From NCBI GenBank assembly GCA_013822345.1, contig PNKH01000048.1:1-53721 (forward strand): DNA of 53,721 bases. The letters run 5' to 3'. The notes under the pieces are model-generated. The model did not search any database, was not told where the DNA came from, and saw nothing but the letters and a program-made list of their open reading frames with translations. The position numbers and the translations under genes are program-made. Shown in pieces: positions 1 to 53,721 of this stretch. Each line of letters starts with the position of its first letter. The stretch's first letter is position 1. The stretch comes from Isosphaera sp. Lineage in GTDB: Bacteria; Planctomycetota; Planctomycetia; Gemmatales; Gemmataceae.

Positions 1-128
1 AGCCAGTGGCCCGTTGCCAGTGGCCAGTTGTTTGGCAACCCGAACCGGGCTCCTCGCCGGACGACCGCGGACGTGGCAGATTCGAGCACCCCCTCAACTG
101 GCAACGGGCCACTGGCAACGGGCAACCC
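1..128. repeat. Phrase repeat, inverted pair, touching the ABC ATPase start
   Basis: A left block at 1-30 and a right block at 95-128 are built from the same 14-base phrase (CAACGGGCCACTGG) in opposite orientations. The right block runs directly into the ATG at 129, so the start of the ATPase gene has no room for an ordinary ribosome binding site. The arms are imperfect because the right block has one phrase fewer. The left block may continue outside the window. Confidence 0.8.
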
Positions 129-1064
129 ATGATCGAGTGCCGCGACCTGACGAAGAAGTACAACGACCTGTTCGCGGTCGACCGGCTGACGCTGAAGCTG
201 GACCGCGGGGACGTGTACGGGTTCATCGGCCCGAACGGGTCGGGCAAGACCACCACCATGCGGATGCTCGCGACGCTGCTGAACCCGAGCTGGGGCGAGG
301 CGAGCGTCTGCGGGTACTCCATTTACACGGGCAGCAAGGAGATCCGCCGGGCGATCGGGTACATGCCGGACTTCTTCGGCGTGTACGACGACATGAAGGT
401 GACCGAGTACCTAGAATTCTTCGCCGCCGCGTACCGGATCACCGGCCCGGACCGCCGGAAGAAGGTCGACCAGGTGCTCGACCTCGTCGACCTGCAGTAC
501 AAGCGGGACGCCCTCGTAACGAGCCTGAGCCGCGGGATGACGCAGCGGCTCGGGCTCGCCCGGGTGCTGTTGCACGAGCCGCAGGTGCTGCTGCTCGACG
601 AGCCGGCGAGCGGCCTCGACCCGCGGGCCCGGATCGAGATGCGGGAGCTGATCAAGGAACTCCGGCGGATGAACAAGACGATCATGGTGTCGTCGCACAT
701 CCTCCCGGAGCTGGCCGACATCTGCAACAAGATCGGGATCATCGAGCGCGGCAAGCTGATCTACAACGGGACCGTCGACGAGGCGATCCGCCAGGTGCGG
801 GGGAACTCGGTGTTCACGGTCGCGGTCGGCGGCGGCCGGACGGAGGAGGCGGCGGCGGCCGTGCGGGGGTACTCGGAGGTGGAGTCGGTGAAGCTCGACC
901 CGAAGGCCGACGCCCTGGACGTGCGGCTGCGGGACGGGCACGAGGACGGCAGCTTCCTCCCGGACCGGCTGGTCCGGGCCGGGTTCCGGCTGCGGGCGTT
1001 CAAGGAGAAGGAAGTGAACCTGGAGAACGTGTTCATGGAGATCACCAAGGGCATCACGTCGTGA
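129..1064 (+). CDS. ABC transporter ATP-binding protein (ABC-2/drug-export type)
   Basis: This 311-residue protein is the nucleotide-binding subunit of an ABC exporter and would act at the inner face of the cytoplasmic membrane. It has a Walker A motif GPNGSGKTT at residues 34-42, a signature LSRGMTQR at 133-140 (a variant of LSGGQ seen in ABC-2 type exporters), Walker B VLLLDEP at 153-159 and the switch histidine in SSH near residue 190. A C-terminal tail of about 90 residues follows the ATPase core, as in this subfamily. The permease is not in the window; it may lie upstream of position 1, since the next downstream gene is unrelated. The ATG at 129 is chosen because the homologous sequence begins there (MIECRDLTKKY); the reading frame is open further upstream, but only through repeat DNA. 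The substrate cannot be told. Confidence 0.93.
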   Translation: MIECRDLTKKYNDLFAVDRLTLKLDRGDVYGFIGPNGSGKTTTMRMLATLLNPSWGEASVCGYSIYTGSKEIRRAIGYMPDFFGVYDDMKVTEYLEFFAAAYRITGPDRRKKVDQVLDLVDLQYKRDALVTSLSRGMTQRLGLARVLLHEPQVLLLDEPASGLDPRARIEMRELIKELRRMNKTIMVSSHILPELADICNKIGIIERGKLIYNGTVDEAIRQVRGNSVFTVAVGGGRTEEAAAAVRGYSEVESVKLDPKADALDVRLRDGHEDGSFLPDRLVRAGFRLRAFKEKEVNLENVFMEITKGITS

Positions 1065-1100
1065 CCGGGTAGCGGACGGACGGCGCCACGAGGAGGAGCG

Positions 1101-1961
1101 ATGAAACCGACCCGCGGGGGGCTTTGCGTGGTCGTTCTCCCGACCCTGCTGCTCGCACCGGGGTGCGCGGCCGCCCCGGACGACCGGCCCCCGCCGCCGC
1201 CCGCCGAGCCGGTGGTCGCCGTCCTCGGCGCGATGACCGTGGAGGTCGAACTGCTGGAGCAGGAACTCGCGGACAAGAAGGAGCGGACCGTCCAGGGGGT
1301 CCGGTTCGCGACCGGGACCCTGAAGGGGAAGCGGGTCGTGCTCGCCCACTCGGGGATGGGGAAGGTGAACGCCGCGATGGCGGCGGCCCTGCTCCTCGAG
1401 GGGTTCGGGCCGACGCACGTCCTGTTCACCGGGATCGCCGGCGGCCTCAACCCGGACCTCCGCCCGGGCGACGTCGTGATCGGCACCAAGGCGGCGTTCC
1501 ACGACTACGGGGAGTGGGCCGCGGGCGGGTTCCGCGTCGGCCCGACGGTGGACCCGTTCACCGGCAAGCCGAACCCGCTGTTCTTCCCCGCCGACGCGGG
1601 CCTGCTGAAGGCGGCCGAGGCGGCGGCGGCGGACCTGAAGCTCGCGGCCGTGAGGACGGCCCGGGGCGAGCGGGTGCCGCGGGTGGTCCCGGGGGTGATC
1701 GTGACGGGGGACGCGTTCGTGGCCTCGGCGGCGAAGCAGGAGGCCCTGCGGAAGGAGTTCGGGGCCGACGCGACCGAGATGGAGGGGGCGGCGGTGGCCC
1801 AGGTCTGCTGGCAGCGGCGGGTGCCGTGCCTGGTCCTCCGCAGCCTGAGCGACGACGCCGGGGCGAAGGCGCCGGACGACGAGCGGCACTTCGAGAAGAC
1901 CGCCGCCCAGAACTCCGCCCGGCTCGTCACCGGCGTGGTCGGGCGGGTCGGGGCGAAGTGA
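1101..1961 (+). CDS. MTA/SAH nucleosidase-like lipoprotein (phosphorylase superfamily)
   Basis: The 286-residue product belongs to the purine nucleoside phosphorylase superfamily and most resembles 5'-methylthioadenosine/S-adenosylhomocysteine nucleosidases, which cleave the N-glycosidic bond of these by-products. Visible family motifs are VVAVLGAMTVEVELL at the start of the domain (the catalytic base Glu region), TGIAGGLNPDLRPGD, the substrate-binding ATEMEGAAVAQV and the catalytic Asp in RSLSDDAG. An unusual point is the N-terminus: a hydrophobic stretch ends in LAPGC with Cys at residue 22, a lipobox, so the enzyme is probably a lipoprotein rather than cytosolic like the E. coli enzyme. 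The insert after HDYGEW is longer than in short bacterial homologues. An AGGAGG-like site lies just before the ATG. It lies 36 bases after the ATPase gene on the same strand and may be cotranscribed. Confidence 0.85.
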   Translation: MKPTRGGLCVVVLPTLLLAPGCAAAPDDRPPPPPAEPVVAVLGAMTVEVELLEQELADKKERTVQGVRFATGTLKGKRVVLAHSGMGKVNAAMAAALLLEGFGPTHVLFTGIAGGLNPDLRPGDVVIGTKAAFHDYGEWAAGGFRVGPTVDPFTGKPNPLFFPADAGLLKAAEAAAADLKLAAVRTARGERVPRVVPGVIVTGDAFVASAAKQEALRKEFGADATEMEGAAVAQVCWQRRVPCLVLRSLSDDAGAKAPDDERHFEKTAAQNSARLVTGVVGRVGAK

Positions 1962-1996
1962 CCCCCCGCCGACCCCGCCGGGTTGAACGGGCGCGC

Positions 1997-2290
1997 TCAC
2001 CCGAACGTAACCGCCAGCCAGGCCATGACCAGCACGGCCGCCGCGGCCAGCCCAATCAGGATGAGCACGGCGGCCGCGGCCAGGCCGAGTAACCCCCCGG
2101 CGCACCCGCCGGCCGCGGCCCCCCGGTACGCTCCCCGCTCCCGCCCGCCGGCGGGGGCCCGGCGCCAGCCCCGGGCGGCCCCGACCGCAGCCCCCACCCC
2201 CGCCCCGCCGACCGGGGCCGACAGGATGAGCAGGGTTACGACGAAGGCGGCCAGCAGGAAGCACGCGAACCCGATGAGGGCGAGCAGCAT
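1997..2290 (-). CDS. Small Gly/Ala-rich membrane protein
   Basis: A 97-residue protein with two clear hydrophobic segments, one at the N-terminus (MLLALIGFACFLLAAF) and one near the C-terminus (LLGLAAAAVLILIGLAAAAV), separated by a Gly/Arg-rich loop. I do not recognise a family. The start is well supported: GGAGGG precedes the ATG by about eight bases. The same frame is open further upstream, but that part reads through repeat DNA. It converges on the nucleosidase gene with 35 bases between the two stops. Confidence 0.65.
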   Translation of the reverse strand: MLLALIGFACFLLAAFVVTLLILSAPVGGAGVGAAVGAARGWRRAPAGGRERGAYRGAAAGGCAGGLLGLAAAAVLILIGLAAAAVLVMAWLAVTFG

Positions 2291-2407
2291 ACTCGACCCT
2301 CCGCGCGGGGACGGACGGGCGGCCCGCCCAGCTAACCGCCGGACCGACACCCGGGCAACCGCCCTCCCGGCCGCGCCCCTTCCGCGTTCGGCGGGAGGTC
2401 GGGAGCC

Positions 2408-2496
2408 GTCCGTTGTCCGTCGTCGGTCGGGCGAGACAATTGATCTTGGGTCGCCGGGGGGTCCGGCTGACCACTGACCACTGACCACTGACCACT
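2408..2496. repeat. Tandem phrase repeats upstream of galE
   Basis: Four exact copies of the 7-base unit TGACCAC lie at 2468-2495 and end six bases before the galE start codon. A related phrase built on GTCCGTTGTCCGTCGTC lies at 2408-2428. Together they fill much of the space between the divergent small membrane protein gene and galE. No ribosome binding site is left in front of galE. Confidence 0.75.
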
Positions 2497-2501
2497 CCCC
2501 C

Positions 2502-3485
2502 ATGCGAATCCTGGTCACCGGCGGCGCCGGGTACATCGGCAGCCACACCGTCAAGCGGCTGCTGGCCCGCGGGCACGACGTCACCGTGTTCGACAACCTG
2601 TCCGCCGGGCACCGGGCGGCCGTCCCGGCCGACCGGCTGGTGGTCGGCGACCTCCGCGACGCCGACCAGGTCGACCAGCTGCTCGTCGACCGCCGCATCG
2701 AGGCGGTCGTCCACTTCGCCGCCTACTGCTACGTCGGGGAGTCGGTCAAGGAGCCGGCCAAGTACTACGCGAACAACCTCCAGTACGCCCTCAACCTGCT
2801 CGACCGGTGCCGCCGCAACGGGGTCGGGAAGTTCGTCTTCTCCAGCACCTGCGCCACCTACGGCGTCCCGACCGCGGTGCCGATCACCGAGGCCGAGAAG
2901 CAAGCCCCGATCAACCCGTACGGGAACACCAAGCTGGCGGTCGAGTACGCCCTGTCGGACTACGCCGGGGCGTACCCGTTCGGGTTCTGCGCCCTGCGGT
3001 ACTTCAACGCCAGCGGGGCCGCCCCGGACGGCACCATCGGCGAGGACCACGACCCGGAGACGCACCTGATCCCGCTCGTCATCCAGGTGGCGCTCGGCCA
3101 GCGGTCGCACGTCGAGATCTACGGGACCGACTACCCGACCCCGGACGGGACGTGCGTCCGGGACTACATCCACGTCGACGACCTGGCCGAGGCGCACATC
3201 CTGGCGCTGGACAAGATCGGGCCGGGGGCGCAGCTGAAGTACAACGTCGGGATCGGCCGCGGGTACAGCGTCCGGGAGGTGATCCGGACGGTGGAGGAGG
3301 TGACGGGGAAGTCGATCGCGGTGAAGGAGGCGCCGCGGCGGGCGGGCGACCCGCCGGCCCTGGTGGCGAACGCCGACAAGGTCCGCCGCGAACTCGGGTG
3401 GGCGCCGAAGTACGCCGAGCTGCGGGCGATCGTCGAGACCGCGTGGAACTGGCACAAGGCCCACCCGGACGGGTACGCGGATTGA
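2502..3485 (+). CDS. galE: UDP-glucose 4-epimerase
   Basis: The 327-residue protein interconverts UDP-glucose and UDP-galactose in the cytoplasm with bound NAD; it is an extended short-chain dehydrogenase. The NAD-binding TGGAGYIGSH motif is at residues 6-15, the catalytic Thr/Ser region is FSSTCATYG and the active-site Tyr and Lys are in NPYGNTKLAVEY. The family signatures RYFNASGA, HLIPL and DGTCVRDYIHVDDLA are all present, and the length is typical. It stands alone, so its role could be surface polysaccharide synthesis or galactose use. The ATG at 2502 begins the conserved MRILVTGGAGY and is preceded only by the TGACCAC tandem repeats, with no Shine-Dalgarno site. Confidence 0.95.
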   Translation: MRILVTGGAGYIGSHTVKRLLARGHDVTVFDNLSAGHRAAVPADRLVVGDLRDADQVDQLLVDRRIEAVVHFAAYCYVGESVKEPAKYYANNLQYALNLLDRCRRNGVGKFVFSSTCATYGVPTAVPITEAEKQAPINPYGNTKLAVEYALSDYAGAYPFGFCALRYFNASGAAPDGTIGEDHDPETHLIPLVIQVALGQRSHVEIYGTDYPTPDGTCVRDYIHVDDLAEAHILALDKIGPGAQLKYNVGIGRGYSVREVIRTVEEVTGKSIAVKEAPRRAGDPPALVANADKVRRELGWAPKYAELRAIVETAWNWHKAHPDGYAD

Positions 3486-3486
3486 A

Positions 3487-3775
3487 GTAGGGTGGGCCGA
3501 GCCCGGCTCTGCCGGCGAGTCCCACCGGGACAGCGGGTAGGGTGGGCCGAGCCCGGCTCTGCCGGCGAGTCCCACCGGGACAGCGGGGCGGTGGGACTCG
3601 CCGGCGAAGCGCCGGCCTCGGCCCACCCTACCAACCCCCACGGCCCGCAAAATCGGCTCAAGTCCGCTTCGGACCGAGTCCCACCGCCTTCCGTTCGAGG
3701 CGGGACTCGCCGGCGAGGCGCCGGCTCGGCCCACCCTACCAACCTTCGCACCCCGCAAAATCGGCTCAAGTCCCC
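3487..3775. repeat. Complex repeat: 50-bp tandem duplication plus inverted partners
   Basis: This gene-free stretch after galE holds two exact tandem copies of a 50-bp unit (3487-3536 and 3537-3586) that begins GTAGGGTGGGCCGAGCCC. The reverse complement of the same motif follows twice, at about 3588-3631 and 3703-3739. Each of these reverse copies is followed by a direct repeat containing GCAAAATCGGCTCAAGTCC (3647-3665 and 3754-3772). The first copy begins right after the galE stop codon. No coding sequence of its own is seen; the open frames here are low-complexity. Confidence 0.85.
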
Positions 3776-3831
3776 CGCCCGGCCCGCCGATGTAACGATC
3801 GGGGGAGATTGCCTACCGGGGGGGCGGGGCG

Positions 3832-5268
3832 ATGAGCGACGCGCGCGGGCTGCTCGACCGCATCACCGCGTTCCGCCAGCGGCTCGAGTCGGTCCCGTAC
3901 CTGATCCCGGACGCCATCCCGGTCGACCCCGGCGCCGACCGCGGGATCGTGTCCGAGTCGGAGGCGTTCCGCGCCCGCCTCCGCCAGATCGTCGAGGCCC
4001 CGCACGTCCCCGAGGGCCCGCCGCCCCCGCAGCTCACCGACCGCGCCCGTCGCCTGCTGGCCGCCGCCAAGAGCCTCCTCGACCGCCAGCGCACCTTCGC
4101 CGCCGACCCCCTCGCCGCAGCGCTCCCGGCGTCCGACGTGCTCGCCGCGTACCACGCCGAGACCGCCGCCGTCCTCGACTCGGCGATCCGCCTGGCCCAG
4201 TCCTTCCCGGACTCGCCGGCCGCCCAGCTCAAGCAGTGCAACGGGTTCGACGGCCTCATCGGCGTGGTCGCCGAGCGGCTGACGGTGCAGGAACGTGCCC
4301 TCGCCCTGCGGAAGGCCGACGCGGCCCGGGTCGACCGGCTCGCCGCCGTGTACGCGGCGATGGCGGGGTCGGCGCCGGTCGGGTTGCCGACGGTCGCCGC
4401 GCTGGCCGAGGAACTGCTCGAAGAGGCCCGGCGCGGGAAGCCGCTGCGGTTCGTCCACGCGGCGGCGGAGTCGGTGGCCGCGCACCCGGGCGCGGCCGAG
4501 TTCCCGGCCCCGGTCCGGCACCTGGCGGCGCACGCGGTGAACGTCGCCCAGGTGGTCGCCCGGGTCGCCCCGGCCGACCCCGAGTGGGGCGGGCGGCCGC
4601 TCCTGGCGGTGGTCGCGGCCCTGCTGGTCGACTGCGGGATGACGGCGGTCCCGCCGGCGGTGGTGGCGAAGGCCGACGGGCTGTCGCCGGGGGAGCGGCG
4701 GCTGGTCGAGGCGCACGCCCAGGTGAGCGCGGAGTTGGTCCTGCGGTGCTTCCCGGAGGTGGCCCCGCTGGCCGCCGCGGTCGCCGCCCACCACGAGCGG
4801 ACCGACGGCACCGGCTACCCCGCCGGGTTGAGGGGCACCACCGCCCCGTCCCTCGGCCGGCTGCTCGCCGCCGCCGACGTGTACGCCGCCCTGTGCGCCC
4901 CGCGGCCGCACCGCCCGGCCCGCGACGGCCGGGCCGCGCTGACCGAGGTGCTGCTGCTCGCCGAGCACGGCCGACTCGACCGCGAGTACGCGGCGCTGCT
5001 GGTGCGGCTGTCGTTCTACCCGGTCGGGACGGTGGTGGAGCTGACCGACGGGCGGGTCGGGGTGGTCGCGGCGAACCACCCGGACCCGGCCGACCCGCGC
5101 GCCCCGGGCCGGCCGGTGGTGGCGGTCCTGGCCGGGGCGGACGGCGTCCTGCTGTCGCACCCGGAGCACGTCGACCTGGCGGCCGCCGACCGCGGCGGGG
5201 TGCTGCGGGCGGCTCCGCCGGACCGGCGGCGGGCCGTCCTCGGGGGGCGTTACCCGGAGCTGGTGTGA
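3832..5268 (+). CDS. HD-GYP-like protein with degenerate metal site
   Basis: A 478-residue cytoplasmic protein. The first 220 or so residues match no family I recognise; the C-terminal half is an HD-GYP-like domain, a fold that in intact members hydrolyses cyclic di-GMP. The HHERTDGTGYP block near residue 320 is well kept and a histidine of the first helix is in RHLAAHAV near 233. The HD dyad itself, normally HDIGK, reads VDCGM near residue 267, so the first metal-binding His is missing. A short C-terminal domain rich in Asp and Pro follows. It is therefore either a weak phosphodiesterase or a binding/regulatory protein; this is inference. Translation probably starts at the ATG at 3832 behind a GGGGCGGGG stretch. 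Confidence 0.75.
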   Translation: MSDARGLLDRITAFRQRLESVPYLIPDAIPVDPGADRGIVSESEAFRARLRQIVEAPHVPEGPPPPQLTDRARRLLAAAKSLLDRQRTFAADPLAAALPASDVLAAYHAETAAVLDSAIRLAQSFPDSPAAQLKQCNGFDGLIGVVAERLTVQERALALRKADAARVDRLAAVYAAMAGSAPVGLPTVAALAEELLEEARRGKPLRFVHAAAESVAAHPGAAEFPAPVRHLAAHAVNVAQVVARVAPADPEWGGRPLLAVVAALLVDCGMTAVPPAVVAKADGLSPGERRLVEAHAQVSAELVLRCFPEVAPLAAAVAAHHERTDGTGYPAGLRGTTAPSLGRLLAAADVYAALCAPRPHRPARDGRAALTEVLLLAEHGRLDREYAALLVRLSFYPVGTVVELTDGRVGVVAANHPDPADPRAPGRPVVAVLAGADGVLLSHPEHVDLAAADRGGVLRAAPPDRRRAVLGGRYPELV

Positions 5269-5303
5269 GGGCGGTCCGGGGCGGGATCGGCCGCCGGACT
5301 TCG

Positions 5304-5492
5304 CGGCAGGTGGTCGCCCCTCACCCGGCGGCGAAGCGCCGCCGACCTCTCCCCGGCGGGGAGAGGTGGGGGTGGTGCGGCCCCTCGGGAGGTCACCGAG
5401 CCGGAAAGCTGTGGAGGAGGCCAACCGGCCCCACCTCTCCCCGCTGGGGAGAGGTCGGCCCCGCGCTTCGCGGGGCCGGGTGAGGGGCGCCA
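5304..5492. repeat. Two-armed palindromic element, copy 1
   Basis: This element fills most of the roughly 400-base gap between two genes on the same strand. It runs CCCCTCACCC, then a palindrome around GCGAAGCGC, then CCTCTCCCC with its complement GGGGAGAGG, then a 70-base core, then the same parts in reverse order ending in GGGTGAGGGG. Two other copies lie at 47797-47986 and 52541-52741. The remaining part of the gap, 5493-5667, shows no feature that I can support. Confidence 0.85.
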
Positions 5493-5667
5493 CGTCCGAC
5501 GGCCACCCGTCAGCCGACCCGCCCCGTTCCGCCCGTTGCCGCCCGGACAGTCGGAACCGCGCCCCGCGACAGTTCGCCGGTGACGCCCGCCCGCCGTGGA
5601 CTCCGGCCGGCCGGTGGGGGATGGTTGGGTCACGGCCCGACCCCGCGACCAACCCCGGCGACCGCCC

Positions 5668-6378
5668 ATGCCCGGCTACCTCTCCGCCACCCGCCACCCG
5701 TGGGCCTGCCTCCTGTTCCTCCTGCCGCTGCTCACCGCCTACGAACTCGGGGTGCTGTGGCTCGGCGGGGACCACGCCGAGCGGCTCCGCAACGGGGCCG
5801 ACGCGTGGCTCCGGTGGGGCCTCGACCTGTTCGGCGTCGGCCAGGCGTTCGCCCCCCTTGCCGTCATCCTGGTGCTGCTCGCCTGGAGCTGGTGGCGGTG
5901 GTCCGACCGCCCGCGCGACCCGGTCACGGCCGCGTTCGGGATGGCGTTCGAGAGCGCCGTGTTCGCCGCCGGGCTGTGGCAGTTCAGCCGGAACTTCGGG
6001 CCGCTGCTGGACGGCCTCGGGGTGCGGCTCGACGTGGTCGTGCGGGCCGCCCCGGAGCAGATCCTCACGTTCATCGGGGCCGGGATCTACGAAGAAGTGC
6101 TGTTCCGGCTCGGCCTGTTCGGCGGGCTGTACGGGCTGCTCCGGGTGCTCCGGCTGCCGGCGGTGGTCGCCCTGGTGCTGGCGGCGGCCGCCGGGGCGGT
6201 GGCGTTCGCCGCCGCCCACCACGTCGGCCCGTACGGGGAGCCGGTCCGGGCCGACCACTTCGCGTTCCGCACCTGCGCCGGGCTGTACTTCACCGCCCTG
6301 CTGGTGCTCCGCGGGTTCGGGGTCGCGGTCGGGGCCCACGCCGGGTACGACGTGCTGGTCGGGGTGGGCGTCGGGTGA
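5668..6378 (+). CDS. CPBP-family intramembrane metalloprotease
   Basis: A 236-residue polytopic membrane protein of the CPBP (Abi/CAAX-like) family, with about six hydrophobic segments. Three family motifs are present: EEVLFRLGLFG from residue 142, where the Glu pair and Arg are catalytic, FAAAHH near residue 182, and HAGYD near residue 224. Such enzymes cleave within the membrane; bacterial substrates are mostly unknown. The frame is open to 5596, but the ATG at 5668 is preferred because it comes just before the first membrane segment; the upstream part is Arg/Pro-rich. The following DUF1559 gene converges with only four bases between the stops. Confidence 0.85.
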   Translation: MPGYLSATRHPWACLLFLLPLLTAYELGVLWLGGDHAERLRNGADAWLRWGLDLFGVGQAFAPLAVILVLLAWSWWRWSDRPRDPVTAAFGMAFESAVFAAGLWQFSRNFGPLLDGLGVRLDVVVRAAPEQILTFIGAGIYEEVLFRLGLFGGLYGLLRVLRLPAVVALVLAAAAGAVAFAAAHHVGPYGEPVRADHFAFRTCAGLYFTALLVLRGFGVAVGAHAGYDVLVGVGVG

Positions 6379-6382
6379 CCGG

Positions 6383-7372
6383 TCACCAGCTCCCGCCGAC
6401 CGCCTCGCCCCCGTTGCGGGTCTGCACCGCCGCCCACACCGCCGGGTCGACGGCGTTCGCGATGCTGTGCACCGACCCGTCCCCGAACAGGCAGTTCAGC
6501 CCCTGCGGGTGGCGGCTGTAGAAGTCGTCGATGTGGGCCGACGGGCTGTTCGGCTCGTGGTCCCCGCGGCCGAGGACCAGCAGGAAGTGCCCCTCCACCT
6601 GGGCCGGGTCGGAGGCCAGCGGCACCTCCGCCCCGGGGACCGCCCCGGCCCACGTCGCCAGGGCGATGGTCCGGCTCCGCTCGCCGACGACGTAGGTGCC
6701 GCTCAGCCCGTCCCGGACGTCGGCGGTCCGCACCCGGCTGTTCCGGAAGAACACCCCGTTGCCGGCCCCCGGGTCGTCCTCCATCTCGTTCGTCCCGAAC
6801 ACCCCGACGTAGTTGGCGTGGGCCACCTCGACCGCGACGGTCGTGGTGGTGAACGTCCCGACCGGCGGGTCGGACGGGCAGAGGAAGACCGGCAGCACCT
6901 GCCGACGGGCGGCGGCGTGGGCCGCCGCCCCGATCGGCACCGCGGTGTTGATCTGCCGGCGGAGGGGGCCCTGTTCGAGGTCGTCGAGCAGGAACGCCGC
7001 CCACCCCCAGCCCGGGCCGGTGTCCGACCCGTCGGCCGCGACCCCGCTGGCGTACCCCGGCGGGAACGCCCCGACCCGGTCGTGGTAGGCGTGCAGGGCC
7101 AGGCCGACCTGCTTCAGGTTGTTCTTACACTTCGCCCGGCTCGCCGCCTCGCGGACCTTCTGGACGGCCGGGAGGAGGAGCCCGACCAGCACCGCGACGA
7201 TGGCGATCACGACCAGCAGCTCGATCAGGGTGAACCCCCCTGGACCGCGGCCGTCCCGGCCGCCGCTTCCCCGGGCGGGGTGCCGAACGGTCGGCCCGGC
7301 AGCAACGGGAGCTGGGCATGTGGAGCGGCCGGGACGGCCGCGGTCCAGGAACGGCATGAAGGCGCGGGCCAC
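6383..7372 (-). CDS. DUF1559 pseudopilin-like protein with a repeat-encoded N-terminus
   Basis: This is a DUF1559 protein, a family greatly expanded in planctomycetes, with a type IV pilin-like processing motif ([14 protein letters not shown]), a single membrane helix and a large exported domain. The C-terminal signature LFGDGSVHSIANAVD is present. Unlike its relatives, the pilin motif is preceded by about 45 residues. The proposed start is the GTG at 7372, preceded by GGAGG at good spacing. The extra segment is encoded by a perfect 23-bp inverted repeat (7239-7261 and 7327-7349) and its loop, so an intergenic-type repeat seems to have entered the coding sequence between start codon and pilin motif. 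An ATG at 7357 is an alternative start. The length is about 329 residues. Confidence 0.82.
   Translation of the reverse strand: MARAFMPFLDRGRPGRSTCPAPVAAGPTVRHPARGSGGRDGRGPGGFTLIELLVVIAIVAVLVGLLLPAVQKVREAASRAKCKNNLKQVGLALHAYHDRVGAFPPGYASGVAADGSDTGPGWGWAAFLLDDLEQGPLRRQINTAVPIGAAAHAAARRQVLPVFLCPSDPPVGTFTTTTVAVEVAHANYVGVFGTNEMEDDPGAGNGVFFRNSRVRTADVRDGLSGTYVVGERSRTIALATWAGAVPGAEVPLASDPAQVEGHFLLVLGRGDHEPNSPSAHIDDFYSRHPQGLNCLFGDGSVHSIANAVDPAVWAAVQTRNGGEAVGGSW
7239..7349. repeat. 23-bp perfect inverted repeat inside a coding region
   Basis: Arms at 7239-7261 and 7327-7349 are perfect complements (CCTGGACCGCGGCCGTCCC...). The loop is 65 bases. The element lies within the N-terminal coding region of the DUF1559 gene. 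The outer part of the arm, CCTGGACCGCGG, recurs beside the pilin motif of another DUF1559 gene at 30057-30068. Confidence 0.85.
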
Positions 7373-7492
7373 GGGACATCCTCCGGTGCGGGCGGGGCCA
7401 CACCGGCAGGATATCAACTCGTAATGCGAAGTAGAACGGAATCCGAAAAACGTGACCGTCGGCGGGTCGGGGTATGACGCGGTATCGCGGCC

Positions 7493-7897
7493 CTACTCGG
7501 CATCCTCCAGGGCCTCGCCGAGCACCTGCTCGCTGACGTAGATCGGCACCTTCGCGGTCACCGCCACCGCGATCGCGTCGCTCGGTCGGCAGTCGACCTC
7601 GGTCAGCTCCCCGTCCTTCCGCACCCGCAGCTTGGCGAAGTACGTGTGCTCCTCCAGGTCGCTGATGACGATGTCCTGCACCTCCCCGCCGAGCTGCTCG
7701 ACCACCGCCGCGATCAGGTCGTGGGTGAGCGGCCGCGGGGACGGCAGCCCCTTCACCCGCCGGTCGATGCTGGTGGCCTCGAAGATCCCGATCACGATCG
7801 GGAAGCTCCGCTCCCCGTCCACCTCCTTCAGGATGATCACCTGGTGGTCGTCCACCTCGCTGATGATGATCCGGCGGAGTTCCATCTGAACGGGCAC
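7493..7897 (-). CDS. Bifunctional nuclease family protein (DUF151)
   Basis: A 134-residue protein of the bifunctional nuclease / DUF151 family. The family motifs are clear: FPIVIGIFEATSIDRRVKG, RPLTHDLIAAVVEQLGG and the strongly conserved DCRPSDAIAVAVTAKVPIYV. Members have been reported to act on DNA and RNA, and some carry an additional UVR domain, which is absent here. The GTG at 7897 is chosen as start because GAGGAG lies six to eight bases upstream; an ATG at 7885 is the alternative. It is transcribed away from the SpoIIE-type gene at 8026. Confidence 0.88.
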   Translation of the reverse strand: MPVQMELRRIIISEVDDHQVIILKEVDGERSFPIVIGIFEATSIDRRVKGLPSPRPLTHDLIAAVVEQLGGEVQDIVISDLEEHTYFAKLRVRKDGELTEVDCRPSDAIAVAVTAKVPIYVSEQVLGEALEDAE

Positions 7898-8025
7898 GGT
7901 GCGCTCCTCAGCGGGTCCGGGTGTCGGGCCGACGGCCGCGGCGGGTTGGGCTCGCAATTCTACCCGCCCGGCGGGAGAATCCGGCCCCCGGGCCGCCGGC
8001 CCCGAAACCCGGAACTTATCATACC

Positions 8026-9222
8026 ATGCCGCCCACCGTTCTCCTCAGCGCCCCGCCGGGCGGACCGGCGGACGACCTCCGGGGGTGGCTCGCCGCGGCC
8101 GGGTTCGCGGTCCGCCCGCACGCCCTCGGGTCGGCCCCGGCCGTCGACCTCGCCGCGGCGGCGGCCGCCGTGGTCGACGCCGCCGACCCGCCGGCCGCCG
8201 CCGCCCAGACCCGGCGGTGGCGGGCCGAACTCGGCGACGACCTCGTCCCGGTGGTGTGGGTGCTCCCGGCCGCCGACCCGGACCTGGCCGCCCGCGGGCT
8301 GGACGCCGGGGCCGACGCGGTCCTGGCCCGGCCGCTCGCCGCCGGGGTGTTCGTGGCGCAGGTGCGGGCGGCGGCCCGGGCCCGGGCCGCCGCGGCGCGG
8401 GTCGCCGCCCGGGCGGCCGAGGGGCGGCTGCTCGGCGACCAGTTGAAGAAGGCCTACGCCCAACTCGACCGCGACGCCGAGGCGGCCCGGCGGGTCCGGC
8501 TCGCGTTCCTCGGCCGCCCGCTCCCGGCCGTCCCGGGGGCCGGCCTGGCGGTCAGCCACCGGCCGCGCGCCCGGGACGGCGGCGACTTCACCGCCGCCCA
8601 CCCGGCCGGCCCGGGCCGGGTCGCGTTCCTGGTCGGGGACGTGCTCGCCCCGGCCCCGGCGCTGCTCGGGCGGTTCGCCGCGGAGGCGGCGGCCGCGGCC
8701 GACGGCCCGGGCCGGATGCTGGCCGCGGCGAACCGCGAACTGCTCCGCCTCGGGTGGGACGACCAGCCGCTGGTCGGGATGCTGGCCGGGGTGTTCGACG
8801 CCACCACCGGGGAGTTGACCGTCGCCCGGGCCGGGCTGCCGGCGCCGGTCCGCGTCCCGGCGGACGGCGACCCGGAGGCGTGGGCCGTCCCCGGGCCGTT
8901 CCTCGGGACCGCGGAGACGACGTACCCGACCCGGACCGCGGTCCTCGCCCCGGGCGACCGGTTCCTCGTCGGGACCGACGGCACCCGGCCGGACGGCGCC
9001 CCGGGTCCGGGCGGCGGGTCCGGATTGGCGGCGGCCGCCGCCCGCCACCGCGGCCTGGCCGGACAACTGTACGTGGACGCCGTCGCCGAGGAACTCCTCG
9101 CGCAAGTCCGGCACGAGGACGACTTCACCTTGTTGTGTCTGGAGTTCCTGCCGGGCCGCAGGGGTGACGGACCGGCGCCGGCCGTAACATCCGGGCCGAC
9201 CGACGCGGGGCCGGACTCGTGA
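8026..9222 (+). CDS. SpoIIE-type PP2C phosphatase with receiver-like N-terminal domain
   Basis: The 398-residue protein has an N-terminal region laid out like a response-regulator receiver (VVDAADPP where the phospho-acceptor Asp would be, and DAGADAVLARPL where the conserved Lys is replaced by Arg), a coiled-coil-like linker rich in Ala and Arg, and a C-terminal SpoIIE/PP2C serine phosphatase domain. In that domain the metal-binding Asp residues can be placed in GGDFTAAH, VGDVLAPA and the final EDDFTLLCLEF. Such proteins usually dephosphorylate an anti-sigma-factor antagonist, but no partner-switching gene is nearby. The receiver is probably not phosphorylated in the standard way. The ATG at 8026 follows an AT-richer stretch (TTATCATACC). 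Confidence 0.8.
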   Translation: MPPTVLLSAPPGGPADDLRGWLAAAGFAVRPHALGSAPAVDLAAAAAAVVDAADPPAAAAQTRRWRAELGDDLVPVVWVLPAADPDLAARGLDAGADAVLARPLAAGVFVAQVRAAARARAAAARVAARAAEGRLLGDQLKKAYAQLDRDAEAARRVRLAFLGRPLPAVPGAGLAVSHRPRARDGGDFTAAHPAGPGRVAFLVGDVLAPAPALLGRFAAEAAAAADGPGRMLAAANRELLRLGWDDQPLVGMLAGVFDATTGELTVARAGLPAPVRVPADGDPEAWAVPGPFLGTAETTYPTRTAVLAPGDRFLVGTDGTRPDGAPGPGGGSGLAAAAARHRGLAGQLYVDAVAEELLAQVRHEDDFTLLCLEFLPGRRGDGPAPAVTSGPTDAGPDS

Positions 9223-9396
9223 GGAAATTCACTTGCGTCGGTTCCGGCTGCCTGTGGTACACTTAACTCATCCCGCCCGAGTGTCCGCGACCGGTCCGTG
9301 TCGCCCGAAGTGCCCCGGACCAGGTGGACGGCAGGACGGCCGCTTCGGATAACATTCACGCCCCCTCTCACCCCCCCGGGCGGGGCGGCGGTCGGG

Positions 9397-9426
9397 TTGT
9401 TCGGACCGGCGGCGGGTGGATAGAAT
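9397..9426 (+). promoter_or_regulatory. Candidate sigma-70 promoter
   Basis: TTGTTC at 9397-9402 and TAGAAT at 9421-9426 are separated by 18 bases and lie 35 bases before the ATG at 9462. In such GC-rich DNA this AT-rich pair stands out. A second similar pair, TTGCGT at 9233-9238 and TACACT at 9258-9263 with a 19-base spacer, lies further upstream. Confidence 0.35.
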
Positions 9427-9461
9427 ATGGTCGCGACGGCAGCCGACGGCGGACCACGCCC

Positions 9462-9923
9462 ATGAACACCTCTCCCCCGATGACCGGACCGACCCCGACG
9501 CGGGCCGACTGGCCCCCGCCGGTCACCACCAAGAGCGTCCACACGGAGTGCATCGAGGAGGAGAACCGGCACAAGTGGATCGAGAGCGAGAAGGCCGGGT
9601 ACGACCTGGGCGAGGGGTGCATCCGGCAGTGGGTGAAGAAACACTGGCAGGGGTACCTGCGGGCCCGGTGGGTCGAGCACCTGCAGGGGAAGTGCTTCTG
9701 GGTGGAGCTCGACCGCGGCGACTTCGGCCTGTTGCAGCGCGAGTTCAAGGACCAGACGGACCTGCTCGACACCATCCTCGACCAGCTCAAGTCCGGCAAG
9801 GAAAACCTGCACGTCATCCTGTGGGCGATCGAGAACCGGGTCCCGACCGACTCCGTCCACCGCATCCTCGACGCCCTGGACGTCAACGCCCGCCGGCTGG
9901 AGCACCGGTTCGGCCTGGCGTGA
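9462..9923 (+). CDS. Conserved protein of unknown function
   Basis: A 153-residue soluble protein with no signal peptide and no membrane segment. Its middle part is rich in Trp and charged residues (HKWIESEKAGYDLGEG, QWVKKHWQGYLRARWVEH), which suggests a conserved folded core, and the C-terminal part looks helical. I do not recognise a named family. The start at 9462 (MNTSPPM) is the first ATG that removes the repeat-like upstream frame; the conserved-looking part begins only near residue 25. The stop codon is followed at once by an inverted repeat. Confidence 0.75.
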   Translation: MNTSPPMTGPTPTRADWPPPVTTKSVHTECIEEENRHKWIESEKAGYDLGEGCIRQWVKKHWQGYLRARWVEHLQGKCFWVELDRGDFGLLQREFKDQTDLLDTILDQLKSGKENLHVILWAIENRVPTDSVHRILDALDVNARRLEHRFGLA

Positions 9924-9931
9924 CGCGCCCG

Positions 9932-9978
9932 GCCGCTTGCGGCGTTGCGGGCGGTGCGCCCGCAACGCCGCAAGCGGC
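9932..9978. repeat. 22-bp inverted repeat, GCTTGCGGCGTTGCGGGCG family
   Basis: Arms at 9932-9953 and 9957-9978 are perfect complements with a three-base loop. It lies between two convergent genes, eight bases after the stop of the plus-strand gene, and could fold as a strong hairpin in either transcript. A longer copy of the same sequence is at 35321-35379. Confidence 0.9.
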
Positions 9979-9991
9979 GACCCCCGGTCGG

Positions 9992-10756
9992 TCAGTCGTC
10001 GCGGAACTTGTTGTGGCAGTCGCGGCAGGTGGTGTCGAGGGTGTTGAGCATCTTCACCAGCGCCTTCTCGTCCGCCTTCTTCCCCTTGGCCGACTCGGCG
10101 ATCAGCTTCTGGCTGGTCCCGATCATGTCCTTGGTCCACTTCTCCCACTGGGCCTTGCTGGCGGTGTTCACCGTCGCCTTCTCGTTCGGGAAGTGGAGGG
10201 TGTACTCCCCGATCACCGCCGTCCGGGCGGCCAGCACCTCGACCGCGGCCGGGTCGACCGGGACCGGGGCGTCCTTCTTGAACGCGTCCCGGATGTCCTT
10301 CTCGATGTTCAGCCCGCCGACCTTTCCGCCGCGGAACGGGGACATGACCTCGGCGAGGTCGTACTTGTGCATCTTGTGCAGGTCGCCCGCCGCCAGCGGC
10401 TTGCCGCCGGCCTTCACCGCCAGCTTCTTGGCCTCGGCGTCGGCCGTCTTGTAGTCCTTCTTGGCCAGCGCCTCGGCGACCTTCAGGGCCTGGTCCGTCA
10501 GCCCCTTGTCCCCGGTCGCCTCCCCGTACGCGGCCAGGAGCATCGCCACCGACTTGGCGGTCGGGCCGTACCGCTTGGCGTCCATCGGCTCCTTGGCGAT
10601 GTGGTCCAGGTGCTTCTGCAGCTGGGCGACGTCGGCCTCGGCGGCCTTCTTGTAGGTTTCGGGCGGGAGGACCGGGGCGGCGGCGGCCCCGGACAGGAAC
10701 CACAGGCCGGCGGCCAGGGCGGCGGCCCCGGCGGTCAGGCGGAGTCGGGTGGTCAC
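9992..10756 (-). CDS. Secreted c-type cytochrome-like protein
   Basis: A 254-residue protein with an N-terminal signal peptide (about 27 residues, ending ...SGAAAAP) and a single heme-binding motif CRDCH seven residues from the C-terminus. One heme motif at the extreme C-terminus, after a helical body, is the arrangement of cytochrome c'-type four-helix proteins, so a periplasmic electron-transfer or ligand-binding role is likely; the partner is unknown. Translation starts with GTG at 10756, preceded by AAGGAG. Planctomycetes carry many such small c-type cytochromes. Confidence 0.82.
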   Translation of the reverse strand: MTTRLRLTAGAAALAAGLWFLSGAAAAPVLPPETYKKAAEADVAQLQKHLDHIAKEPMDAKRYGPTAKSVAMLLAAYGEATGDKGLTDQALKVAEALAKKDYKTADAEAKKLAVKAGGKPLAAGDLHKMHKYDLAEVMSPFRGGKVGGLNIEKDIRDAFKKDAPVPVDPAAVEVLAARTAVIGEYTLHFPNEKATVNTASKAQWEKWTKDMIGTSQKLIAESAKGKKADEKALVKMLNTLDTTCRDCHNKFRDD

Positions 10757-10883
10757 GAACGCGTCTCCTTGTGCGGGGAAGACAGGGTGCGGTCTGGGGT
10801 GGGTGCGGGCCGGGTCGGGCGGCGGCCACGCCGGGATATTATGGCACCGCCGGCAAGGGTTGCCAGGGACCCGCCGGCCGGGT

Positions 10884-11198
10884 TCAGAACTCGAGCGGGT
10901 CCGGCCAGGCGAGCGGGACGACGAACACCTTCCCGTCCCCGATCCGCCCGGTCCGGGCGACCCGCGGCAGGGCGTCGGCCAGCTCCGCCGCCTCCGCGTC
11001 CGTCACCCACACGGTGATCTCCACCTTCGGCAGGTACGCGGCCCCGTACTCCGACCCGCGGTACCGGTCCAGATACCCCTTCTGCCGGCCGTACCCCTTC
11101 GCCTCCCGGACGGCGCACGCCGTCACCCCGAGTTCCGCGATCACGCGCAACACGGCCTCCGCCCGGAACGGCTTCACGACGATGGTGAGCTGCTTCAT
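10884..11198 (-). CDS. P-II family nitrogen regulatory protein
   Basis: The 104-residue protein is a P-II signal protein, a trimer that senses 2-oxoglutarate and ATP/ADP and controls ammonium transport or assimilation. The N-terminus MKQLTIVVKPFRAEAV and the T-loop GYGRQKGYLDRYRGSEY are typical, and the Tyr in RGSEY matches the uridylylation site of GlnB/GlnK. TGRIGDGKVFV near the C-terminus is the usual nucleotide-binding region. The final residues, PLAWPDPLEF, replace the common Arg-rich tail. No amtB or glnA lies beside it, which is unusual for a GlnK-type protein. Confidence 0.9.
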   Translation of the reverse strand: MKQLTIVVKPFRAEAVLRVIAELGVTACAVREAKGYGRQKGYLDRYRGSEYGAAYLPKVEITVWVTDAEAAELADALPRVARTGRIGDGKVFVVPLAWPDPLEF

Positions 11199-11205
11199 GA
11201 GCGCC

Positions 11206-11262
11206 GCGAGGCAGGAGTGCCTCGCCCACGAGCCCCTGGTGGGCGAGGCACTCCTGCCTCGC
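11206..11262. repeat. 24-bp inverted repeat, GAGGCAGGAGTGCCTC family
   Basis: Arms at 11206-11229 and 11239-11262 are perfect complements with a nine-base loop. The arm contains its own smaller palindrome. It fills the space between the SDR gene stop and the P-II gene start, both on the minus strand. A second copy is at 20578-20636. Confidence 0.9.
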
Positions 11263-11268
11263 CTCCGC

Positions 11269-12033
11269 TCAAACCCACCCGCCGGTGACCGGGAGGACCT
11301 GGCCGGTGATGTACGCGCTCTCCTCGGTCGCCAGGAACAGGACGGCGTTCGCGATGTCGTCCGGGGTGCCGAGCCGGCCGGCCGGGATCTGCTTCAGGTA
11401 CTCGGCCATCACCTCCGGCTTGATCTCCCCGAGCATCGGCGTCTGCACCACCCCCGGGGCGACGGCGTTCACCGTGATGCCGCGGCGGGCCAGCTCCTTG
11501 CCGAGCACCCGGGTCAGGCCGATCACCCCGGCCTTCGCCGCCGCGTAGTTCGCCTGCCCGTGGAACCCGACCAGGCCGGCGACCGACGCGACGTTCACGA
11601 CCCGCCCGCCGTCGCGCAGGATCTCCGCCCCGTACTTGCAGCAGTGGAAGACGCCGTCGAGGTTGGTGCGGAGGACCGCGTGCCACTCGTCCGGGGTCAT
11701 CTTCTTCAGGGTGCGGTCCCGGATGACGCCGGCGTTGTTGACGAGCACGTCCAGCCCGCCGCACGCCTCCTTCGCCTGCCGCATCAGCGCCTCGACCTGG
11801 CCGCCGTCCCGCACGTCGGCGGCGAACACGTGGACCGCCGGCGACCCCGGCAGCGCCCGCAGCTTGGCGGCGAGGGCGTCGGCGTCCGTGCGGTTGGCCC
11901 CGTCCGGGTCGTCCCAGTAGTGGAGGACGCACGTCGCCCCGGCCTGGGCGAACGCGGTCAGCACCCCGGCCCCGATCCCGCGGCTGCTGCCGGTGACCAG
12001 GGCGACCTTGCCGGCGAAGTCGTAGCGGATCAT
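11269..12033 (-). CDS. SDR-family oxidoreductase (FabG-like)
   Basis: A 254-residue classical short-chain dehydrogenase. It has the cofactor motif TGSSRGIG at residues 15-22, NNAG near 113, a catalytic Ser in NVASVAG and the Tyr/Lys pair in NYAAAKAG. AADVRD and the PxxxxTPM region after the active site are as in 3-oxoacyl-[ACP] reductases, its closest relatives by eye. NADPH use is suggested by the Ser-Arg after the glycine motif. No other fatty-acid gene is near, so the substrate is open. The ATG at 12033 sits six bases from a repeat arm, and no Shine-Dalgarno site is visible. Confidence 0.88.
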   Translation of the reverse strand: MIRYDFAGKVALVTGSSRGIGAGVLTAFAQAGATCVLHYWDDPDGANRTDADALAAKLRALPGSPAVHVFAADVRDGGQVEALMRQAKEACGGLDVLVNNAGVIRDRTLKKMTPDEWHAVLRTNLDGVFHCCKYGAEILRDGGRVVNVASVAGLVGFHGQANYAAAKAGVIGLTRVLGKELARRGITVNAVAPGVVQTPMLGEIKPEVMAEYLKQIPAGRLGTPDDIANAVLFLATEESAYITGQVLPVTGGWV

Positions 12034-12039
12034 GGGTCG

Positions 12040-12161
12040 AGCGCGGAACGCGGAGTGCGGAGCGCGGAACGAAAGACCGCTGTCGCCCGTCGCGCCTCGC
12101 GATAGCCTACACCCATCGGTTGTATTCCCCGCTCCGCGTTCCGCACTCCGCGTTCCGCGCT
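12040..12161. repeat. Phrase repeat, inverted pair between two divergent start codons
   Basis: Blocks at 12040-12071 and 12131-12161 are built on GCGGAACGCGGAGTGCGG. The outer 21 bases (12040-12060 and 12141-12161) are perfect complements. The left end is six bases from the ATG of the SDR gene and the right end touches the ATG of the phosphoesterase, so the element occupies both leaders. Confidence 0.88.
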
Positions 12162-13067
12162 ATGGCCGTCCGCCTCGCCCACTTCTCCGACCTGCACCTG
12201 TCCGCCCGGCCGCTCGGGTGGGCGGTCCGGGACGTGTTCGGGAAGCGGGCGACCGGGTGGGTGAACCTGACGTTCCTCGGCCGGGCGGCCCGGTTCCGCC
12301 ACGCCCCGACCGTGGCCGCGGCGCTCCGCCGCGACCTGGCGGGCCGCGGGTTCGACCACCTCGTCTTCTCCGGCGACGCGACCATGATGGGGTTCGCGTC
12401 GGAGACGGCGGCGGCGGCCGCGGCGCTCGGGGTGGGGGACCCGGCGGTGCCGCCGGGGACGGCGGTGCCGGGGAACCACGACGTGTACGTCGCCCGGGCG
12501 GAGCGGGGGCGGGTGTTCGAGGCGGCGTTCGCGGCGTGGCAGGCGGGGGAGCGGGTCGGCGGCGAGCCGTACCCGTTCGCCCGGAAGGTCGGCCACCTGT
12601 GGCTGATCGCGGTGAACTCGTCGCGGTCGGTCCCGTGGCCGTGGGACGCGAGCGGGCGGGTCGGGGAGGCGCAACTGGGGCGGCTCCGGGAGCTGACCGC
12701 GAGGCTCGACCCCGGCCCGCGGGTGGTGGTGACGCACTACCCGATCCTGACGGCGAACCGGAAGCCGGAGCCGCACTTCCGCCGGCTGCGGGACTGGGAC
12801 CGGGTGCGGGACGTGGCGGCGGAGTGCGGGGTCGGGCTGTGGCTGCACGGGCACCGGCACGGGTGGTACGTGCTGCCGGCCGGGCCGGACCTGCCGTTCC
12901 CGTGCGTCTGCGCCGGCAGCTCGACGCAGACGCGGCGGTGGGGGTATCACGAGTACGTGATCGACGGGTGGAAGCTGGCCGGGCTGCGGCGGGTGTACGA
13001 CCCGGAGGCCGGGGCGTTCGCCGACGCCGACCGGTTCGCGCTGGAACTGGCCGGCAACGGCGCTTGA
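12162..13067 (+). CDS. Metallophosphoesterase
   Basis: A 301-residue calcineurin-like phosphoesterase with a two-metal active site. The ligands lie in HFSDLHLS (residues 7-14), FSGDATMMG, PGNHDVY, VTHYP and HGHRHGW, in the usual order. The second motif has Ala-Thr after GD where many relatives have Leu-Thr. There is no signal peptide, so it acts in the cytoplasm; the substrate is not predictable. The start codon directly follows a repeat arm and has no ribosome binding site, but it is the right place for the family N-terminus (MAVRLAHFSDLH). Confidence 0.88.
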   Translation: MAVRLAHFSDLHLSARPLGWAVRDVFGKRATGWVNLTFLGRAARFRHAPTVAAALRRDLAGRGFDHLVFSGDATMMGFASETAAAAAALGVGDPAVPPGTAVPGNHDVYVARAERGRVFEAAFAAWQAGERVGGEPYPFARKVGHLWLIAVNSSRSVPWPWDASGRVGEAQLGRLRELTARLDPGPRVVVTHYPILTANRKPEPHFRRLRDWDRVRDVAAECGVGLWLHGHRHGWYVLPAGPDLPFPCVCAGSSTQTRRWGYHEYVIDGWKLAGLRRVYDPEAGAFADADRFALELAGNGA

Positions 13068-13207
13068 ACCGCGGCACCACCCGGGCTACAACCTCACCCA
13101 ACCGATGCGGGCTCGTTCAGCTCGTCGCTCCGCGACAGGACGATGTTGCGTCGTCCGAGAGCATGGCTTGCCGCGCGACCCGGGGAAGGCTGTTCCAGGA
13201 CCGCTTC

Positions 13208-13292
13208 CGCCACCTGGTGGAATTCTTCTTCGCGGGCCTGGGACAACCCCGCCGGTCGTGGTTCCCGCGAAGAAGAATTCCACCAGGTGGCG
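13208..13292. repeat. 29-bp perfect inverted repeat
   Basis: Arms at 13208-13236 and 13264-13292 (CGCCACCTGGTGGAATTC...) are perfect complements with a 27-base loop; the arm itself holds the palindrome CCACCTGGTGG and an EcoRI-like GAATTC. It occupies part of the 340-base gene-free space 13068-13407. The rest of that space (13068-13207 and 13293-13344) shows no gene. Confidence 0.88.
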
Positions 13293-13344
13293 GCGGTCCC
13301 GTGAGCCTTCCGCGTCACAGGTCCGGTAGTGGACGCGCCCGGGT

Positions 13345-13391
13345 CGGTTAACCGGAACGCCCCGAGACGGTTGTCTCGGGGCTTTCGGTTT
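13345..13391 (+). terminator. Rho-independent terminator or leader hairpin before the selenoprotein gene
   Basis: GCCCCGAGAC at 13359-13368 pairs with GTCTCGGGGC at 13373-13382 around the loop GGTT, followed by TTTCGGTTTT. Outer bases AACCGGA and TTCGGTT extend the stem. It ends only a few bases before the AGGAGG of the gene at 13408, so it either ends upstream transcription or acts as an attenuator for that gene. Confidence 0.7.
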
Positions 13392-13407
13392 TCCCAGGAG
13401 GACGGCA

Positions 13408-13758
13408 ATGGTGAAGCGGATCGACTGGATGTACCACCGCAAGGGGTGAGTGACGTGCCAGAAGGCCCAGGGGTTCCTTGGGCAGGGCGCGGTGGCGGTG
13501 GCCGAGACGGTGGACGCGACGAAGGTGCGGTACGCGGCGGCGGACGCCCTGAAGTTGCTCGACGGGGTCGCGACGCTGGTCGCAGCGAAGGGGAAGCGGC
13601 TGGAGGTGTTCGACCTGAAGACCGCCAAGCCGGACGACGCGGTGCTGCTGGCGCACCTGCTCGGCCCGACCGGGAACCTGCGGGCGCCGACGGCCCGGGT
13701 CGGGGCGGTGCTGGTGGTCGGGTTCGGCGAGGAGGCGTACCGGCGGGCGCTGGGGTGA
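13408..13758 (+). CDS. ArsC-like thioredoxin-fold protein, probable selenoprotein (in-frame TGA = Sec14)
   Basis: Read from the ATG at 13408, the frame has one internal TGA at 13447-13449 and then stays open to 13758, giving 116 residues with residue 14 as selenocysteine. The start is strong: AGGAGG lies six bases upstream. The TGA falls exactly at the first position of a redox motif: RKG-U-VTC-QKA, i.e. UxxC at residues 14-17, where relatives would have CxxC. A hairpin with a GTT/GGTTC loop follows at 13465-13483. Downstream features fit the ArsC/thioredoxin fold, with LRAPTARVG as the cis-proline region. From memory, an 'ArsC family (seleno)protein' group exists in planctomycetes. The alternative, that only a 102-residue protein from GTG 13450 is made, would lack the first strand and half the active site and has no usable ribosome binding site. 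Confidence 0.83.
13447..13483 (+). promoter_or_regulatory. Candidate bacterial SECIS element
   Basis: After the TGA (13447-13449), bases 13465-13472 pair with 13476-13483 (GCCCAGGG with CCTTGGGC, one G-T wobble), leaving the loop GTT. The loop G is 23 bases after the TGA. Bacterial SECIS hairpins lie in the coding region directly after the UGA, with a G-U containing apical loop at about this distance. The match is by eye and has not been scored. Confidence 0.55.
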
Positions 13759-13765
13759 CCCGTGC

Positions 13766-13829
13766 GGACGAGCCCGCAGCGCGAACAAGGGCGTGTGGGC
13801 CTGCCCTTGCTCGCGCTGCGGGCTCGTCC
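13766..13829. repeat. 27-bp inverted repeat between convergent genes
   Basis: Arms at 13766-13792 and 13803-13829 (GGACGAGCCCGCAGCGCGA...) pair with a single G-T type mismatch and a ten-base loop. It fills the gap between the selenoprotein candidate and metG, whose stops face each other, and could act as a two-way terminator. Confidence 0.85.
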
Positions 13830-13833
13830 CATC

Positions 13834-15393
13834 TCACCCGAGCCGCGGGAACAACGGCCTCGGCTTGCCATCGACCAACTCGGCCGTCACCCGCAGGTCG
13901 GCGGCCGGCACCTCGGGCGAGGCGGCGTCGGCGTACCGCACGTCGGCCCACGGCTTGGCGAACGAGAGGGCGGCGTACACCGTCTCGGCCGACCGCGGGA
14001 TGAACGGCTTGAGGAGAATGCTCGCCGCCCGCAGCGGCTCGGTCAGGTTGAACAGGATGCGGCTGGCCGCGGCCGGGTCGGTCTTCACCACCGTGAACGG
14101 CTTGGTCTCGTCCACGTACTTGTTGGCCGGGTAGAGCACCTTCTGCATGACGGCCGCCAGGGCCTGGTTGTACCGACAGTTCTCGACGTGCCCCCGCACC
14201 TCGTCCACCAGGGCCGCCGGGTCGAACCCCGCCGCCACCGGCTCCGGGGGCCGCCCGGCCGTGCCCGGGAGCACCCCGCCGAGGCTCTTGGCCGCCACCG
14301 TCACCACCCGGCTGAGCAGGTTCCCGTAGGTGTTCCCGAGGTCGGTCGTGTACACCTCCTCGTACCGCTGCCCGCTGTAGTCCCCGTCCGACGGGTACGG
14401 GCACTCCCGGAGGAAGAAGTACCGGTAGGCGTCCGCGTTCGACCGGGCGATGATCTCCATCGGGTCGACGATGTTCCCGAGGGTCTTCCCCATCTTCTGG
14501 CCGTTGTTGTTCACGAACCCGTGGCTGAACACCTTCCGCGGCGCCTCCTCCCCGGCCGCCCACAGCATCGCCGGCCACAGCGCGCAGTGGAACCGCGTGA
14601 TGTCCTTGCCGATGAAGTGGGTGTCCGCCGGCCAGTACCTCCGGAACGTCGCCTCGTCGTCCCCGTACCCGATCCCGGTGATGTACGTCAGCAGGGCGTC
14701 GAACCAGACGTAGATGGTGAACTCCGGGTCGAACGGGACGCGGATGCCCCAGTCCTCCCCGGTCCGCGAGATGTTCACGTCCCGCAGGCCCTCCGTCTCG
14801 ATCAGCGAGATCATCTCGTTCCGCCGCGACTCCGGCTGGATGAAGTCCGGGTTCGCCTTGTAGTGTGCCAGGAGCCGGTCCTGGAACGCCGACAGCTTGA
14901 ACAGGTAGCACGGCTCCGCCCGGCGGACGAGCGGGCGCCGGTGCGTCGGGCAGTTCCCGGCGTTCTCGGTGTGGACCTTGTCGCTCTTGAACTCCTCGCA
15001 CCCGTCGCAGTACCAGCCCTCGTAGCTCCCCTTCTCGATGTACCCGTTGTCGTACACCTTCTGGATGAACTTCCGGCAACACGCCTTGTGCCGCTCGCTG
15101 CTCGTCTGGATGAAGGTGTCGTAGCTGATGTCGAGGGCGTCCCACACCTCGCGGAACTGCCGGGCCATGCCGTCGCAGTACGCCTGGGTGTCCTGGCCCA
15201 GCTCGGCCGCCCGCTTGCTCACCTTCACCGTGTTCTCGTCGTTCCCCATCAGGAAGAAGACGGCGTACCCCTCCATCCGCCGGTACCGGGCCTGGACGTC
15301 GGCCCCCACCTTCTCGAACGCCGTCCCGATGTGCGGGCGACTGTTCGGGTAGTCGATGGCGGTCGTCTGGAACCACTTCGGCTGGTCGGGCAC
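13834..15393 (-). CDS. metG: Methionyl-tRNA synthetase
   Basis: The 519-residue class I synthetase charges tRNA-Met. The HIGH signature reads HIGT at residues 21-24 and the KMSKS signature reads KMGKT near residue 300. A zinc knuckle of the one-metal type is visible (CDGCEEF ... CPTHRRPL). The anticodon-binding domain follows, and there is no C-terminal tRNA-binding/dimerisation domain, as in the short form of the enzyme. The start is the GTG at 15393, preceded by AAGGAGG; the frame is open well upstream, but that is a shadow of the next gene. Confidence 0.93.
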   Translation of the reverse strand: MPDQPKWFQTTAIDYPNSRPHIGTAFEKVGADVQARYRRMEGYAVFFLMGNDENTVKVSKRAAELGQDTQAYCDGMARQFREVWDALDISYDTFIQTSSERHKACCRKFIQKVYDNGYIEKGSYEGWYCDGCEEFKSDKVHTENAGNCPTHRRPLVRRAEPCYLFKLSAFQDRLLAHYKANPDFIQPESRRNEMISLIETEGLRDVNISRTGEDWGIRVPFDPEFTIYVWFDALLTYITGIGYGDDEATFRRYWPADTHFIGKDITRFHCALWPAMLWAAGEEAPRKVFSHGFVNNNGQKMGKTLGNIVDPMEIIARSNADAYRYFFLRECPYPSDGDYSGQRYEEVYTTDLGNTYGNLLSRVVTVAAKSLGGVLPGTAGRPPEPVAAGFDPAALVDEVRGHVENCRYNQALAAVMQKVLYPANKYVDETKPFTVVKTDPAAASRILFNLTEPLRAASILLKPFIPRSAETVYAALSFAKPWADVRYADAASPEVPAADLRVTAELVDGKPRPLFPRLG

Positions 15394-15506
15394 GGGCTCC
15401 TCCTTGCGGGGCGGGCCGCCCCGAGTCTTCTTTAGCAGAGGTCCGGGGGGCGGGCGAGGTTCGGGCACGGGAGGTGCGGAATCGACCCCGGCCGGCCGCC
15501 GCGGGC

Positions 15507-15512
15507 TATAAT
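15507..15512 (+). promoter_or_regulatory. Candidate -10 element
   Basis: A perfect TATAAT stands in GC-rich surroundings 57 bases before the GTG start at 15569. No good -35 match is seen 16-18 bases upstream, so this may be a promoter that depends on an activator or another sigma factor. Confidence 0.35.
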
Positions 15513-15568
15513 CGCGGTGACGGCTCGCACCGTCGTATCCGCACGTCATTTCGCCCGGAGTCCATCCC

Positions 15569-16660
15569 GTGTCCCACCCTCCCCCCCGCCGGCGTGCGTT
15601 CACGCTCATCGAACTGCTCGTGGTCGTCGCCATCATCGCCGTGCTCGTCGGCCTGCTGCTCCCGGCCGTCCAGAAGACCCGGGAGGCGGCCGCCCGGGCC
15701 AAGTGCCAGAACAACCTCCACCAGCTCGGCGTCGCCCTGCACCACTACCACGACGCGAACGGGTTCCTGGTCTTCAGCCGCGGCCCGACCCAGCCCCGGC
15801 AGGCGAGCGGGGCGGCCCACCGCCGCAACTCCGACCCGCGCGGGAACGAGGACACGATCAGCGGGCTGGTGTACCTCCTCCCGTACCTCGAGCAGGGGCC
15901 CCTGTTCGACCAGATCAGCGGCGGCACCTTCATGGACGGGACGGTCCCGATCCTGCCGTTCGGCATGCCCCGGGACTTCGCCCAGCAGTACCCGCCGTGG
16001 CAGGCCCGGGTCCCGCTGTTCGAGTGCCCGTCGTCCCCGCGGAGCCCGGAGTACCCGGACCGCCGGCCGTACAACGGGCGGCGGAACTACGTCCTGAGCT
16101 TCGGCGACCGGATCCAGAACAACCACACCTCGACCGCCCACCGCGGGGCGTTCGGGTTCAACTCCCGGACCCGCATCACCGACATCACCGACGGCACGAG
16201 CAACACCGTCCTGATGAGCGAGCAGGGCGGGAACGCCGACGCCGCCGACTTCCACGGGCTGGCGGCGAACAACCGGAGCGGGATGAACACCAACCCGAGC
16301 AGCTGCCTGGCCACGGTGACGAGCGGCCGGTACACGGTGCCGGTCATGTCGGCCCGGCCGATGACCTCGCTGTGGCACAGCGGGCTGGCGTCCCACGTCG
16401 GGTTCAACACCGTGCTCCCGCCGAACAGCCCGAACTGCATCAACGAGAACTGGGGCGACGGGTGGGGGCTGATGAGCGCCACCAGCTACCACGCCGGCGG
16501 GGTGAACGTGCTGCTCGGGGACGGGAGCGCCCGGTTCGTCCCGAACGGGATCGATGTCGGGAACTCGTCCGCCCCCGAGCCGGCGACCGGGCCGAGCCCG
16601 TACGGCGTCTGGGGCGCCCTGGGCACCCGCGCCGGCGGGGAGACGGTCGGCAGCTATTGA
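15569..16660 (+). CDS. DUF1559 pseudopilin-like protein
   Basis: A 363-residue DUF1559 protein. The N-terminus [29 protein letters not shown] (quoted in parts: [22 protein letters not shown]) is a type IV pilin-like signal: processing would occur before Phe, leaving a membrane helix. The exported domain has the family features KCQNNLHQLGVALHHYHD and, near the C-terminus, NVLLGDGSARFVPNGID. Such proteins are thought to be part of, or attached to, the planctomycete cell envelope; their exact role is unknown. The start is a GTG with GGAG upstream. A small lipoprotein gene follows on the same strand, a pairing also seen in reverse order at 21732-23240. Confidence 0.88.
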   Translation: MSHPPPRRRAFTLIELLVVVAIIAVLVGLLLPAVQKTREAAARAKCQNNLHQLGVALHHYHDANGFLVFSRGPTQPRQASGAAHRRNSDPRGNEDTISGLVYLLPYLEQGPLFDQISGGTFMDGTVPILPFGMPRDFAQQYPPWQARVPLFECPSSPRSPEYPDRRPYNGRRNYVLSFGDRIQNNHTSTAHRGAFGFNSRTRITDITDGTSNTVLMSEQGGNADAADFHGLAANNRSGMNTNPSSCLATVTSGRYTVPVMSARPMTSLWHSGLASHVGFNTVLPPNSPNCINENWGDGWGLMSATSYHAGGVNVLLGDGSARFVPNGIDVGNSSAPEPATGPSPYGVWGALGTRAGGETVGSY

Positions 16661-16773
16661 GAGGCCGTTCCGGAAGGGGTGGGAGGGCGAGGCTCCTGCC
16701 GAGCCGGGGCCCCGGCTCGGCAGGAGCCTCGCCCTCCCACCCCACCCCCTTCCGCCCTTCCGGAACGGCCTCT
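16660..16773. repeat. Nested inverted repeat: 14-bp outer and 32-bp inner arms
   Basis: The inner palindrome has 32-bp arms, 16678-16709 and 16710-16741, with no loop. An outer pair AGAGGCCGTTCCGG at 16660-16673 and its complement at 16760-16773 surrounds it. The outer left arm begins on the last base of the DUF1559 stop codon. It looks like one element placed inside another. Confidence 0.88.
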
Positions 16774-16824
16774 GACGCCGTGAGCTACGGTTCCGTACCG
16801 CCCGTTCCCCGCGGAGACCCGCCC

Positions 16825-17301
16825 GTGACCGCTCTCGCCCGCCTGTCCGTGCTCCTGACCGCCGCCGCGGGCTGCGGCGGCGGGCCGGAGTACGCCCCGG
16901 TGTCCGGCACCGTCACCCTGCGGAAGCAGCCGCTGGCCGGGGCGACGGTGGTGTTCTCCCCGGACGGGGCGGCCGGCGCCCGGCCGGCGACCGCGGTGAC
17001 CGGGGCGGACGGGACGTTCAAGTTGCAGACCAACCTGCCCGGAGGGGTGACCAAGGACGGGGCGGTGGTCGGGGCGTACAAGGTGACCGTGTCGAAGTTC
17101 GTCCCGCCGAAGGGGATGACCGAGGCGGAGTACGCGAAGAAGGTGGCGGCCCAGGACGGGACCAAGCCGCACTCCCCGGACTCCGACCTGCCGCCGCGGG
17201 TCGAGGCGGTGCCGAAGGAGTTCTCGGACCTGGCCGTCACCTCGGTGACGGTCACGGTCACCGCCGCCGGGCCGAACGAGGTGCGGATCGACATCCCCTG
17301 A
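16825..17301 (+). CDS. Small lipoprotein, carboxypeptidase-regulatory-like
   Basis: A 158-residue protein with a lipoprotein signal (TAAAGC, Cys near residue 17) followed by Gly-rich residues and a transthyretin-like beta-sandwich: VSGTVTLRKQPLAGATVVFSPD, then ADGTFKL. Planctomycete genomes commonly have such lipoproteins next to DUF1559 genes. It is likely attached to a membrane facing the periplasm, with a binding or structural role. The GTG at 16825 is chosen because it starts the signal peptide and has GGAG upstream; a GTG at 16780 is possible but adds a Pro-rich, non-signal segment. Confidence 0.8.
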   Translation: MTALARLSVLLTAAAGCGGGPEYAPVSGTVTLRKQPLAGATVVFSPDGAAGARPATAVTGADGTFKLQTNLPGGVTKDGAVVGAYKVTVSKFVPPKGMTEAEYAKKVAAQDGTKPHSPDSDLPPRVEAVPKEFSDLAVTSVTVTVTAAGPNEVRIDIP

Positions 17302-17309
17302 CCGGCCGG

Positions 17310-17846
17310 TCACCCGGGCCGGAGGGCGGCCCCGAACCGCCTCAGGAACCGCCGCCGCACCCCGCGCGACAGGTGGCGCACGTCCGCCTGGTAGAGCCCC
17401 CGCAGCCGGTCCAGGTACGGGGCGGCGACGAGCACCTCGGCCGCGGCCTCGGTCAGCCGCCCCTCCAGGGTCAGCTCGCGGAGCGGGGTGAGGGCTGCCA
17501 GGGCCGCCCCGTGGGCGACCAGCCTGTCGACTTCGAGCCGGAAGTACTCGACGAACCCGCGGCGGAACACCCACCCGCCCCACTCCCCGGGCCGGCACCC
17601 GAGCACCTCGGCGAGCGGCCGGACCCAGTCGGCGTCGTGGGCGACGAGGAGGTCGCGCTGGCGGACCTCCAGTTCACACCGGCGGCCCCGGTCGACGACC
17701 CCGCGGGCGAGTTCGAGCTGCACCCGGACGAACTCCGCCCGCGGGGCGTCGTCGTGCTCGTCGAGCCAGTCGGCGAGCGCCAGCCGGAGGGTGTCGTCGT
17801 CCGGGTCGGCGAGGAGGGCCCGGAGGAACGGGTCGTCGGGCGACAT
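17310..17846 (-). CDS. TIGR02996 domain protein
   Basis: A 178-residue protein beginning with the TIGR02996 'repeat-companion' domain (LLADPDDDTLRLALADWLDEH, here quoted as two parts LLADPDDDTLR and LALADWLDEH; then RAEFVRVQLEL). The domain is frequent in Gemmataceae and often sits before leucine-rich-type repeats. Here only a short, degenerate repeat-like part follows (LTPLRELTLEG, APYLDRLRGLY). The function is unknown. It is the last gene of a minus-strand group with the two genes upstream, with a 30-base gap. Confidence 0.8.
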   Translation of the reverse strand: MSPDDPFLRALLADPDDDTLRLALADWLDEHDDAPRAEFVRVQLELARGVVDRGRRCELEVRQRDLLVAHDADWVRPLAEVLGCRPGEWGGWVFRRGFVEYFRLEVDRLVAHGAALAALTPLRELTLEGRLTEAAAEVLVAAPYLDRLRGLYQADVRHLSRGVRRRFLRRFGAALRPG

Positions 17847-17876
17847 CGGGTCACCCCGGGCGGCGCGGCGTGGTGC

Positions 17877-19097
17877 TCATCCGACCCCCCCTGCCTCCGG
17901 CTGCCAGAACCCGGCCCACGAGTCCCCGAACAGCGGGCGGAGGCCGGCCTGCTCGCCCGGGGAGATCGGGTTGCCGCGCAGGTCGACCCGCACGCACCCC
18001 CGGCCGCGGCCCCACCCGGCCAGCCGCTCCGCCCCCCGGGCGGTGATCCGATTGTACCCGAGGTACAGGACGTGCAGCTTCGGGTGCCGACCGTCCGCCG
18101 CGGCCAGGGCGGCGGCCGCGTCGCCCGTCAACCCGTTGGCGACCAGGTACAGCACCTCGAGCTTCTCCGACAGGGCCCCGGACATCAGGGTGCGGACGCC
18201 GGCGTCGGTCACCCCGGTCGCGCTCAGGTCGAGCTCCCACAGGGTCGCCGGGAGCGGGCGGGCGGCCAGCACCGCCGCCCCGGCGTCCCCGAGCGGGTTG
18301 CCGCCCAGCCACAGCCGGCGGACCCGGTCCACCAGCCGCGACCGGAGGAGGACGCCCAGCCCGGCGGCCGTCAGGCCGTTCGCCGTCAGGTCGAGGACCG
18401 AACGGATCGGGTCCTCGTGGAGCCGGGGGAACCGGCCGGCGTCGGCGGCCGCGGCCAGGGCCGCCGCCCCGGCGTCCCCGACCCGGCCGCCGGCGAGGAG
18501 GAGGGTTTCGAGCCGCACCAGGGTCGGGTTGTCGGCCAGCGCCGCGGCCCCGCCCGGGCCGATCTCGCTCGGCCGGGACGCGTAGTGCCCAGGGTACTCC
18601 GGCCGGCCCTGACCGAGGTCGAGTTCCCGGACCGTCCGGAAGTGCGGCAGCCGGAGGACGCCGGTCGTCCGCGGGGTGAGCCGGGCGAACCGGACGTACC
18701 GGGCCGGGGTGAGGGAGAACGCCCGGGCGGCGTGGTCGGCGAACGCCCGGGCGGTCGGGAACTCGGCGTCGTCGTAGAACCCGCGGTCGTACCGGCCCGG
18801 CCAGTCCGGGTGCGGCCACTTCACCCGCGGGACGGCCCGGAGCGGGACGACCCACTCGCGCCAGTGGTCCCGGACCAACTCCTCGACCCGGTCGTACAGC
18901 CCGGACCAGCGCGGGCCGGCGGATGTCCCGATCGTGGCCTGCATCTCGACCATCGACCGGATGAACTCGGCCCGGGCCGGCCGGTCGTGCTCGTCCAGCC
19001 AGTCGGCGTAGGCGAGCCGCGGGGTGTCCTCGTCCGGGTCGGCGCACACCGCGGCCAGCAGCGCCGCCTCCTCCGCCGGCAGCGGCGCGGCGCTCAC
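17877..19097 (-). CDS. TIGR02996 domain plus leucine-rich repeats
   Basis: A 406-residue protein with an N-terminal TIGR02996 domain (AAVCADPDEDTPRLAYADWL, RAEFIRSMVEMQ) and several ribonuclease-inhibitor-type leucine-rich repeats: VRELDLGQG, LETLLLAGGRVGDAGAAAL, VRRLWLGGNPLGDAGAAVL, LWELDLSATGVTDAGVRTL, LEVLYLVANGL, LHVLYLGYNRI and VRVDLRGNPIS. This is a protein-binding scaffold; the target is unknown. Its GTG start overlaps the stop of the upstream nuclease gene (GTGA), so the two are translationally coupled. Confidence 0.85.
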   Translation of the reverse strand: MSAAPLPAEEAALLAAVCADPDEDTPRLAYADWLDEHDRPARAEFIRSMVEMQATIGTSAGPRWSGLYDRVEELVRDHWREWVVPLRAVPRVKWPHPDWPGRYDRGFYDDAEFPTARAFADHAARAFSLTPARYVRFARLTPRTTGVLRLPHFRTVRELDLGQGRPEYPGHYASRPSEIGPGGAAALADNPTLVRLETLLLAGGRVGDAGAAALAAAADAGRFPRLHEDPIRSVLDLTANGLTAAGLGVLLRSRLVDRVRRLWLGGNPLGDAGAAVLAARPLPATLWELDLSATGVTDAGVRTLMSGALSEKLEVLYLVANGLTGDAAAALAAADGRHPKLHVLYLGYNRITARGAERLAGWGRGRGCVRVDLRGNPISPGEQAGLRPLFGDSWAGFWQPEAGGVG

Positions 19098-20527
19098 CCG
19101 AGCACCACCCGGTCCCCCGGGGCCGGGACGGCCACGTCCGGGAAGCCCTCGCCCCGCAGCGTCGCGGCCAGCGCCTCCGCCTGCTCCCGCTCCCCGTGGA
19201 TCAGCCGCACCTTCCCCACCTTCCCGGCCACCGGCCGCAGGTACGACAGGAAGTCGTCCTTGTCCGCGTGCCCGCTGAACCCGTCCAGGTGCACCACCTC
19301 GATCCACTTGTTCCAGTCCCGGCCCTGGAACCGCACCGTCGGCTTCGGCTCCAGCAGCTTCCGCCCGACCGTCCCGGTCGCCTGGTAGCTCACCAGCACG
19401 ATCGTGCACCGCGGGTCGTCCACCAGCTGCTTCAGGTGCTGCTGGATCCGCCCGGCGTCGCACATCCCGCTCGACGCCACGATCACCGCCGGCCCCGGCC
19501 GGGTGGCCAGCAGCGCGCTGTGCTCGAACTCCCGGACGTAGGTGACCCCGTCCCCGCCGAGCAGCCCGTGCCCCTCCTTCAGAGCCTTCGCGATCTCCGG
19601 CGAAAGGATGTCCGGGTGCGCCCGGTACACCTCCGCCACCTCCGCCGCCAGCGGGCTGTCCACGTACACCGGGACCGGCGGCACCCGCCCCTCCCGCAGC
19701 CCGACCTGCAACAGGTGCACGACCAGTTGCGTCCGGCCGAGGCTGAAGGCCGGGACCAGCACCTTCCCGCCCTTCGCGATCGTCGCCCGGATCGCCGCGT
19801 ACAGCTGCTCCACCGTCTCCTCGAAGGACCGGTGCTTCCGGTTCCCGTAGGTGCTCTCGCACACCAGCACGTCGGCCGGCGGCACCTCCCCGGTCGGCTT
19901 CAGGATCGGCAGCCCGCGGCGGCCCATGTCCCCGCTGAACGTCAGCGTCCGCTCCCGGTCCGGCCCGGCCGCGGTCAGGTGGACCATCGCCGACCCGAGG
20001 ATGTGCCCGGCCTCGATGAACCGGAACCGGACCGACCGGGTCACGTCCGTCTCCCGCCCGTACGGCACCTGCACCACCTGGCGGAGGGCCCGGTCGACAT
20101 CCGGGTGGGCGTACAGCGGCTGCACCCACGGCTCGGCGTAGTTCCGGGCGATGTTCAGGTGGGCGGCGTCCTCCTCCTGGATCTTCGCGCTGTCGGCGAG
20201 CATCACCCGGAGCAGGTCGCGGGTCGGCGGGGTGCAGAAGATCGGGCCGTTGAACCCCTGCCGGACGAGCGTCGGCAGGTTCCCGCAGTGGTCGATGTGG
20301 GCGTGGCTGAGGACGACCGCGTCGACCTGGTCGGGGTGGAACGGGAAGTGCCCGTTCCGCCGCCGGGCCTCCTCCCGGCGGCCCTGGTGCAGCCCGCAGT
20401 CCAACAGAATCTTGTGGTTCCCGACCTCGACGAGGTGCATCGACCCGGTCACCCCGCCGGCCGCCCCCCAGAACGTCAGGGTCGGCTCGGGCGGGTGTTG
20501 GGCGAGGGTGGGCTCGGTGGGTTTCAT
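19094..20527 (-). CDS. Beta-CASP metallo-beta-lactamase-fold RNase
   Basis: The 477-residue protein has the metallo-beta-lactamase motif HAHIDHCG and the beta-CASP domain of CPSF-73/Ysh1-like nucleases: GTSGSM-like GVTGSMHLVE near the start, EAGHILGSAM, FSGDMGRRG, ESTYGNRKH, VPAFSLGRTQ, ASSGMCDAGRI, and the C-terminal FSGHADKDDF and IHGE. Such enzymes cut or trim RNA in the cytoplasm using two zinc ions. It lacks the extra C-terminal domain of RNase J. It is the first gene of a coupled group with a leucine-rich-repeat protein and a TIGR02996 protein, which may be partners. Confidence 0.9.
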   Translation of the reverse strand: MKPTEPTLAQHPPEPTLTFWGAAGGVTGSMHLVEVGNHKILLDCGLHQGRREEARRRNGHFPFHPDQVDAVVLSHAHIDHCGNLPTLVRQGFNGPIFCTPPTRDLLRVMLADSAKIQEEDAAHLNIARNYAEPWVQPLYAHPDVDRALRQVVQVPYGRETDVTRSVRFRFIEAGHILGSAMVHLTAAGPDRERTLTFSGDMGRRGLPILKPTGEVPPADVLVCESTYGNRKHRSFEETVEQLYAAIRATIAKGGKVLVPAFSLGRTQLVVHLLQVGLREGRVPPVPVYVDSPLAAEVAEVYRAHPDILSPEIAKALKEGHGLLGGDGVTYVREFEHSALLATRPGPAVIVASSGMCDAGRIQQHLKQLVDDPRCTIVLVSYQATGTVGRKLLEPKPTVRFQGRDWNKWIEVVHLDGFSGHADKDDFLSYLRPVAGKVGKVRLIHGEREQAEALAATLRGEGFPDVAVPAPGDRVVLG

Positions 20528-20577
20528 ACCACCATTCTAACCCGACCCGGCGGGGTCGGCGGAAGTCGGGGTTTCCG

Positions 20578-20636
20578 GTGGGCGAGGCACTCCTGCCTCG
20601 CAGCCGGGCGGTGCGAGGCAGGAGTGCCTCGCCCAC
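20578..20636. repeat. 25-bp inverted repeat, GAGGCACTCCTGCCTCGC family
   Basis: Arms at 20578-20602 and 20612-20636 are perfect complements with a nine-base loop. The sequence is the same family as 11206-11262. It lies between the stop of the hydrolase gene and the start of the nuclease gene, both on the minus strand. Confidence 0.9.
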
Positions 20637-20644
20637 GGTGCCGG

Positions 20645-21502
20645 TCACTTCCCGGTGACGAACGCCAGGAACTTTTGCCGGAGCGGGTCGGCCGGGTCGA
20701 CGAGGTTGACGACGATGCTGATGTGGTTCCGCCGCTCGCACACCACCAGGTCGCACGGGGACCCGGCCTTCCGCAGGGCGGCGTGCATGTTCCGGGCCAT
20801 CTCGTCCAGGTGCCGGTAGTCGTCGTCCGCGTAGGCGAGCAGGAACGGCGGGTGCTTGCCGTTCGCGTGGGTCAGCGGGGACGCCTTCCGGCACACCGCC
20901 TCGTCCGTCCCGAACGCCGGGTGGAACACCTTCTCGGTGTGGACGACCTGGTACACCCCGCTGATCGACACCACCCCCTTCACCGCCGCCGGGGTCAGCT
21001 TCTTCGCCCCCAGGTAGCACGGGTCGGTGGCCAGCAACGACACCAGGTGGCCGCCGGCCGAGTGCCCGCTGACGAACAGCTTGTCCCGGTCCCCGCCGTA
21101 CCGGCCGATGTTCTCGTACGTCCAGGCGAACGCCCGGGCCACGTCCTCGACGTGCCCCGGGTGCTGCACCTTCGGGCTGAGCCGGTAGTTGCAGATGACC
21201 GTCCCGACGCCGTCCCGGGCGAACGCCTCGCCGAGCCCGGCGTACAGGCTCTTGTCCCCCCACTCCCACTTCCCGCCGTGGACGAACAGCACCACCGGGA
21301 AGGCCGTCTTCCCCTTCGGGCAGTACACGTCGAGGGTGTGCCGCACCTTGTCCGCCCCGGGCCAGGGGTGGTAGGGGATGTCCCGGTGCCGCTCGAACCC
21401 CGCGGCCGGCCGCGGGGCCGGGGCGGCGTCGGCCGCCAGCCCCGGGCCGGCCAGCCCGATCAGGGCGGCCACCGCCCCGACCGACAGTTGTCCCGTGCCC
21501 AC
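20645..21502 (-). CDS. Secreted alpha/beta hydrolase
   Basis: An alpha/beta hydrolase of the esterase/lipase type with the oxyanion motif VHGGKWEWG, nucleophile GHSAGGH, the acid in YADDDYRH and the histidine in RNHISI. The proposed GTG start at 21502 gives 285 residues with an N-terminal hydrophobic stretch (SVGAVAALIGLAGPGLA) that can serve as a signal peptide, and it has GGGGAGGG at ideal spacing. The frame stays open to an ATG at 21658, which would place 52 residues before the hydrophobic stretch; I consider this less likely. It probably cleaves an ester in the periplasm. Confidence 0.82.
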   Translation of the reverse strand: MGTGQLSVGAVAALIGLAGPGLAADAAPAPRPAAGFERHRDIPYHPWPGADKVRHTLDVYCPKGKTAFPVVLFVHGGKWEWGDKSLYAGLGEAFARDGVGTVICNYRLSPKVQHPGHVEDVARAFAWTYENIGRYGGDRDKLFVSGHSAGGHLVSLLATDPCYLGAKKLTPAAVKGVVSISGVYQVVHTEKVFHPAFGTDEAVCRKASPLTHANGKHPPFLLAYADDDYRHLDEMARNMHAALRKAGSPCDLVVCERRNHISIVVNLVDPADPLRQKFLAFVTGK

Positions 21503-21697
21503 CGCTTCGCCCTCCCCGAGGATGGTGCCGAGTGCCGACCGCACCGCTGTACTACGGAGAAGCCGGTCGGCGAGAAGGCGGGCGCCGGCGTCCCCCGCCG
21601 CCAGCCCGGCCAGCAGGTCGCCGACCGCCGCCGGGTCGAATGGTCCGTCGCGTCGCATACCCGGTTGGAGGGGCCCGGCCCGCCCGGCGGTTCGCCG

Positions 21698-21725
21698 TTG
21701 CGTCCGCCCGGGGCCGGGTTACACT
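21698..21725 (+). promoter_or_regulatory. Candidate promoter for a leaderless transcript
   Basis: TTGCGT at 21698-21703 and TACACT at 21720-21725, spaced by 16 bases, lie so close to the ATG at 21732 that transcription would begin at or next to the start codon. The same two hexamers occur at 9233-9263. Confidence 0.35.
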
Positions 21726-21731
21726 CGGGGG

Positions 21732-22139
21732 ATGACCCACCCCCGCCTGACGACCGTGGCCCTCGCCGTCTCCGCCGCCCTCGCCGCCGGGTGCGGCGGG
21801 GGCGGGCCGGACCTGCCGGAGCTCCACCCGGTGAAGGGGACGGTCCGGCGCGGCGGGCAACCGGTCACGGCCGGGTCCGTCCAGTTCGCCACCGACCCGC
21901 CGAACGACCTGATGGTGACCGGGGCGGTCGGGCCGGACGGGACGTACACCCTGTCGACCGCCCGGATGACCGACAAGACGCCGGAGCGGAAGCCCGGGGC
22001 GCCGGCCGGGGTGTACCGGGTGACGTACACCCCGCCGCTCGGGGACCAGACCGCCGGCGGGGACCAGGGCCCGATCCCGGCCGGCCTGGCGACGGTGACC
22101 GCCGGGCCCAACGACATCCCCGTGGACGTGCGGAAGTAG
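21732..22139 (+). CDS. Small lipoprotein upstream of a DUF1559 gene
   Basis: A 135-residue lipoprotein: signal with the lipobox LAAGC (Cys at residue 21), a Gly-rich linker, then a beta-rich domain with VKGTVRRGGQPVTAGSVQF and GPDGTYTLS, the pattern of carboxypeptidase-regulatory-like lipoproteins. It is 102 bases upstream of a DUF1559 gene on the same strand. It resembles the lipoprotein at 16825. The function is not known. Confidence 0.82.
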   Translation: MTHPRLTTVALAVSAALAAGCGGGGPDLPELHPVKGTVRRGGQPVTAGSVQFATDPPNDLMVTGAVGPDGTYTLSTARMTDKTPERKPGAPAGVYRVTYTPPLGDQTAGGDQGPIPAGLATVTAGPNDIPVDVRK

Positions 22140-22241
22140 CCGGGCGGCGCGGTTTTCGTCTGGCGATCGGCCGCCGGGCGTGTACACTCACGTCCACTCG
22201 CGCCCGCTCCGCCGCCTTCATCTCACCGCCGGAGTCTCGCC

Positions 22242-23240
22242 ATGTGGGGTCCGTCCTCGTCCCGCCGCCGCGGGTTCACGCTGGTCGAGTTGCTGGTCGT
22301 CATCGCGATCATCGCGATCCTGATCGGGCTGCTCCTGCCGGCCGTGCAGAAGACCCGGGGGAGCGCGGCCCGCACCCAGTGCGCGAACCACGTCAAGCAG
22401 ATCGCGCTGGCCGCCCACGCCTGCCACGAGGCGGCCGGGGTGTTCCCGCCGCTCGTCGCCCCGAGTTCGGGCACCCCCCTTTCCTTCGCCCCGGGGTACA
22501 ACGGGGCGGTCGGGTTCACGGTCTTCACCTGGCTCCTCCCGTACGTCGAGCAGGGGCCACTGTACGAGGCGTCGAACCGGAACGTGAACACCGCGGTCCC
22601 GGGGTCGCCGGGGGCCGGGACCGTCTACTCGACCCCGGTCAGGGTGTACCGGTGCCCGGCCGAGCCGACCCCGGTCGGGCCGCTCGGGGACGGGATGGGG
22701 GCGACGCTGACCGGCAGCGCCCACCGGTGGGCGATCGGGAACTACGCGGCCAACTACTTCGTGTTCGGCAACCCGACCGCGGACACCGCCGTCAAGCGGC
22801 AGGAGGGGGTGAGCCGGATGCCGGCGGTGTTCCCGGACGGGGCGTCGAACACGGTCATGATCGCCGAGCGGTACGGCACCTGCGGCAGCTCCGGCGACCC
22901 GAACGCCGGGTGGGCCGGCCCCCCGGCCAACACCAGCACCCCGCCGACCTACGGCAACCTGTGGTCGGACTCGAACAGCGTCTGGCGGCCGGTGTTCTGC
23001 ATCGCCAACGTGAGCAAGTCCCCGTCGGCCGCTGGGTACCCGGCGTGCCCGATGTTCCAGGTGCAGCCGAACTGGGTGGGCGGGTGCGACTCGACCCGGC
23101 CGCAGGCCGGGCACCCGTCGGGGATGAACGTCGGGCTCGGGGACGGGAGCGTCCGGTTCCTGACCGGGAGCCTGTCGCAGACGACCTGGGAGCAGGCGTG
23201 CGACCCGCGCGACGGGGCGCCGCTCGGCGGCGACTGGTGA
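22242..23240 (+). CDS. DUF1559 pseudopilin-like protein
   Basis: The 332-residue protein starts [18 protein letters not shown], a pilin-like signal with cleavage expected before Phe, then a membrane helix and a long exported part. Family features are [18 protein letters not shown] and, near the end, [16 protein letters not shown]. There are six or more Cys in the exported part (for example YRCPAEP, GTCGSSG, FCIANV, PACPMF, GGCDST), more than in the other four copies in this window, which suggests disulfides. CGCCGGAG lies upstream of the ATG. It probably forms a unit with the lipoprotein gene before it. Confidence 0.88.
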
Positions 23241-23250
23241 GGCAAGGGTC

Positions 23251-23367
23251 GCCGCTCGCGGCGGTCGTGTCTCAGGTTGGTGGGTGGGGCAGGCATTCCT
23301 GCCTGCCTGCCAGAGCCCGGCAGGCAGGAATGCCTGCCCCACCAAACCGAGACACGCCGCGAGCGGC
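23251..23367. repeat. Nested inverted repeat: outer GCTCGCGGC arms around a 25-bp inner pair
   Basis: The inner arms, 23283-23307 and 23319-23343 (GGTGGGGCAGGCATTCC...), are perfect. Outer arms GCCGCTCGCGGCG-GTC-GTGTCTC at 23251-23273 and the complement at 23349-23367 differ only by the three extra bases on the left. The whole element spans the gap between the convergent stops of the DUF1559 gene and yidC. Confidence 0.88.
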
Positions 23368-23370
23368 GGG

Positions 23371-25773
23371 TCACTTCCGCCGCTTCTTCTTCCGGTCGCG
23401 GTCGCGGCGGTCCGGGCCGCGCCGCGGCGGGCCGCCGCCGTCGGGGCCCGGGGCCGGGCCGGGGCCGTCCTTCTCGTTGCGGATCTGACGCCGCGACTGC
23501 TCGTCCGCCTGCCGCTGCATCTCCTCCATCCGCTCCCGCACCCGCTCCTTGAGCCGCCCCAGGAACCCCTTCGGCTTGTCCGGCGGCGGCGGGGCCGCGG
23601 CCCCGTTCGCCGACGGCGGCCCCCCCGGCGTCGGGCCGGTCCCGAGCTTCGACACGTCCGGGGTGCCGACCACCCGCCGCTCCACCAGCGCCCAGACGGT
23701 CCCGATGATGAAGTACAGGGCCAGGCCGGCGGCGAACTTGAAGAAGAAGATCGGCATCATGACCATCATCATCTTCATGATCGTCCGCTGCTGCCGGGAC
23801 TGGTCGTCGGTCGCCGGCGGGAGCATCAGGAGCTGCTGGCCGATCATCAGCCCGACCGCCAGCACCGGCAGCACGTTCAGGTACGGCCCCAGGTAGAGGA
23901 TCCCGCCGAGGTTGTCCGGGCTGGAGATGTACGGGATCTTCTCGGTCCACCACAGGGTCATGTCCGGGGCGGAGAGGTTGTCGATCCACAGGAAGTGCTC
24001 GAGCCGGAAGAACACGCTCTCCTGCAGGCAGAAGTACAGCCCCATCATGATCGGCATCTGGGCGAACAGCAGCAGGCACCCGCCGAGCTGGGCCGCCGGG
24101 TTCACCCCGTTCGCCAGCATCAGCTGCATCTTCGCCCGGTTGTACCCGTGGAAGTCGTCCGCGTACTTCTTCTTCAGCTCCTCGAACTGCGGGGCCAGCC
24201 GCTTCTGGATCTCCATCATCCGCAGGTTCATCCGCGTCTGCTTCTTGCTCGGGTACATCAGCACCAGCCGGACGACCAGGGTGAGCACCACGATCGACAG
24301 GGCCCAGTCCGGGACGACGGTGTGGATAGCGGCCAGCAGCCAGTGCATCAGGTTGGTGAACGCGACCACCAGGTCGGTCCAGTAGATCCAGCTGGCGAAC
24401 GACCCGAGCCAGGTCGGGGACTGGTAGTCGGTGACCGTCTTCAGCCCGCACCCGTCCCGGTACCGCTTCACCAGCCCCTCGTCCACCGCCCGGTCGCCCT
24501 CCATCAGCCCGAGCAGGGAGACCTTGGCCGGGCCGTTGTACAGCAGGTACTTGTGCTCCACCCGGTCGCCCGGGGCGAGGTCCAGGATGTCGGACGCGGC
24601 CCGGACGGTCACGTCGTCGAACTGCGGCTGGTTCGGGTCCTGCTTCTTGCCGAACGGCAGCTCGGTGGTCGCCCGGACGTACGCCCACGGTTTCTTCGCC
24701 GACCCCTCGGCGGTGTCGTCGATCGCCACCCCGGAGAAGAAGTACTGGTTCGCCACCCCCATGTACTTGAACGTGTTCCCCGCCCCCTGGACCGCCTCCC
24801 CGCCGCGCTTCGCCGCGACCTCGGCCGCCGTCTCGTACTGCCGCTGGGCGGCCCCCTTACTGTTCTGCCACCCGACCAGGGCGACCCGGTAGGTGGTGGT
24901 GTACCACTCCCCCTCGACCGGCACCCCGCGCGGCCCGGACAGTTGGAGCCGCAGTTGGCCCTTCCCCTTCGCCGCCCCCTCGACCTTCTTCTTCTCGACC
25001 TCGACCTTCAGCCCGACGTGGTAGTCCCGCGGCCCGAGGGTGTACGTCTTGCGGAACTTGACGAAGTACGGGTCGCCGAGTTCGGCCTCGAACACCACCT
25101 CGTGGGTGCCGTTCTCCAGCACCTTCGCGGCCGGGTTCCCGGCCGCGTCCCGGTACCCGTCTGGGACGGCCCACTCGACCTCCGCGAGCCGCGGGTCGGG
25201 GTGCTTGTCGTCGGGGGTCGGGTAGTGGGTGAGGGTGAACGCCGGGTCGGCGAGGGCGGTCCCGGCGGGCACCTTCCCGACCTTCAGGTCGGGGATCGGG
25301 AAGTCGTTCTTCAGGTACCGGAACTGGGGGTCGCCGCGGTCCCGCGGGATGCCCGGGATGAGGTACAGCGGGGTTTTCGGGACCTCCCGCCCGAGGCGGT
25401 CGGCCTCGGCGAACTTCGGCAGGACGACCTGCTGGACCCCGCCCCCCTGGGTGCTGAGCAGCACCCGGTTGTAAAACCCGTCGTCGCCCAGCGCGATGAG
25501 GGTGGGGTCCGGCCGGGGGGTGACCTTCGGGGGCTCCGGCTTCGGGGCGGGCGGGACCGCCTGGGCCGCGACGGCGGCCGCCCCGGCCGCGGCCGACGCG
25601 GCGGCCTTCCGGTCGTCGGCCGCCTTCCTGGCGTCGTCGGGCGTCGGGTCGGACTTCTTCTGCTCCCGCGGCGGCGGCTTCGGGAACCAGTTCTGCTCGG
25701 CGTGGGTGTAGAGGAAGTAGAGTCCGACCGCGATGGCGAGGAAGAAGGTGACGTTCAGGACGTTATTGCGCAT
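23371..25773 (-). CDS. yidC: Membrane protein insertase YidC
   Basis: The 800-residue protein inserts proteins into the cytoplasmic membrane, alone or with Sec. It has an N-terminal membrane helix (NVTFFLAIAVGLYFLY, residues 7-22), an Ala/Pro/Lys-rich linker, a large periplasmic beta domain, and the conserved C-terminal Oxa1 domain with the coiled-coil hairpin (LAPQFEELKKKYADDF) and several membrane segments (for example PIMMGLYFCLQESVFFRLEH). A basic, Gly-rich tail of about 60 residues ends in RRDRDRKKKRRK, typical for ribosome contact. It is longer than the E. coli protein (548), mainly in the periplasmic domain and the tails. The usual neighbours rnpA, rpmH and jag are not present. Confidence 0.95.
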   Translation of the reverse strand: MRNNVLNVTFFLAIAVGLYFLYTHAEQNWFPKPPPREQKKSDPTPDDARKAADDRKAAASAAAGAAAVAAQAVPPAPKPEPPKVTPRPDPTLIALGDDGFYNRVLLSTQGGGVQQVVLPKFAEADRLGREVPKTPLYLIPGIPRDRGDPQFRYLKNDFPIPDLKVGKVPAGTALADPAFTLTHYPTPDDKHPDPRLAEVEWAVPDGYRDAAGNPAAKVLENGTHEVVFEAELGDPYFVKFRKTYTLGPRDYHVGLKVEVEKKKVEGAAKGKGQLRLQLSGPRGVPVEGEWYTTTYRVALVGWQNSKGAAQRQYETAAEVAAKRGGEAVQGAGNTFKYMGVANQYFFSGVAIDDTAEGSAKKPWAYVRATTELPFGKKQDPNQPQFDDVTVRAASDILDLAPGDRVEHKYLLYNGPAKVSLLGLMEGDRAVDEGLVKRYRDGCGLKTVTDYQSPTWLGSFASWIYWTDLVVAFTNLMHWLLAAIHTVVPDWALSIVVLTLVVRLVLMYPSKKQTRMNLRMMEIQKRLAPQFEELKKKYADDFHGYNRAKMQLMLANGVNPAAQLGGCLLLFAQMPIMMGLYFCLQESVFFRLEHFLWIDNLSAPDMTLWWTEKIPYISSPDNLGGILYLGPYLNVLPVLAVGLMIGQQLLMLPPATDDQSRQQRTIMKMMMVMMPIFFFKFAAGLALYFIIGTVWALVERRVVGTPDVSKLGTGPTPGGPPSANGAAAPPPPDKPKGFLGRLKERVRERMEEMQRQADEQSRRQIRNEKDGPGPAPGPDGGGPPRRGPDRRDRDRKKKRRK

Positions 25774-25851
25774 GAGGCGGCCGTGCGGTGCGGGCTGCGG
25801 GCGTCGGGTGGGGGTATCTTACGAGATCGGACGTGCAACAACCGCGCCCGC

Positions 25852-25893
25852 CGCTCGCGGCGTTGCGTCGCCGGCGACGCAACGCCGCGAGGG
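25852..25893. repeat. Loop-free palindrome, CTCGCGGCGTTGCGTCGCC
   Basis: Positions 25854-25872 and 25873-25891 form a perfect 38-base palindrome. It is related to the GCGGCGTTGCG repeats at 9932 and 35321. It lies between the minus-strand phosphoesterase stop and the yidC start, a gap of 145 bases that otherwise shows nothing. Confidence 0.88.
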
Positions 25894-25918
25894 GCGGACG
25901 CGCGAACCGGGGGTGGCT

Positions 25919-26665
25919 TCACCGCCCCTCGCCGAGGCGGTCGCCGAGGAAGTTGTCGAGGTCCGGGATGTCGTAGATCTTGTCCCGGGTCTTCTGCCAG
26001 TCGTACTCGACCCGGCGGAAGGTGATGGTGTCGTTGGCCAGGGTGACGTAGCACGGCCGCCAGTTCCCGTCCCGCGGCTGGCCGACCGAGCCGACGTTGC
26101 ACAGGGTCTTGCGGCCGTCCAGCTTGTACACCTGCTCGGTGTCCTCGGGGCTGAGGAACTGGAGGTTCTCGGTGAACACCCCGGGGACGTGGGTGTGGCC
26201 CTGGAAGCAGTACCGGTCGACGAGGGCGAAGATCCGCTCCATCTTCCGCTGGTTGTACACGTCCTCGGGGAAGACGTACTCGTTGAGCGGGTTGCGGGCG
26301 CTGCCGTGGACGAACAGGTGCCCGTTCTCCCGGTGGCTGCGGGGCCGCTCGGACAGGAACTCCCACCGCTTCTCGCGGGTCTGCCGGCTCTCGGACGCCG
26401 ACTCCAACTGCTGGCGGGTCCAGAAGATGGCCCGCTCGGCCGACTGGTTGAACCCGTCCGGGTCGAACATAGCCCCCTGGTCGTGGTTGCCGAGCAGGAC
26501 GAGCTTGCAGTCCATCACCAGGTCGATGCACTCCCGCGGGTTCGGCCCGTACCCGACGATGTCGCCCAGGCAGTAAATCTCACGGATCCCTTGGGCCCCG
26601 ATGTCGGCCAGGACCGCCTGGAGGGCTTCCAGGTTCCCGTGGATGTCGGAGATGATCGCCTTCAC
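25919..26665 (-). CDS. Metallophosphoesterase (YfcE/MJ0936-like)
   Basis: A 248-residue cytoplasmic phosphoesterase with the metal-binding motifs SDIHGN (residues 6-11), [25 protein letters not shown] and GHTHVP. The motif [11 protein letters not shown] near the C-terminus is typical of the YfcE/MJ0936 group, which are cyclic-nucleotide or general phosphodiesterases. It reads from a GTG at 26665 without a strong ribosome binding site. The upstream gene on the same strand is separated by a 32-bp inverted repeat. Confidence 0.9.
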
Positions 26666-26748
26666 ACCGGGGTCTCGCAGCGGGCCGGGCCGGGACGGTC
26701 CTCAACCCCCAACTATATCTGACGAATCCGCCCCGGTAAACAGCGGAA

Positions 26749-26818
26749 CCCGGCGGGCCGGGAGCGTGAGCGACCGGAGGAGGTTACCTCCGGTCGCTCA
26801 CGCTCCCGGCCCGCCGGG
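26749..26818. repeat. 32-bp inverted repeat, GGAGCGTGAGCGAC family
   Basis: Arms at 26749-26780 and 26787-26818 are perfect complements with a six-base loop. The inner GAGCGTGAGCGAC part is shared with elements at 43331-43397 and 50432-50494. It lies after the stop of a DUF1559 gene. Confidence 0.9.
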
Positions 26819-26825
26819 GTCACCG

Positions 26826-27806
26826 TCACCAGTCGGCCCCGAGCGGCACCCCGTCGCCCGGCAGCAGGGCGGCCGTCCAGGTCCCCTGGGAGACGTTCGC
26901 GGACACCAGCCGGACGCTCCCGTCGGCCAGGGCGACGTGCATCCCGGCGGTGTGCCCGGACTGGGCCCGCCAGTTGTCGCACTCGGACACCGGCGGGGCG
27001 GTCTGGAACATCAGGGTGTTGGCGTTCTGGTCCCAGTCGAACCCGAAGTTGTGGTACGTCCACGAGTACAGGGCGATCCGCCCGATCCGGTCGCAGTCCC
27101 GGTACCCCTCCCCGAACAGGACCACGTTCGAGGTCCCGTCCTGCAGGGCGGCGAACTTCGTCGCCTGCCGCCACAGCCCGGTCCCGCGGCCGGCCCAGGC
27201 GTTGAAGTTCGCCAGGTAGTTCGTCGCCCCCCACCCGTTCACCGACACCCCGGTCCGGTTCGACGGGTCCGACCGGCACTGGAGCACCTTGTACGCCACC
27301 GGCCGGACCTCCGGGATCCAGATCCCGTGCGGGGTGTACCCGCTCCCGCCGGTGCTCCCGGTGGAGGTCCGCGAGTGCCCCCCGTTGTACGTGGTGGTGG
27401 TCGTCACCCCGGTCGAGGTCGGCGGGACCACGTAGGTCGGCTCGTTCATCCCGGTCGCGGCGATGTTCGCGGTCGCCAGGTCGTGGACCGACGACTGCTC
27501 GACGTACGGCAGCAGGTGGGCGAACCAGCTGCCGTACAGCAGGGTCCGGTTCGTGGCCGGGGAGCCGGGCCGGGGGTTCGACGGGTTGGCGACCCCGAAG
27601 TACGGCGGGAGCCGCCCGGTCGCCGCGTGGTAGTCGTGGACGGCCGTCGCCAGCTGCCGCAGGTTGTTCTGGCACTGGGTGCGGGCGGCCGACTCCCGCA
27701 CCTTCTGGACGGCCGGGAGGAGTAACCCGATCAGGACCGCGATGATGGCGATCACGACGAGCAGCTCGATGAGCGTGAACGCACGCCTGGTGGCGAGGGG
27801 CGGCAT
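26826..27806 (-). CDS. DUF1559 pseudopilin-like protein
   Basis: A 326-residue DUF1559 protein starting [19 protein letters not shown], with pilin-like processing before Phe. The family core has TQCQNNLRQLATAVHDYH and near the C-terminus HVALADGSVRLVSANV. A Ser/Thr/Gly-rich stretch (TTTTTYNGGHSRTSTGSTGG) in the middle is a flexible surface loop and is not seen in the other copies here. GGAG lies eight bases before the ATG. No lipoprotein gene is adjacent. Confidence 0.88.
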   Translation of the reverse strand: MPPLATRRAFTLIELLVVIAIIAVLIGLLLPAVQKVRESAARTQCQNNLRQLATAVHDYHAATGRLPPYFGVANPSNPRPGSPATNRTLLYGSWFAHLLPYVEQSSVHDLATANIAATGMNEPTYVVPPTSTGVTTTTTYNGGHSRTSTGSTGGSGYTPHGIWIPEVRPVAYKVLQCRSDPSNRTGVSVNGWGATNYLANFNAWAGRGTGLWRQATKFAALQDGTSNVVLFGEGYRDCDRIGRIALYSWTYHNFGFDWDQNANTLMFQTAPPVSECDNWRAQSGHTAGMHVALADGSVRLVSANVSQGTWTAALLPGDGVPLGADW

Positions 27807-27893
27807 GAGTGGCTCCGGCGGGATGAGAAGCAGGCAGGACTGGTAGCCTACCGCGCGACCGACGGCCGCGGCAACCGGAAACCGGAAAGACGG

Positions 27894-28445
27894 TCAAGGC
27901 GTCGGGGGTGTCGGCCGGCGGCGGGCGAACCGGCTGGCCCCGAACACCCCCAGCCCGACGCCGAGGGCGGTTAGCGACCCGTACAGCAGGTACCGGTCGG
28001 TCGGGTCCACGGCCGGCGGCCCCGGGGGCTCCGCGGCCGCCCTTTCGGCCGCCACGTCCGGGGCGTCGCCGACGACCACCAGCTGCCCGGGGGCGTCGAC
28101 CGGCATGTCGGTCACGCTCTTGAAGTGGCGGACCGTCCCGGTCGCCCGCACCACCTTCCGGAAGTAGTGCGCCTCGATGTCCGCGACCCCCGCCCGGCGA
28201 AACGCCTCTTGGGCGTCGGGGGTGAACACCAGCGTGAAGTTCTGGTTGGACCGGAAGTTCTCGTGGGTGTTCAGGAAGACCAGCCCCTCCTTGCGGCTCC
28301 GGCCGGTCGACCGGACGGCCAGTTCGACGGTGACGGTCCGGCCGACGTGGTCGCGGGCCTGGGCGGCCGGGACGACCGGCGGCGGGGCGTCGGCCCGGGC
28401 GGGGCCGGCCAGCACGGCGGCGGCGAGGCCGAGGAGCCGGCGCAT
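27894..28445 (-). CDS. Secreted OB-fold-like protein with C-terminal anchor (paralogue A)
   Basis: A 183-residue protein with a signal peptide (ending ARADA), a single beta-rich domain and a C-terminal membrane helix (LLYGSLTALGVGLGVFGAS) before an Arg/Pro tail. The domain pattern, VGRTVTVELAVRSTGR, GLVFLNTHENFRSNQNFTLV and KVVRATGTVRHFK, is that of an OB fold of the nucleic-acid- or small-ligand-binding type. It is clearly related to the upstream gene and starts three bases after that gene's stop. It should sit in the membrane with the domain on the outside. The function is unknown. Confidence 0.75.
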   Translation of the reverse strand: MRRLLGLAAAVLAGPARADAPPPVVPAAQARDHVGRTVTVELAVRSTGRSRKEGLVFLNTHENFRSNQNFTLVFTPDAQEAFRRAGVADIEAHYFRKVVRATGTVRHFKSVTDMPVDAPGQLVVVGDAPDVAAERAAAEPPGPPAVDPTDRYLLYGSLTALGVGLGVFGASRFARRRPTPPTP

Positions 28446-28448
28446 CGG

Positions 28449-29003
28449 TCACCCCCCGTCCCGGGCGTCCCGCCGCCGGTTCCGCTCCCGCAGGACGTAC
28501 CAGGCGGCGAGCAGGACGAGGCCGGCGGCGACCAGGTAGTACGGCAGGTACGACGGCGGGCGGGGGTCGAAGTCGTCCGGCACCGGGTCCGGCGGGGGCG
28601 GGGCCTCGAGCGGGTCGCGCGGCGGGTTGGGGTTGGTCACCGCCAACTTGTCCGGGCCGGCGCGGACCCCGGGGCCGTTCTTGAACGTCTCGATCCTCCC
28701 GGTCACCCGCACCTGCTTCCCGAGGTAGAACTTCTCCAGCCCCTTCGCCCCGCCGGGGAACCGGCCCGCGTCCGCCGCCTCGATCACGGCCGCGAAGTTC
28801 CCCTCCCACGTCGGGTTCGGGTGCGAGTTCAGGTACAGCCGCCCGTCCTTGGTCTTCGGGCCGGTCGACTTGACGACGAACTCGACCGAATGCGCCTCCC
28901 CGACCTTCCCGACCGCCTCGGCCGGGGTCAGGGCGGGCGGGGGCTGCGCCGCGGCGGCCGCGGCCCCGAGAGCTACCCCGACCGCCCCCCACGTCCGGCG
29001 CAT
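28449..29003 (-). CDS. Secreted OB-fold-like protein with C-terminal anchor (paralogue B)
   Basis: The 184-residue protein has the same design as the gene after it: a signal peptide, an OB-like domain (VGEAHSVEFVVKSTGP, GRLYLNSHPNPTWEGNFAAVI, KQVRVTGRIETFK), a Pro-rich linker and a membrane helix (YLPYYLVAAGLVLLAAWYVL) with a basic tail. The two arose by tandem duplication. The ATG at 29003 has GAGGG upstream and comes seven bases after the stop of the DUF1559 gene, so all belong to one operon. Confidence 0.75.
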   Translation of the reverse strand: MRRTWGAVGVALGAAAAAAQPPPALTPAEAVGKVGEAHSVEFVVKSTGPKTKDGRLYLNSHPNPTWEGNFAAVIEAADAGRFPGGAKGLEKFYLGKQVRVTGRIETFKNGPGVRAGPDKLAVTNPNPPRDPLEAPPPPDPVPDDFDPRPPSYLPYYLVAAGLVLLAAWYVLRERNRRRDARDGG

Positions 29004-29010
29004 GACGCCC

Positions 29011-30114
29011 TCACTCCACCCGGGCCTCGCCCCCGGCCCGGGTGCTCAGGTTCCGCAGCACCTCCGGCGGGGTGCTGTTCGCCAGGAACCGGACGCTCCC
29101 GTCCGCCATGCACACGTTCACCCCGCCGGGGTGCCCGCTCCCGTAGGCCGACAGCCGCAGGTCCTTGAACGCGTAGGTCGTCGCCCCGACCGCCGCGGCC
29201 GGGGTCTGGTAGTTGACCGGGGCGGCGGACGACGCCAGGACGTGCCCGGCCCCCTTGTAGCTGCCGGAGAACGACCACGCCGCCCACATCCGGATGTCGT
29301 ACTCCCGAACTTCGACCGGGATCCGGTCGAAGTTCGGGTCGAAGTGGTACTTCTCCCCGAACAGGATGGTGGTGCTCGTCCCGTCGGTGATCGCGGTCAG
29401 CCGGACCGGCTTCGGCCCCGGGAGTTGGCGGAACACCCCGCCGACGATCTCGAACGACCCGAGGGAGAAGTTGAACTTCTCGGTCACCGTCAGCACCCCG
29501 TCGGCCCTCCCGCCGGCGTCCCACAGCCAGTTCCCGGTCCCCTGGTTCCCGGCGTAGCTGGTCGCCCCGTAGAACCCGTAGAGGGTGGTGTGGCTCCAGT
29601 GCCCGCCGTCCGCCGTCCCACCCGGGGGGAGCGGCAGGACGAACGGGTTCTCCCGCAGCTGGTCCGACGGGCAGACGTACGACTTGATCACGGCGGCGCT
29701 CTCCGAGTTCGGCCGGGGCGGCCCGCCGTTGGTCCCGCTCGTCCCGTCGAGGACCATCAGGAACGGGTCGTCGTACGTCCACCGGGACGCCAGCGCCCCC
29801 TGCTCCATCTGCGGCAGGAGGAACGCGAACGCGCTGTTCCCGCGGTACCGCGCCCCCCGGCTGAACTCCTCGTACCCCGGCGGCAGGGTGCCGCGCTCGG
29901 AGTGGTAGTTGTGGGCCGCGGTCCCGAGCTGCTTGAGGTTGTTCTGGCAGGTGGCCCGGGCCGCCGCCTCCCGCACCTTCTGCACCGCCGGGAGGAGGAG
30001 TCCGACGAGGATGGCGATGATCGCGATGACCACGAGGAGTTCGATCAGGGTGAACCCTGGACCGCGGCGCGGAGCCCGGCGAGGGCGTGCGCCGCGGCGG
30101 CGGGGAGGTCGCAG
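29011..30114 (-). CDS. DUF1559 pseudopilin-like protein lacking a standard start codon
   Basis: From [15 protein letters not shown] at 30057 onward this is a complete DUF1559 protein (about 347 residues from Phe), including [18 protein letters not shown] and [15 protein letters not shown]. In front of the pilin motif there is no in-frame ATG, GTG or TTG near enough to start it: the reading frame runs back inside the 3' end of the Gfo/Idh gene. The nearest possible initiator is a CTG at 30114, which is used here as a provisional start. Either translation begins at a non-standard codon, or the 5' end has been lost when the two genes were joined. The stop of the Gfo/Idh gene (TGA at 30045-30047) lies within the pilin motif codons. 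Confidence 0.72.
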
Positions 30115-31112
30115 TCGGCACCGCGGTGGGCGTCGGCGGCGAGTTGCACGGCGGCCGCCCCGGACCAGGCCGCCGGGGGCGCCGGCCCGTCCGCCACCGC
30201 CCGGGCGAACGCCCCGACCGGGTCCGCCTCGCCGGTGTACCTCCGCACCCCATCCCGCGCGTGAACCACCGCCGACCGGCCGTCGCACACCAGCCGCCCG
30301 GCCGACCCCTCGACCACGACCCCGGTCGCGACCCCGTCGGGGAGCGGGCCGGGCACCGACGACTGTTCCAACAGCAGGACCGCCGGCCCGTGGTCGAACG
30401 CGGCGACGGCCGTGTCCGGCAGGGCGGCCGCCGGCCGCGGGGCGGTGTCGAACCCGGCGGTCCGGACGGCCGCCGGCGGGCGGTCGCCGAGCGCCCAGAC
30501 GGCGAGGTCGACGGACCGCACCACCCGCGCCGACCACCCGGCCGAGCCGAACGGGTCGGTGGCGTCGCCGTCGGCCCGCAGGCACACCGCCCGGGCACAC
30601 CGGACCGTGCCGATCGCGCCGGACCGGACGGCGTCGAACGCCTGCCGGAGGGCGGGGTTGGTGCGGTGGGCCGGGGCGAGGTGGACGACCCGGCCGCGGG
30701 CCCGGGCCGCCGCGGTCAGTTCGGCCAGGTCGGCGGCCGCGTACCCGCGGAGGGCGTCGAGGTACACGTCCTTGCCGTGGTCGACGGCGGCGAACGCGTA
30801 CCGGAGCGGCCACGGCCCCGGGACCGACACCGCGACCGCCCGGACGGCGGGGTCGGTGAGGGCCTGCGCCGCGGCCCGCTTCCAGTCCGACCGGCGGGCC
30901 GACGTCCGCCCCACCCGGACGCCGGCGACCACCGGGACCGTCACCCCGGGGTGGCGGGCGAACGCGGCGGCCGTCCGCTCCCCGGGCCGGCCGCGGGCGA
31001 TGACCGCGACCGGCAGCGGCGGCGACGCGCCCCCGCCGGCGGTCGCGGCGGCGCCGGCGCCGACCAGCGCCAGCGACCCGCGGACGAACTCGCGCCGACT
31101 CGGCAGTGACAT
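30045..31112 (-). CDS. Gfo/Idh/MocA-family oxidoreductase with twin-arginine signal
   Basis: A 355-residue protein with an N-terminal [19 protein letters not shown], a twin-arginine-type signal, then an NAD(P)-binding domain ([20 protein letters not shown]) and a Gfo/Idh/MocA-like second domain. The usual glycine motif GxGxxG is weak here and the catalytic region EKP, expected near [12 protein letters not shown], is changed, so catalytic activity is not certain. Exported members of this family are numerous in planctomycetes and are often tied to sugar metabolism. GGGAG lies seven bases before the ATG at 31112. It heads an operon with a DUF1559 gene and two OB-fold-like genes. Confidence 0.82.
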
Positions 31113-31298
31113 GGCGTGTCTCCCGGCGTCGCTCCGGCGGGGACGGCCCCCGGACACCCACCATGATTTCCGCCGCCGGTCGGCCGCGGCAACAGTTTTC
31201 CCCCGCCTTCATCGATTCCACACATCGAACGTGCCCGAGCCGATCATTCCCGTCGCCGGCCACTTGCGGCCGGCCGGGGGGCGGTTACCATGTGGGTG

Positions 31299-31334
31299 TT
31301 GCCGGACGAGGCAACCTTTTGCCGGACGAGGCAA
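31299..31334. repeat. Two copies of a 16-base imperfect palindrome
   Basis: TTGCCGGACGAGGCAA occurs at 31299-31314 and again at 31319-31334. Each copy has five-base complementary ends (TTGCC/GGCAA). They lie about 85-120 bases before the GTG at 31417 and look like a pair of operator sites or small hairpins. Confidence 0.6.
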
Positions 31335-31339
31335 AGAGA

Positions 31340-31370
31340 ACGGCCCGGGGTCCGCCCCGGGCCGTCTTCG
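31340..31370 (+). terminator. Strong GC hairpin in the leader of the gene at 31417
   Basis: ACGGCCCGGGG at 31340-31350 pairs with CCCCGGGCCGT at 31355-31365, loop TCCG, then CTTCGTTC. It may end transcription from upstream or act as an attenuator. The same design (GC stem, tail containing TTCGTT or TTCGGTT) is seen at 13345 and 31991. Confidence 0.55.
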
Positions 31371-31416
31371 TTCCCCCGCCCGCGGACGGACCGACAACCC
31401 GCTCGGAGGTCGTGTC

Positions 31417-31815
31417 GTGTGCTACGCCGGCATGCTCGTGGCGGTCCTCGCGCTCGGCCCCGCGGCCGGGACGGCCCCGCCCGGCGGCAAGAAGAAGGAG
31501 TGGGTCGCGGTGGTGCTGACCATCGGCAACGGGAAGGTGACCGAGGCCAAGTCGGTGTCGGACACCCACCTGCACGTGGACCCGAAGGGGCGGGTGCGGC
31601 TCGGGAAGTGGCTCGTGTGGGTCGATCCGGGGGAGTACGCGGCGGCGTGCCTGAAGGACCAGGACTTCGCGCACATCATCGTCGAGCTGGACTTCCCGGA
31701 CGAGACCCCGGCCCCGGTCGTCCTCCGGGTGATCGACCAACTGAAGCGCGGGGTGAAGGACGGCAAGCGGGTCGAGCTGACGATCAGGTACCTCGCCACC
31801 CCCGAGAAGGGGTGA
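31417..31815 (+). CDS. Small secreted protein of unknown function
   Basis: A 132-residue protein with a short hydrophobic N-terminus (MLVAVLALGPAAG) that could be a signal peptide, then an alpha/beta domain of about 105 residues (WVAVVLTIGNGKVTEAKSV, RVIDQLKRGVKDGKRVELTI). The last part recalls the periplasmic domain of ExbD-like proteins, but there is no ExbD membrane segment of the usual kind and the match is only by pattern. GGAGG lies seven bases before the GTG at 31417. The gene stands alone between two repeat regions. Confidence 0.65.
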   Translation: MCYAGMLVAVLALGPAAGTAPPGGKKKEWVAVVLTIGNGKVTEAKSVSDTHLHVDPKGRVRLGKWLVWVDPGEYAAACLKDQDFAHIIVELDFPDETPAPVVLRVIDQLKRGVKDGKRVELTIRYLATPEKG

Positions 31816-31842
31816 TACGCATCCCGGTGGGAACGGCCGGGT

Positions 31843-31952
31843 GCCGGGCGAACCGCGACCGTCAGGGAGCGGGTGTCCCCCGGCCGGCGGGCGCTGCCGG
31901 GTAGCCGGGTGCCCCCCGACACCCGCTCCCTGACGGTCGCGGTTCGCCCGGC
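31843..31952. repeat. 35-bp perfect inverted repeat
   Basis: Arms at 31843-31877 and 31918-31952 (GCCGGGCGAACCGCGACCG...) are perfect complements with a 40-base loop. It follows the stop of the small secreted protein by 27 bases. Confidence 0.9.
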
Positions 31953-31990
31953 GCTGTTCCCCGGGACCCGTATGAGCGGTAACCCCGTGC

Positions 31991-32031
31991 AAACGAGAGC
32001 GGCCGGGGGTCATCCCCGGCCGCTCGTCGTT
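31991..32031. terminator. Bidirectional Rho-independent-type terminator
   Basis: GAGCGGCCGGGG at 31997-32008 pairs with CCCCGGCCGCTC at 32014-32025 with a five-base loop. AAACGA precedes it and TCGTT follows, so both strands have a weak U-run. It lies between convergent genes. Confidence 0.6.
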
Positions 32032-32050
32032 CGGCGGACCCTTCCGCGGG

Positions 32051-33313
32051 TCAGACGATCAGGTCGGTGAACGGCTTCGCCTTCTCGACGATCTGGATCG
32101 GGCGGGCGGTCGGGGTCTCGTTCTTCTTCGTGTAGTCGATCCCCATCAGCTCGCACACCGTCGCCAGGTAGTCCTGGGCGGTCGTCGGCCGGTCCACCAC
32201 CGCGGCGCCCTCCTTGTCGGTCTTCCCGACCACCGCCCCGCCGCGCATCCCGCCGCCCCACATCGCCAGGCTCCACGCCCGCGGGTAGTGGTCGCGGCCC
32301 GGCTTCGCCCCGCGGGCGTTGATCCCCGGGGTCCGGCCGAAGTCGCCCATCCACACCACCAGGGTGCTGTCCAGCAGGCCCCGCTCCTTCAGGTCGGCCA
32401 CCAGGGCCGCGATCGGGGCGTCGATCTGCTCACTCAGGCTCTTCACCCGGGTGAAGTTGTCCTGGTGGGTGTCCCACCCGCCCAGGCTGACCTCGACGAA
32501 CGGCACCCCGACCTCGACCAGCCGGCGGGCCATCAGGACGCCGTCGGCGAACCGGCCGGTGCCGTACTTCCCGCGGGCGCTCTGCGACTCCTGCGACAGG
32601 TCGAACGCCTTCGCCTCCCGCGACTGCATCAGCTTCACCGCCCGCTGGTACGTCGTCGCGTGGTCGGTGATCGCGTCCGCCTGGTACTCCCGGTGGAACG
32701 CCTTCTCCATCTTGTCCAGCAGCCCGACCCGGCTGTCGAACTGGCCGCCGGCGACCGCCGCCTGCAGGTCCTCGACCCCGCGGGCCGGGTCGGTGATCTG
32801 CAGCGGCTGGTGCTTCGGCCCGAGGAACCCGGACCCGTAGCTCCGCCCGCCGATCGACACGAAGTTCGGCATGCTGGCGTCCGGCCGGCCCTTCTCCTTC
32901 GACACCAGCGACCCGATCGACGGGTAGATCAGCCCGCCCTGGCCCTCCCGATACCCGGTGTGGCCGTAGTACTTGGCCCGCTGGTGCGCCCCCTCCGGGG
33001 TGCTCATCCCGCGGACGATCGTCCCGTGGTTCATCACCCCGGCGATCTTCGGCAGGTGCTCGCTGATCTCCACCCCGGCCGCGGCGGTCTTGATCGGCTT
33101 GAACTCGCCGGCCCCCTTGCTGTCCGGCTTCAGGTCGAACGTGTCCTTGTGGCTCGGGCCGCCGTCCATCCACAGCAGGATCACCGACTTCGCCTTCCCC
33201 TTGCCGCCGGCCGGGGCGGCCGCGGCCAGCACCGGGAGCCACCCGGACAGGGTCGGGGCGAACACCCCGGCGGCGGACAGCTTCAGGAAGTCGCGGCGGG
33301 TCTTGTCGGTCAT
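32051..33313 (-). CDS. DUF1501 domain protein (sulfatase-like fold, exported)
   Basis: A 420-residue DUF1501 protein. The N-terminus KTRRDFLKLSAAGVFAP is a twin-arginine signal. The body shows an alkaline phosphatase/sulfatase-like pattern: SVILLWMDGGPSHKDTFDLKP, HLPKIAGVMNHGTIVRGMST, GGWDTHQDNF, VVWMGDFGRTPGINARG and GRDHYPRAWSLAMWGGGM. DUF1501 genes in planctomycetes usually follow DUF1549/DUF1553 genes, as here: the partner is the next gene upstream on the same strand. The pair is thought to work in the periplasm, but the reaction is unknown. The ATG at 33313 is preferred over the longer frame because it starts the signal. Confidence 0.92.
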   Translation of the reverse strand: MTDKTRRDFLKLSAAGVFAPTLSGWLPVLAAAAPAGGKGKAKSVILLWMDGGPSHKDTFDLKPDSKGAGEFKPIKTAAAGVEISEHLPKIAGVMNHGTIVRGMSTPEGAHQRAKYYGHTGYREGQGGLIYPSIGSLVSKEKGRPDASMPNFVSIGGRSYGSGFLGPKHQPLQITDPARGVEDLQAAVAGGQFDSRVGLLDKMEKAFHREYQADAITDHATTYQRAVKLMQSREAKAFDLSQESQSARGKYGTGRFADGVLMARRLVEVGVPFVEVSLGGWDTHQDNFTRVKSLSEQIDAPIAALVADLKERGLLDSTLVVWMGDFGRTPGINARGAKPGRDHYPRAWSLAMWGGGMRGGAVVGKTDKEGAAVVDRPTTAQDYLATVCELMGIDYTKKNETPTARPIQIVEKAKPFTDLIV

Positions 33314-33349
33314 GGCGGCCTCGGGTGGAGGGGTGGTGTTTCGTGTTTC

Positions 33350-33433
33350 GTTTAGCCGCGACCCGGAGTCCGCGGAGGGGAGCGCGCCGTACACCTCGCG
33401 CTCCGCTCCGAAGACCCCGCGTCGCGGCTAAAC
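33350..33433. repeat. 13-bp inverted repeat with internal hairpin between two operon genes
   Basis: GTTTAGCCGCGAC at 33350-33362 pairs with 33421-33433. Inside are the near-complementary blocks CGGAGGGGAGCGCG and CGCGCTCCGCTCCG. It separates the DUF1549 and DUF1501 genes, which are on the same strand and expected to work together. Confidence 0.75.
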
Positions 33434-33446
33434 GGTTGGTTGGTGG

Positions 33447-35150
33447 TTACCGGACCAGGGTGAACTCGCTGCTGTTCAGGACGGCCCACAGGATGTCGGC
33501 GTACCCGGTCGCCGGGCCGCCGGCGGACGCGACGTAGGCGGTCAGGTCCTTCGTCTCGGCCGCCGTCGGGCGGCGGGACAGGGCGGCCAGGTAGATCCGC
33601 TCGACCGCCTCGGCCGGGGTCGCCGCGCTGCCGACCACCGCCTTCGCCGCCGCCGGGTTGTTCATCACCGCCGAGTTCATCAGCCGCAGCGCCTGCGGGA
33701 TGCCGGCCTCGTACTCGACCGGGCTGGTCTCCTCCGCCCCGGCCAGGAAGAACGCCACGAACCGCTCCCGGCCGCCGGCCGGGAGGCCCTTCCCCTGGCC
33801 CTTCGCCCGCGGCTCGGCCTTGCCCACCCCGGTCACCTGGGCGAGCGAGTCGTACAGCTGCTCCGGCGACAGGACCTTCACCGTCATGTGGCTGAACAGC
33901 AGCTTGTCGGCCTTGTTCGCCGGGGTCGGCTTCGCCGTCCGCTGGTAGGTGTCGCTCAGACAGACCGCCTTGACCAGGTACTTCAGGTCGAACCCGCCGG
34001 CGGTGCCGAGGTGCCGGGCCAGGGCGTCCAGGAGCGCCGGGTGCGATGCCGGGTTCTCCTCCAGCATGTCGTCGACCGGGTTCACGAACCCGCGGCCGAA
34101 CAGGTGGGCCCAGGTGCGGTTGACGATCGCCTTGGCGAAGAACGGGTTGTCGGCCGAGGTCATCCACTTCGCCAGGGCCGGGCGGTAGGCGGCGTCCCCG
34201 AGGCTCGGCTCCGGGCCGCCGAGGAACTTCGCCGGCACCGTCTTGGCCGACTCCGGGAAGAAGTCCTTCCCCTTGGCCCGGCCGGCCCCCTCGGTCACCC
34301 CGATCTTGGTGTTGTCCCCGCCCTTGTTCGCGTTCTTCGGGTTGTCGACCCGCACCTTCGAGTAGAAGGTCGCCATCCCCCAGTACTCGGTCTGCTTCCA
34401 GCTGGTGAACGGGTGGTTGTGGCACTGGGCGCACTGCAGCTGGATGCCCATGAAGTGCTGGGCGGTGGTGTCGGTCAGCTTGTCCACCGACCGGTTCGCC
34501 AGGAAGTAGGTGACGGCCGGGTTCTCCTCGACCGTGCCGGTCGCCGCGACCAGGCAGGTGACCAGCTTGTCCCACGGGGTGTTGGCGTTGAACTGGCCCT
34601 CGAACCACTTGTACAGCGGCTCCTTCAGGACGAACCGGTTGCCCGAGTCGACCGGGAACAGCTTGGCCGTCCAGATGTCGGCCATCCGCCGGCCGTAGTG
34701 CGGGTCGGCCAGGAGCTCGTCGAGGAGCTTCGCCCGCTTGTCCGGGTCCTTCGAGTCGAGGAACTCGCGGGCCTTGTCGGCGGTCGGGATGACGCCGGTG
34801 ATGTCCAGGCAGGCCCGGCGGAGGAACTCCTCGTCGGAGCACCGGGGCGAGGCGTCGACCTTGGCGGCGGCCAACTCCTTGGCGACCTCGGCGTCGATCA
34901 GCCGGGCGAGGGCGGCCGCGTCCTTCTTGGCCGGGACGGGGGCGGCGGTCGGGAGGGCCTTGGTCGGGGCGGCCGGCTTGGCGGCGGCGACCGGGGCCGG
35001 CTTGGCGGGGGCCGGGTCGGGGTCGGCCTTCTTCGCGAGCTTCGCCGCCTTCTTCTGGGCGGCGGTCTGGGCGTCGACCGGGCCCACGTCGCCGAGGGTC
35101 ACGGCGAGGCCGGCGGCCAGGGCGAACAGGGCCAGGGGTCGGAGGCGCAT
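33447..35150 (-). CDS. DUF1549/DUF1553 domain protein
   Basis: The 567-residue exported protein has a signal peptide (ending GPVDAQ), an Ala/Pro/Lys-rich linker, then the DUF1549 domain (SDEEFLRRACLDITGVIPTA, CAQCHNHPFTSW with its cytochrome-like CxxCH motif) and the DUF1553 domain (NRTWAHLFGRGFVNPVDDM, DTYQRTAK, VKVLSPEQLYDSL, LNSSEFTLVR at the C-terminus). The CxxCH could bind heme. It is the standard partner of DUF1501 proteins. The ATG at 35150 has GAGGG upstream; an ATG at 35165 would add five residues. Confidence 0.9.
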   Translation of the reverse strand: MRLRPLALFALAAGLAVTLGDVGPVDAQTAAQKKAAKLAKKADPDPAPAKPAPVAAAKPAAPTKALPTAAPVPAKKDAAALARLIDAEVAKELAAAKVDASPRCSDEEFLRRACLDITGVIPTADKAREFLDSKDPDKRAKLLDELLADPHYGRRMADIWTAKLFPVDSGNRFVLKEPLYKWFEGQFNANTPWDKLVTCLVAATGTVEENPAVTYFLANRSVDKLTDTTAQHFMGIQLQCAQCHNHPFTSWKQTEYWGMATFYSKVRVDNPKNANKGGDNTKIGVTEGAGRAKGKDFFPESAKTVPAKFLGGPEPSLGDAAYRPALAKWMTSADNPFFAKAIVNRTWAHLFGRGFVNPVDDMLEENPASHPALLDALARHLGTAGGFDLKYLVKAVCLSDTYQRTAKPTPANKADKLLFSHMTVKVLSPEQLYDSLAQVTGVGKAEPRAKGQGKGLPAGGRERFVAFFLAGAEETSPVEYEAGIPQALRLMNSAVMNNPAAAKAVVGSAATPAEAVERIYLAALSRRPTAAETKDLTAYVASAGGPATGYADILWAVLNSSEFTLVR

Positions 35151-35320
35151 CGGGTTTGCCCTCATCCGGTTGCGGTCGTGTCGAGGTGCGGGACGCGGGG
35201 CGAGACCACCCGCACGGTAAGTCATCCAACCCGGCACCCCCCGGCAGGTTTCGGGGGAGGGGGATTTCTCACCACCTCGGGGGCAGTTTACGCGGGCGGC
35301 GCAGAAGTGAGGGAACCGAC

Positions 35321-35379
35321 GGGACCGCCGCTTGCGGCGTTGCGGGCGCACCGCCCGCAACGCCGCAAGCGGCGGTCCC
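35321..35379. repeat. 28-bp inverted repeat, GCTTGCGGCGTTGCGGGCG family
   Basis: Arms at 35321-35348 and 35352-35379 are perfect complements with a three-base loop. The inner 22 bases of each arm equal the element at 9932-9978. It lies between the glycosyltransferase stop and the DUF1549 start. Confidence 0.92.
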
Positions 35380-35387
35380 GACACAAA

Positions 35388-36281
35388 TCAGTCCTTGATC
35401 CAGTACCGGACGATGCAGTACAGGGCCTGGAACGCGTCCTTCAGCCCGATCTTCTTCCCCTCCTCGTAGGTCCGGCCGCTGTAGCTGATCGGCACCTCGT
35501 AGATCCGCCACCGGCTCCCGTCCGGCTTCTTCCGGGCCATCTTCGCCGTCACCTCCGGCTCGAACCCGAACCGGTTGCTCTTGAGCGTCATCCCCTGGAT
35601 GACCTCCCGGCGGAACACCTTGTAGCACGTCTCCATGTCCGTCAGGTTCAGGTTGGTGAACCAGTTCGACAGCATGGTGAGGGCCTTGTTCGCGACCGAG
35701 TGCCAGTAGTACAGCACCCGGTGGCTCTCACCGATGAACCGGCTCCCGACGACCACGTCCGCCCGGCCCTCCAGGATCGGCTGGATCAGCTTCGGGAACT
35801 CGGCCGGGTCGTACTCCCAGTCCGCGTCCTGGACGATCACCAGGTCCCCGGTGCAGTGCTTGAACCCCTCCCGCAGGGCCGCCCCCTTGCCCATGTTCTT
35901 GGGCTGGTGGAACACCCGGACGTTGTCGTACTGGTGCTCGATCTGCTTCAGGATGGCCGGGGTGCTGTCGGTCGAGAAGTCGTTGACGAGGATCAGTTCC
36001 TTCGGGATCGGCACCACCTGGACGCGGCGGACCAGCTCGGCCAGCCACCGCTCCTCGTTGTACACCGGGATGACGACCGACAGCTTGAACCCCGGCGGGA
36101 TCGGGTAGATGCCGAGATTCCGGCAGGCGGGGACGCCGAGCAGCTTCTCCAGCACCTCGACCCGGCGGGTCGGGTCGGCGGCGAGCCGGTCGACCAGGGC
36201 GGCCAGGTCGTCCGGCCGCGGCTCCGGCCTCTCCGCGGGCTTGTCCACGGCGCGCGCCTCCGGTGCGTTCGCGACGGTCAT
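35388..36281 (-). CDS. Family 2 glycosyltransferase (dolichol-phosphate mannosyltransferase-like)
   Basis: A 297-residue GT-A enzyme that transfers a sugar from a nucleotide donor, probably to a lipid carrier. After a 65-residue N-terminal extension come [37 protein letters not shown], the metal-binding QDADWEYDP and [18 protein letters not shown] and [18 protein letters not shown] match the polyprenol-phosphate glycosyltransferase group. There is no membrane segment. AAGGAGG lies upstream of the ATG. No glycan cluster is nearby. Confidence 0.92.
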
Positions 36282-36452
36282 GTGTTCGCGGCCTCCTTGA
36301 CTGGGCGCCCCGACTCTAGCACGCCCCCGGCCGGCGGGGCCAGGGGACTCCGCCGGCGGTTCCGTCGGCCGGCGAAAGGGGTGATATCCTCCCGAAGTCC
36401 GGGTGGCGGGTCAAGGGCGATGCGGGCTCGTCGCGCCCGCCCGGACACGGCG

Positions 36453-37490
36453 TCACGGCAGGGCGATGGTCTTCAGGTCGCCGCCGACCAGGATGACCGC
36501 CCGGGTGTCGTCCAGCTTGTCCAGCTGGGTGACGTTCTGGAGCGACGCGACCGTCTCGTACGGCACCCCGGACGGGATCTTCCCGGGCCGGGCGGTGATC
36601 GCCTCGGCCTTGTCGAACCCGGCGGTCGGGATCTTCATCACCCCGCGCTTGGTGTTCGTCACCAGCAGGTAGTCCTTCCCGTCCTTGGTGTACGGGATCA
36701 TGTCCAGCGGCTGGTTGCCGTTGCCCAGCTCGGCGATCGTCGTCCCCTTCACCTTGGCCCCCGGCTTCAGGTCCGAGACCGGGATCCGGACCAGCGGGGT
36801 GCAGGTGTACGACGCCATGATGTTCTCCTGGGTGCCGATCTTGTACGGGGTGAACGTGCGGATCGGCGACTTCGTCTCCAGCTTCCCGTGCGCCCCGTGG
36901 AAGATCTCGATCCCGGTCCCGCCCTTCACCTCCTTGAACGGGTACGGGACGGCCCACAGGGTGCTGGCGAAGTCCTCGCTCGACAGCCCGGCGACGAACA
37001 CCTTCCCGTCGGCGTACCCGAGGCTGGTGAACGACTGGGCCTTCCCCTTGTCCTGCCCGGGCAGGACGGCCTTGTCGAACGTCACGTCCTTCATCCCCAG
37101 CGGCTCGACCGACCCGTCCCGGCCGACCCGGATGATCGCCGGCTGGCCGGCCCCGGTGCCCCGCTTGACGGCGACGTACACGTTCCCGGACGCCGGGTTC
37201 ACCTTCACGTCGGTGACCGAGATGTCCTGCTCGGTGGCCCCGAGCTTGGCCGCGATCTGGCTGCCCAGCTTCTCGACGTTCAGGTCCTTGGTCCCGGCCG
37301 GCTTGGTGTCCCCGGTCTCGACCGCGAACACGGTGGTGGCGGCCGAGTCGCCGACGAACAGGACGCCGTTCGGGCCGAACGCCAGGGCGGTCGCCGACTT
37401 GAGGTCCGGGGTGCCCTTCTGCGGCCCGTCGGCCGCGGTGGCGGTGACGGCCGCCGCGAGCAGGGCGGCGGCCAGCAGCTTGGTGCGCAT
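36453..37490 (-). CDS. Secreted beta-propeller-like protein
   Basis: A 345-residue protein with a signal peptide (MRTKLLAAALLAAAVTATAA) and repeated strand patterns such as ATALAFGPNGVLFVGDS, ISVTDVKVNPASGNVYVAV, SFTSLGYADGKVFVAG and LQNVTQLDKLDDTRAVIL, which suggest a beta-propeller of the NHL/SMP-30 kind. It is probably periplasmic. No catalytic residues can be named. The 171 bases between it and the glycosyltransferase start hold no feature I can support. Confidence 0.75.
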   Translation of the reverse strand: MRTKLLAAALLAAAVTATAADGPQKGTPDLKSATALAFGPNGVLFVGDSAATTVFAVETGDTKPAGTKDLNVEKLGSQIAAKLGATEQDISVTDVKVNPASGNVYVAVKRGTGAGQPAIIRVGRDGSVEPLGMKDVTFDKAVLPGQDKGKAQSFTSLGYADGKVFVAGLSSEDFASTLWAVPYPFKEVKGGTGIEIFHGAHGKLETKSPIRTFTPYKIGTQENIMASYTCTPLVRIPVSDLKPGAKVKGTTIAELGNGNQPLDMIPYTKDGKDYLLVTNTKRGVMKIPTAGFDKAEAITARPGKIPSGVPYETVASLQNVTQLDKLDDTRAVILVGGDLKTIALP

Positions 37491-37598
37491 GGCGAGTTCC
37501 TGGGGTGGGAGGGGCGAAGCGGGGGGGTGCCCCGGAGGTGCATCTTCCGGCGCGGCCCGGCAAGAGCAAGGAGAAAGTGGTGAGAGCCGGCCGGGCCG

Positions 37599-38219
37599 TC
37601 ACGCGGCCGCCGGCTGCGGGACCGGGCCGATCATATGGACGAGGATGCCGAGCACCCGGTCGACCTGGGCCAGGTTGTACTCGGTCAGGTCGACGGTCAG
37701 CTCCGACCCGGCGAGGCGCAGGAACTTCCAGTTCGTGCCGGTGGTGACGCACCCGTAGATCGGGTCGATCGGGCTCCCCTGCCGGAGGTTGAACCGCTGG
37801 GCCCCGACCATCCCGGCGACGCACTGGCCGAGCCCGTCCGGGATGCTGTCCCGCTTCGCCTCGAAGATGACCAGGACGGGGGCGGTGACCTGCGGCCGCT
37901 GCGGGCCGCGGCCGACCACGAAGTCGCAGTACCCGGTGAGCCGGGCGGCCGGGTCGGCGTCGAACTCGGCCCCGGCGTTCAGGCACACCCGCCCGCGGTA
38001 CCGGACCCACAGGTCGCTGAGTACCGGGCCGACCATCCAGATCATCCGGGCGGCCTCGGTGTGGGCCCCGGTCCCGAGTTGGATGCCGGCCGGGAGGGCC
38101 GCCCGGAGGGTCTCCCCCGGGGGGACGCCGGGGACGCCGGCGAACAGGTCCGGCTCCGTCTGCTCGGTCAGCCCGAGCTGGCCGACCACGGCCGGGTAGG
38201 TGAAGTCGCGGAACGCCAT
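37599..38219 (-). CDS. PD-(D/E)XK-nuclease-like protein of unknown function
   Basis: A 206-residue cytoplasmic protein. In the middle, YCDFVVG followed about 20 residues later by VLVIFEAKRDS gives the D...ExK arrangement of the PD-(D/E)XK nuclease fold, and the following helix (LGQCVAGMVGAQRFN) has the Gln seen in many members. It might be a DNA nuclease or a degenerate relative. No methyltransferase or other restriction gene is adjacent. GAGGAG lies six bases before the ATG at 38219. It is divergent from the DUF1015 gene. Confidence 0.7.
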   Translation of the reverse strand: MAFRDFTYPAVVGQLGLTEQTEPDLFAGVPGVPPGETLRAALPAGIQLGTGAHTEAARMIWMVGPVLSDLWVRYRGRVCLNAGAEFDADPAARLTGYCDFVVGRGPQRPQVTAPVLVIFEAKRDSIPDGLGQCVAGMVGAQRFNLRQGSPIDPIYGCVTTGTNWKFLRLAGSELTVDLTEYNLAQVDRVLGILVHMIGPVPQPAAA

Positions 38220-38326
38220 GGGCGGCTCCTCGGAGGGGTCGGGGGCATTGTACCGCCCGCGCCCGCCGCGCCCGGCCGTTCTATAACCTCCTCGGGTCCC
38301 GTCCGACATCCACGAGGCACACACTG

Positions 38327-39631
38327 ATGGCCGACATCCGGGCGTTCCGCGGGTTCCGCTACGACCTCGGCCGGGTCGGGTCGCTGTCCGACGTGGTCGC
38401 CCCGCCCTACGACGTGGTCGACCCCGCCCTGCAGCAGAAGCTGTACGCCGCCAGCCCGTACAACGCCATCCGCCTCGAACTCACCAAGGACGAGCCGGGC
38501 GACGCCGAGGCGGCGGACAAGTACACCCGCGCCGCCGCGACGCTGCGGGAGTGGGTCGCCGCCGACGTGCTCCGCCAGGACACCGCCCGCGCCCTGTACG
38601 TGTACGAGCAGGAGTTCGAGGCCGAGGGGACGACCTACACCCGCCGCGGGTTCTTCGCCCGGGTCCGGCTGGAGCCGTTCGGCCAGGGCAAGGTGTACCC
38701 GCACGAGCAGACCATGTCCGGCCCGAAGGAGGACCGGCTGAGGCTGTACCGGGCGACCGGGTTCAACCTGTCCCCGGTGTTCGGCCTGTACCCCGACCCC
38801 GACGGCCAGGTGGCCCGCGTCCTCGACCCGTTCACGCTGAAGTCCCCGCCGGTCGTCGCCACCGACCACCTCGGGGTGACGAACCGGCTGTGGGTGGTGA
38901 CCGACACCCAGGCGGTCAGCGCGGTGACCGGGCTGATGGGGCCGAAGCCGGTGTACATCGCGGACGGCCACCACCGGTACGAGACCGGGGTGAAGTACCT
39001 GGAGGAGCGGCGGGCGGCCGGGGACGTGCCGGACGACGAGGCGGCCGCGAACTTCACCCTGATGATGCTCGTCGGGATGACCGACCCGGGCCTGGTCATC
39101 CTGCCGACGCACCGGCTGATCTCCGGGCTGGAGTCGGTGTCGGCGGCGGAGCTGGAGAAGGCGCTGGCCCCCGCGTTCGACATCGTCGAGCGGTGCGGCC
39201 GGGACGCGAAGGCGGCGTGGGACCACGTCCAGATGGACGGGTCGCAGGCGGTCCTCGGGTTCTGCCCGGTGGAGGACGGGACCTGGGTGGTGGCGAAGCT
39301 GCGGGACGCGGCGGCGATGGAGAAGCTGGCCCCGGAGCACAGCCCGGACTGGCGCGGGCTGGGGGTGAGCGTGCTGCACCGGCTGGTGATCGACACGCTG
39401 CTGCGGCAGCACCTGGGCGGGACGCCGGTGTGCCGGTACGTCCACCTCGTGAGGGAGGTGGCGGACGCGGTCGCGGCGAGGGGGTGCCAGGTGGCGACGC
39501 TGGTCCCGCCGGCGACGATGGGGCACGTCGAGCGGATCGCCGGGCACGGGGAGAAGATGCCGCCGAAGTCGACGTACTTCTACCCGAAGCTGCTCACCGG
39601 GATGGTGTTCCACTCGCTCAAGAAGGACTGA
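38327..39631 (+). CDS. DUF1015 family protein
   Basis: The 434-residue protein has the DUF1015 hallmarks: RAFRGFRYD, VVAPPYDVV, SPYNAIRLEL, the near-absolute ADGHHRYETGVKYLEE and the C-terminal PPKSTYFYPKLLTGMVFHSL. The family is widespread in bacteria and archaea and is described as uncharacterised, with some members near serine biosynthesis genes. Length and motifs are complete. A GAGG stretch precedes the ATG. No neighbour hints at the function. Confidence 0.93.
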   Translation: MADIRAFRGFRYDLGRVGSLSDVVAPPYDVVDPALQQKLYAASPYNAIRLELTKDEPGDAEAADKYTRAAATLREWVAADVLRQDTARALYVYEQEFEAEGTTYTRRGFFARVRLEPFGQGKVYPHEQTMSGPKEDRLRLYRATGFNLSPVFGLYPDPDGQVARVLDPFTLKSPPVVATDHLGVTNRLWVVTDTQAVSAVTGLMGPKPVYIADGHHRYETGVKYLEERRAAGDVPDDEAAANFTLMMLVGMTDPGLVILPTHRLISGLESVSAAELEKALAPAFDIVERCGRDAKAAWDHVQMDGSQAVLGFCPVEDGTWVVAKLRDAAAMEKLAPEHSPDWRGLGVSVLHRLVIDTLLRQHLGGTPVCRYVHLVREVADAVAARGCQVATLVPPATMGHVERIAGHGEKMPPKSTYFYPKLLTGMVFHSLKKD

Positions 39632-39887
39632 TACCGAGTCCGTAGCGCGCCCCCGGTTCGCCCCGCGGGGTTGGTGTGCCCGCCGTGCCGGAAGCAGCTC
39701 CGGCACCCGGCCGGGCCGAACCGGTCCGGCAGCCGCCGACGGCCGACCACAGCCCGTCGGCCGCCCGCTCGGCCGCCGACCGCAGCAGCCGCTTGGGCTC
39801 CGAGAGGTGGGCGAGTGTCCCGAGGGTGCGGAGCAGGTCGGGGTGTGCCCGGGGTGTCATCCCGTGACCCGGATGTGGAGGACGCCG

Positions 39888-40189
39888 ATGGTCGTGGCCA
39901 CCCCGCCGAAGCGGACGGCCGAGGAGTTCTTCAAGCTCCACGGGAGGTCACGCCGGAACCGGTGATCGAAGTCCGGTCGCCGTCCGACCTGCGGACCGAC
40001 GCCCTTGGTAAGATGCTCGATTACCTGCGGACCGGTGTCCCCGTCGTGAGTCTCGACCCGAAGACCGAGGCCGCGTCGGTGTTCCGCTCCGGAGCCGACC
40101 CGCAGATCGTCGGGAAGGACCAGGCCCTCACCCTCCCCGACGTGCTGCCGGGGTTCGAGGTCCCGGTCGCCCGGTTCTTCGAGGAGTAA
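39888..40189 (+). pseudogene. Uma2-family endonuclease remnant
   Basis: The start MVVATPPKRTAEEFFKLHG of a Uma2 protein is joined, in another frame, to the C-terminal part PEPVIEVRSPSDL ... KMLDYLRTGVPVVSLDP ... QALTLPDVLPGFEVPVARFFEE. About 80 central residues of the normal 190-residue protein are missing and the frame changes at the joint near 39946. Uma2 proteins have a PD-(D/E)XK fold and are very numerous in Gemmataceae; most have no known role. This copy cannot make a normal protein. The 256 bases upstream (39632-39887) contain only a doubtful minus-strand frame. Confidence 0.82.
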
Positions 40190-40193
40190 CCCG

Positions 40194-41630
40194 TCACGCC
40201 AGGATGCCGTCGACCGGCCGCCCGCCGAGGTTCACCGACACCGGCCGGCCCGTCTTGTCCGGCACCATCAGGTCCGGGTCGATCCCCAGGCACTTGTAGA
40301 TCGTGGCGCACAGGTCCGCCGTGCTCACCGGCCGGTCCTTCACGTAGGCGGCTTGCGCGTCGCTCGCCCCGTACACCGTCCCGCCCTTCACCCCCGCCCC
40401 GGCGAACACCACCGAGTAGCAGAACGTCCAGTGGTCCCGGCCGCCGTTCTTGTTGACCACCGGCGTCCGCCCCATCTCGCTCATCACCACCACCAGCGTG
40501 TCGTCCAGCCGGCCGTCGCGGTCCAGGTCTTCGAGCAGGGCCGTGAACGTCTGGTCGAAGTGCGGCAGCTTGTTCTCCCGCAGGATGCTGAAGTTCTTGG
40601 TGTGCGTGTCCCAGGCGTCGTAGTCGACCTTCACCCGGTCCCAGAACAGGTCCCACGTCACGTTCACGAACCGCACCCCCTCGTCCACCAGCCGGCGGGC
40701 GATCAGCGTGCTGTGCCCGAACAGCGTCCGGCCGAACCGGTCGAGCCGCTTCGGGTCCTCCTTCGCCAGGTCGAAGCAGTCGCGCAGCCGGGACGAGGTG
40801 AGGAGGTCGAACGCCCGCCGCTGCGTCTGGTCGTACCCGCCGGCGGCGCCCCGCGCCTCGACCCCGCGCACCTGGTCGTCGAACTGCTCCAGCAGGGTGC
40901 GGCGGGTGTTCAGCCGGTCGAGGGTGAGGTCGGCGTCGAACGCGGTGTTCGGCAAGAGCGGCGTCCCGCGGACGACGCTCGGCTTGCCCGGCACCGGCTT
41001 CTCGCCGGGGTCGGCGTGGGGCTGGCACTCGGTGGTCAGCCCGTTGTACCGCTGGCCGAGGAACCCGGCGTACGGCCCGGCCCGGCGGAACGCCTGGCCC
41101 CACCCGAGCCAGCACGGCATGTACACGTAGTCCGGCAGCTCGCCGCGGCCGCCGCGGAGGAACTCGCACACCGCGCCCATGCTCGGCGGGTCGGACTCGC
41201 GCGGGTGCTGGTCCGGCATCGGCGTCTCGAGGCCGGTGTAGCTCGGCAGGCAGTTGTGGCACCCGGCCTTGTGGTTCACGCTCCGCACCACCGCGGCCCG
41301 GTGCATCCACCGCGCCGTCCTCGGCAGGTGCTCGCAGATCCGCACCCCTGGGACGTTCGTGTCGACCGGCTTGAACTCGCCGCGGACCTCGGCCGGGGCG
41401 TCCGGCTTCAGGTCCCACATGTCCTGCGTCGCGGCCCCGCCGAGCAGGTACATCAGGATGACGTTCTTCGCCTTACCGGGGCGCTCGGCCGCGGACTTGC
41501 GGGACTCGGCCGCGAGGAGCGACGGCAGGTCGAACCCTGTGCCGAGGAACGTGAGGGCGCCGGCCGCGAGGGTTTCCCGCCGGGTGACGCCGTCGCACGT
41601 CCGCCGGGGGCTGCCGAGGAGGGTGAGCAT
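40194..41630 (-). CDS. DUF1501 domain protein, solitary copy
   Basis: A 478-residue DUF1501 protein with VTRRETLAAGALTFLG, a weak twin-arginine-like signal, then KNVILMYLLGGAATQDMWDLKP, HLPRTARWMHRAAVVRSVNH, YDAWDTHTKNF, VVVMSEMGRTPVVNKNGGRDHW and VFAGAGVKGGTVYG. It belongs to a different subgroup from the copy at 32051. The usual DUF1549 partner is not adjacent. The ATG at 41630 is chosen, though no clear ribosome binding site is present. Confidence 0.88.
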   Translation of the reverse strand: MLTLLGSPRRTCDGVTRRETLAAGALTFLGTGFDLPSLLAAESRKSAAERPGKAKNVILMYLLGGAATQDMWDLKPDAPAEVRGEFKPVDTNVPGVRICEHLPRTARWMHRAAVVRSVNHKAGCHNCLPSYTGLETPMPDQHPRESDPPSMGAVCEFLRGGRGELPDYVYMPCWLGWGQAFRRAGPYAGFLGQRYNGLTTECQPHADPGEKPVPGKPSVVRGTPLLPNTAFDADLTLDRLNTRRTLLEQFDDQVRGVEARGAAGGYDQTQRRAFDLLTSSRLRDCFDLAKEDPKRLDRFGRTLFGHSTLIARRLVDEGVRFVNVTWDLFWDRVKVDYDAWDTHTKNFSILRENKLPHFDQTFTALLEDLDRDGRLDDTLVVVMSEMGRTPVVNKNGGRDHWTFCYSVVFAGAGVKGGTVYGASDAQAAYVKDRPVSTADLCATIYKCLGIDPDLMVPDKTGRPVSVNLGGRPVDGILA

Positions 41631-41795
41631 GGGGGCCACGGGTGGGGAGGGAACTGGGGTGGGAACCCGAGTGTACCCGGGGATGCGGGGCGGGGGAAGC
41701 GCCGGCTTCCCCCGCTTGCCCCCCCTTCCACCTGCGGTTGAAACGCCCGCGGCCCCCGCTATCCTCCCGCGGCCCCGTCGTCCCGGAGGGAAGGC

Positions 41796-43286
41796 GTGAC
41801 CGCCGGTCTGCTCGCGCTCGCCCTCGCCGCCCCGCCGCCCCCGGCCGGGTTGCAGAAAGGCGACGAGTTCACGTTCAGCGGCACCGTGGCCGAGGCGGTC
41901 GACCGGCCGACCGACCGGTTCCGCCGGGCGCACGCCCTGGAGCTGCGCGTCCTCGTCCTCGACCGCCAGGAGAACTGGGCGGACGCGGTCGTCCTCACCC
42001 GGCTGAAGCGGGCCGACGACGCGGTCGCCGGGGCGGTCGGGGCGGTCACCGGGGCCGGGCCGGCGAAGGCCGACCCGCCGGCCGTCCGGCTCGACCTCGT
42101 CCGCGTCCACGCCGACGGCACCGCCCACCTCCTCGACCCGACCCGCGGCCTCCCGCCGGTCCCGCTCGACACCTTCCCGGCGTCCGAGTTCGGCGTCTTC
42201 CCGCCGCGCCCGCCGCGGACCGCCCCCGACGACCCGTGGGCGGTCGGCGGGGCCGCCGGCCGGCCGAGCGAGACGTGGCAGGCGAAGGGGACCGAGTTCG
42301 TCAACGCCGAGCGGTGCCGGGTGCTGGTCATGAACCAGCAGTCGGCGGACTGGGCGAAGCCGGTCGGCGGGGAGGTGTCGTGGCACCGGGCGGACGCGGT
42401 CTGGGTGTCGACCCAGGACGGCACCGCCCGCCGCGTCCACCGGGTGATCCGCCGGCGGCTCGGGCGCGAGGAGGTGCCGTCGGCGTGGGTCGAGGTGAAG
42501 TACGAGCTGACGGACCAGGGCCGGCTCGCGGGGCGGGCGTTCGACCGGGCCCGGCGGGACGCCGACGTGGCGCTCGCCGCACTGGCCGACGCCGACGCGT
42601 TCGCCGCCAACCCGGCCCGGCTCGGGGCGCGGGCGCTGGCCGCCCGGATCGACAGGCTCGACGCCCAACTCGCGGAGGCGGACCCGGCCGGCCCGTACCG
42701 GGAGGTGATGGCCGCCGCCCGCCGCGCCCTCGACGCCGCCCGCCGCAGCGAGGCCGCCCCGGTCCCGGTCGCCCCGCCCGCCCCGCCGCCGGTCGTCCGC
42801 ACCGGGTGGCCCGAACCCGGTCAGCCCGCCCCCGACTTCGCCGCCGGCACGTTCCGCCTGGCCGAACAGAAGGGGAAGCCGGTCGTGCTCGTGTTCTTCC
42901 GGCCCGGCGGCGAGACGGCCGACCCGGCGCTGGCGATCGCCGCCGCGGTCGACAAGCGGTACGCCGGCCGGGTGGCGGTGGTGCCGCTGGTCGTGTTCGG
43001 GGACGTGGCCGCCGGGGAGAAGCACCGCGACGGGCTGAAGCTCACCCTCCCCGTGCTCGACGGCAAGGCGGGCGGGGCCGCGTTCGGGGTGGAGACGGCC
43101 CCGCGGTTCGCCCTGGTCGACGGGGCCGGCGTGGTGCGGTGGACGTTCGCCGGGGTCGGCGGGGAGACGGGGTATCTGCTGAAGGAGGCGGTCGACCGCC
43201 TGGTCGCCCCAGCCTCCCCCGCCGGCGCAGGCGGTACAACCCCCGCGCCCGGCACCCCGACCCCGCCCGCGACCCGGCCGCGGTGA
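41796..43286 (+). CDS. Secreted protein with C-terminal redoxin domain lacking the active-site cysteine
   Basis: The 496-residue protein has a short hydrophobic N-terminus, a 330-residue N-terminal region of unknown type, and a C-terminal domain laid out like AhpC/TSA or thioredoxin proteins (GQPAPDFAAGTFRLAEQKGKPVVLVFFRPGG and, later, TAPRFALVDGAGVVRWTF). Where the peroxidatic or CxxC cysteine should be, the sequence reads FFRPGGETADP, with no Cys, so it cannot work as a standard thiol redox enzyme. GTG start with GGAGGG upstream. The C-terminal tail is rich in Pro and Thr. Confidence 0.78.
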   Translation: MTAGLLALALAAPPPPAGLQKGDEFTFSGTVAEAVDRPTDRFRRAHALELRVLVLDRQENWADAVVLTRLKRADDAVAGAVGAVTGAGPAKADPPAVRLDLVRVHADGTAHLLDPTRGLPPVPLDTFPASEFGVFPPRPPRTAPDDPWAVGGAAGRPSETWQAKGTEFVNAERCRVLVMNQQSADWAKPVGGEVSWHRADAVWVSTQDGTARRVHRVIRRRLGREEVPSAWVEVKYELTDQGRLAGRAFDRARRDADVALAALADADAFAANPARLGARALAARIDRLDAQLAEADPAGPYREVMAAARRALDAARRSEAAPVPVAPPAPPPVVRTGWPEPGQPAPDFAAGTFRLAEQKGKPVVLVFFRPGGETADPALAIAAAVDKRYAGRVAVVPLVVFGDVAAGEKHRDGLKLTLPVLDGKAGGAAFGVETAPRFALVDGAGVVRWTFAGVGGETGYLLKEAVDRLVAPASPAGAGGTTPAPGTPTPPATRPR

Positions 43287-43330
43287 CTGTCGGCGGCCGG
43301 CCGGCGGGGTACGATTCGGTGGGCAACCCG

Positions 43331-43397
43331 CCGTCCGAGCCGGAAGCGTGAGCGACGGGTCTTGGTGGTCCGTCGCTCACGCTTCCGGCTCGGACGG
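43331..43397. repeat. 28-bp inverted repeat, GAGCCGGAAGCGTGAGCGAC family
   Basis: Arms at 43331-43358 and 43370-43397 are perfect complements with an 11-base loop. They are close to the element at 50432-50494. It lies between two plus-strand genes, ending 14 bases before the next start codon. Confidence 0.92.
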
Positions 43398-43411
43398 CCT
43401 CGGGCAACGGA

Positions 43412-43900
43412 ATGACCGAGTACGACATCGGCGGGCCGGGGCGGGTGTGTGCGGCGACCGGGCGGCCGCTGAACCCGGGCGACGCCTTCCACGCCGCCCT
43501 GGCCGACCGCGACGGGAAGCTGGTCCGCACCGACTTCGCCGCCGACGCGTGGCCCGGCCCGCCGCCCGGCGCCGTCGCCCACTGGTCCGGCCGCGTCCCG
43601 GCCGCCGACCGGCCGCGGAAGCCGGTCGTGAACGACGACCTGTTGCTCGACTGCCTCGACCGGCTGAAGGGGTCGGCGGGCGCGGACGGGCGGAACTTCC
43701 GGTACGTCGCGGCGCTGCTGCTGATGCGGCGGAAGCGGCTCCGGTTCGAGGACGCGGCCCGGGACGCGGACGGGCGGGACGTGCTGATCCTCCGGGACGC
43801 GAAGGGCGGGGCGGTCCACCAGGTGACCGACCCGCGGCTGACCGACGCCGAGGTGGCCGCCGCCCAGGCCGAGGTGTTCCGGGTGCTCGGGTGGGCGTGA
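43412..43900 (+). CDS. Conserved planctomycete protein of unknown function
   Basis: The 162-residue cytoplasmic protein begins RVCAATGRPLNPGDAFHAAL and VRTDFAADAWPGPP, a pattern I have met in uncharacterised planctomycete proteins, then a helical C-terminal half. A single Cys near the start and one in the middle (LLDCLDRL) do not form a zinc site. It lies between a GAGCGTGAGCGAC-type hairpin and an AT-rich phrase repeat. Confidence 0.75.
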   Translation: MTEYDIGGPGRVCAATGRPLNPGDAFHAALADRDGKLVRTDFAADAWPGPPPGAVAHWSGRVPAADRPRKPVVNDDLLLDCLDRLKGSAGADGRNFRYVAALLLMRRKRLRFEDAARDADGRDVLILRDAKGGAVHQVTDPRLTDAEVAAAQAEVFRVLGWA

Positions 43901-43902
43901 GG

Positions 43903-44000
43903 ATTTCAGATGTTCGATTTCAGATTTCAGATTTGAAGACAAGGCGTGGTCACCGCACCGGTGTCTTTCAATCGTCAATCACAAATCACAAATCTGAAAT
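43903..44000. repeat. AT-rich phrase repeat between two genes
   Basis: Directly after the stop codon at 43900 comes GATTTCAGATGTTCGATTTCAG and further copies of the phrase ATTTCAGA; the reverse complement (CAAATCACAAATCTGAAAT) lies at the other end. The 12-base arms 43924-43935 and 43989-44000 are perfect. The composition is sharply AT-rich against its surroundings. Confidence 0.8.
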
Positions 44001-44011
44001 AGAGGTCGCCC

Positions 44012-44968
44012 ATGTCCCGCCTCCCGCTCACCCTCGCCGCCTGCCTCCTGGCCCCGTCCGCCGGGTGCGAGTCGATCCGCGACTGGGTCCGCCGCACGCC
44101 GCGGCCGCCCGGCCCCACCGGGGCCGTCCAGAAGGTGTCGGCGGAGCAACTGGTCGGGTACCTGAACGACCACGCCGGGCGGCTCCAGTCGCTCAGCTAC
44201 GGGGACGTGACGGTGACGGTGAGCGAGGGGGACGGGTTCCGCGGGGCCATCCAGGAGCAGGCGGCGCTGCGCGGCAGCCTGTTCGCCCAGCAGCCGCGGA
44301 AGTTCCGGATGAACGTGTCCCGCGGCGGGCTGGTCGACGCCAAGGTCGACCTCGGGTCGAACCCGGAGCAGTTCTGGGTGTACTTCCACGTCCCGTCGGT
44401 CCAGCCGATGTACGTGTTCGCGTCCCACGCCGACTTCGAGGAGGGGAGGGCGAAGCTCCCGGACGGCGTCCCGTTCGAGCCGGACTGGGTGATGCAGGCG
44501 CTCGGGATGACCACCTTCCCGCCCGGCCCGGCGTACCAGGCCCGGACGGACGAGAAGGCCCGCACCCACACCCTGTTCTGGGACGCCCGGACCCCGGCCG
44601 GGGTGCCGGTCCGGCGGGAGGTGGTGTTCGCCGCCGACGACGCGGACCCGGCCCGGAGCCAGCCGCAGGTCCGGCGGCACGTGCTCCGCGGGGCGCCGGA
44701 CGCGAAGAACCCGGACGGGCGGGTGATCGGGCTGGCCGAGGTGAAGGCGGCCCGGACGGTGTCGGTCGGCGCGCAGGCGGTCCAGTACCCGACGGAGATC
44801 GAGCTGCGGGGCGAGGACGCGAAGGCCCGGATGGTGCTGAAGCTGAGCGCCGCCGAGGTGAACGCGATCTCCCCGCAGAAGGCCCGCGGCTACTTCGAGC
44901 GGCCGAACATCAACGGGGTGCCCGCCGTCGACCTCCGCCACGCCGAGTTCCGGGCGCCGGGTCGGTAG
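44012..44968 (+). CDS. Lipoprotein of unknown function (LolA/LolB-like pattern)
   Basis: A 318-residue lipoprotein with lipobox PSAGC (Cys near residue 19). After that, VSAEQLVGYLNDHAGRLQSLSYGDVTV, GSLFAQQPRKFRMNVSRGG and QFWVYFHVP give the pattern of an unclosed beta-barrel with early helix, as in LolA/LolB carriers; I offer this only as a fold guess. GAGG before the ATG is preserved despite the adjacent repeat. Its TAG stop codon is the first three bases of the following 36-bp repeat arm. Confidence 0.78.
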   Translation: MSRLPLTLAACLLAPSAGCESIRDWVRRTPRPPGPTGAVQKVSAEQLVGYLNDHAGRLQSLSYGDVTVTVSEGDGFRGAIQEQAALRGSLFAQQPRKFRMNVSRGGLVDAKVDLGSNPEQFWVYFHVPSVQPMYVFASHADFEEGRAKLPDGVPFEPDWVMQALGMTTFPPGPAYQARTDEKARTHTLFWDARTPAGVPVRREVVFAADDADPARSQPQVRRHVLRGAPDAKNPDGRVIGLAEVKAARTVSVGAQAVQYPTEIELRGEDAKARMVLKLSAAEVNAISPQKARGYFERPNINGVPAVDLRHAEFRAPGR

Positions 44969-45060
44969 TTTCGAGTTCCACGTTCCAGGTTTCAAGTTGA
45001 AGGCTGACCCGACCCACGGGTTTCTTCAACTTGAAACCTGGAACGTGGAACTCGAAACTA
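44966..45060. repeat. 36-bp perfect inverted repeat that contains both convergent stop codons
   Basis: The arms at 44966-45001 and 45025-45060 (TAGTTTCGAGTTCCACGTTC...) are perfect complements over 36 bases, with a 23-base loop. The outermost three bases on each side are the TAG stop codons of the lipoprotein gene and of leuD. It is of the phrase type (repeated TTCCACGTTCCAGGTTTC). Confidence 0.95.
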
Positions 45061-45627
45061 CTGCCCGAGCATCCCGACCTTCCGGGCGTACGGGAACAGC
45101 CCGCCGGCCTCGACGATCGGCCCCACCTCGCCGAGCGGCAAGAGGTCGAACCCCTCCCCGCTCGTCTCGTCCGTCAGCTTCCCCGCCGCGATGTCGATGA
45201 CCACCCGGTCGCCGGTGCAGACCCGGTCGATCAACCGGGCCTTCGTCTCCAGCGGGACCAGGTACCCGCCGTTGACCGCGTTCCGGTAGAAGATGCGGGC
45301 GTAGAACTCGGCCACCACCGCGACCACCCCGGCGGCCGCCAGCGCGATCGGGGCGTGCTCCCGGCTCGACCCGCACCCGAAGTTCTTCCCGCCGATCACG
45401 ACGGTGTACGGGGAGACGAACTCGTCCGCCCCCGGCGGGTGGAACGGGACGTGCCCCTTCGGCAGCCCGGCCTGGTCGTCCGGGACGCCGCACAGGGCGT
45501 ACTTGCCGAACATCTTGTACTCGGCCGGGATGGCCGGGTTGTACGTCAGGTAGTGGGCCGGGATGATCTGGTCGGTGTCCACGTTGTCGCCGAGGACGTA
45601 GGCCAGCCCCTCGATCCGGGTTCGCAT
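45058..45627 (-). CDS. leuD: 3-isopropylmalate dehydratase small subunit
   Basis: A 189-residue aconitase-type swivel domain that pairs with LeuC to isomerise isopropylmalate in leucine synthesis. Motifs: LGDNVDTDQIIPAHYL, the active-site FGCGSSREHAP and the following AGVVAVVAEFYARIFYRNAVN. The large subunit is not in the window. Close homoaconitase or citraconate-type small subunits cannot be excluded. AAGGGGG precedes the ATG at 45627. The gene is divergent from the sigma-54 activator gene. Confidence 0.9.
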   Translation of the reverse strand: MRTRIEGLAYVLGDNVDTDQIIPAHYLTYNPAIPAEYKMFGKYALCGVPDDQAGLPKGHVPFHPPGADEFVSPYTVVIGGKNFGCGSSREHAPIALAAAGVVAVVAEFYARIFYRNAVNGGYLVPLETKARLIDRVCTGDRVVIDIAAGKLTDETSGEGFDLLPLGEVGPIVEAGGLFPYARKVGMLGQ

Positions 45628-45789
45628 GTCGGCCCCCTTCGCCGCCCGCGGCGTTGCGCCGCCCGCGGGCGGCGGAAACGTCACCCCCGTCACCCTACCC
45701 GACGCGCCCGGCCGCGGTAACCCCTCCGACCGATTCGCGTGCTACAGTTTCCGGCGACCGCCCGGCCCGCCAGGAGTCCCCGCCGGACC

Positions 45790-47769
45790 ATGACTGCGCG
45801 ACTGACCCTGGAGGGCGGGGACTGCGTCCCGCCGGCCCTCGACCTCGACCCCGCCCACCCGGTCACCCTCGGGCGGAGTCGGGACAACACCGTCGTCCTG
45901 CGGGACGAGCTGGCCAGCCGGCTGCACGCCAAGATCTACTTCGAGGACGGCCGCTGGCACCTCCGGGACTTCGGGCTCAACGGCACCAAGGTGGACGGGG
46001 CCCGGGTGAGCGGGGCGGTCGAGCTGGCCGACGGGAAGCGGATCCGGATCGGCGAGGTGGTGCTGCGGTTCGCCGCCGACGCGAAGCCGGGCGGCGGGAG
46101 GCCGGTCACCCAGACCCACCCGGCGGCCCCGGCCCCGCTGACGGTCCCGGCCGGCCCGCGCCACCCGCCCGGGTCGGTCCCGCCCGAACTGTTGCACGGG
46201 AAGACCAAGGTGCAGGAGGTGCCGGCCCCCCGGGAGGTGCCGGCGGACGCGGGCGACGACCCGGCCGGCCGGTTCCGGGTGGACGAGCTGACCGCCCTGT
46301 GCACGTTCATGACCCAGGCGGTCGAGACCCGCGACCCGCACGACCTGGTCGCCCTCGCCCTCCGGGCCGTCCTGACCCAGACCGCCGCCCGCCTCGCCGG
46401 GTACCTGGCCCTCGACCCGGACGACCCGGCCCCGAAGGTGGTGCTGCCGGAGTCCGCCGCCGTCGACCTGCCCCTCAGCCGCCGGCTGACCGCCCAGGCC
46501 CAGACGTGCGGGAAGACCGTCTGGCTGTTCCCCGACCTGACCGCCGCCCACCCCCCGACCGACTCCCTGTCCGCGTTCGCCGACGCCGTCTGCGTCCCGC
46601 TCCGGGCGTCCGGCAACCCGTTCGCCGCCCTCCACGTGTACCGCAGCGGGCGGGCGTTCGCCGACCGGGACGTGCGGTTCGTCGAGGCGGTCGCCGGGTT
46701 CCTCGCCCACGGGCTGGAGATCCACCGCCACCGCCGGACGCTCGAGGCCGAGAACAGCCGGCTCCGCACCCACACCCCGGCGGCCGACGACATCCTCGGG
46801 ACGAGTGCCGCCGTCACCACCCTGCGGCAGCAGATCCTGAGGGCCGCCCCGCAGCCGTTCACCGTGCTGGTCCACGGGGAGAGCGGGAGCGGGAAGGAGT
46901 TGGTCGCCCTGGCCCTGCACCGGAACAGCCGGCGGGCGGACGGCCCCTTGGTGGTGGTGAACTGCGCCGCCATCGCCCCGACGCTGCTGGAGGCGGAGCT
47001 GTTCGGGTACAAGAAGGGGGCGTTCAGCGGGGCCGACCGCGACCACCCCGGGCTGTTCCAGCAGGCGGACGAGGGGACGCTGTTCCTCGACGAAGTGGGG
47101 GAGCTGTCGCTCGACTGCCAGGCGAAGCTGCTGCGGGTGATCGAGGGGAAGGCGTTCCGCCCGGTCGGGGCGACGGCCGATGTCAAGGCGGACGTGCGGG
47201 TGGTGGCCGCGACGCACCGCGACCTGGACCGGGAGGTGAAGGCCGGGCGGTTCCGGCAGGACCTGCTGTTCCGGCTGAAGGTGATCCCGATCCGGGTGCC
47301 GCCCTTGCGGGAGCACCCGGAGGACATCCCGGAGCTGGCCGGGTTCTTCCTGGCGAAGGTGTCGGCCGAGTGCCGGCGGAACTTCAAGCTGACCCCGGCG
47401 GCGGTGCGGAAGCTGCAGGCCCACCACTGGCCGGGGAACGTCCGGCAGCTGCGGGCGGCGATCGAGAGCGCGGCGGTGATGGGCGAGGCGGACACGATCG
47501 ACGCCGACGCCCTGCCGCTGGCCGGGGTGAGCGAGCTGCCGACCGGGGTGGGGGCGGCGACCCCGCGGCCGGCGGCCGACGTGCCGGCGAGCCTGGACAT
47601 GGACGAGATCGAGACGTGGGCGATCCGGCGGGCGCTGCGGCAGACCGGCGGGAACGTGAGCCACGCGTCCAAGCTCCTGGGGATGAGCCGGGACACCCTG
47701 CACACGAAGCTGAAGAAGAAGGGGATCGACCGGGAGTCGGTGGCGGCCGCCCCGGCCGCGGCGGAGTGA
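45790..47769 (+). CDS. Sigma-54-dependent activator with FHA and GAF domains
   Basis: The 659-residue protein has an N-terminal FHA domain (VTLGRSRDNTVVLRDELASR and LRDFGLNGTKVDG, residues about 20-90) that binds phospho-threonine, a GAF-like domain (about 165-320), an AAA+ sigma-54 interaction domain and a Fis-type helix-turn-helix (RRALRQTGGNVSHASKLLGM). In the AAA+ part, Walker A is GESGSGKE near residue 363, the sigma-54 loop reads GAFSGA, Walker B is GTLFLDEVGE and the arginine region lies in LKVIPIRVPPLREHPEDI. It likely activates sigma-54 promoters after phosphorylation-dependent binding. Target genes cannot be told. The frame extends to a GTG at 45739, but the ATG at 45790 begins the FHA domain. 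Confidence 0.92.
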   Translation: MTARLTLEGGDCVPPALDLDPAHPVTLGRSRDNTVVLRDELASRLHAKIYFEDGRWHLRDFGLNGTKVDGARVSGAVELADGKRIRIGEVVLRFAADAKPGGGRPVTQTHPAAPAPLTVPAGPRHPPGSVPPELLHGKTKVQEVPAPREVPADAGDDPAGRFRVDELTALCTFMTQAVETRDPHDLVALALRAVLTQTAARLAGYLALDPDDPAPKVVLPESAAVDLPLSRRLTAQAQTCGKTVWLFPDLTAAHPPTDSLSAFADAVCVPLRASGNPFAALHVYRSGRAFADRDVRFVEAVAGFLAHGLEIHRHRRTLEAENSRLRTHTPAADDILGTSAAVTTLRQQILRAAPQPFTVLVHGESGSGKELVALALHRNSRRADGPLVVVNCAAIAPTLLEAELFGYKKGAFSGADRDHPGLFQQADEGTLFLDEVGELSLDCQAKLLRVIEGKAFRPVGATADVKADVRVVAATHRDLDREVKAGRFRQDLLFRLKVIPIRVPPLREHPEDIPELAGFFLAKVSAECRRNFKLTPAAVRKLQAHHWPGNVRQLRAAIESAAVMGEADTIDADALPLAGVSELPTGVGAATPRPAADVPASLDMDEIETWAIRRALRQTGGNVSHASKLLGMSRDTLHTKLKKKGIDRESVAAAPAAAE

Positions 47770-47796
47770 CGCGGCCGGGTGACCCGTCGGGTCGTG

Positions 47797-47986
47797 CCCC
47801 TCACCCGGAACCGCGAAGCGCGGTTCCGACCTCTCCCCAGCGGGGAGAGGTGGGGGCCGCCGGCGTCCTCGACAACTGTTCGGGTCGGGTGGCCGGAGAG
47901 GGGCCGGTGTACCCCCACCTCTCCCCGCTGGGGAGAGGTCGCCGGCGGCGCCTCGCCGCCGGCGGGTGAGGGGAAACCACCTGCCG
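47797..47986. repeat. Two-armed palindromic element, copy 2
   Basis: It has the same layout as 5304-5492: CCCCTCACCC, a palindrome around CGCGAAGCGCG, CCTCTCCCCAGCGGGGAGAGG, a core, then the mirrored part ending GGGTGAGGGG. The core here is different in sequence. It lies between convergent genes. Confidence 0.88.
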
Positions 47987-48014
47987 AGTCGCCCGGCAAC
48001 CGACCGCCCCCGCG

Positions 48015-49130
48015 TCACTTCTTCTTGCAGTAGCTGAGCGACAAGAGGGCGAACGCGGTGGCCAGCTGCGGCACCCCCTCCAGGAACGCCGGGTTCTCAT
48101 TCTGCCAGCTCCCGTCCGCCTTCTGCTTCTTCTTCAGCTCGTCGAACAGCTCCTGCCGCCAGTCGTGCTTCGCCCCCTTGGCGTCGACGAACGGCTCCTC
48201 CCCGAGGGCGTCCATCGCCTTCGCGAAGGTGTGGTAGTAGTAGTACAGCCCGCTCTGCCCCTGCCCGGGGTTCTCGGTCACGCTGTAGTGCGCCTTCACC
48301 CAGGCGACCGCCGCCTTCACCCGCGGGTCGTCCTTGCTCACCCCGGCGTACAGGAAGCTCTTCAGCCCGGCGTACGTCATCCCGCCCTCGCTCCGCAGCC
48401 CGCCCTCGGCGGTGATCTTCGGCGACTTCGGGTTCGCCTGGTCGGCCGGGTTGTACACGAACCCGCCGGCGTCGTCCTTGCTCGTCTTCGTCGCGAACGG
48501 CTGGTCGTTGAACTCACTCTTCAGGTTCTGACTCCGGCTGACGTACACCAGGGCCTTCTTGATCGACGGGTCGTCCTTGCCGACCCCGGCGGCGAGCAGC
48601 GCCTCGACCAGGAAGTGGGTGTTCGACAGGTCCGGCCGCTTCGGCCCGTCGTACCCGACCCCGCCGTGGTCGAGGCCCTTCGGGTCGGTGTCGTTCTGCA
48701 GCCCCTTGACGAACTTCGTCGCGGCCTCGATCACCTTGTCGTACTTCCCGCCGGCGTTCAGCTCCTTGAACGTCATCAGCCCGAGGCAGGTCATGTAGTT
48801 CGCCTGCCCCTGCTGGTACACCCCGCCGTCCGGCTTGACGTGCTTCTCCAGGTACGCGACCCCCTTCTTGACCACCTCGTGGTCGGCCGGCACCCCGTTC
48901 CGCAGCAGGGCGGCGACCGTCAGGGCGGTGAGGCCCGGCTCCGCGAACCCCTCCTTCGGGAAGAAGTCCCCGGCCGGCTTCTGCGCGCCCTTCAGGTATC
49001 CGACGGCCTTCTCCACGACCGCCTTCAGGTCGTCGGCGGTCGGGGCCGCGGCGGCGCGGCCCGGCAGGGCGAGGGCGGCGGGCGAGGCGGCGGCGGCCTT
49101 CAGCCAGGCGCGGCGGGTGAGCGCGGACAT
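48015..49130 (-). CDS. Exported prenyltransferase/squalene-cyclase-repeat protein
   Basis: A 371-residue protein with a twin-arginine signal (TRRAWLKAAAASPAALAL) followed by repeats of the prenyltransferase/squalene oxidase type (alpha-alpha barrel): AVGYLKGAQKPAGDFF, GVAYLEKHVKPDGGVYQQG, ATKFVKGLQND and KKKQKADGSWQNE. The cyclase DxDD catalytic motif is not seen, so it is probably not a squalene cyclase but one of the binding proteins with this fold that are common in planctomycetes. GGAGG precedes the ATG. Confidence 0.87.
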   Translation of the reverse strand: MSALTRRAWLKAAAASPAALALPGRAAAAPTADDLKAVVEKAVGYLKGAQKPAGDFFPKEGFAEPGLTALTVAALLRNGVPADHEVVKKGVAYLEKHVKPDGGVYQQGQANYMTCLGLMTFKELNAGGKYDKVIEAATKFVKGLQNDTDPKGLDHGGVGYDGPKRPDLSNTHFLVEALLAAGVGKDDPSIKKALVYVSRSQNLKSEFNDQPFATKTSKDDAGGFVYNPADQANPKSPKITAEGGLRSEGGMTYAGLKSFLYAGVSKDDPRVKAAVAWVKAHYSVTENPGQGQSGLYYYYHTFAKAMDALGEEPFVDAKGAKHDWRQELFDELKKKQKADGSWQNENPAFLEGVPQLATAFALLSLSYCKKK

Positions 49131-49273
49131 GCGACCTCCGGATGCGGAGCGGGAAGGGGCTACCGGCAGCGTAACGGCGGGAGCGGGCGGCGGGAATGGG
49201 CAATCGGTGCCCGCGCGGGGGCAGGATTTGGCCGCGCCGCCCCCTCGCTGGCGCTCGGGCTCGGACGCGGACC

Positions 49274-50395
49274 CTACACCGTCAGGACGCGGTCGCGGGC
49301 GGCCACCGCCCATCGCCCGACCACCTTCCCGCCCTCGGCCACCAGCACGTCCCGGTGCAGCGCCACCGTCGGGCAGACGTGACCCGGCAGCGCGAACACC
49401 ACGTCCCCCGGGGCGTACTTCGCCGCCCCGGCCGTCTCCACGATCAGGTGCTCCTCGTTGTGCCCGACCGTCCGGTACTCGGGGAAGTCGAGGAGCGTCA
49501 CCCGCTTCTCGAGCGGCGGGTCGGGTGCGACCGCCTTCGTCCCGAGGTCGAGGGTGACCCGGTCCGGGGTCGGCCGGCTCACCACCCGCGTTACCAGCAC
49601 CGCGGCCGGGGTGATGCCGGCCAGGTCGGCGTACTTCGACCCGTACCCGGCGTCGTGCAGGACGAACGTCCCGGGCGAGCACTCGACCCCGGGGATGTCG
49701 GTCAGGGCCGCGTGGACCGGGAAGCTCGGCGTCCCGCCGCACACCAGCCGCGGGACCGGCACCCCCGCCGCCTCGACCTTCGCCCGCAGCTCCAGCACCG
49801 GGGCCAGGAACTCGCGCACCCCGGCCTCGCGCGCCGCCCGGTCCGGCTGGTTGTTGTGCCCGTCGTACAGCTGGAACCCGGCCGGGACGAGCCCGGGGAG
49901 CGACGCCGCCAGCTTGTACAGGTCGGCCGCCGCGTCGCCGACCGGGACGCCGGTCCGGTGCTGGCCGACATCCAGGTCGAGCACCGCCCCGACGGTCACC
50001 CCGGCCGCCGCCACCGCCGCCGACAGCGCCCGGGCCGACGCCGGGTGGTCGACGAGGGTGGAGAAGGTCGTGCCGGGGAACCGGCGGGCGAGTTCCGCCA
50101 GGCGGCGGGTGTTCGGGCCGACGAGCGGGTAGGCGACGAGCACGTCCGGGGCGCCGGCGGCGGCGAGCATCTCGGCCTCGGCGACGGTCGCGCACTTGTG
50201 CCGGGTGACGCCGGCGTCGAGCAGGAGGCGGGCGATCTCCCGCGTCTTGTGCGTCTTGACGTGCGGCCGGAGGCGGTGCGGCCCGCCGGCCATCTCGACC
50301 ACCCGGGCGACGTTCCGCCGGATCAGGTCCGGGAAGAAGACGAGCGCCGGGCTGAGCACGGTCGCCGCGTCGGACAGGGCGTAGGCGGGGTGCAT
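49274..50395 (-). CDS. PLP-dependent D-threonine aldolase/D-serine dehydratase-like enzyme
   Basis: The 373-residue protein has the alanine racemase-type N-terminal barrel with the PLP-binding Lys in RPHVKTHKT, then QLYDGHNNQ, CGGTPSFP and, near the C-terminus, the metal-binding HVCPTV of the D-threonine aldolase / D-serine dehydratase group. It would cleave or dehydrate a D-3-hydroxyamino acid in the cytoplasm. The frame extends upstream through repeat DNA to 50479, but the ATG at 50395 begins a sensible protein (MHPAYALSDA). Three to four 8-base tandem repeats touch this ATG, and no ribosome binding site is seen. Confidence 0.88.
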   Translation of the reverse strand: MHPAYALSDAATVLSPALVFFPDLIRRNVARVVEMAGGPHRLRPHVKTHKTREIARLLLDAGVTRHKCATVAEAEMLAAAGAPDVLVAYPLVGPNTRRLAELARRFPGTTFSTLVDHPASARALSAAVAAAGVTVGAVLDLDVGQHRTGVPVGDAAADLYKLAASLPGLVPAGFQLYDGHNNQPDRAAREAGVREFLAPVLELRAKVEAAGVPVPRLVCGGTPSFPVHAALTDIPGVECSPGTFVLHDAGYGSKYADLAGITPAAVLVTRVVSRPTPDRVTLDLGTKAVAPDPPLEKRVTLLDFPEYRTVGHNEEHLIVETAGAAKYAPGDVVFALPGHVCPTVALHRDVLVAEGGKVVGRWAVAARDRVLTV

Positions 50396-50426
50396 GGTGG
50401 TGGGGTGGTGGGGTGGTGGGGTGGTG
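50396..50426. repeat. 8-base tandem repeat touching a start codon
   Basis: GGTGGTGG is repeated nearly four times (50396-50426); on the coding strand it reads CCACCACC just before the ATG of the D-threonine aldolase-like gene. It occupies the place of the ribosome binding site. Confidence 0.85.
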
Positions 50427-50431
50427 TCTCC

Positions 50432-50494
50432 GTCCGAGCCGGACGCGTGAGCGACGGGCCGAGCAAACCCGTCGCTCACGCGTCCGGCTCGGAC
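50432..50494. repeat. 27-bp inverted repeat, GAGCCGGACGCGTGAGCGAC family
   Basis: Arms at 50432-50458 and 50468-50494 are perfect complements with a nine-base loop. It is the third copy of the GCGTGAGCGAC family. It lies between two minus-strand genes, ten bases from the stop of the upstream one. Confidence 0.92.
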
Positions 50495-50503
50495 CTGCGG
50501 TCC

Positions 50504-52465
50504 TTACTCCTTGGCCACGAACTCGGCGATCCGGGTCTCCAGCGCCGCCAGCGCCTGGCCGGCCTTGTTCGCCGACGCGATCGCCTTCGCGTCGGCCGCC
50601 GGGTCCAGGGCGGCGACGTACTCGCTCAGCTTCGCCAGCGCCCCGCTGAACACCGTCAACAGCTTCCGCAGGCCGTACCGGTCGCCGGCCTTCAGGCACA
50701 CCTCGACCTCCGCCTCGACCCGCTTCAGGCTGTCCTCCAGCTCCGCCGGCGGCAGACCCGGCCACGTCCGCAGCAGGTACTCGCGGGCGGCGGCGTGGGC
50801 CGGGCCCTTCGGCGCCCAGTCGGCCTTCAGCCTGTCCCGCCGGGCCTTCACGTCCGCGTCGGTCGGCAGCACCTGGATCAGCTGCTCGTAGGCGACCAGC
50901 GCCTCGTCCACGTCCCCGCGGCCGAGCAGGAAGGTGATCCGGGTGGTCAGGTTGTGGGCCTGCAGCTCGACCGCCGCGACCGTCGGGTCGTTCTCCCGCC
51001 GGACCACCTCGGTCAGCGTCTTCACGTGGGCCGCGAGCTGCTCGTTGACCTTCCGCAGGGCGGCCAGCTGCCCCTCGACGTGCTCCACCAGCCTGGTCGC
51101 GTTCGGGCTCGGGCTCGGCAGCTCCCGCAGCCGGGCCAGGTCGTCGGACAGGTTCTTGTCGGTCGCGTCGGCCGCCTCGAACCCGCCCTTCGCCCGGGCC
51201 AGGGCGTCGGCGTTCTTCTGCCGCTCCACCAGCCGGGCGGTCGCCTCGAAGCAGATCGTCTGGGCCACCCGGGCGTCGGCCACCCGGGCGCTCGCGGCCA
51301 GCACCCGCCGGGTGTACTCCGCCTCCACCTCCGCCTTCGGGTCGATCTCGAACGGCAGGGCCACGGGGTCCGGGCCGAGCACCGGGAGCGGGAACAGGGC
51401 CGACCGGGTCGGGCCGTGCGACACGGTCACGCAGGCGACGTTGGCCAGCGGCCGGGGCGACCGGAACACCCCGTCCTTGAAGTCGAACACGTCCTTGGCG
51501 TCGGCCGGCCCGAACCCGGCCTCGCTCGCCCGGACGCTCACCAGCCCGACCGACTTCTGGTACGCCGGGTCGGTGGTGACCAGCCGGACCGCGACCGGGG
51601 ACTCGACCGTCCCGAGCCGCAGGCACCGGTACCCGACCACCTTCTTGTCGGCCGTCGGCAGGGCGGTTTCGAACCGGGACAGGGCGGTACACCGGAGGAC
51701 CCCGTCCCGGCCCACCCCGGTCACCCGGAGCAGGGTGAACGGCCGCGGGGCGGCGGTCAGCCCGGGCGGCGGGACCGACCCGGGCGGCGGGGCGACGATC
51801 TTCCCGGTCGCGGTGCGGACCGGCGGCGGGGCCGGGCGGTTCGTCTTGAACACCTGCGACACCGCGAACACGTCCCCGGCCTTGACCACCTTGTCGAGCG
51901 GCCCGAGCTGCCCGCCGCGGACCGTCACCCGCACCTCGTCCTTCGACCCCGGGACCGGCTCCGCCGTGCCGGCCAGGCCGAAGTCGCGGTCGAGCATCAG
52001 CCCGGCCGTCCGCCCGACCAACTCCGGGGCGCGGACGGTCTGGCTGCGGACGACGGGGGAGGCGAGGCCGGAGAACCCGTCGTGCTGGCGGGCGGCGAGG
52101 TGGTACCGGCCGTCGCGGTAGTCGAGGGTGAGGAAGTGGGTCTTCGCCCCGGTCAGGTCGCGGGACGCCTCGACCGCCGGGAACCCCTTGTCGTCGAACT
52201 GCTGCCACAGGGCCTCCCACCGGTCGCGCGGGAGGTCGGCGAGGTCGATCACCTCGACCGCCCCGAGCGGGCCGAGGGCCGGCTGCAGGGCGGCCGCCAG
52301 GTCGCGCCGGAGCTGGTCGCGGAACGCCGGGGTGAGGAGCGGGTGCGGGGCCGCCTTGACCACCACCCGCCACAGGTACGGGGCTTTCGGCTCCGGGTCG
52401 AGCTGGGCCCGGGCCGGGCCGGCGGCGAGCGCGAGGGCGACGGCGGCGAGCGCGAGGCGGTGCAT
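50504..52465 (-). CDS. Large secreted protein of unknown function
   Basis: A 653-residue protein with a signal peptide (MHRLALAAVALALAAGPARA). The N-terminal half is beta-rich with motifs such as VRVTVRGGQLGPLDKVVKAGDVFAV, which suggests a flagellar-assembly or outer-membrane-type beta domain; the C-terminal 250 residues are mainly helical (ATRLVEHVEGQLAALRKVNEQ; GDVDEALVAYEQLIQVLP). I do not recognise the family. It is likely periplasmic. The ATG at 52465 has GGAG upstream. Confidence 0.75.
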   Translation of the reverse strand: MHRLALAAVALALAAGPARAQLDPEPKAPYLWRVVVKAAPHPLLTPAFRDQLRRDLAAALQPALGPLGAVEVIDLADLPRDRWEALWQQFDDKGFPAVEASRDLTGAKTHFLTLDYRDGRYHLAARQHDGFSGLASPVVRSQTVRAPELVGRTAGLMLDRDFGLAGTAEPVPGSKDEVRVTVRGGQLGPLDKVVKAGDVFAVSQVFKTNRPAPPPVRTATGKIVAPPPGSVPPPGLTAAPRPFTLLRVTGVGRDGVLRCTALSRFETALPTADKKVVGYRCLRLGTVESPVAVRLVTTDPAYQKSVGLVSVRASEAGFGPADAKDVFDFKDGVFRSPRPLANVACVTVSHGPTRSALFPLPVLGPDPVALPFEIDPKAEVEAEYTRRVLAASARVADARVAQTICFEATARLVERQKNADALARAKGGFEAADATDKNLSDDLARLRELPSPSPNATRLVEHVEGQLAALRKVNEQLAAHVKTLTEVVRRENDPTVAAVELQAHNLTTRITFLLGRGDVDEALVAYEQLIQVLPTDADVKARRDRLKADWAPKGPAHAAAREYLLRTWPGLPPAELEDSLKRVEAEVEVCLKAGDRYGLRKLLTVFSGALAKLSEYVAALDPAADAKAIASANKAGQALAALETRIAEFVAKE

Positions 52466-52540
52466 CGGCGGACTCCGGCGGACGCGATCGACAATGCCCC
52501 ACACCGCGCGGGGAAGCACCCCGGGCGACTCCCGACGCCG

Positions 52541-52741
52541 CCCCTCACCCGCCGCCCGGGGCGAGGCGCCCCGTCCGGCGACCTCTCCCCCGAGTACGGG
52601 GGAGAGGTGGGGGTGGTGCGGCCCTCGACAGGCGCCCGGCGCGGGAAGCTGCCGAGGAGATCCGAGGCCCCACCTCTCCCCCGTACTCGGGGAGAGGTCG
52701 CCGGACGGGGCGCCTCGCCCCGGGCGGCGGGTGAGGGGGCC
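52541..52741. repeat. Two-armed palindromic element, copy 3
   Basis: It has the same order of parts as the copies at 5304 and 47797: CCCCTCACCC, a palindrome around GGGGCGAGGCGCCCC, CCTCTCCCCCGAGTACGGGGGAGAGG in parts, a core, then the mirror image. Parts of the core (GTGGTGCGGCC, GGGAAGCTG or GGAAAGCTG, GAGGAG) are shared with copy 1. Here the element lies between two divergent genes, so it cannot be only a terminator. Confidence 0.88.
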
Positions 52742-52860
52742 ACGCTCACGGTCGGGCCGGGGCGTCGGCCCCTCCACCCGCCCGGGCCGCGGCAGACATC
52801 TTACCACCCGGGCCGCCGCGCGGTATCGTCGGGGGTGATCCCGCACCCACGGGCCACCCC

Positions 52861-53721
52861 ATGCGCCTCCCGTCCCGCCTCGCCCTCGCGGCCGCCGCCT
52901 TCGCCCTCGCCGCCGCCGCCGCCGCCGACCCGGCCCCGCTCCTCAAGCCGGTCGCCCCCGGCCCGGGCCAGGTCCGCGTCCGCGTCCCGGTCCTCGAGGA
53001 CAAGACCACCTTCATGCAGTTCAAGGCCGTCCTCCCGACCCCGAAGGGCCAGGCCAGGTCGGCCGAGGTGACGGTCATGCTCGACACCCTCCCGCTCACC
53101 CCGGTCGTCACCCTGAAGACGTGGGAGGGGTGGGGGTTCGAGGTGCCGGCGAACCGGACCGGCGTCATCCCCGAGCTCGTCATCCCCGCCGGGCAGCTCC
53201 TCCCGAACCCGCCGAAGGGGCGCGACGCGGAACTCCGGCTCACCAACCTGAAGGTCGAGATCCGCGACCCGGGGATGGGGCAGGACCCGACCTGGGGCCA
53301 CGACCTCCGCCTCTCCCTCCGCGACCTGACCCGCGGGGCGGACAAGGCGGCCGAGCCGCGGGTCTACTTCTCCGACCGGTTCCTGGAGCTGACCGCCCCG
53401 GCGGCGGCGGTCAAGCGGCTCGACACCGGGGCCGACCCGCTCCCCGACCCGAAGGTCGACCTCGACCCGAACCTGGTCCCCGTCGTCGGCCCGCACACCG
53501 CCCAGACGCAACAGTTGCCGCCGGTGTTCGCGTTCGCGTCGGTGAACGGCCACACCTCGTACAAGACGCCGGCCGGGAAGACGGAGACGGTGAACGCCGG
53601 GGTGGCGAGCACGTTCAACTGGTGGGGCGGGTCCGGGGTGATGGTGACGATGAGCACCGCCCGCGGGTGCGGGGTGGAGCTGACCGACGAGAAGGCCGGG
53701 GCGGAGGACGGGAAGGACGTG
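52861..53721 (+). CDS. Secreted protein of unknown function, cut by the window end
   Basis: The frame is open from the ATG at 52861 to the end of the window (287 codons, no stop). It starts with a signal peptide (MRLPSRLALAAAAFALAAAA) and continues as a beta-rich domain (VRVRVPVLEDKTTFMQFKAV; AELRLTNLKVEIRDPG). No family is recognised. It is divergent from the gene at 50504-52465, and the palindromic element copy 3 lies between them. Confidence 0.75.
   Translation, partial: MRLPSRLALAAAAFALAAAAAADPAPLLKPVAPGPGQVRVRVPVLEDKTTFMQFKAVLPTPKGQARSAEVTVMLDTLPLTPVVTLKTWEGWGFEVPANRTGVIPELVIPAGQLLPNPPKGRDAELRLTNLKVEIRDPGMGQDPTWGHDLRLSLRDLTRGADKAAEPRVYFSDRFLELTAPAAAVKRLDTGADPLPDPKVDLDPNLVPVVGPHTAQTQQLPPVFAFASVNGHTSYKTPAGKTETVNAGVASTFNWWGGSGVMVTMSTARGCGVELTDEKAGAEDGKDV

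Follow-up and report, generated by a model that had tools for sequence, protein, structure and literature searches.

The window, i.e. the whole stretch of 53,721 nucleotides that was analysed, carries on its forward strand a gene whose reading frame passes through an internal TGA codon (Table 1). From ATG 13408 the frame runs for 13 codons to TGA 13447-13449, continues for 102 sense codons and ends at a second TGA (13756-13758). When the first TGA is translated as selenocysteine (Sec), the motif RKG-U-VTC reads U14-V-T-C17, a UxxC redox motif. The original prediction, made from the letters of the window, had described this layout of an AGGAGG, an ATG, 13 codons, an in-frame TGA and 102 sense codons, and the sequence agrees with it in every part.

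Table 1. Features of the putative selenoprotein gene in the window.
Feature	Position	Strand	Basis
Shine-Dalgarno motif AGGAGG	13396..13401	+	sequence; six bases 5' of ATG 13408
Putative ArsC-like selenoprotein gene, 116 residues, Sec at 14, TGA stop included	13408..13758	+	NF041106, 137.3 bits
In-frame TGA, predicted selenocysteine codon, residue 14, first position of UxxC	13447..13449	+	homologue column
Cys17, likely resolving cysteine of UxxC	13456..13458	+	at least 90% conserved
Predicted bacterial SECIS hairpin, stem 13465-13472 with 13476-13483, loop GUU 13473-13475	13465..13483	+	folding, covariation
Arg92-Ala93-Pro94 conserved loop	13681..13689	+	R92 and A93 at least 90% conserved, P94 invariant (76 aligned members)

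No conserved operon was found among 180 loci, whose flanks range from about 0.1 to 3 kb and are mostly short. The commonest neighbour cluster lies upstream at 17 of these loci and resembles by eye the window ORF 12120-13067, which is read as a metallophosphoesterase. Also upstream of the gene is a perfect 30-nt inverted repeat (13207-13236 and 13264-13293, with a 27-base loop); a 23-base pattern from its arm has no other copy in the window. A terminator-like hairpin (13350-13391, 19-nt arms, 84%) is located just before the ribosome binding site of the gene, which may need its own promoter, or may be regulated by this hairpin. Seven bases past the stop codon starts a 27-nt inverted repeat (13766-13792 and 13803-13829, 96% complementary), possibly a terminator shared with the convergent minus-strand ORF 13834-15714 on its other side. 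Elsewhere on the minus strand are a match to the Rfam whalefall-1 RNA (RF01762, 47797-47853; 38 bits, gathering score 37) and a tRNA-His (gtg) called by ARAGORN at 18251-18339, which is overlapped by long ORFs and is probably false.

The product matches the NCBIfam model NF041106, "ArsC family (seleno)protein" (ArsC_rel_Se_1), along its full length (model positions 1-107 of 107) and well above the curated cut-off of 85 bits, with UxxC at the N-terminal redox site. Matches above this cut-off were found in 80 of the 392 genomes of a phylum sample and in 82 of 95 genomes of the bacterial family to which the window belongs (f1). As the protein family is catalogued as NF041106 and appears in a review table, the gene belongs to a known family and is no new discovery, and it looks like an ordinary member, with nothing found to set it apart. 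Annotation pipelines that do not handle Sec would overlook or shorten such a gene.

An ArsC-like fold had been proposed for the product, and both the sequence profile and the predicted model place it with ArsC and Spx. The Pfam ArsC model is matched weakly (17.7 bits, cut-off 24), with weak signals also from the TIGR01617, YruB and PF03960 models. A profile of 76 relatives searched against the PDB retrieves SACOL0876 (2m46), Spx and YffB, with E-values of 9.5e-11 to 5.9e-7. The predicted structure has a mean pLDDT of 90.3; its best Z score against ArsC-related, Spx and glutaredoxin-like chains is 9.0, on a scale where 8-9 is little above background, and Foldseek gives one match with E below 0.001, at a TM-score of about 0.54, i.e. 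a moderate fold match.

ArsC binds arsenate via an Arg that precedes a conserved Pro. In the window protein this residue is Ala93, which aligns with the Arg before the conserved Pro of Spx and 2m46, aligned partners that are not proven ArsC. Because Ala precedes the conserved Pro where Spx has Arg, we use "arsenate reductase" as a fold label only. It is unlikely that the product is a true arsenate reductase with Sec in the role of the catalytic Cys: the fold does resemble that of the Vibrio cholerae arsenate reductase 3f0i (Z 8.0), and the available parts of two reviews (PMC13188914 and PMC9312934) label the family "Arsenate reductase-like", but TIGR00014, the model of arsenate reductase ArsC, is absent from the NCBIfam matches up to an E-value of 1, and at least 90% of the 76 aligned members share the Ala, in a place where ArsC needs an Arg. 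Somewhat less likely again is an Spx-like redox-sensing transcription regulator that uses Sec and Cys as a switch. Spx chains rank high in the matches by sequence and by fold, and they have CxxC at the same place; however, the Arg of Spx is again replaced by Ala, and the Spx regulator model TIGR01617 scores 18.6 bits, far below its cut-off of 75.05. The product is most likely a small UxxC thiol/selenol oxidoreductase of the ArsC/Spx/YffB fold, and homology makes thiol/selenol redox catalysis its probable activity.

The column of residue 14 was read in the above-cut-off loci of both surveys, nine weaker loci and 18 named loci, two of them from Zixiibacteriota. The named loci partly repeat surveyed genomes, so distinct sequences are quoted, i.e. 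distinct downstream sequences scoring above 100 on a model built in this analysis; counts of 148 and 60 are by locus, and among the 148 Sec-type loci some are the same genome reached by two routes. The 159 distinct relatives have TGA in 126 cases, Cys in 31, Asp in one and Ser in one. The in-frame TGA thus aligns with Cys in homologues, as expected of a TGA at the first Cys position of a CxxC motif, where the original prediction had put it, and 157 of the 159 carry one or the other. The Asp belongs to a paralogue; its genome (G045) encodes a pair, L083 with Asp and L097 with TGA at the Sec position. The Ser is found in L207, a cut-off match that lies close to the end of a contig and starts at the motif (model position 11). 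Exceptions to Cys17 are Ser in L017 and Val in L211.

It is very improbable that the TGA is a true stop, whether of a pseudogene, through a sequencing error, or with the real start at GTG 13450. This GTG directly follows the TGA and has AAGGGG three bases upstream, so the earlier claim that it lacks a usable ribosome binding site rests on spacing; that it is not the true start is better founded, given that a start codon at residue 15 occurs in only 18 of 148 Sec-type loci and a Shine-Dalgarno-like motif before that residue in only four of 148. Such a motif precedes the start of the full-length frame at 106 of 147 Sec-type loci. A true stop is also at odds with the TGA in the same column of 126 of the 159 homologues, and with W7, Y9 and R11 ahead of it, each at least 90% conserved in an alignment (A1) that draws 76 rows from the 181 loci scoring above 100. 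Since the TGA and its frame are conserved among homologues, the agreement of start, frame and motif is more than chance, as had been argued from the window alone. Conservation is the ground on which three readings were rejected, namely a true stop or pseudogene, translation from GTG 13450 and an altered genetic code.

The genome of the window (7.47 Mb in 226 contigs, 95.2% complete) encodes selA (553.7 bits), selB (365 bits), selD (384 bits) and selC, the tRNA-Sec (79.6 bits), each above its cut-off; the search for these four genes had been proposed as a check on the selenoprotein call. ARAGORN identifies this tRNA-Sec as tRNA-SeC with anticodon TCA, and a second match to the tRNA-Sec model, just above the cut-off at 47.6 bits, is a tRNA-Ser. 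In the phylum sample a selB match is present in the genomes of 68 of 70 TGA loci vs. two of ten Cys loci (cross-table read by eye, selB E-value cut-off 1e-70). Seven of the phylum-sample Cys genomes lacking selB have no detectable tRNA-Sec or selA either, and the eighth (G268) has both. Within f1, selB is found in 53 of 60 TGA genomes and in 18 of 21 Cys genomes, six split matches included, and with selB in 18 of 21 the Cys forms of f1 are mostly not due to loss of SelB.

Nine TGA genomes without selB were found, seven in f1 and two (G225 and G302) in the phylum sample. Eight of them are less than 90% complete (65-68% for G405 and G416), the other being G458 at 92%, and seven keep tRNA-Sec or selA; in G302 (79% complete) and G473 (88%) no selB, tRNA-Sec or selA was found. 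A selB search at a looser E-value gave nothing above the family cut-off in G225, G302 and G268. A candidate case of TGA use without SelB, in four of six near relatives (G400, G401, G403, G411, G415 and G417), was rejected when the looser search found selB in all six; the absence was an artefact, as the 1e-70 cut-off had lost split matches. Joined, these reach 345-372 bits in five of the relatives, while in G400 the two pieces, of 217 and 141 bits, stay separate. The SelB of these relatives (L213-L218) matches the model in at least two pieces, in separate frames in G400, and the sequences suggest an insertion after the first domain. The least probable reading of the window gene is that its TGA is decoded as another amino acid, e.g. 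Trp, through suppression or an altered code: nothing direct speaks for it apart from the nine genomes without selB, two of which also lack tRNA-Sec and selA, and against it are the incompleteness of eight of these nine, the Sec genes retained in seven, the four sel genes in the window's own genome, the use of TGA as the stop of this very gene, and Cys in 31 of the 33 homologues without TGA, with Trp in none.

A bacterial SECIS element is a hairpin located close behind the TGA, and its apical loop opens with a G. In the window, bases +16 to +23 from the TGA pair with +27 to +34 around the loop GUU at +24 to +26, i.e. 23 bases from TGA to loop, just as the original prediction had placed a hairpin with a G-U loop. 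For the 54 bases from the TGA the folding energy is -26.4 kcal/mol (z -2.89), which none of 200 shuffles equals. When this GC-rich stretch is recoded synonymously, 626 of 5000 variants are as stable or more so, and only six of 5000 form all eight pairs; energy measured against synonymous recoding is a weak test, and covariation is the useful one.

By covariation, the pairing is kept in Sec-containing relatives of f1; it is decayed in those with Cys. Of 43 f1 Sec sequences (those identical to named loci omitted), 37 form at least seven of the eight pairs, vs. none of 21 f1 Cys sequences. In the 54 f1 Sec sequences used for the covariation test (52 distinct rows), 90.9% of cells are paired and four of the eight pairs show changes on both sides, chiefly pair +18/+32 (UA 27, CG 17, GC 4). 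Covariation is scored at 0.239; none of 500 shuffles gets this high, and no slid register exceeds 0.138. Taken alone, the tally of doubly changed pairs is less striking, with 23 of 500 shuffles matching it, and further pair types show no excess, as 491 of 500 shuffles have at least as many. Sec sequences from outside f1 form at least seven of the eight pairs in this register in only 22 of 83 cases. Many of the remaining sequences fold other hairpins at neighbouring places, on which basis the hairpin seems to have drifted across the phylum.

With the read-through of the TGA, the family membership, the Sec machinery of the genome and the conserved hairpin all computed directly, the gene very probably encodes a selenoprotein with SECIS-directed recoding of UGA and a redox product of the ArsC/Spx/YffB-type thioredoxin fold. 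The call made from the window is favoured alike by the homologue column, the sel genes and the hairpin; compensatory pairing in f1 Sec members and its loss in Cys relatives identify the hairpin as a bacterial SECIS. Sec would almost certainly be inserted at TGA 13447-13449 in vivo, a step for which the evidence is genomic. SelB with Sec-tRNA(Sec) would recode the UGA, aided by the SECIS loop downstream. Judged by homologous CxxC proteins with this fold, the selenolate of Sec14 could then attack an oxidised substrate, i.e. a disulfide, a peroxide or another oxyanion, after which Cys17 would resolve the selenenyl-sulfide and cellular thiols would regenerate the enzyme.

The hairpin also appears to largely fix the protein sequence that it overlaps. 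In f1 Sec members, residues 20-25 follow A-Q-G/E-F-L-E/G; Phe occupies residue 23 and Leu residue 24 in 60 of 60 loci, and codon 24 is CTT in 55 of 60, a rare Leu codon that accounts for one of 245 Leu codons in eight window ORFs taken for genes. Third-position differences from the window gene amount to 0.21 in codons 20-25 of Sec loci vs. 0.63 in codons 26-39. Most f1 Cys members have neither these residues nor CTT. Their residue 23 is Tyr in eight, Phe in six and His, Ser and Trp in two each (the five commonest among 21 loci), and residue 24 is Leu in ten, Arg in eight, Met in two and Phe in one. L153, with the Cys codon TGT, keeps six of the eight hairpin pairs, the GUU loop and CTT, and to judge from these remnants looks like a recent convert from Sec to Cys.

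Beyond the catalogued family, the interest of this gene is in repeated Sec/Cys switches, mostly with selB retained. A quick tree was built from 81 f1 proteins and three from other families, with the residues of Sec and the SECIS excluded and L207 left out. The Sec/Cys label requires at least 13 changes by parsimony on the f1 protein tree, vs. 18.9 with shuffled labels; 13 is a soft figure, as many forks are unresolved with 103 columns for 84 rows, and the direction of the changes was not inferred. Starred branches alone force five changes. The proposal that the protein repeatedly swaps Sec and Cys within f1 while the Sec machinery is kept is evenly balanced between holding and failing. If it is true, the replacement of Sec by Cys would have two drivers, loss of the machinery and also relief from the SECIS constraint. 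The natural Sec/Cys pairs among close relatives, L149/L176 and L186/L196, each together on starred branches, could show what an ArsC-like redox protein gains from Sec, and how far an RNA signal within a coding region dictates protein sequence.

Our literature searches, which were not worded for that question, found no paper on Sec/Cys switching in the NF041106 family, and a search for NF041106 found no mention beyond a 2026 review (PMC13188914). The part of that review available to us has the entry "Arsenate reductase-like protein, NF041106, UxxC", for which it refers to the Global Ocean Sampling paper (its reference 61), and gives TIGR00014 in its table for a separate UxxS arsenate reductase. 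Excerpts of PMC9312934 list an arsenate reductase-like protein with UxxC, and those of PMC1794560 list ArsC-like selenoproteins. Selenoproteins are reported in two planctomycetes in passages of PMC4807772, where ArsC is not mentioned and the sole "arsc" string is an author's name.

Compared with known systems, the window protein is closest to the "Arsenate reductase-like protein, UxxC" of the two reviews (PMC13188914 and PMC9312934, as excerpted), with which it shares UxxC and the full-length match to the same model. Arsenate reductase 2 of the Global Ocean Sampling selenoproteome (PMC2398784; table row "Arsenate reductase 2, cd03032, UxxC", with the figures 42, 21 and 238, in the part available) is likewise a UxxC ArsC-like selenoprotein, but one of marine metagenome sequences, and is likened to the window gene by description and not letter by letter. 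Spx, YffB and SACOL0876, ArsC-like proteins with CxxC, have the fold and the motif position in common with the window protein (Z 7-9, at the E-values given above). They differ from it in having Cys where it has Sec, and in the conserved loop Spx and SACOL0876 carry Arg-Pro where the window protein carries Ala-Pro.
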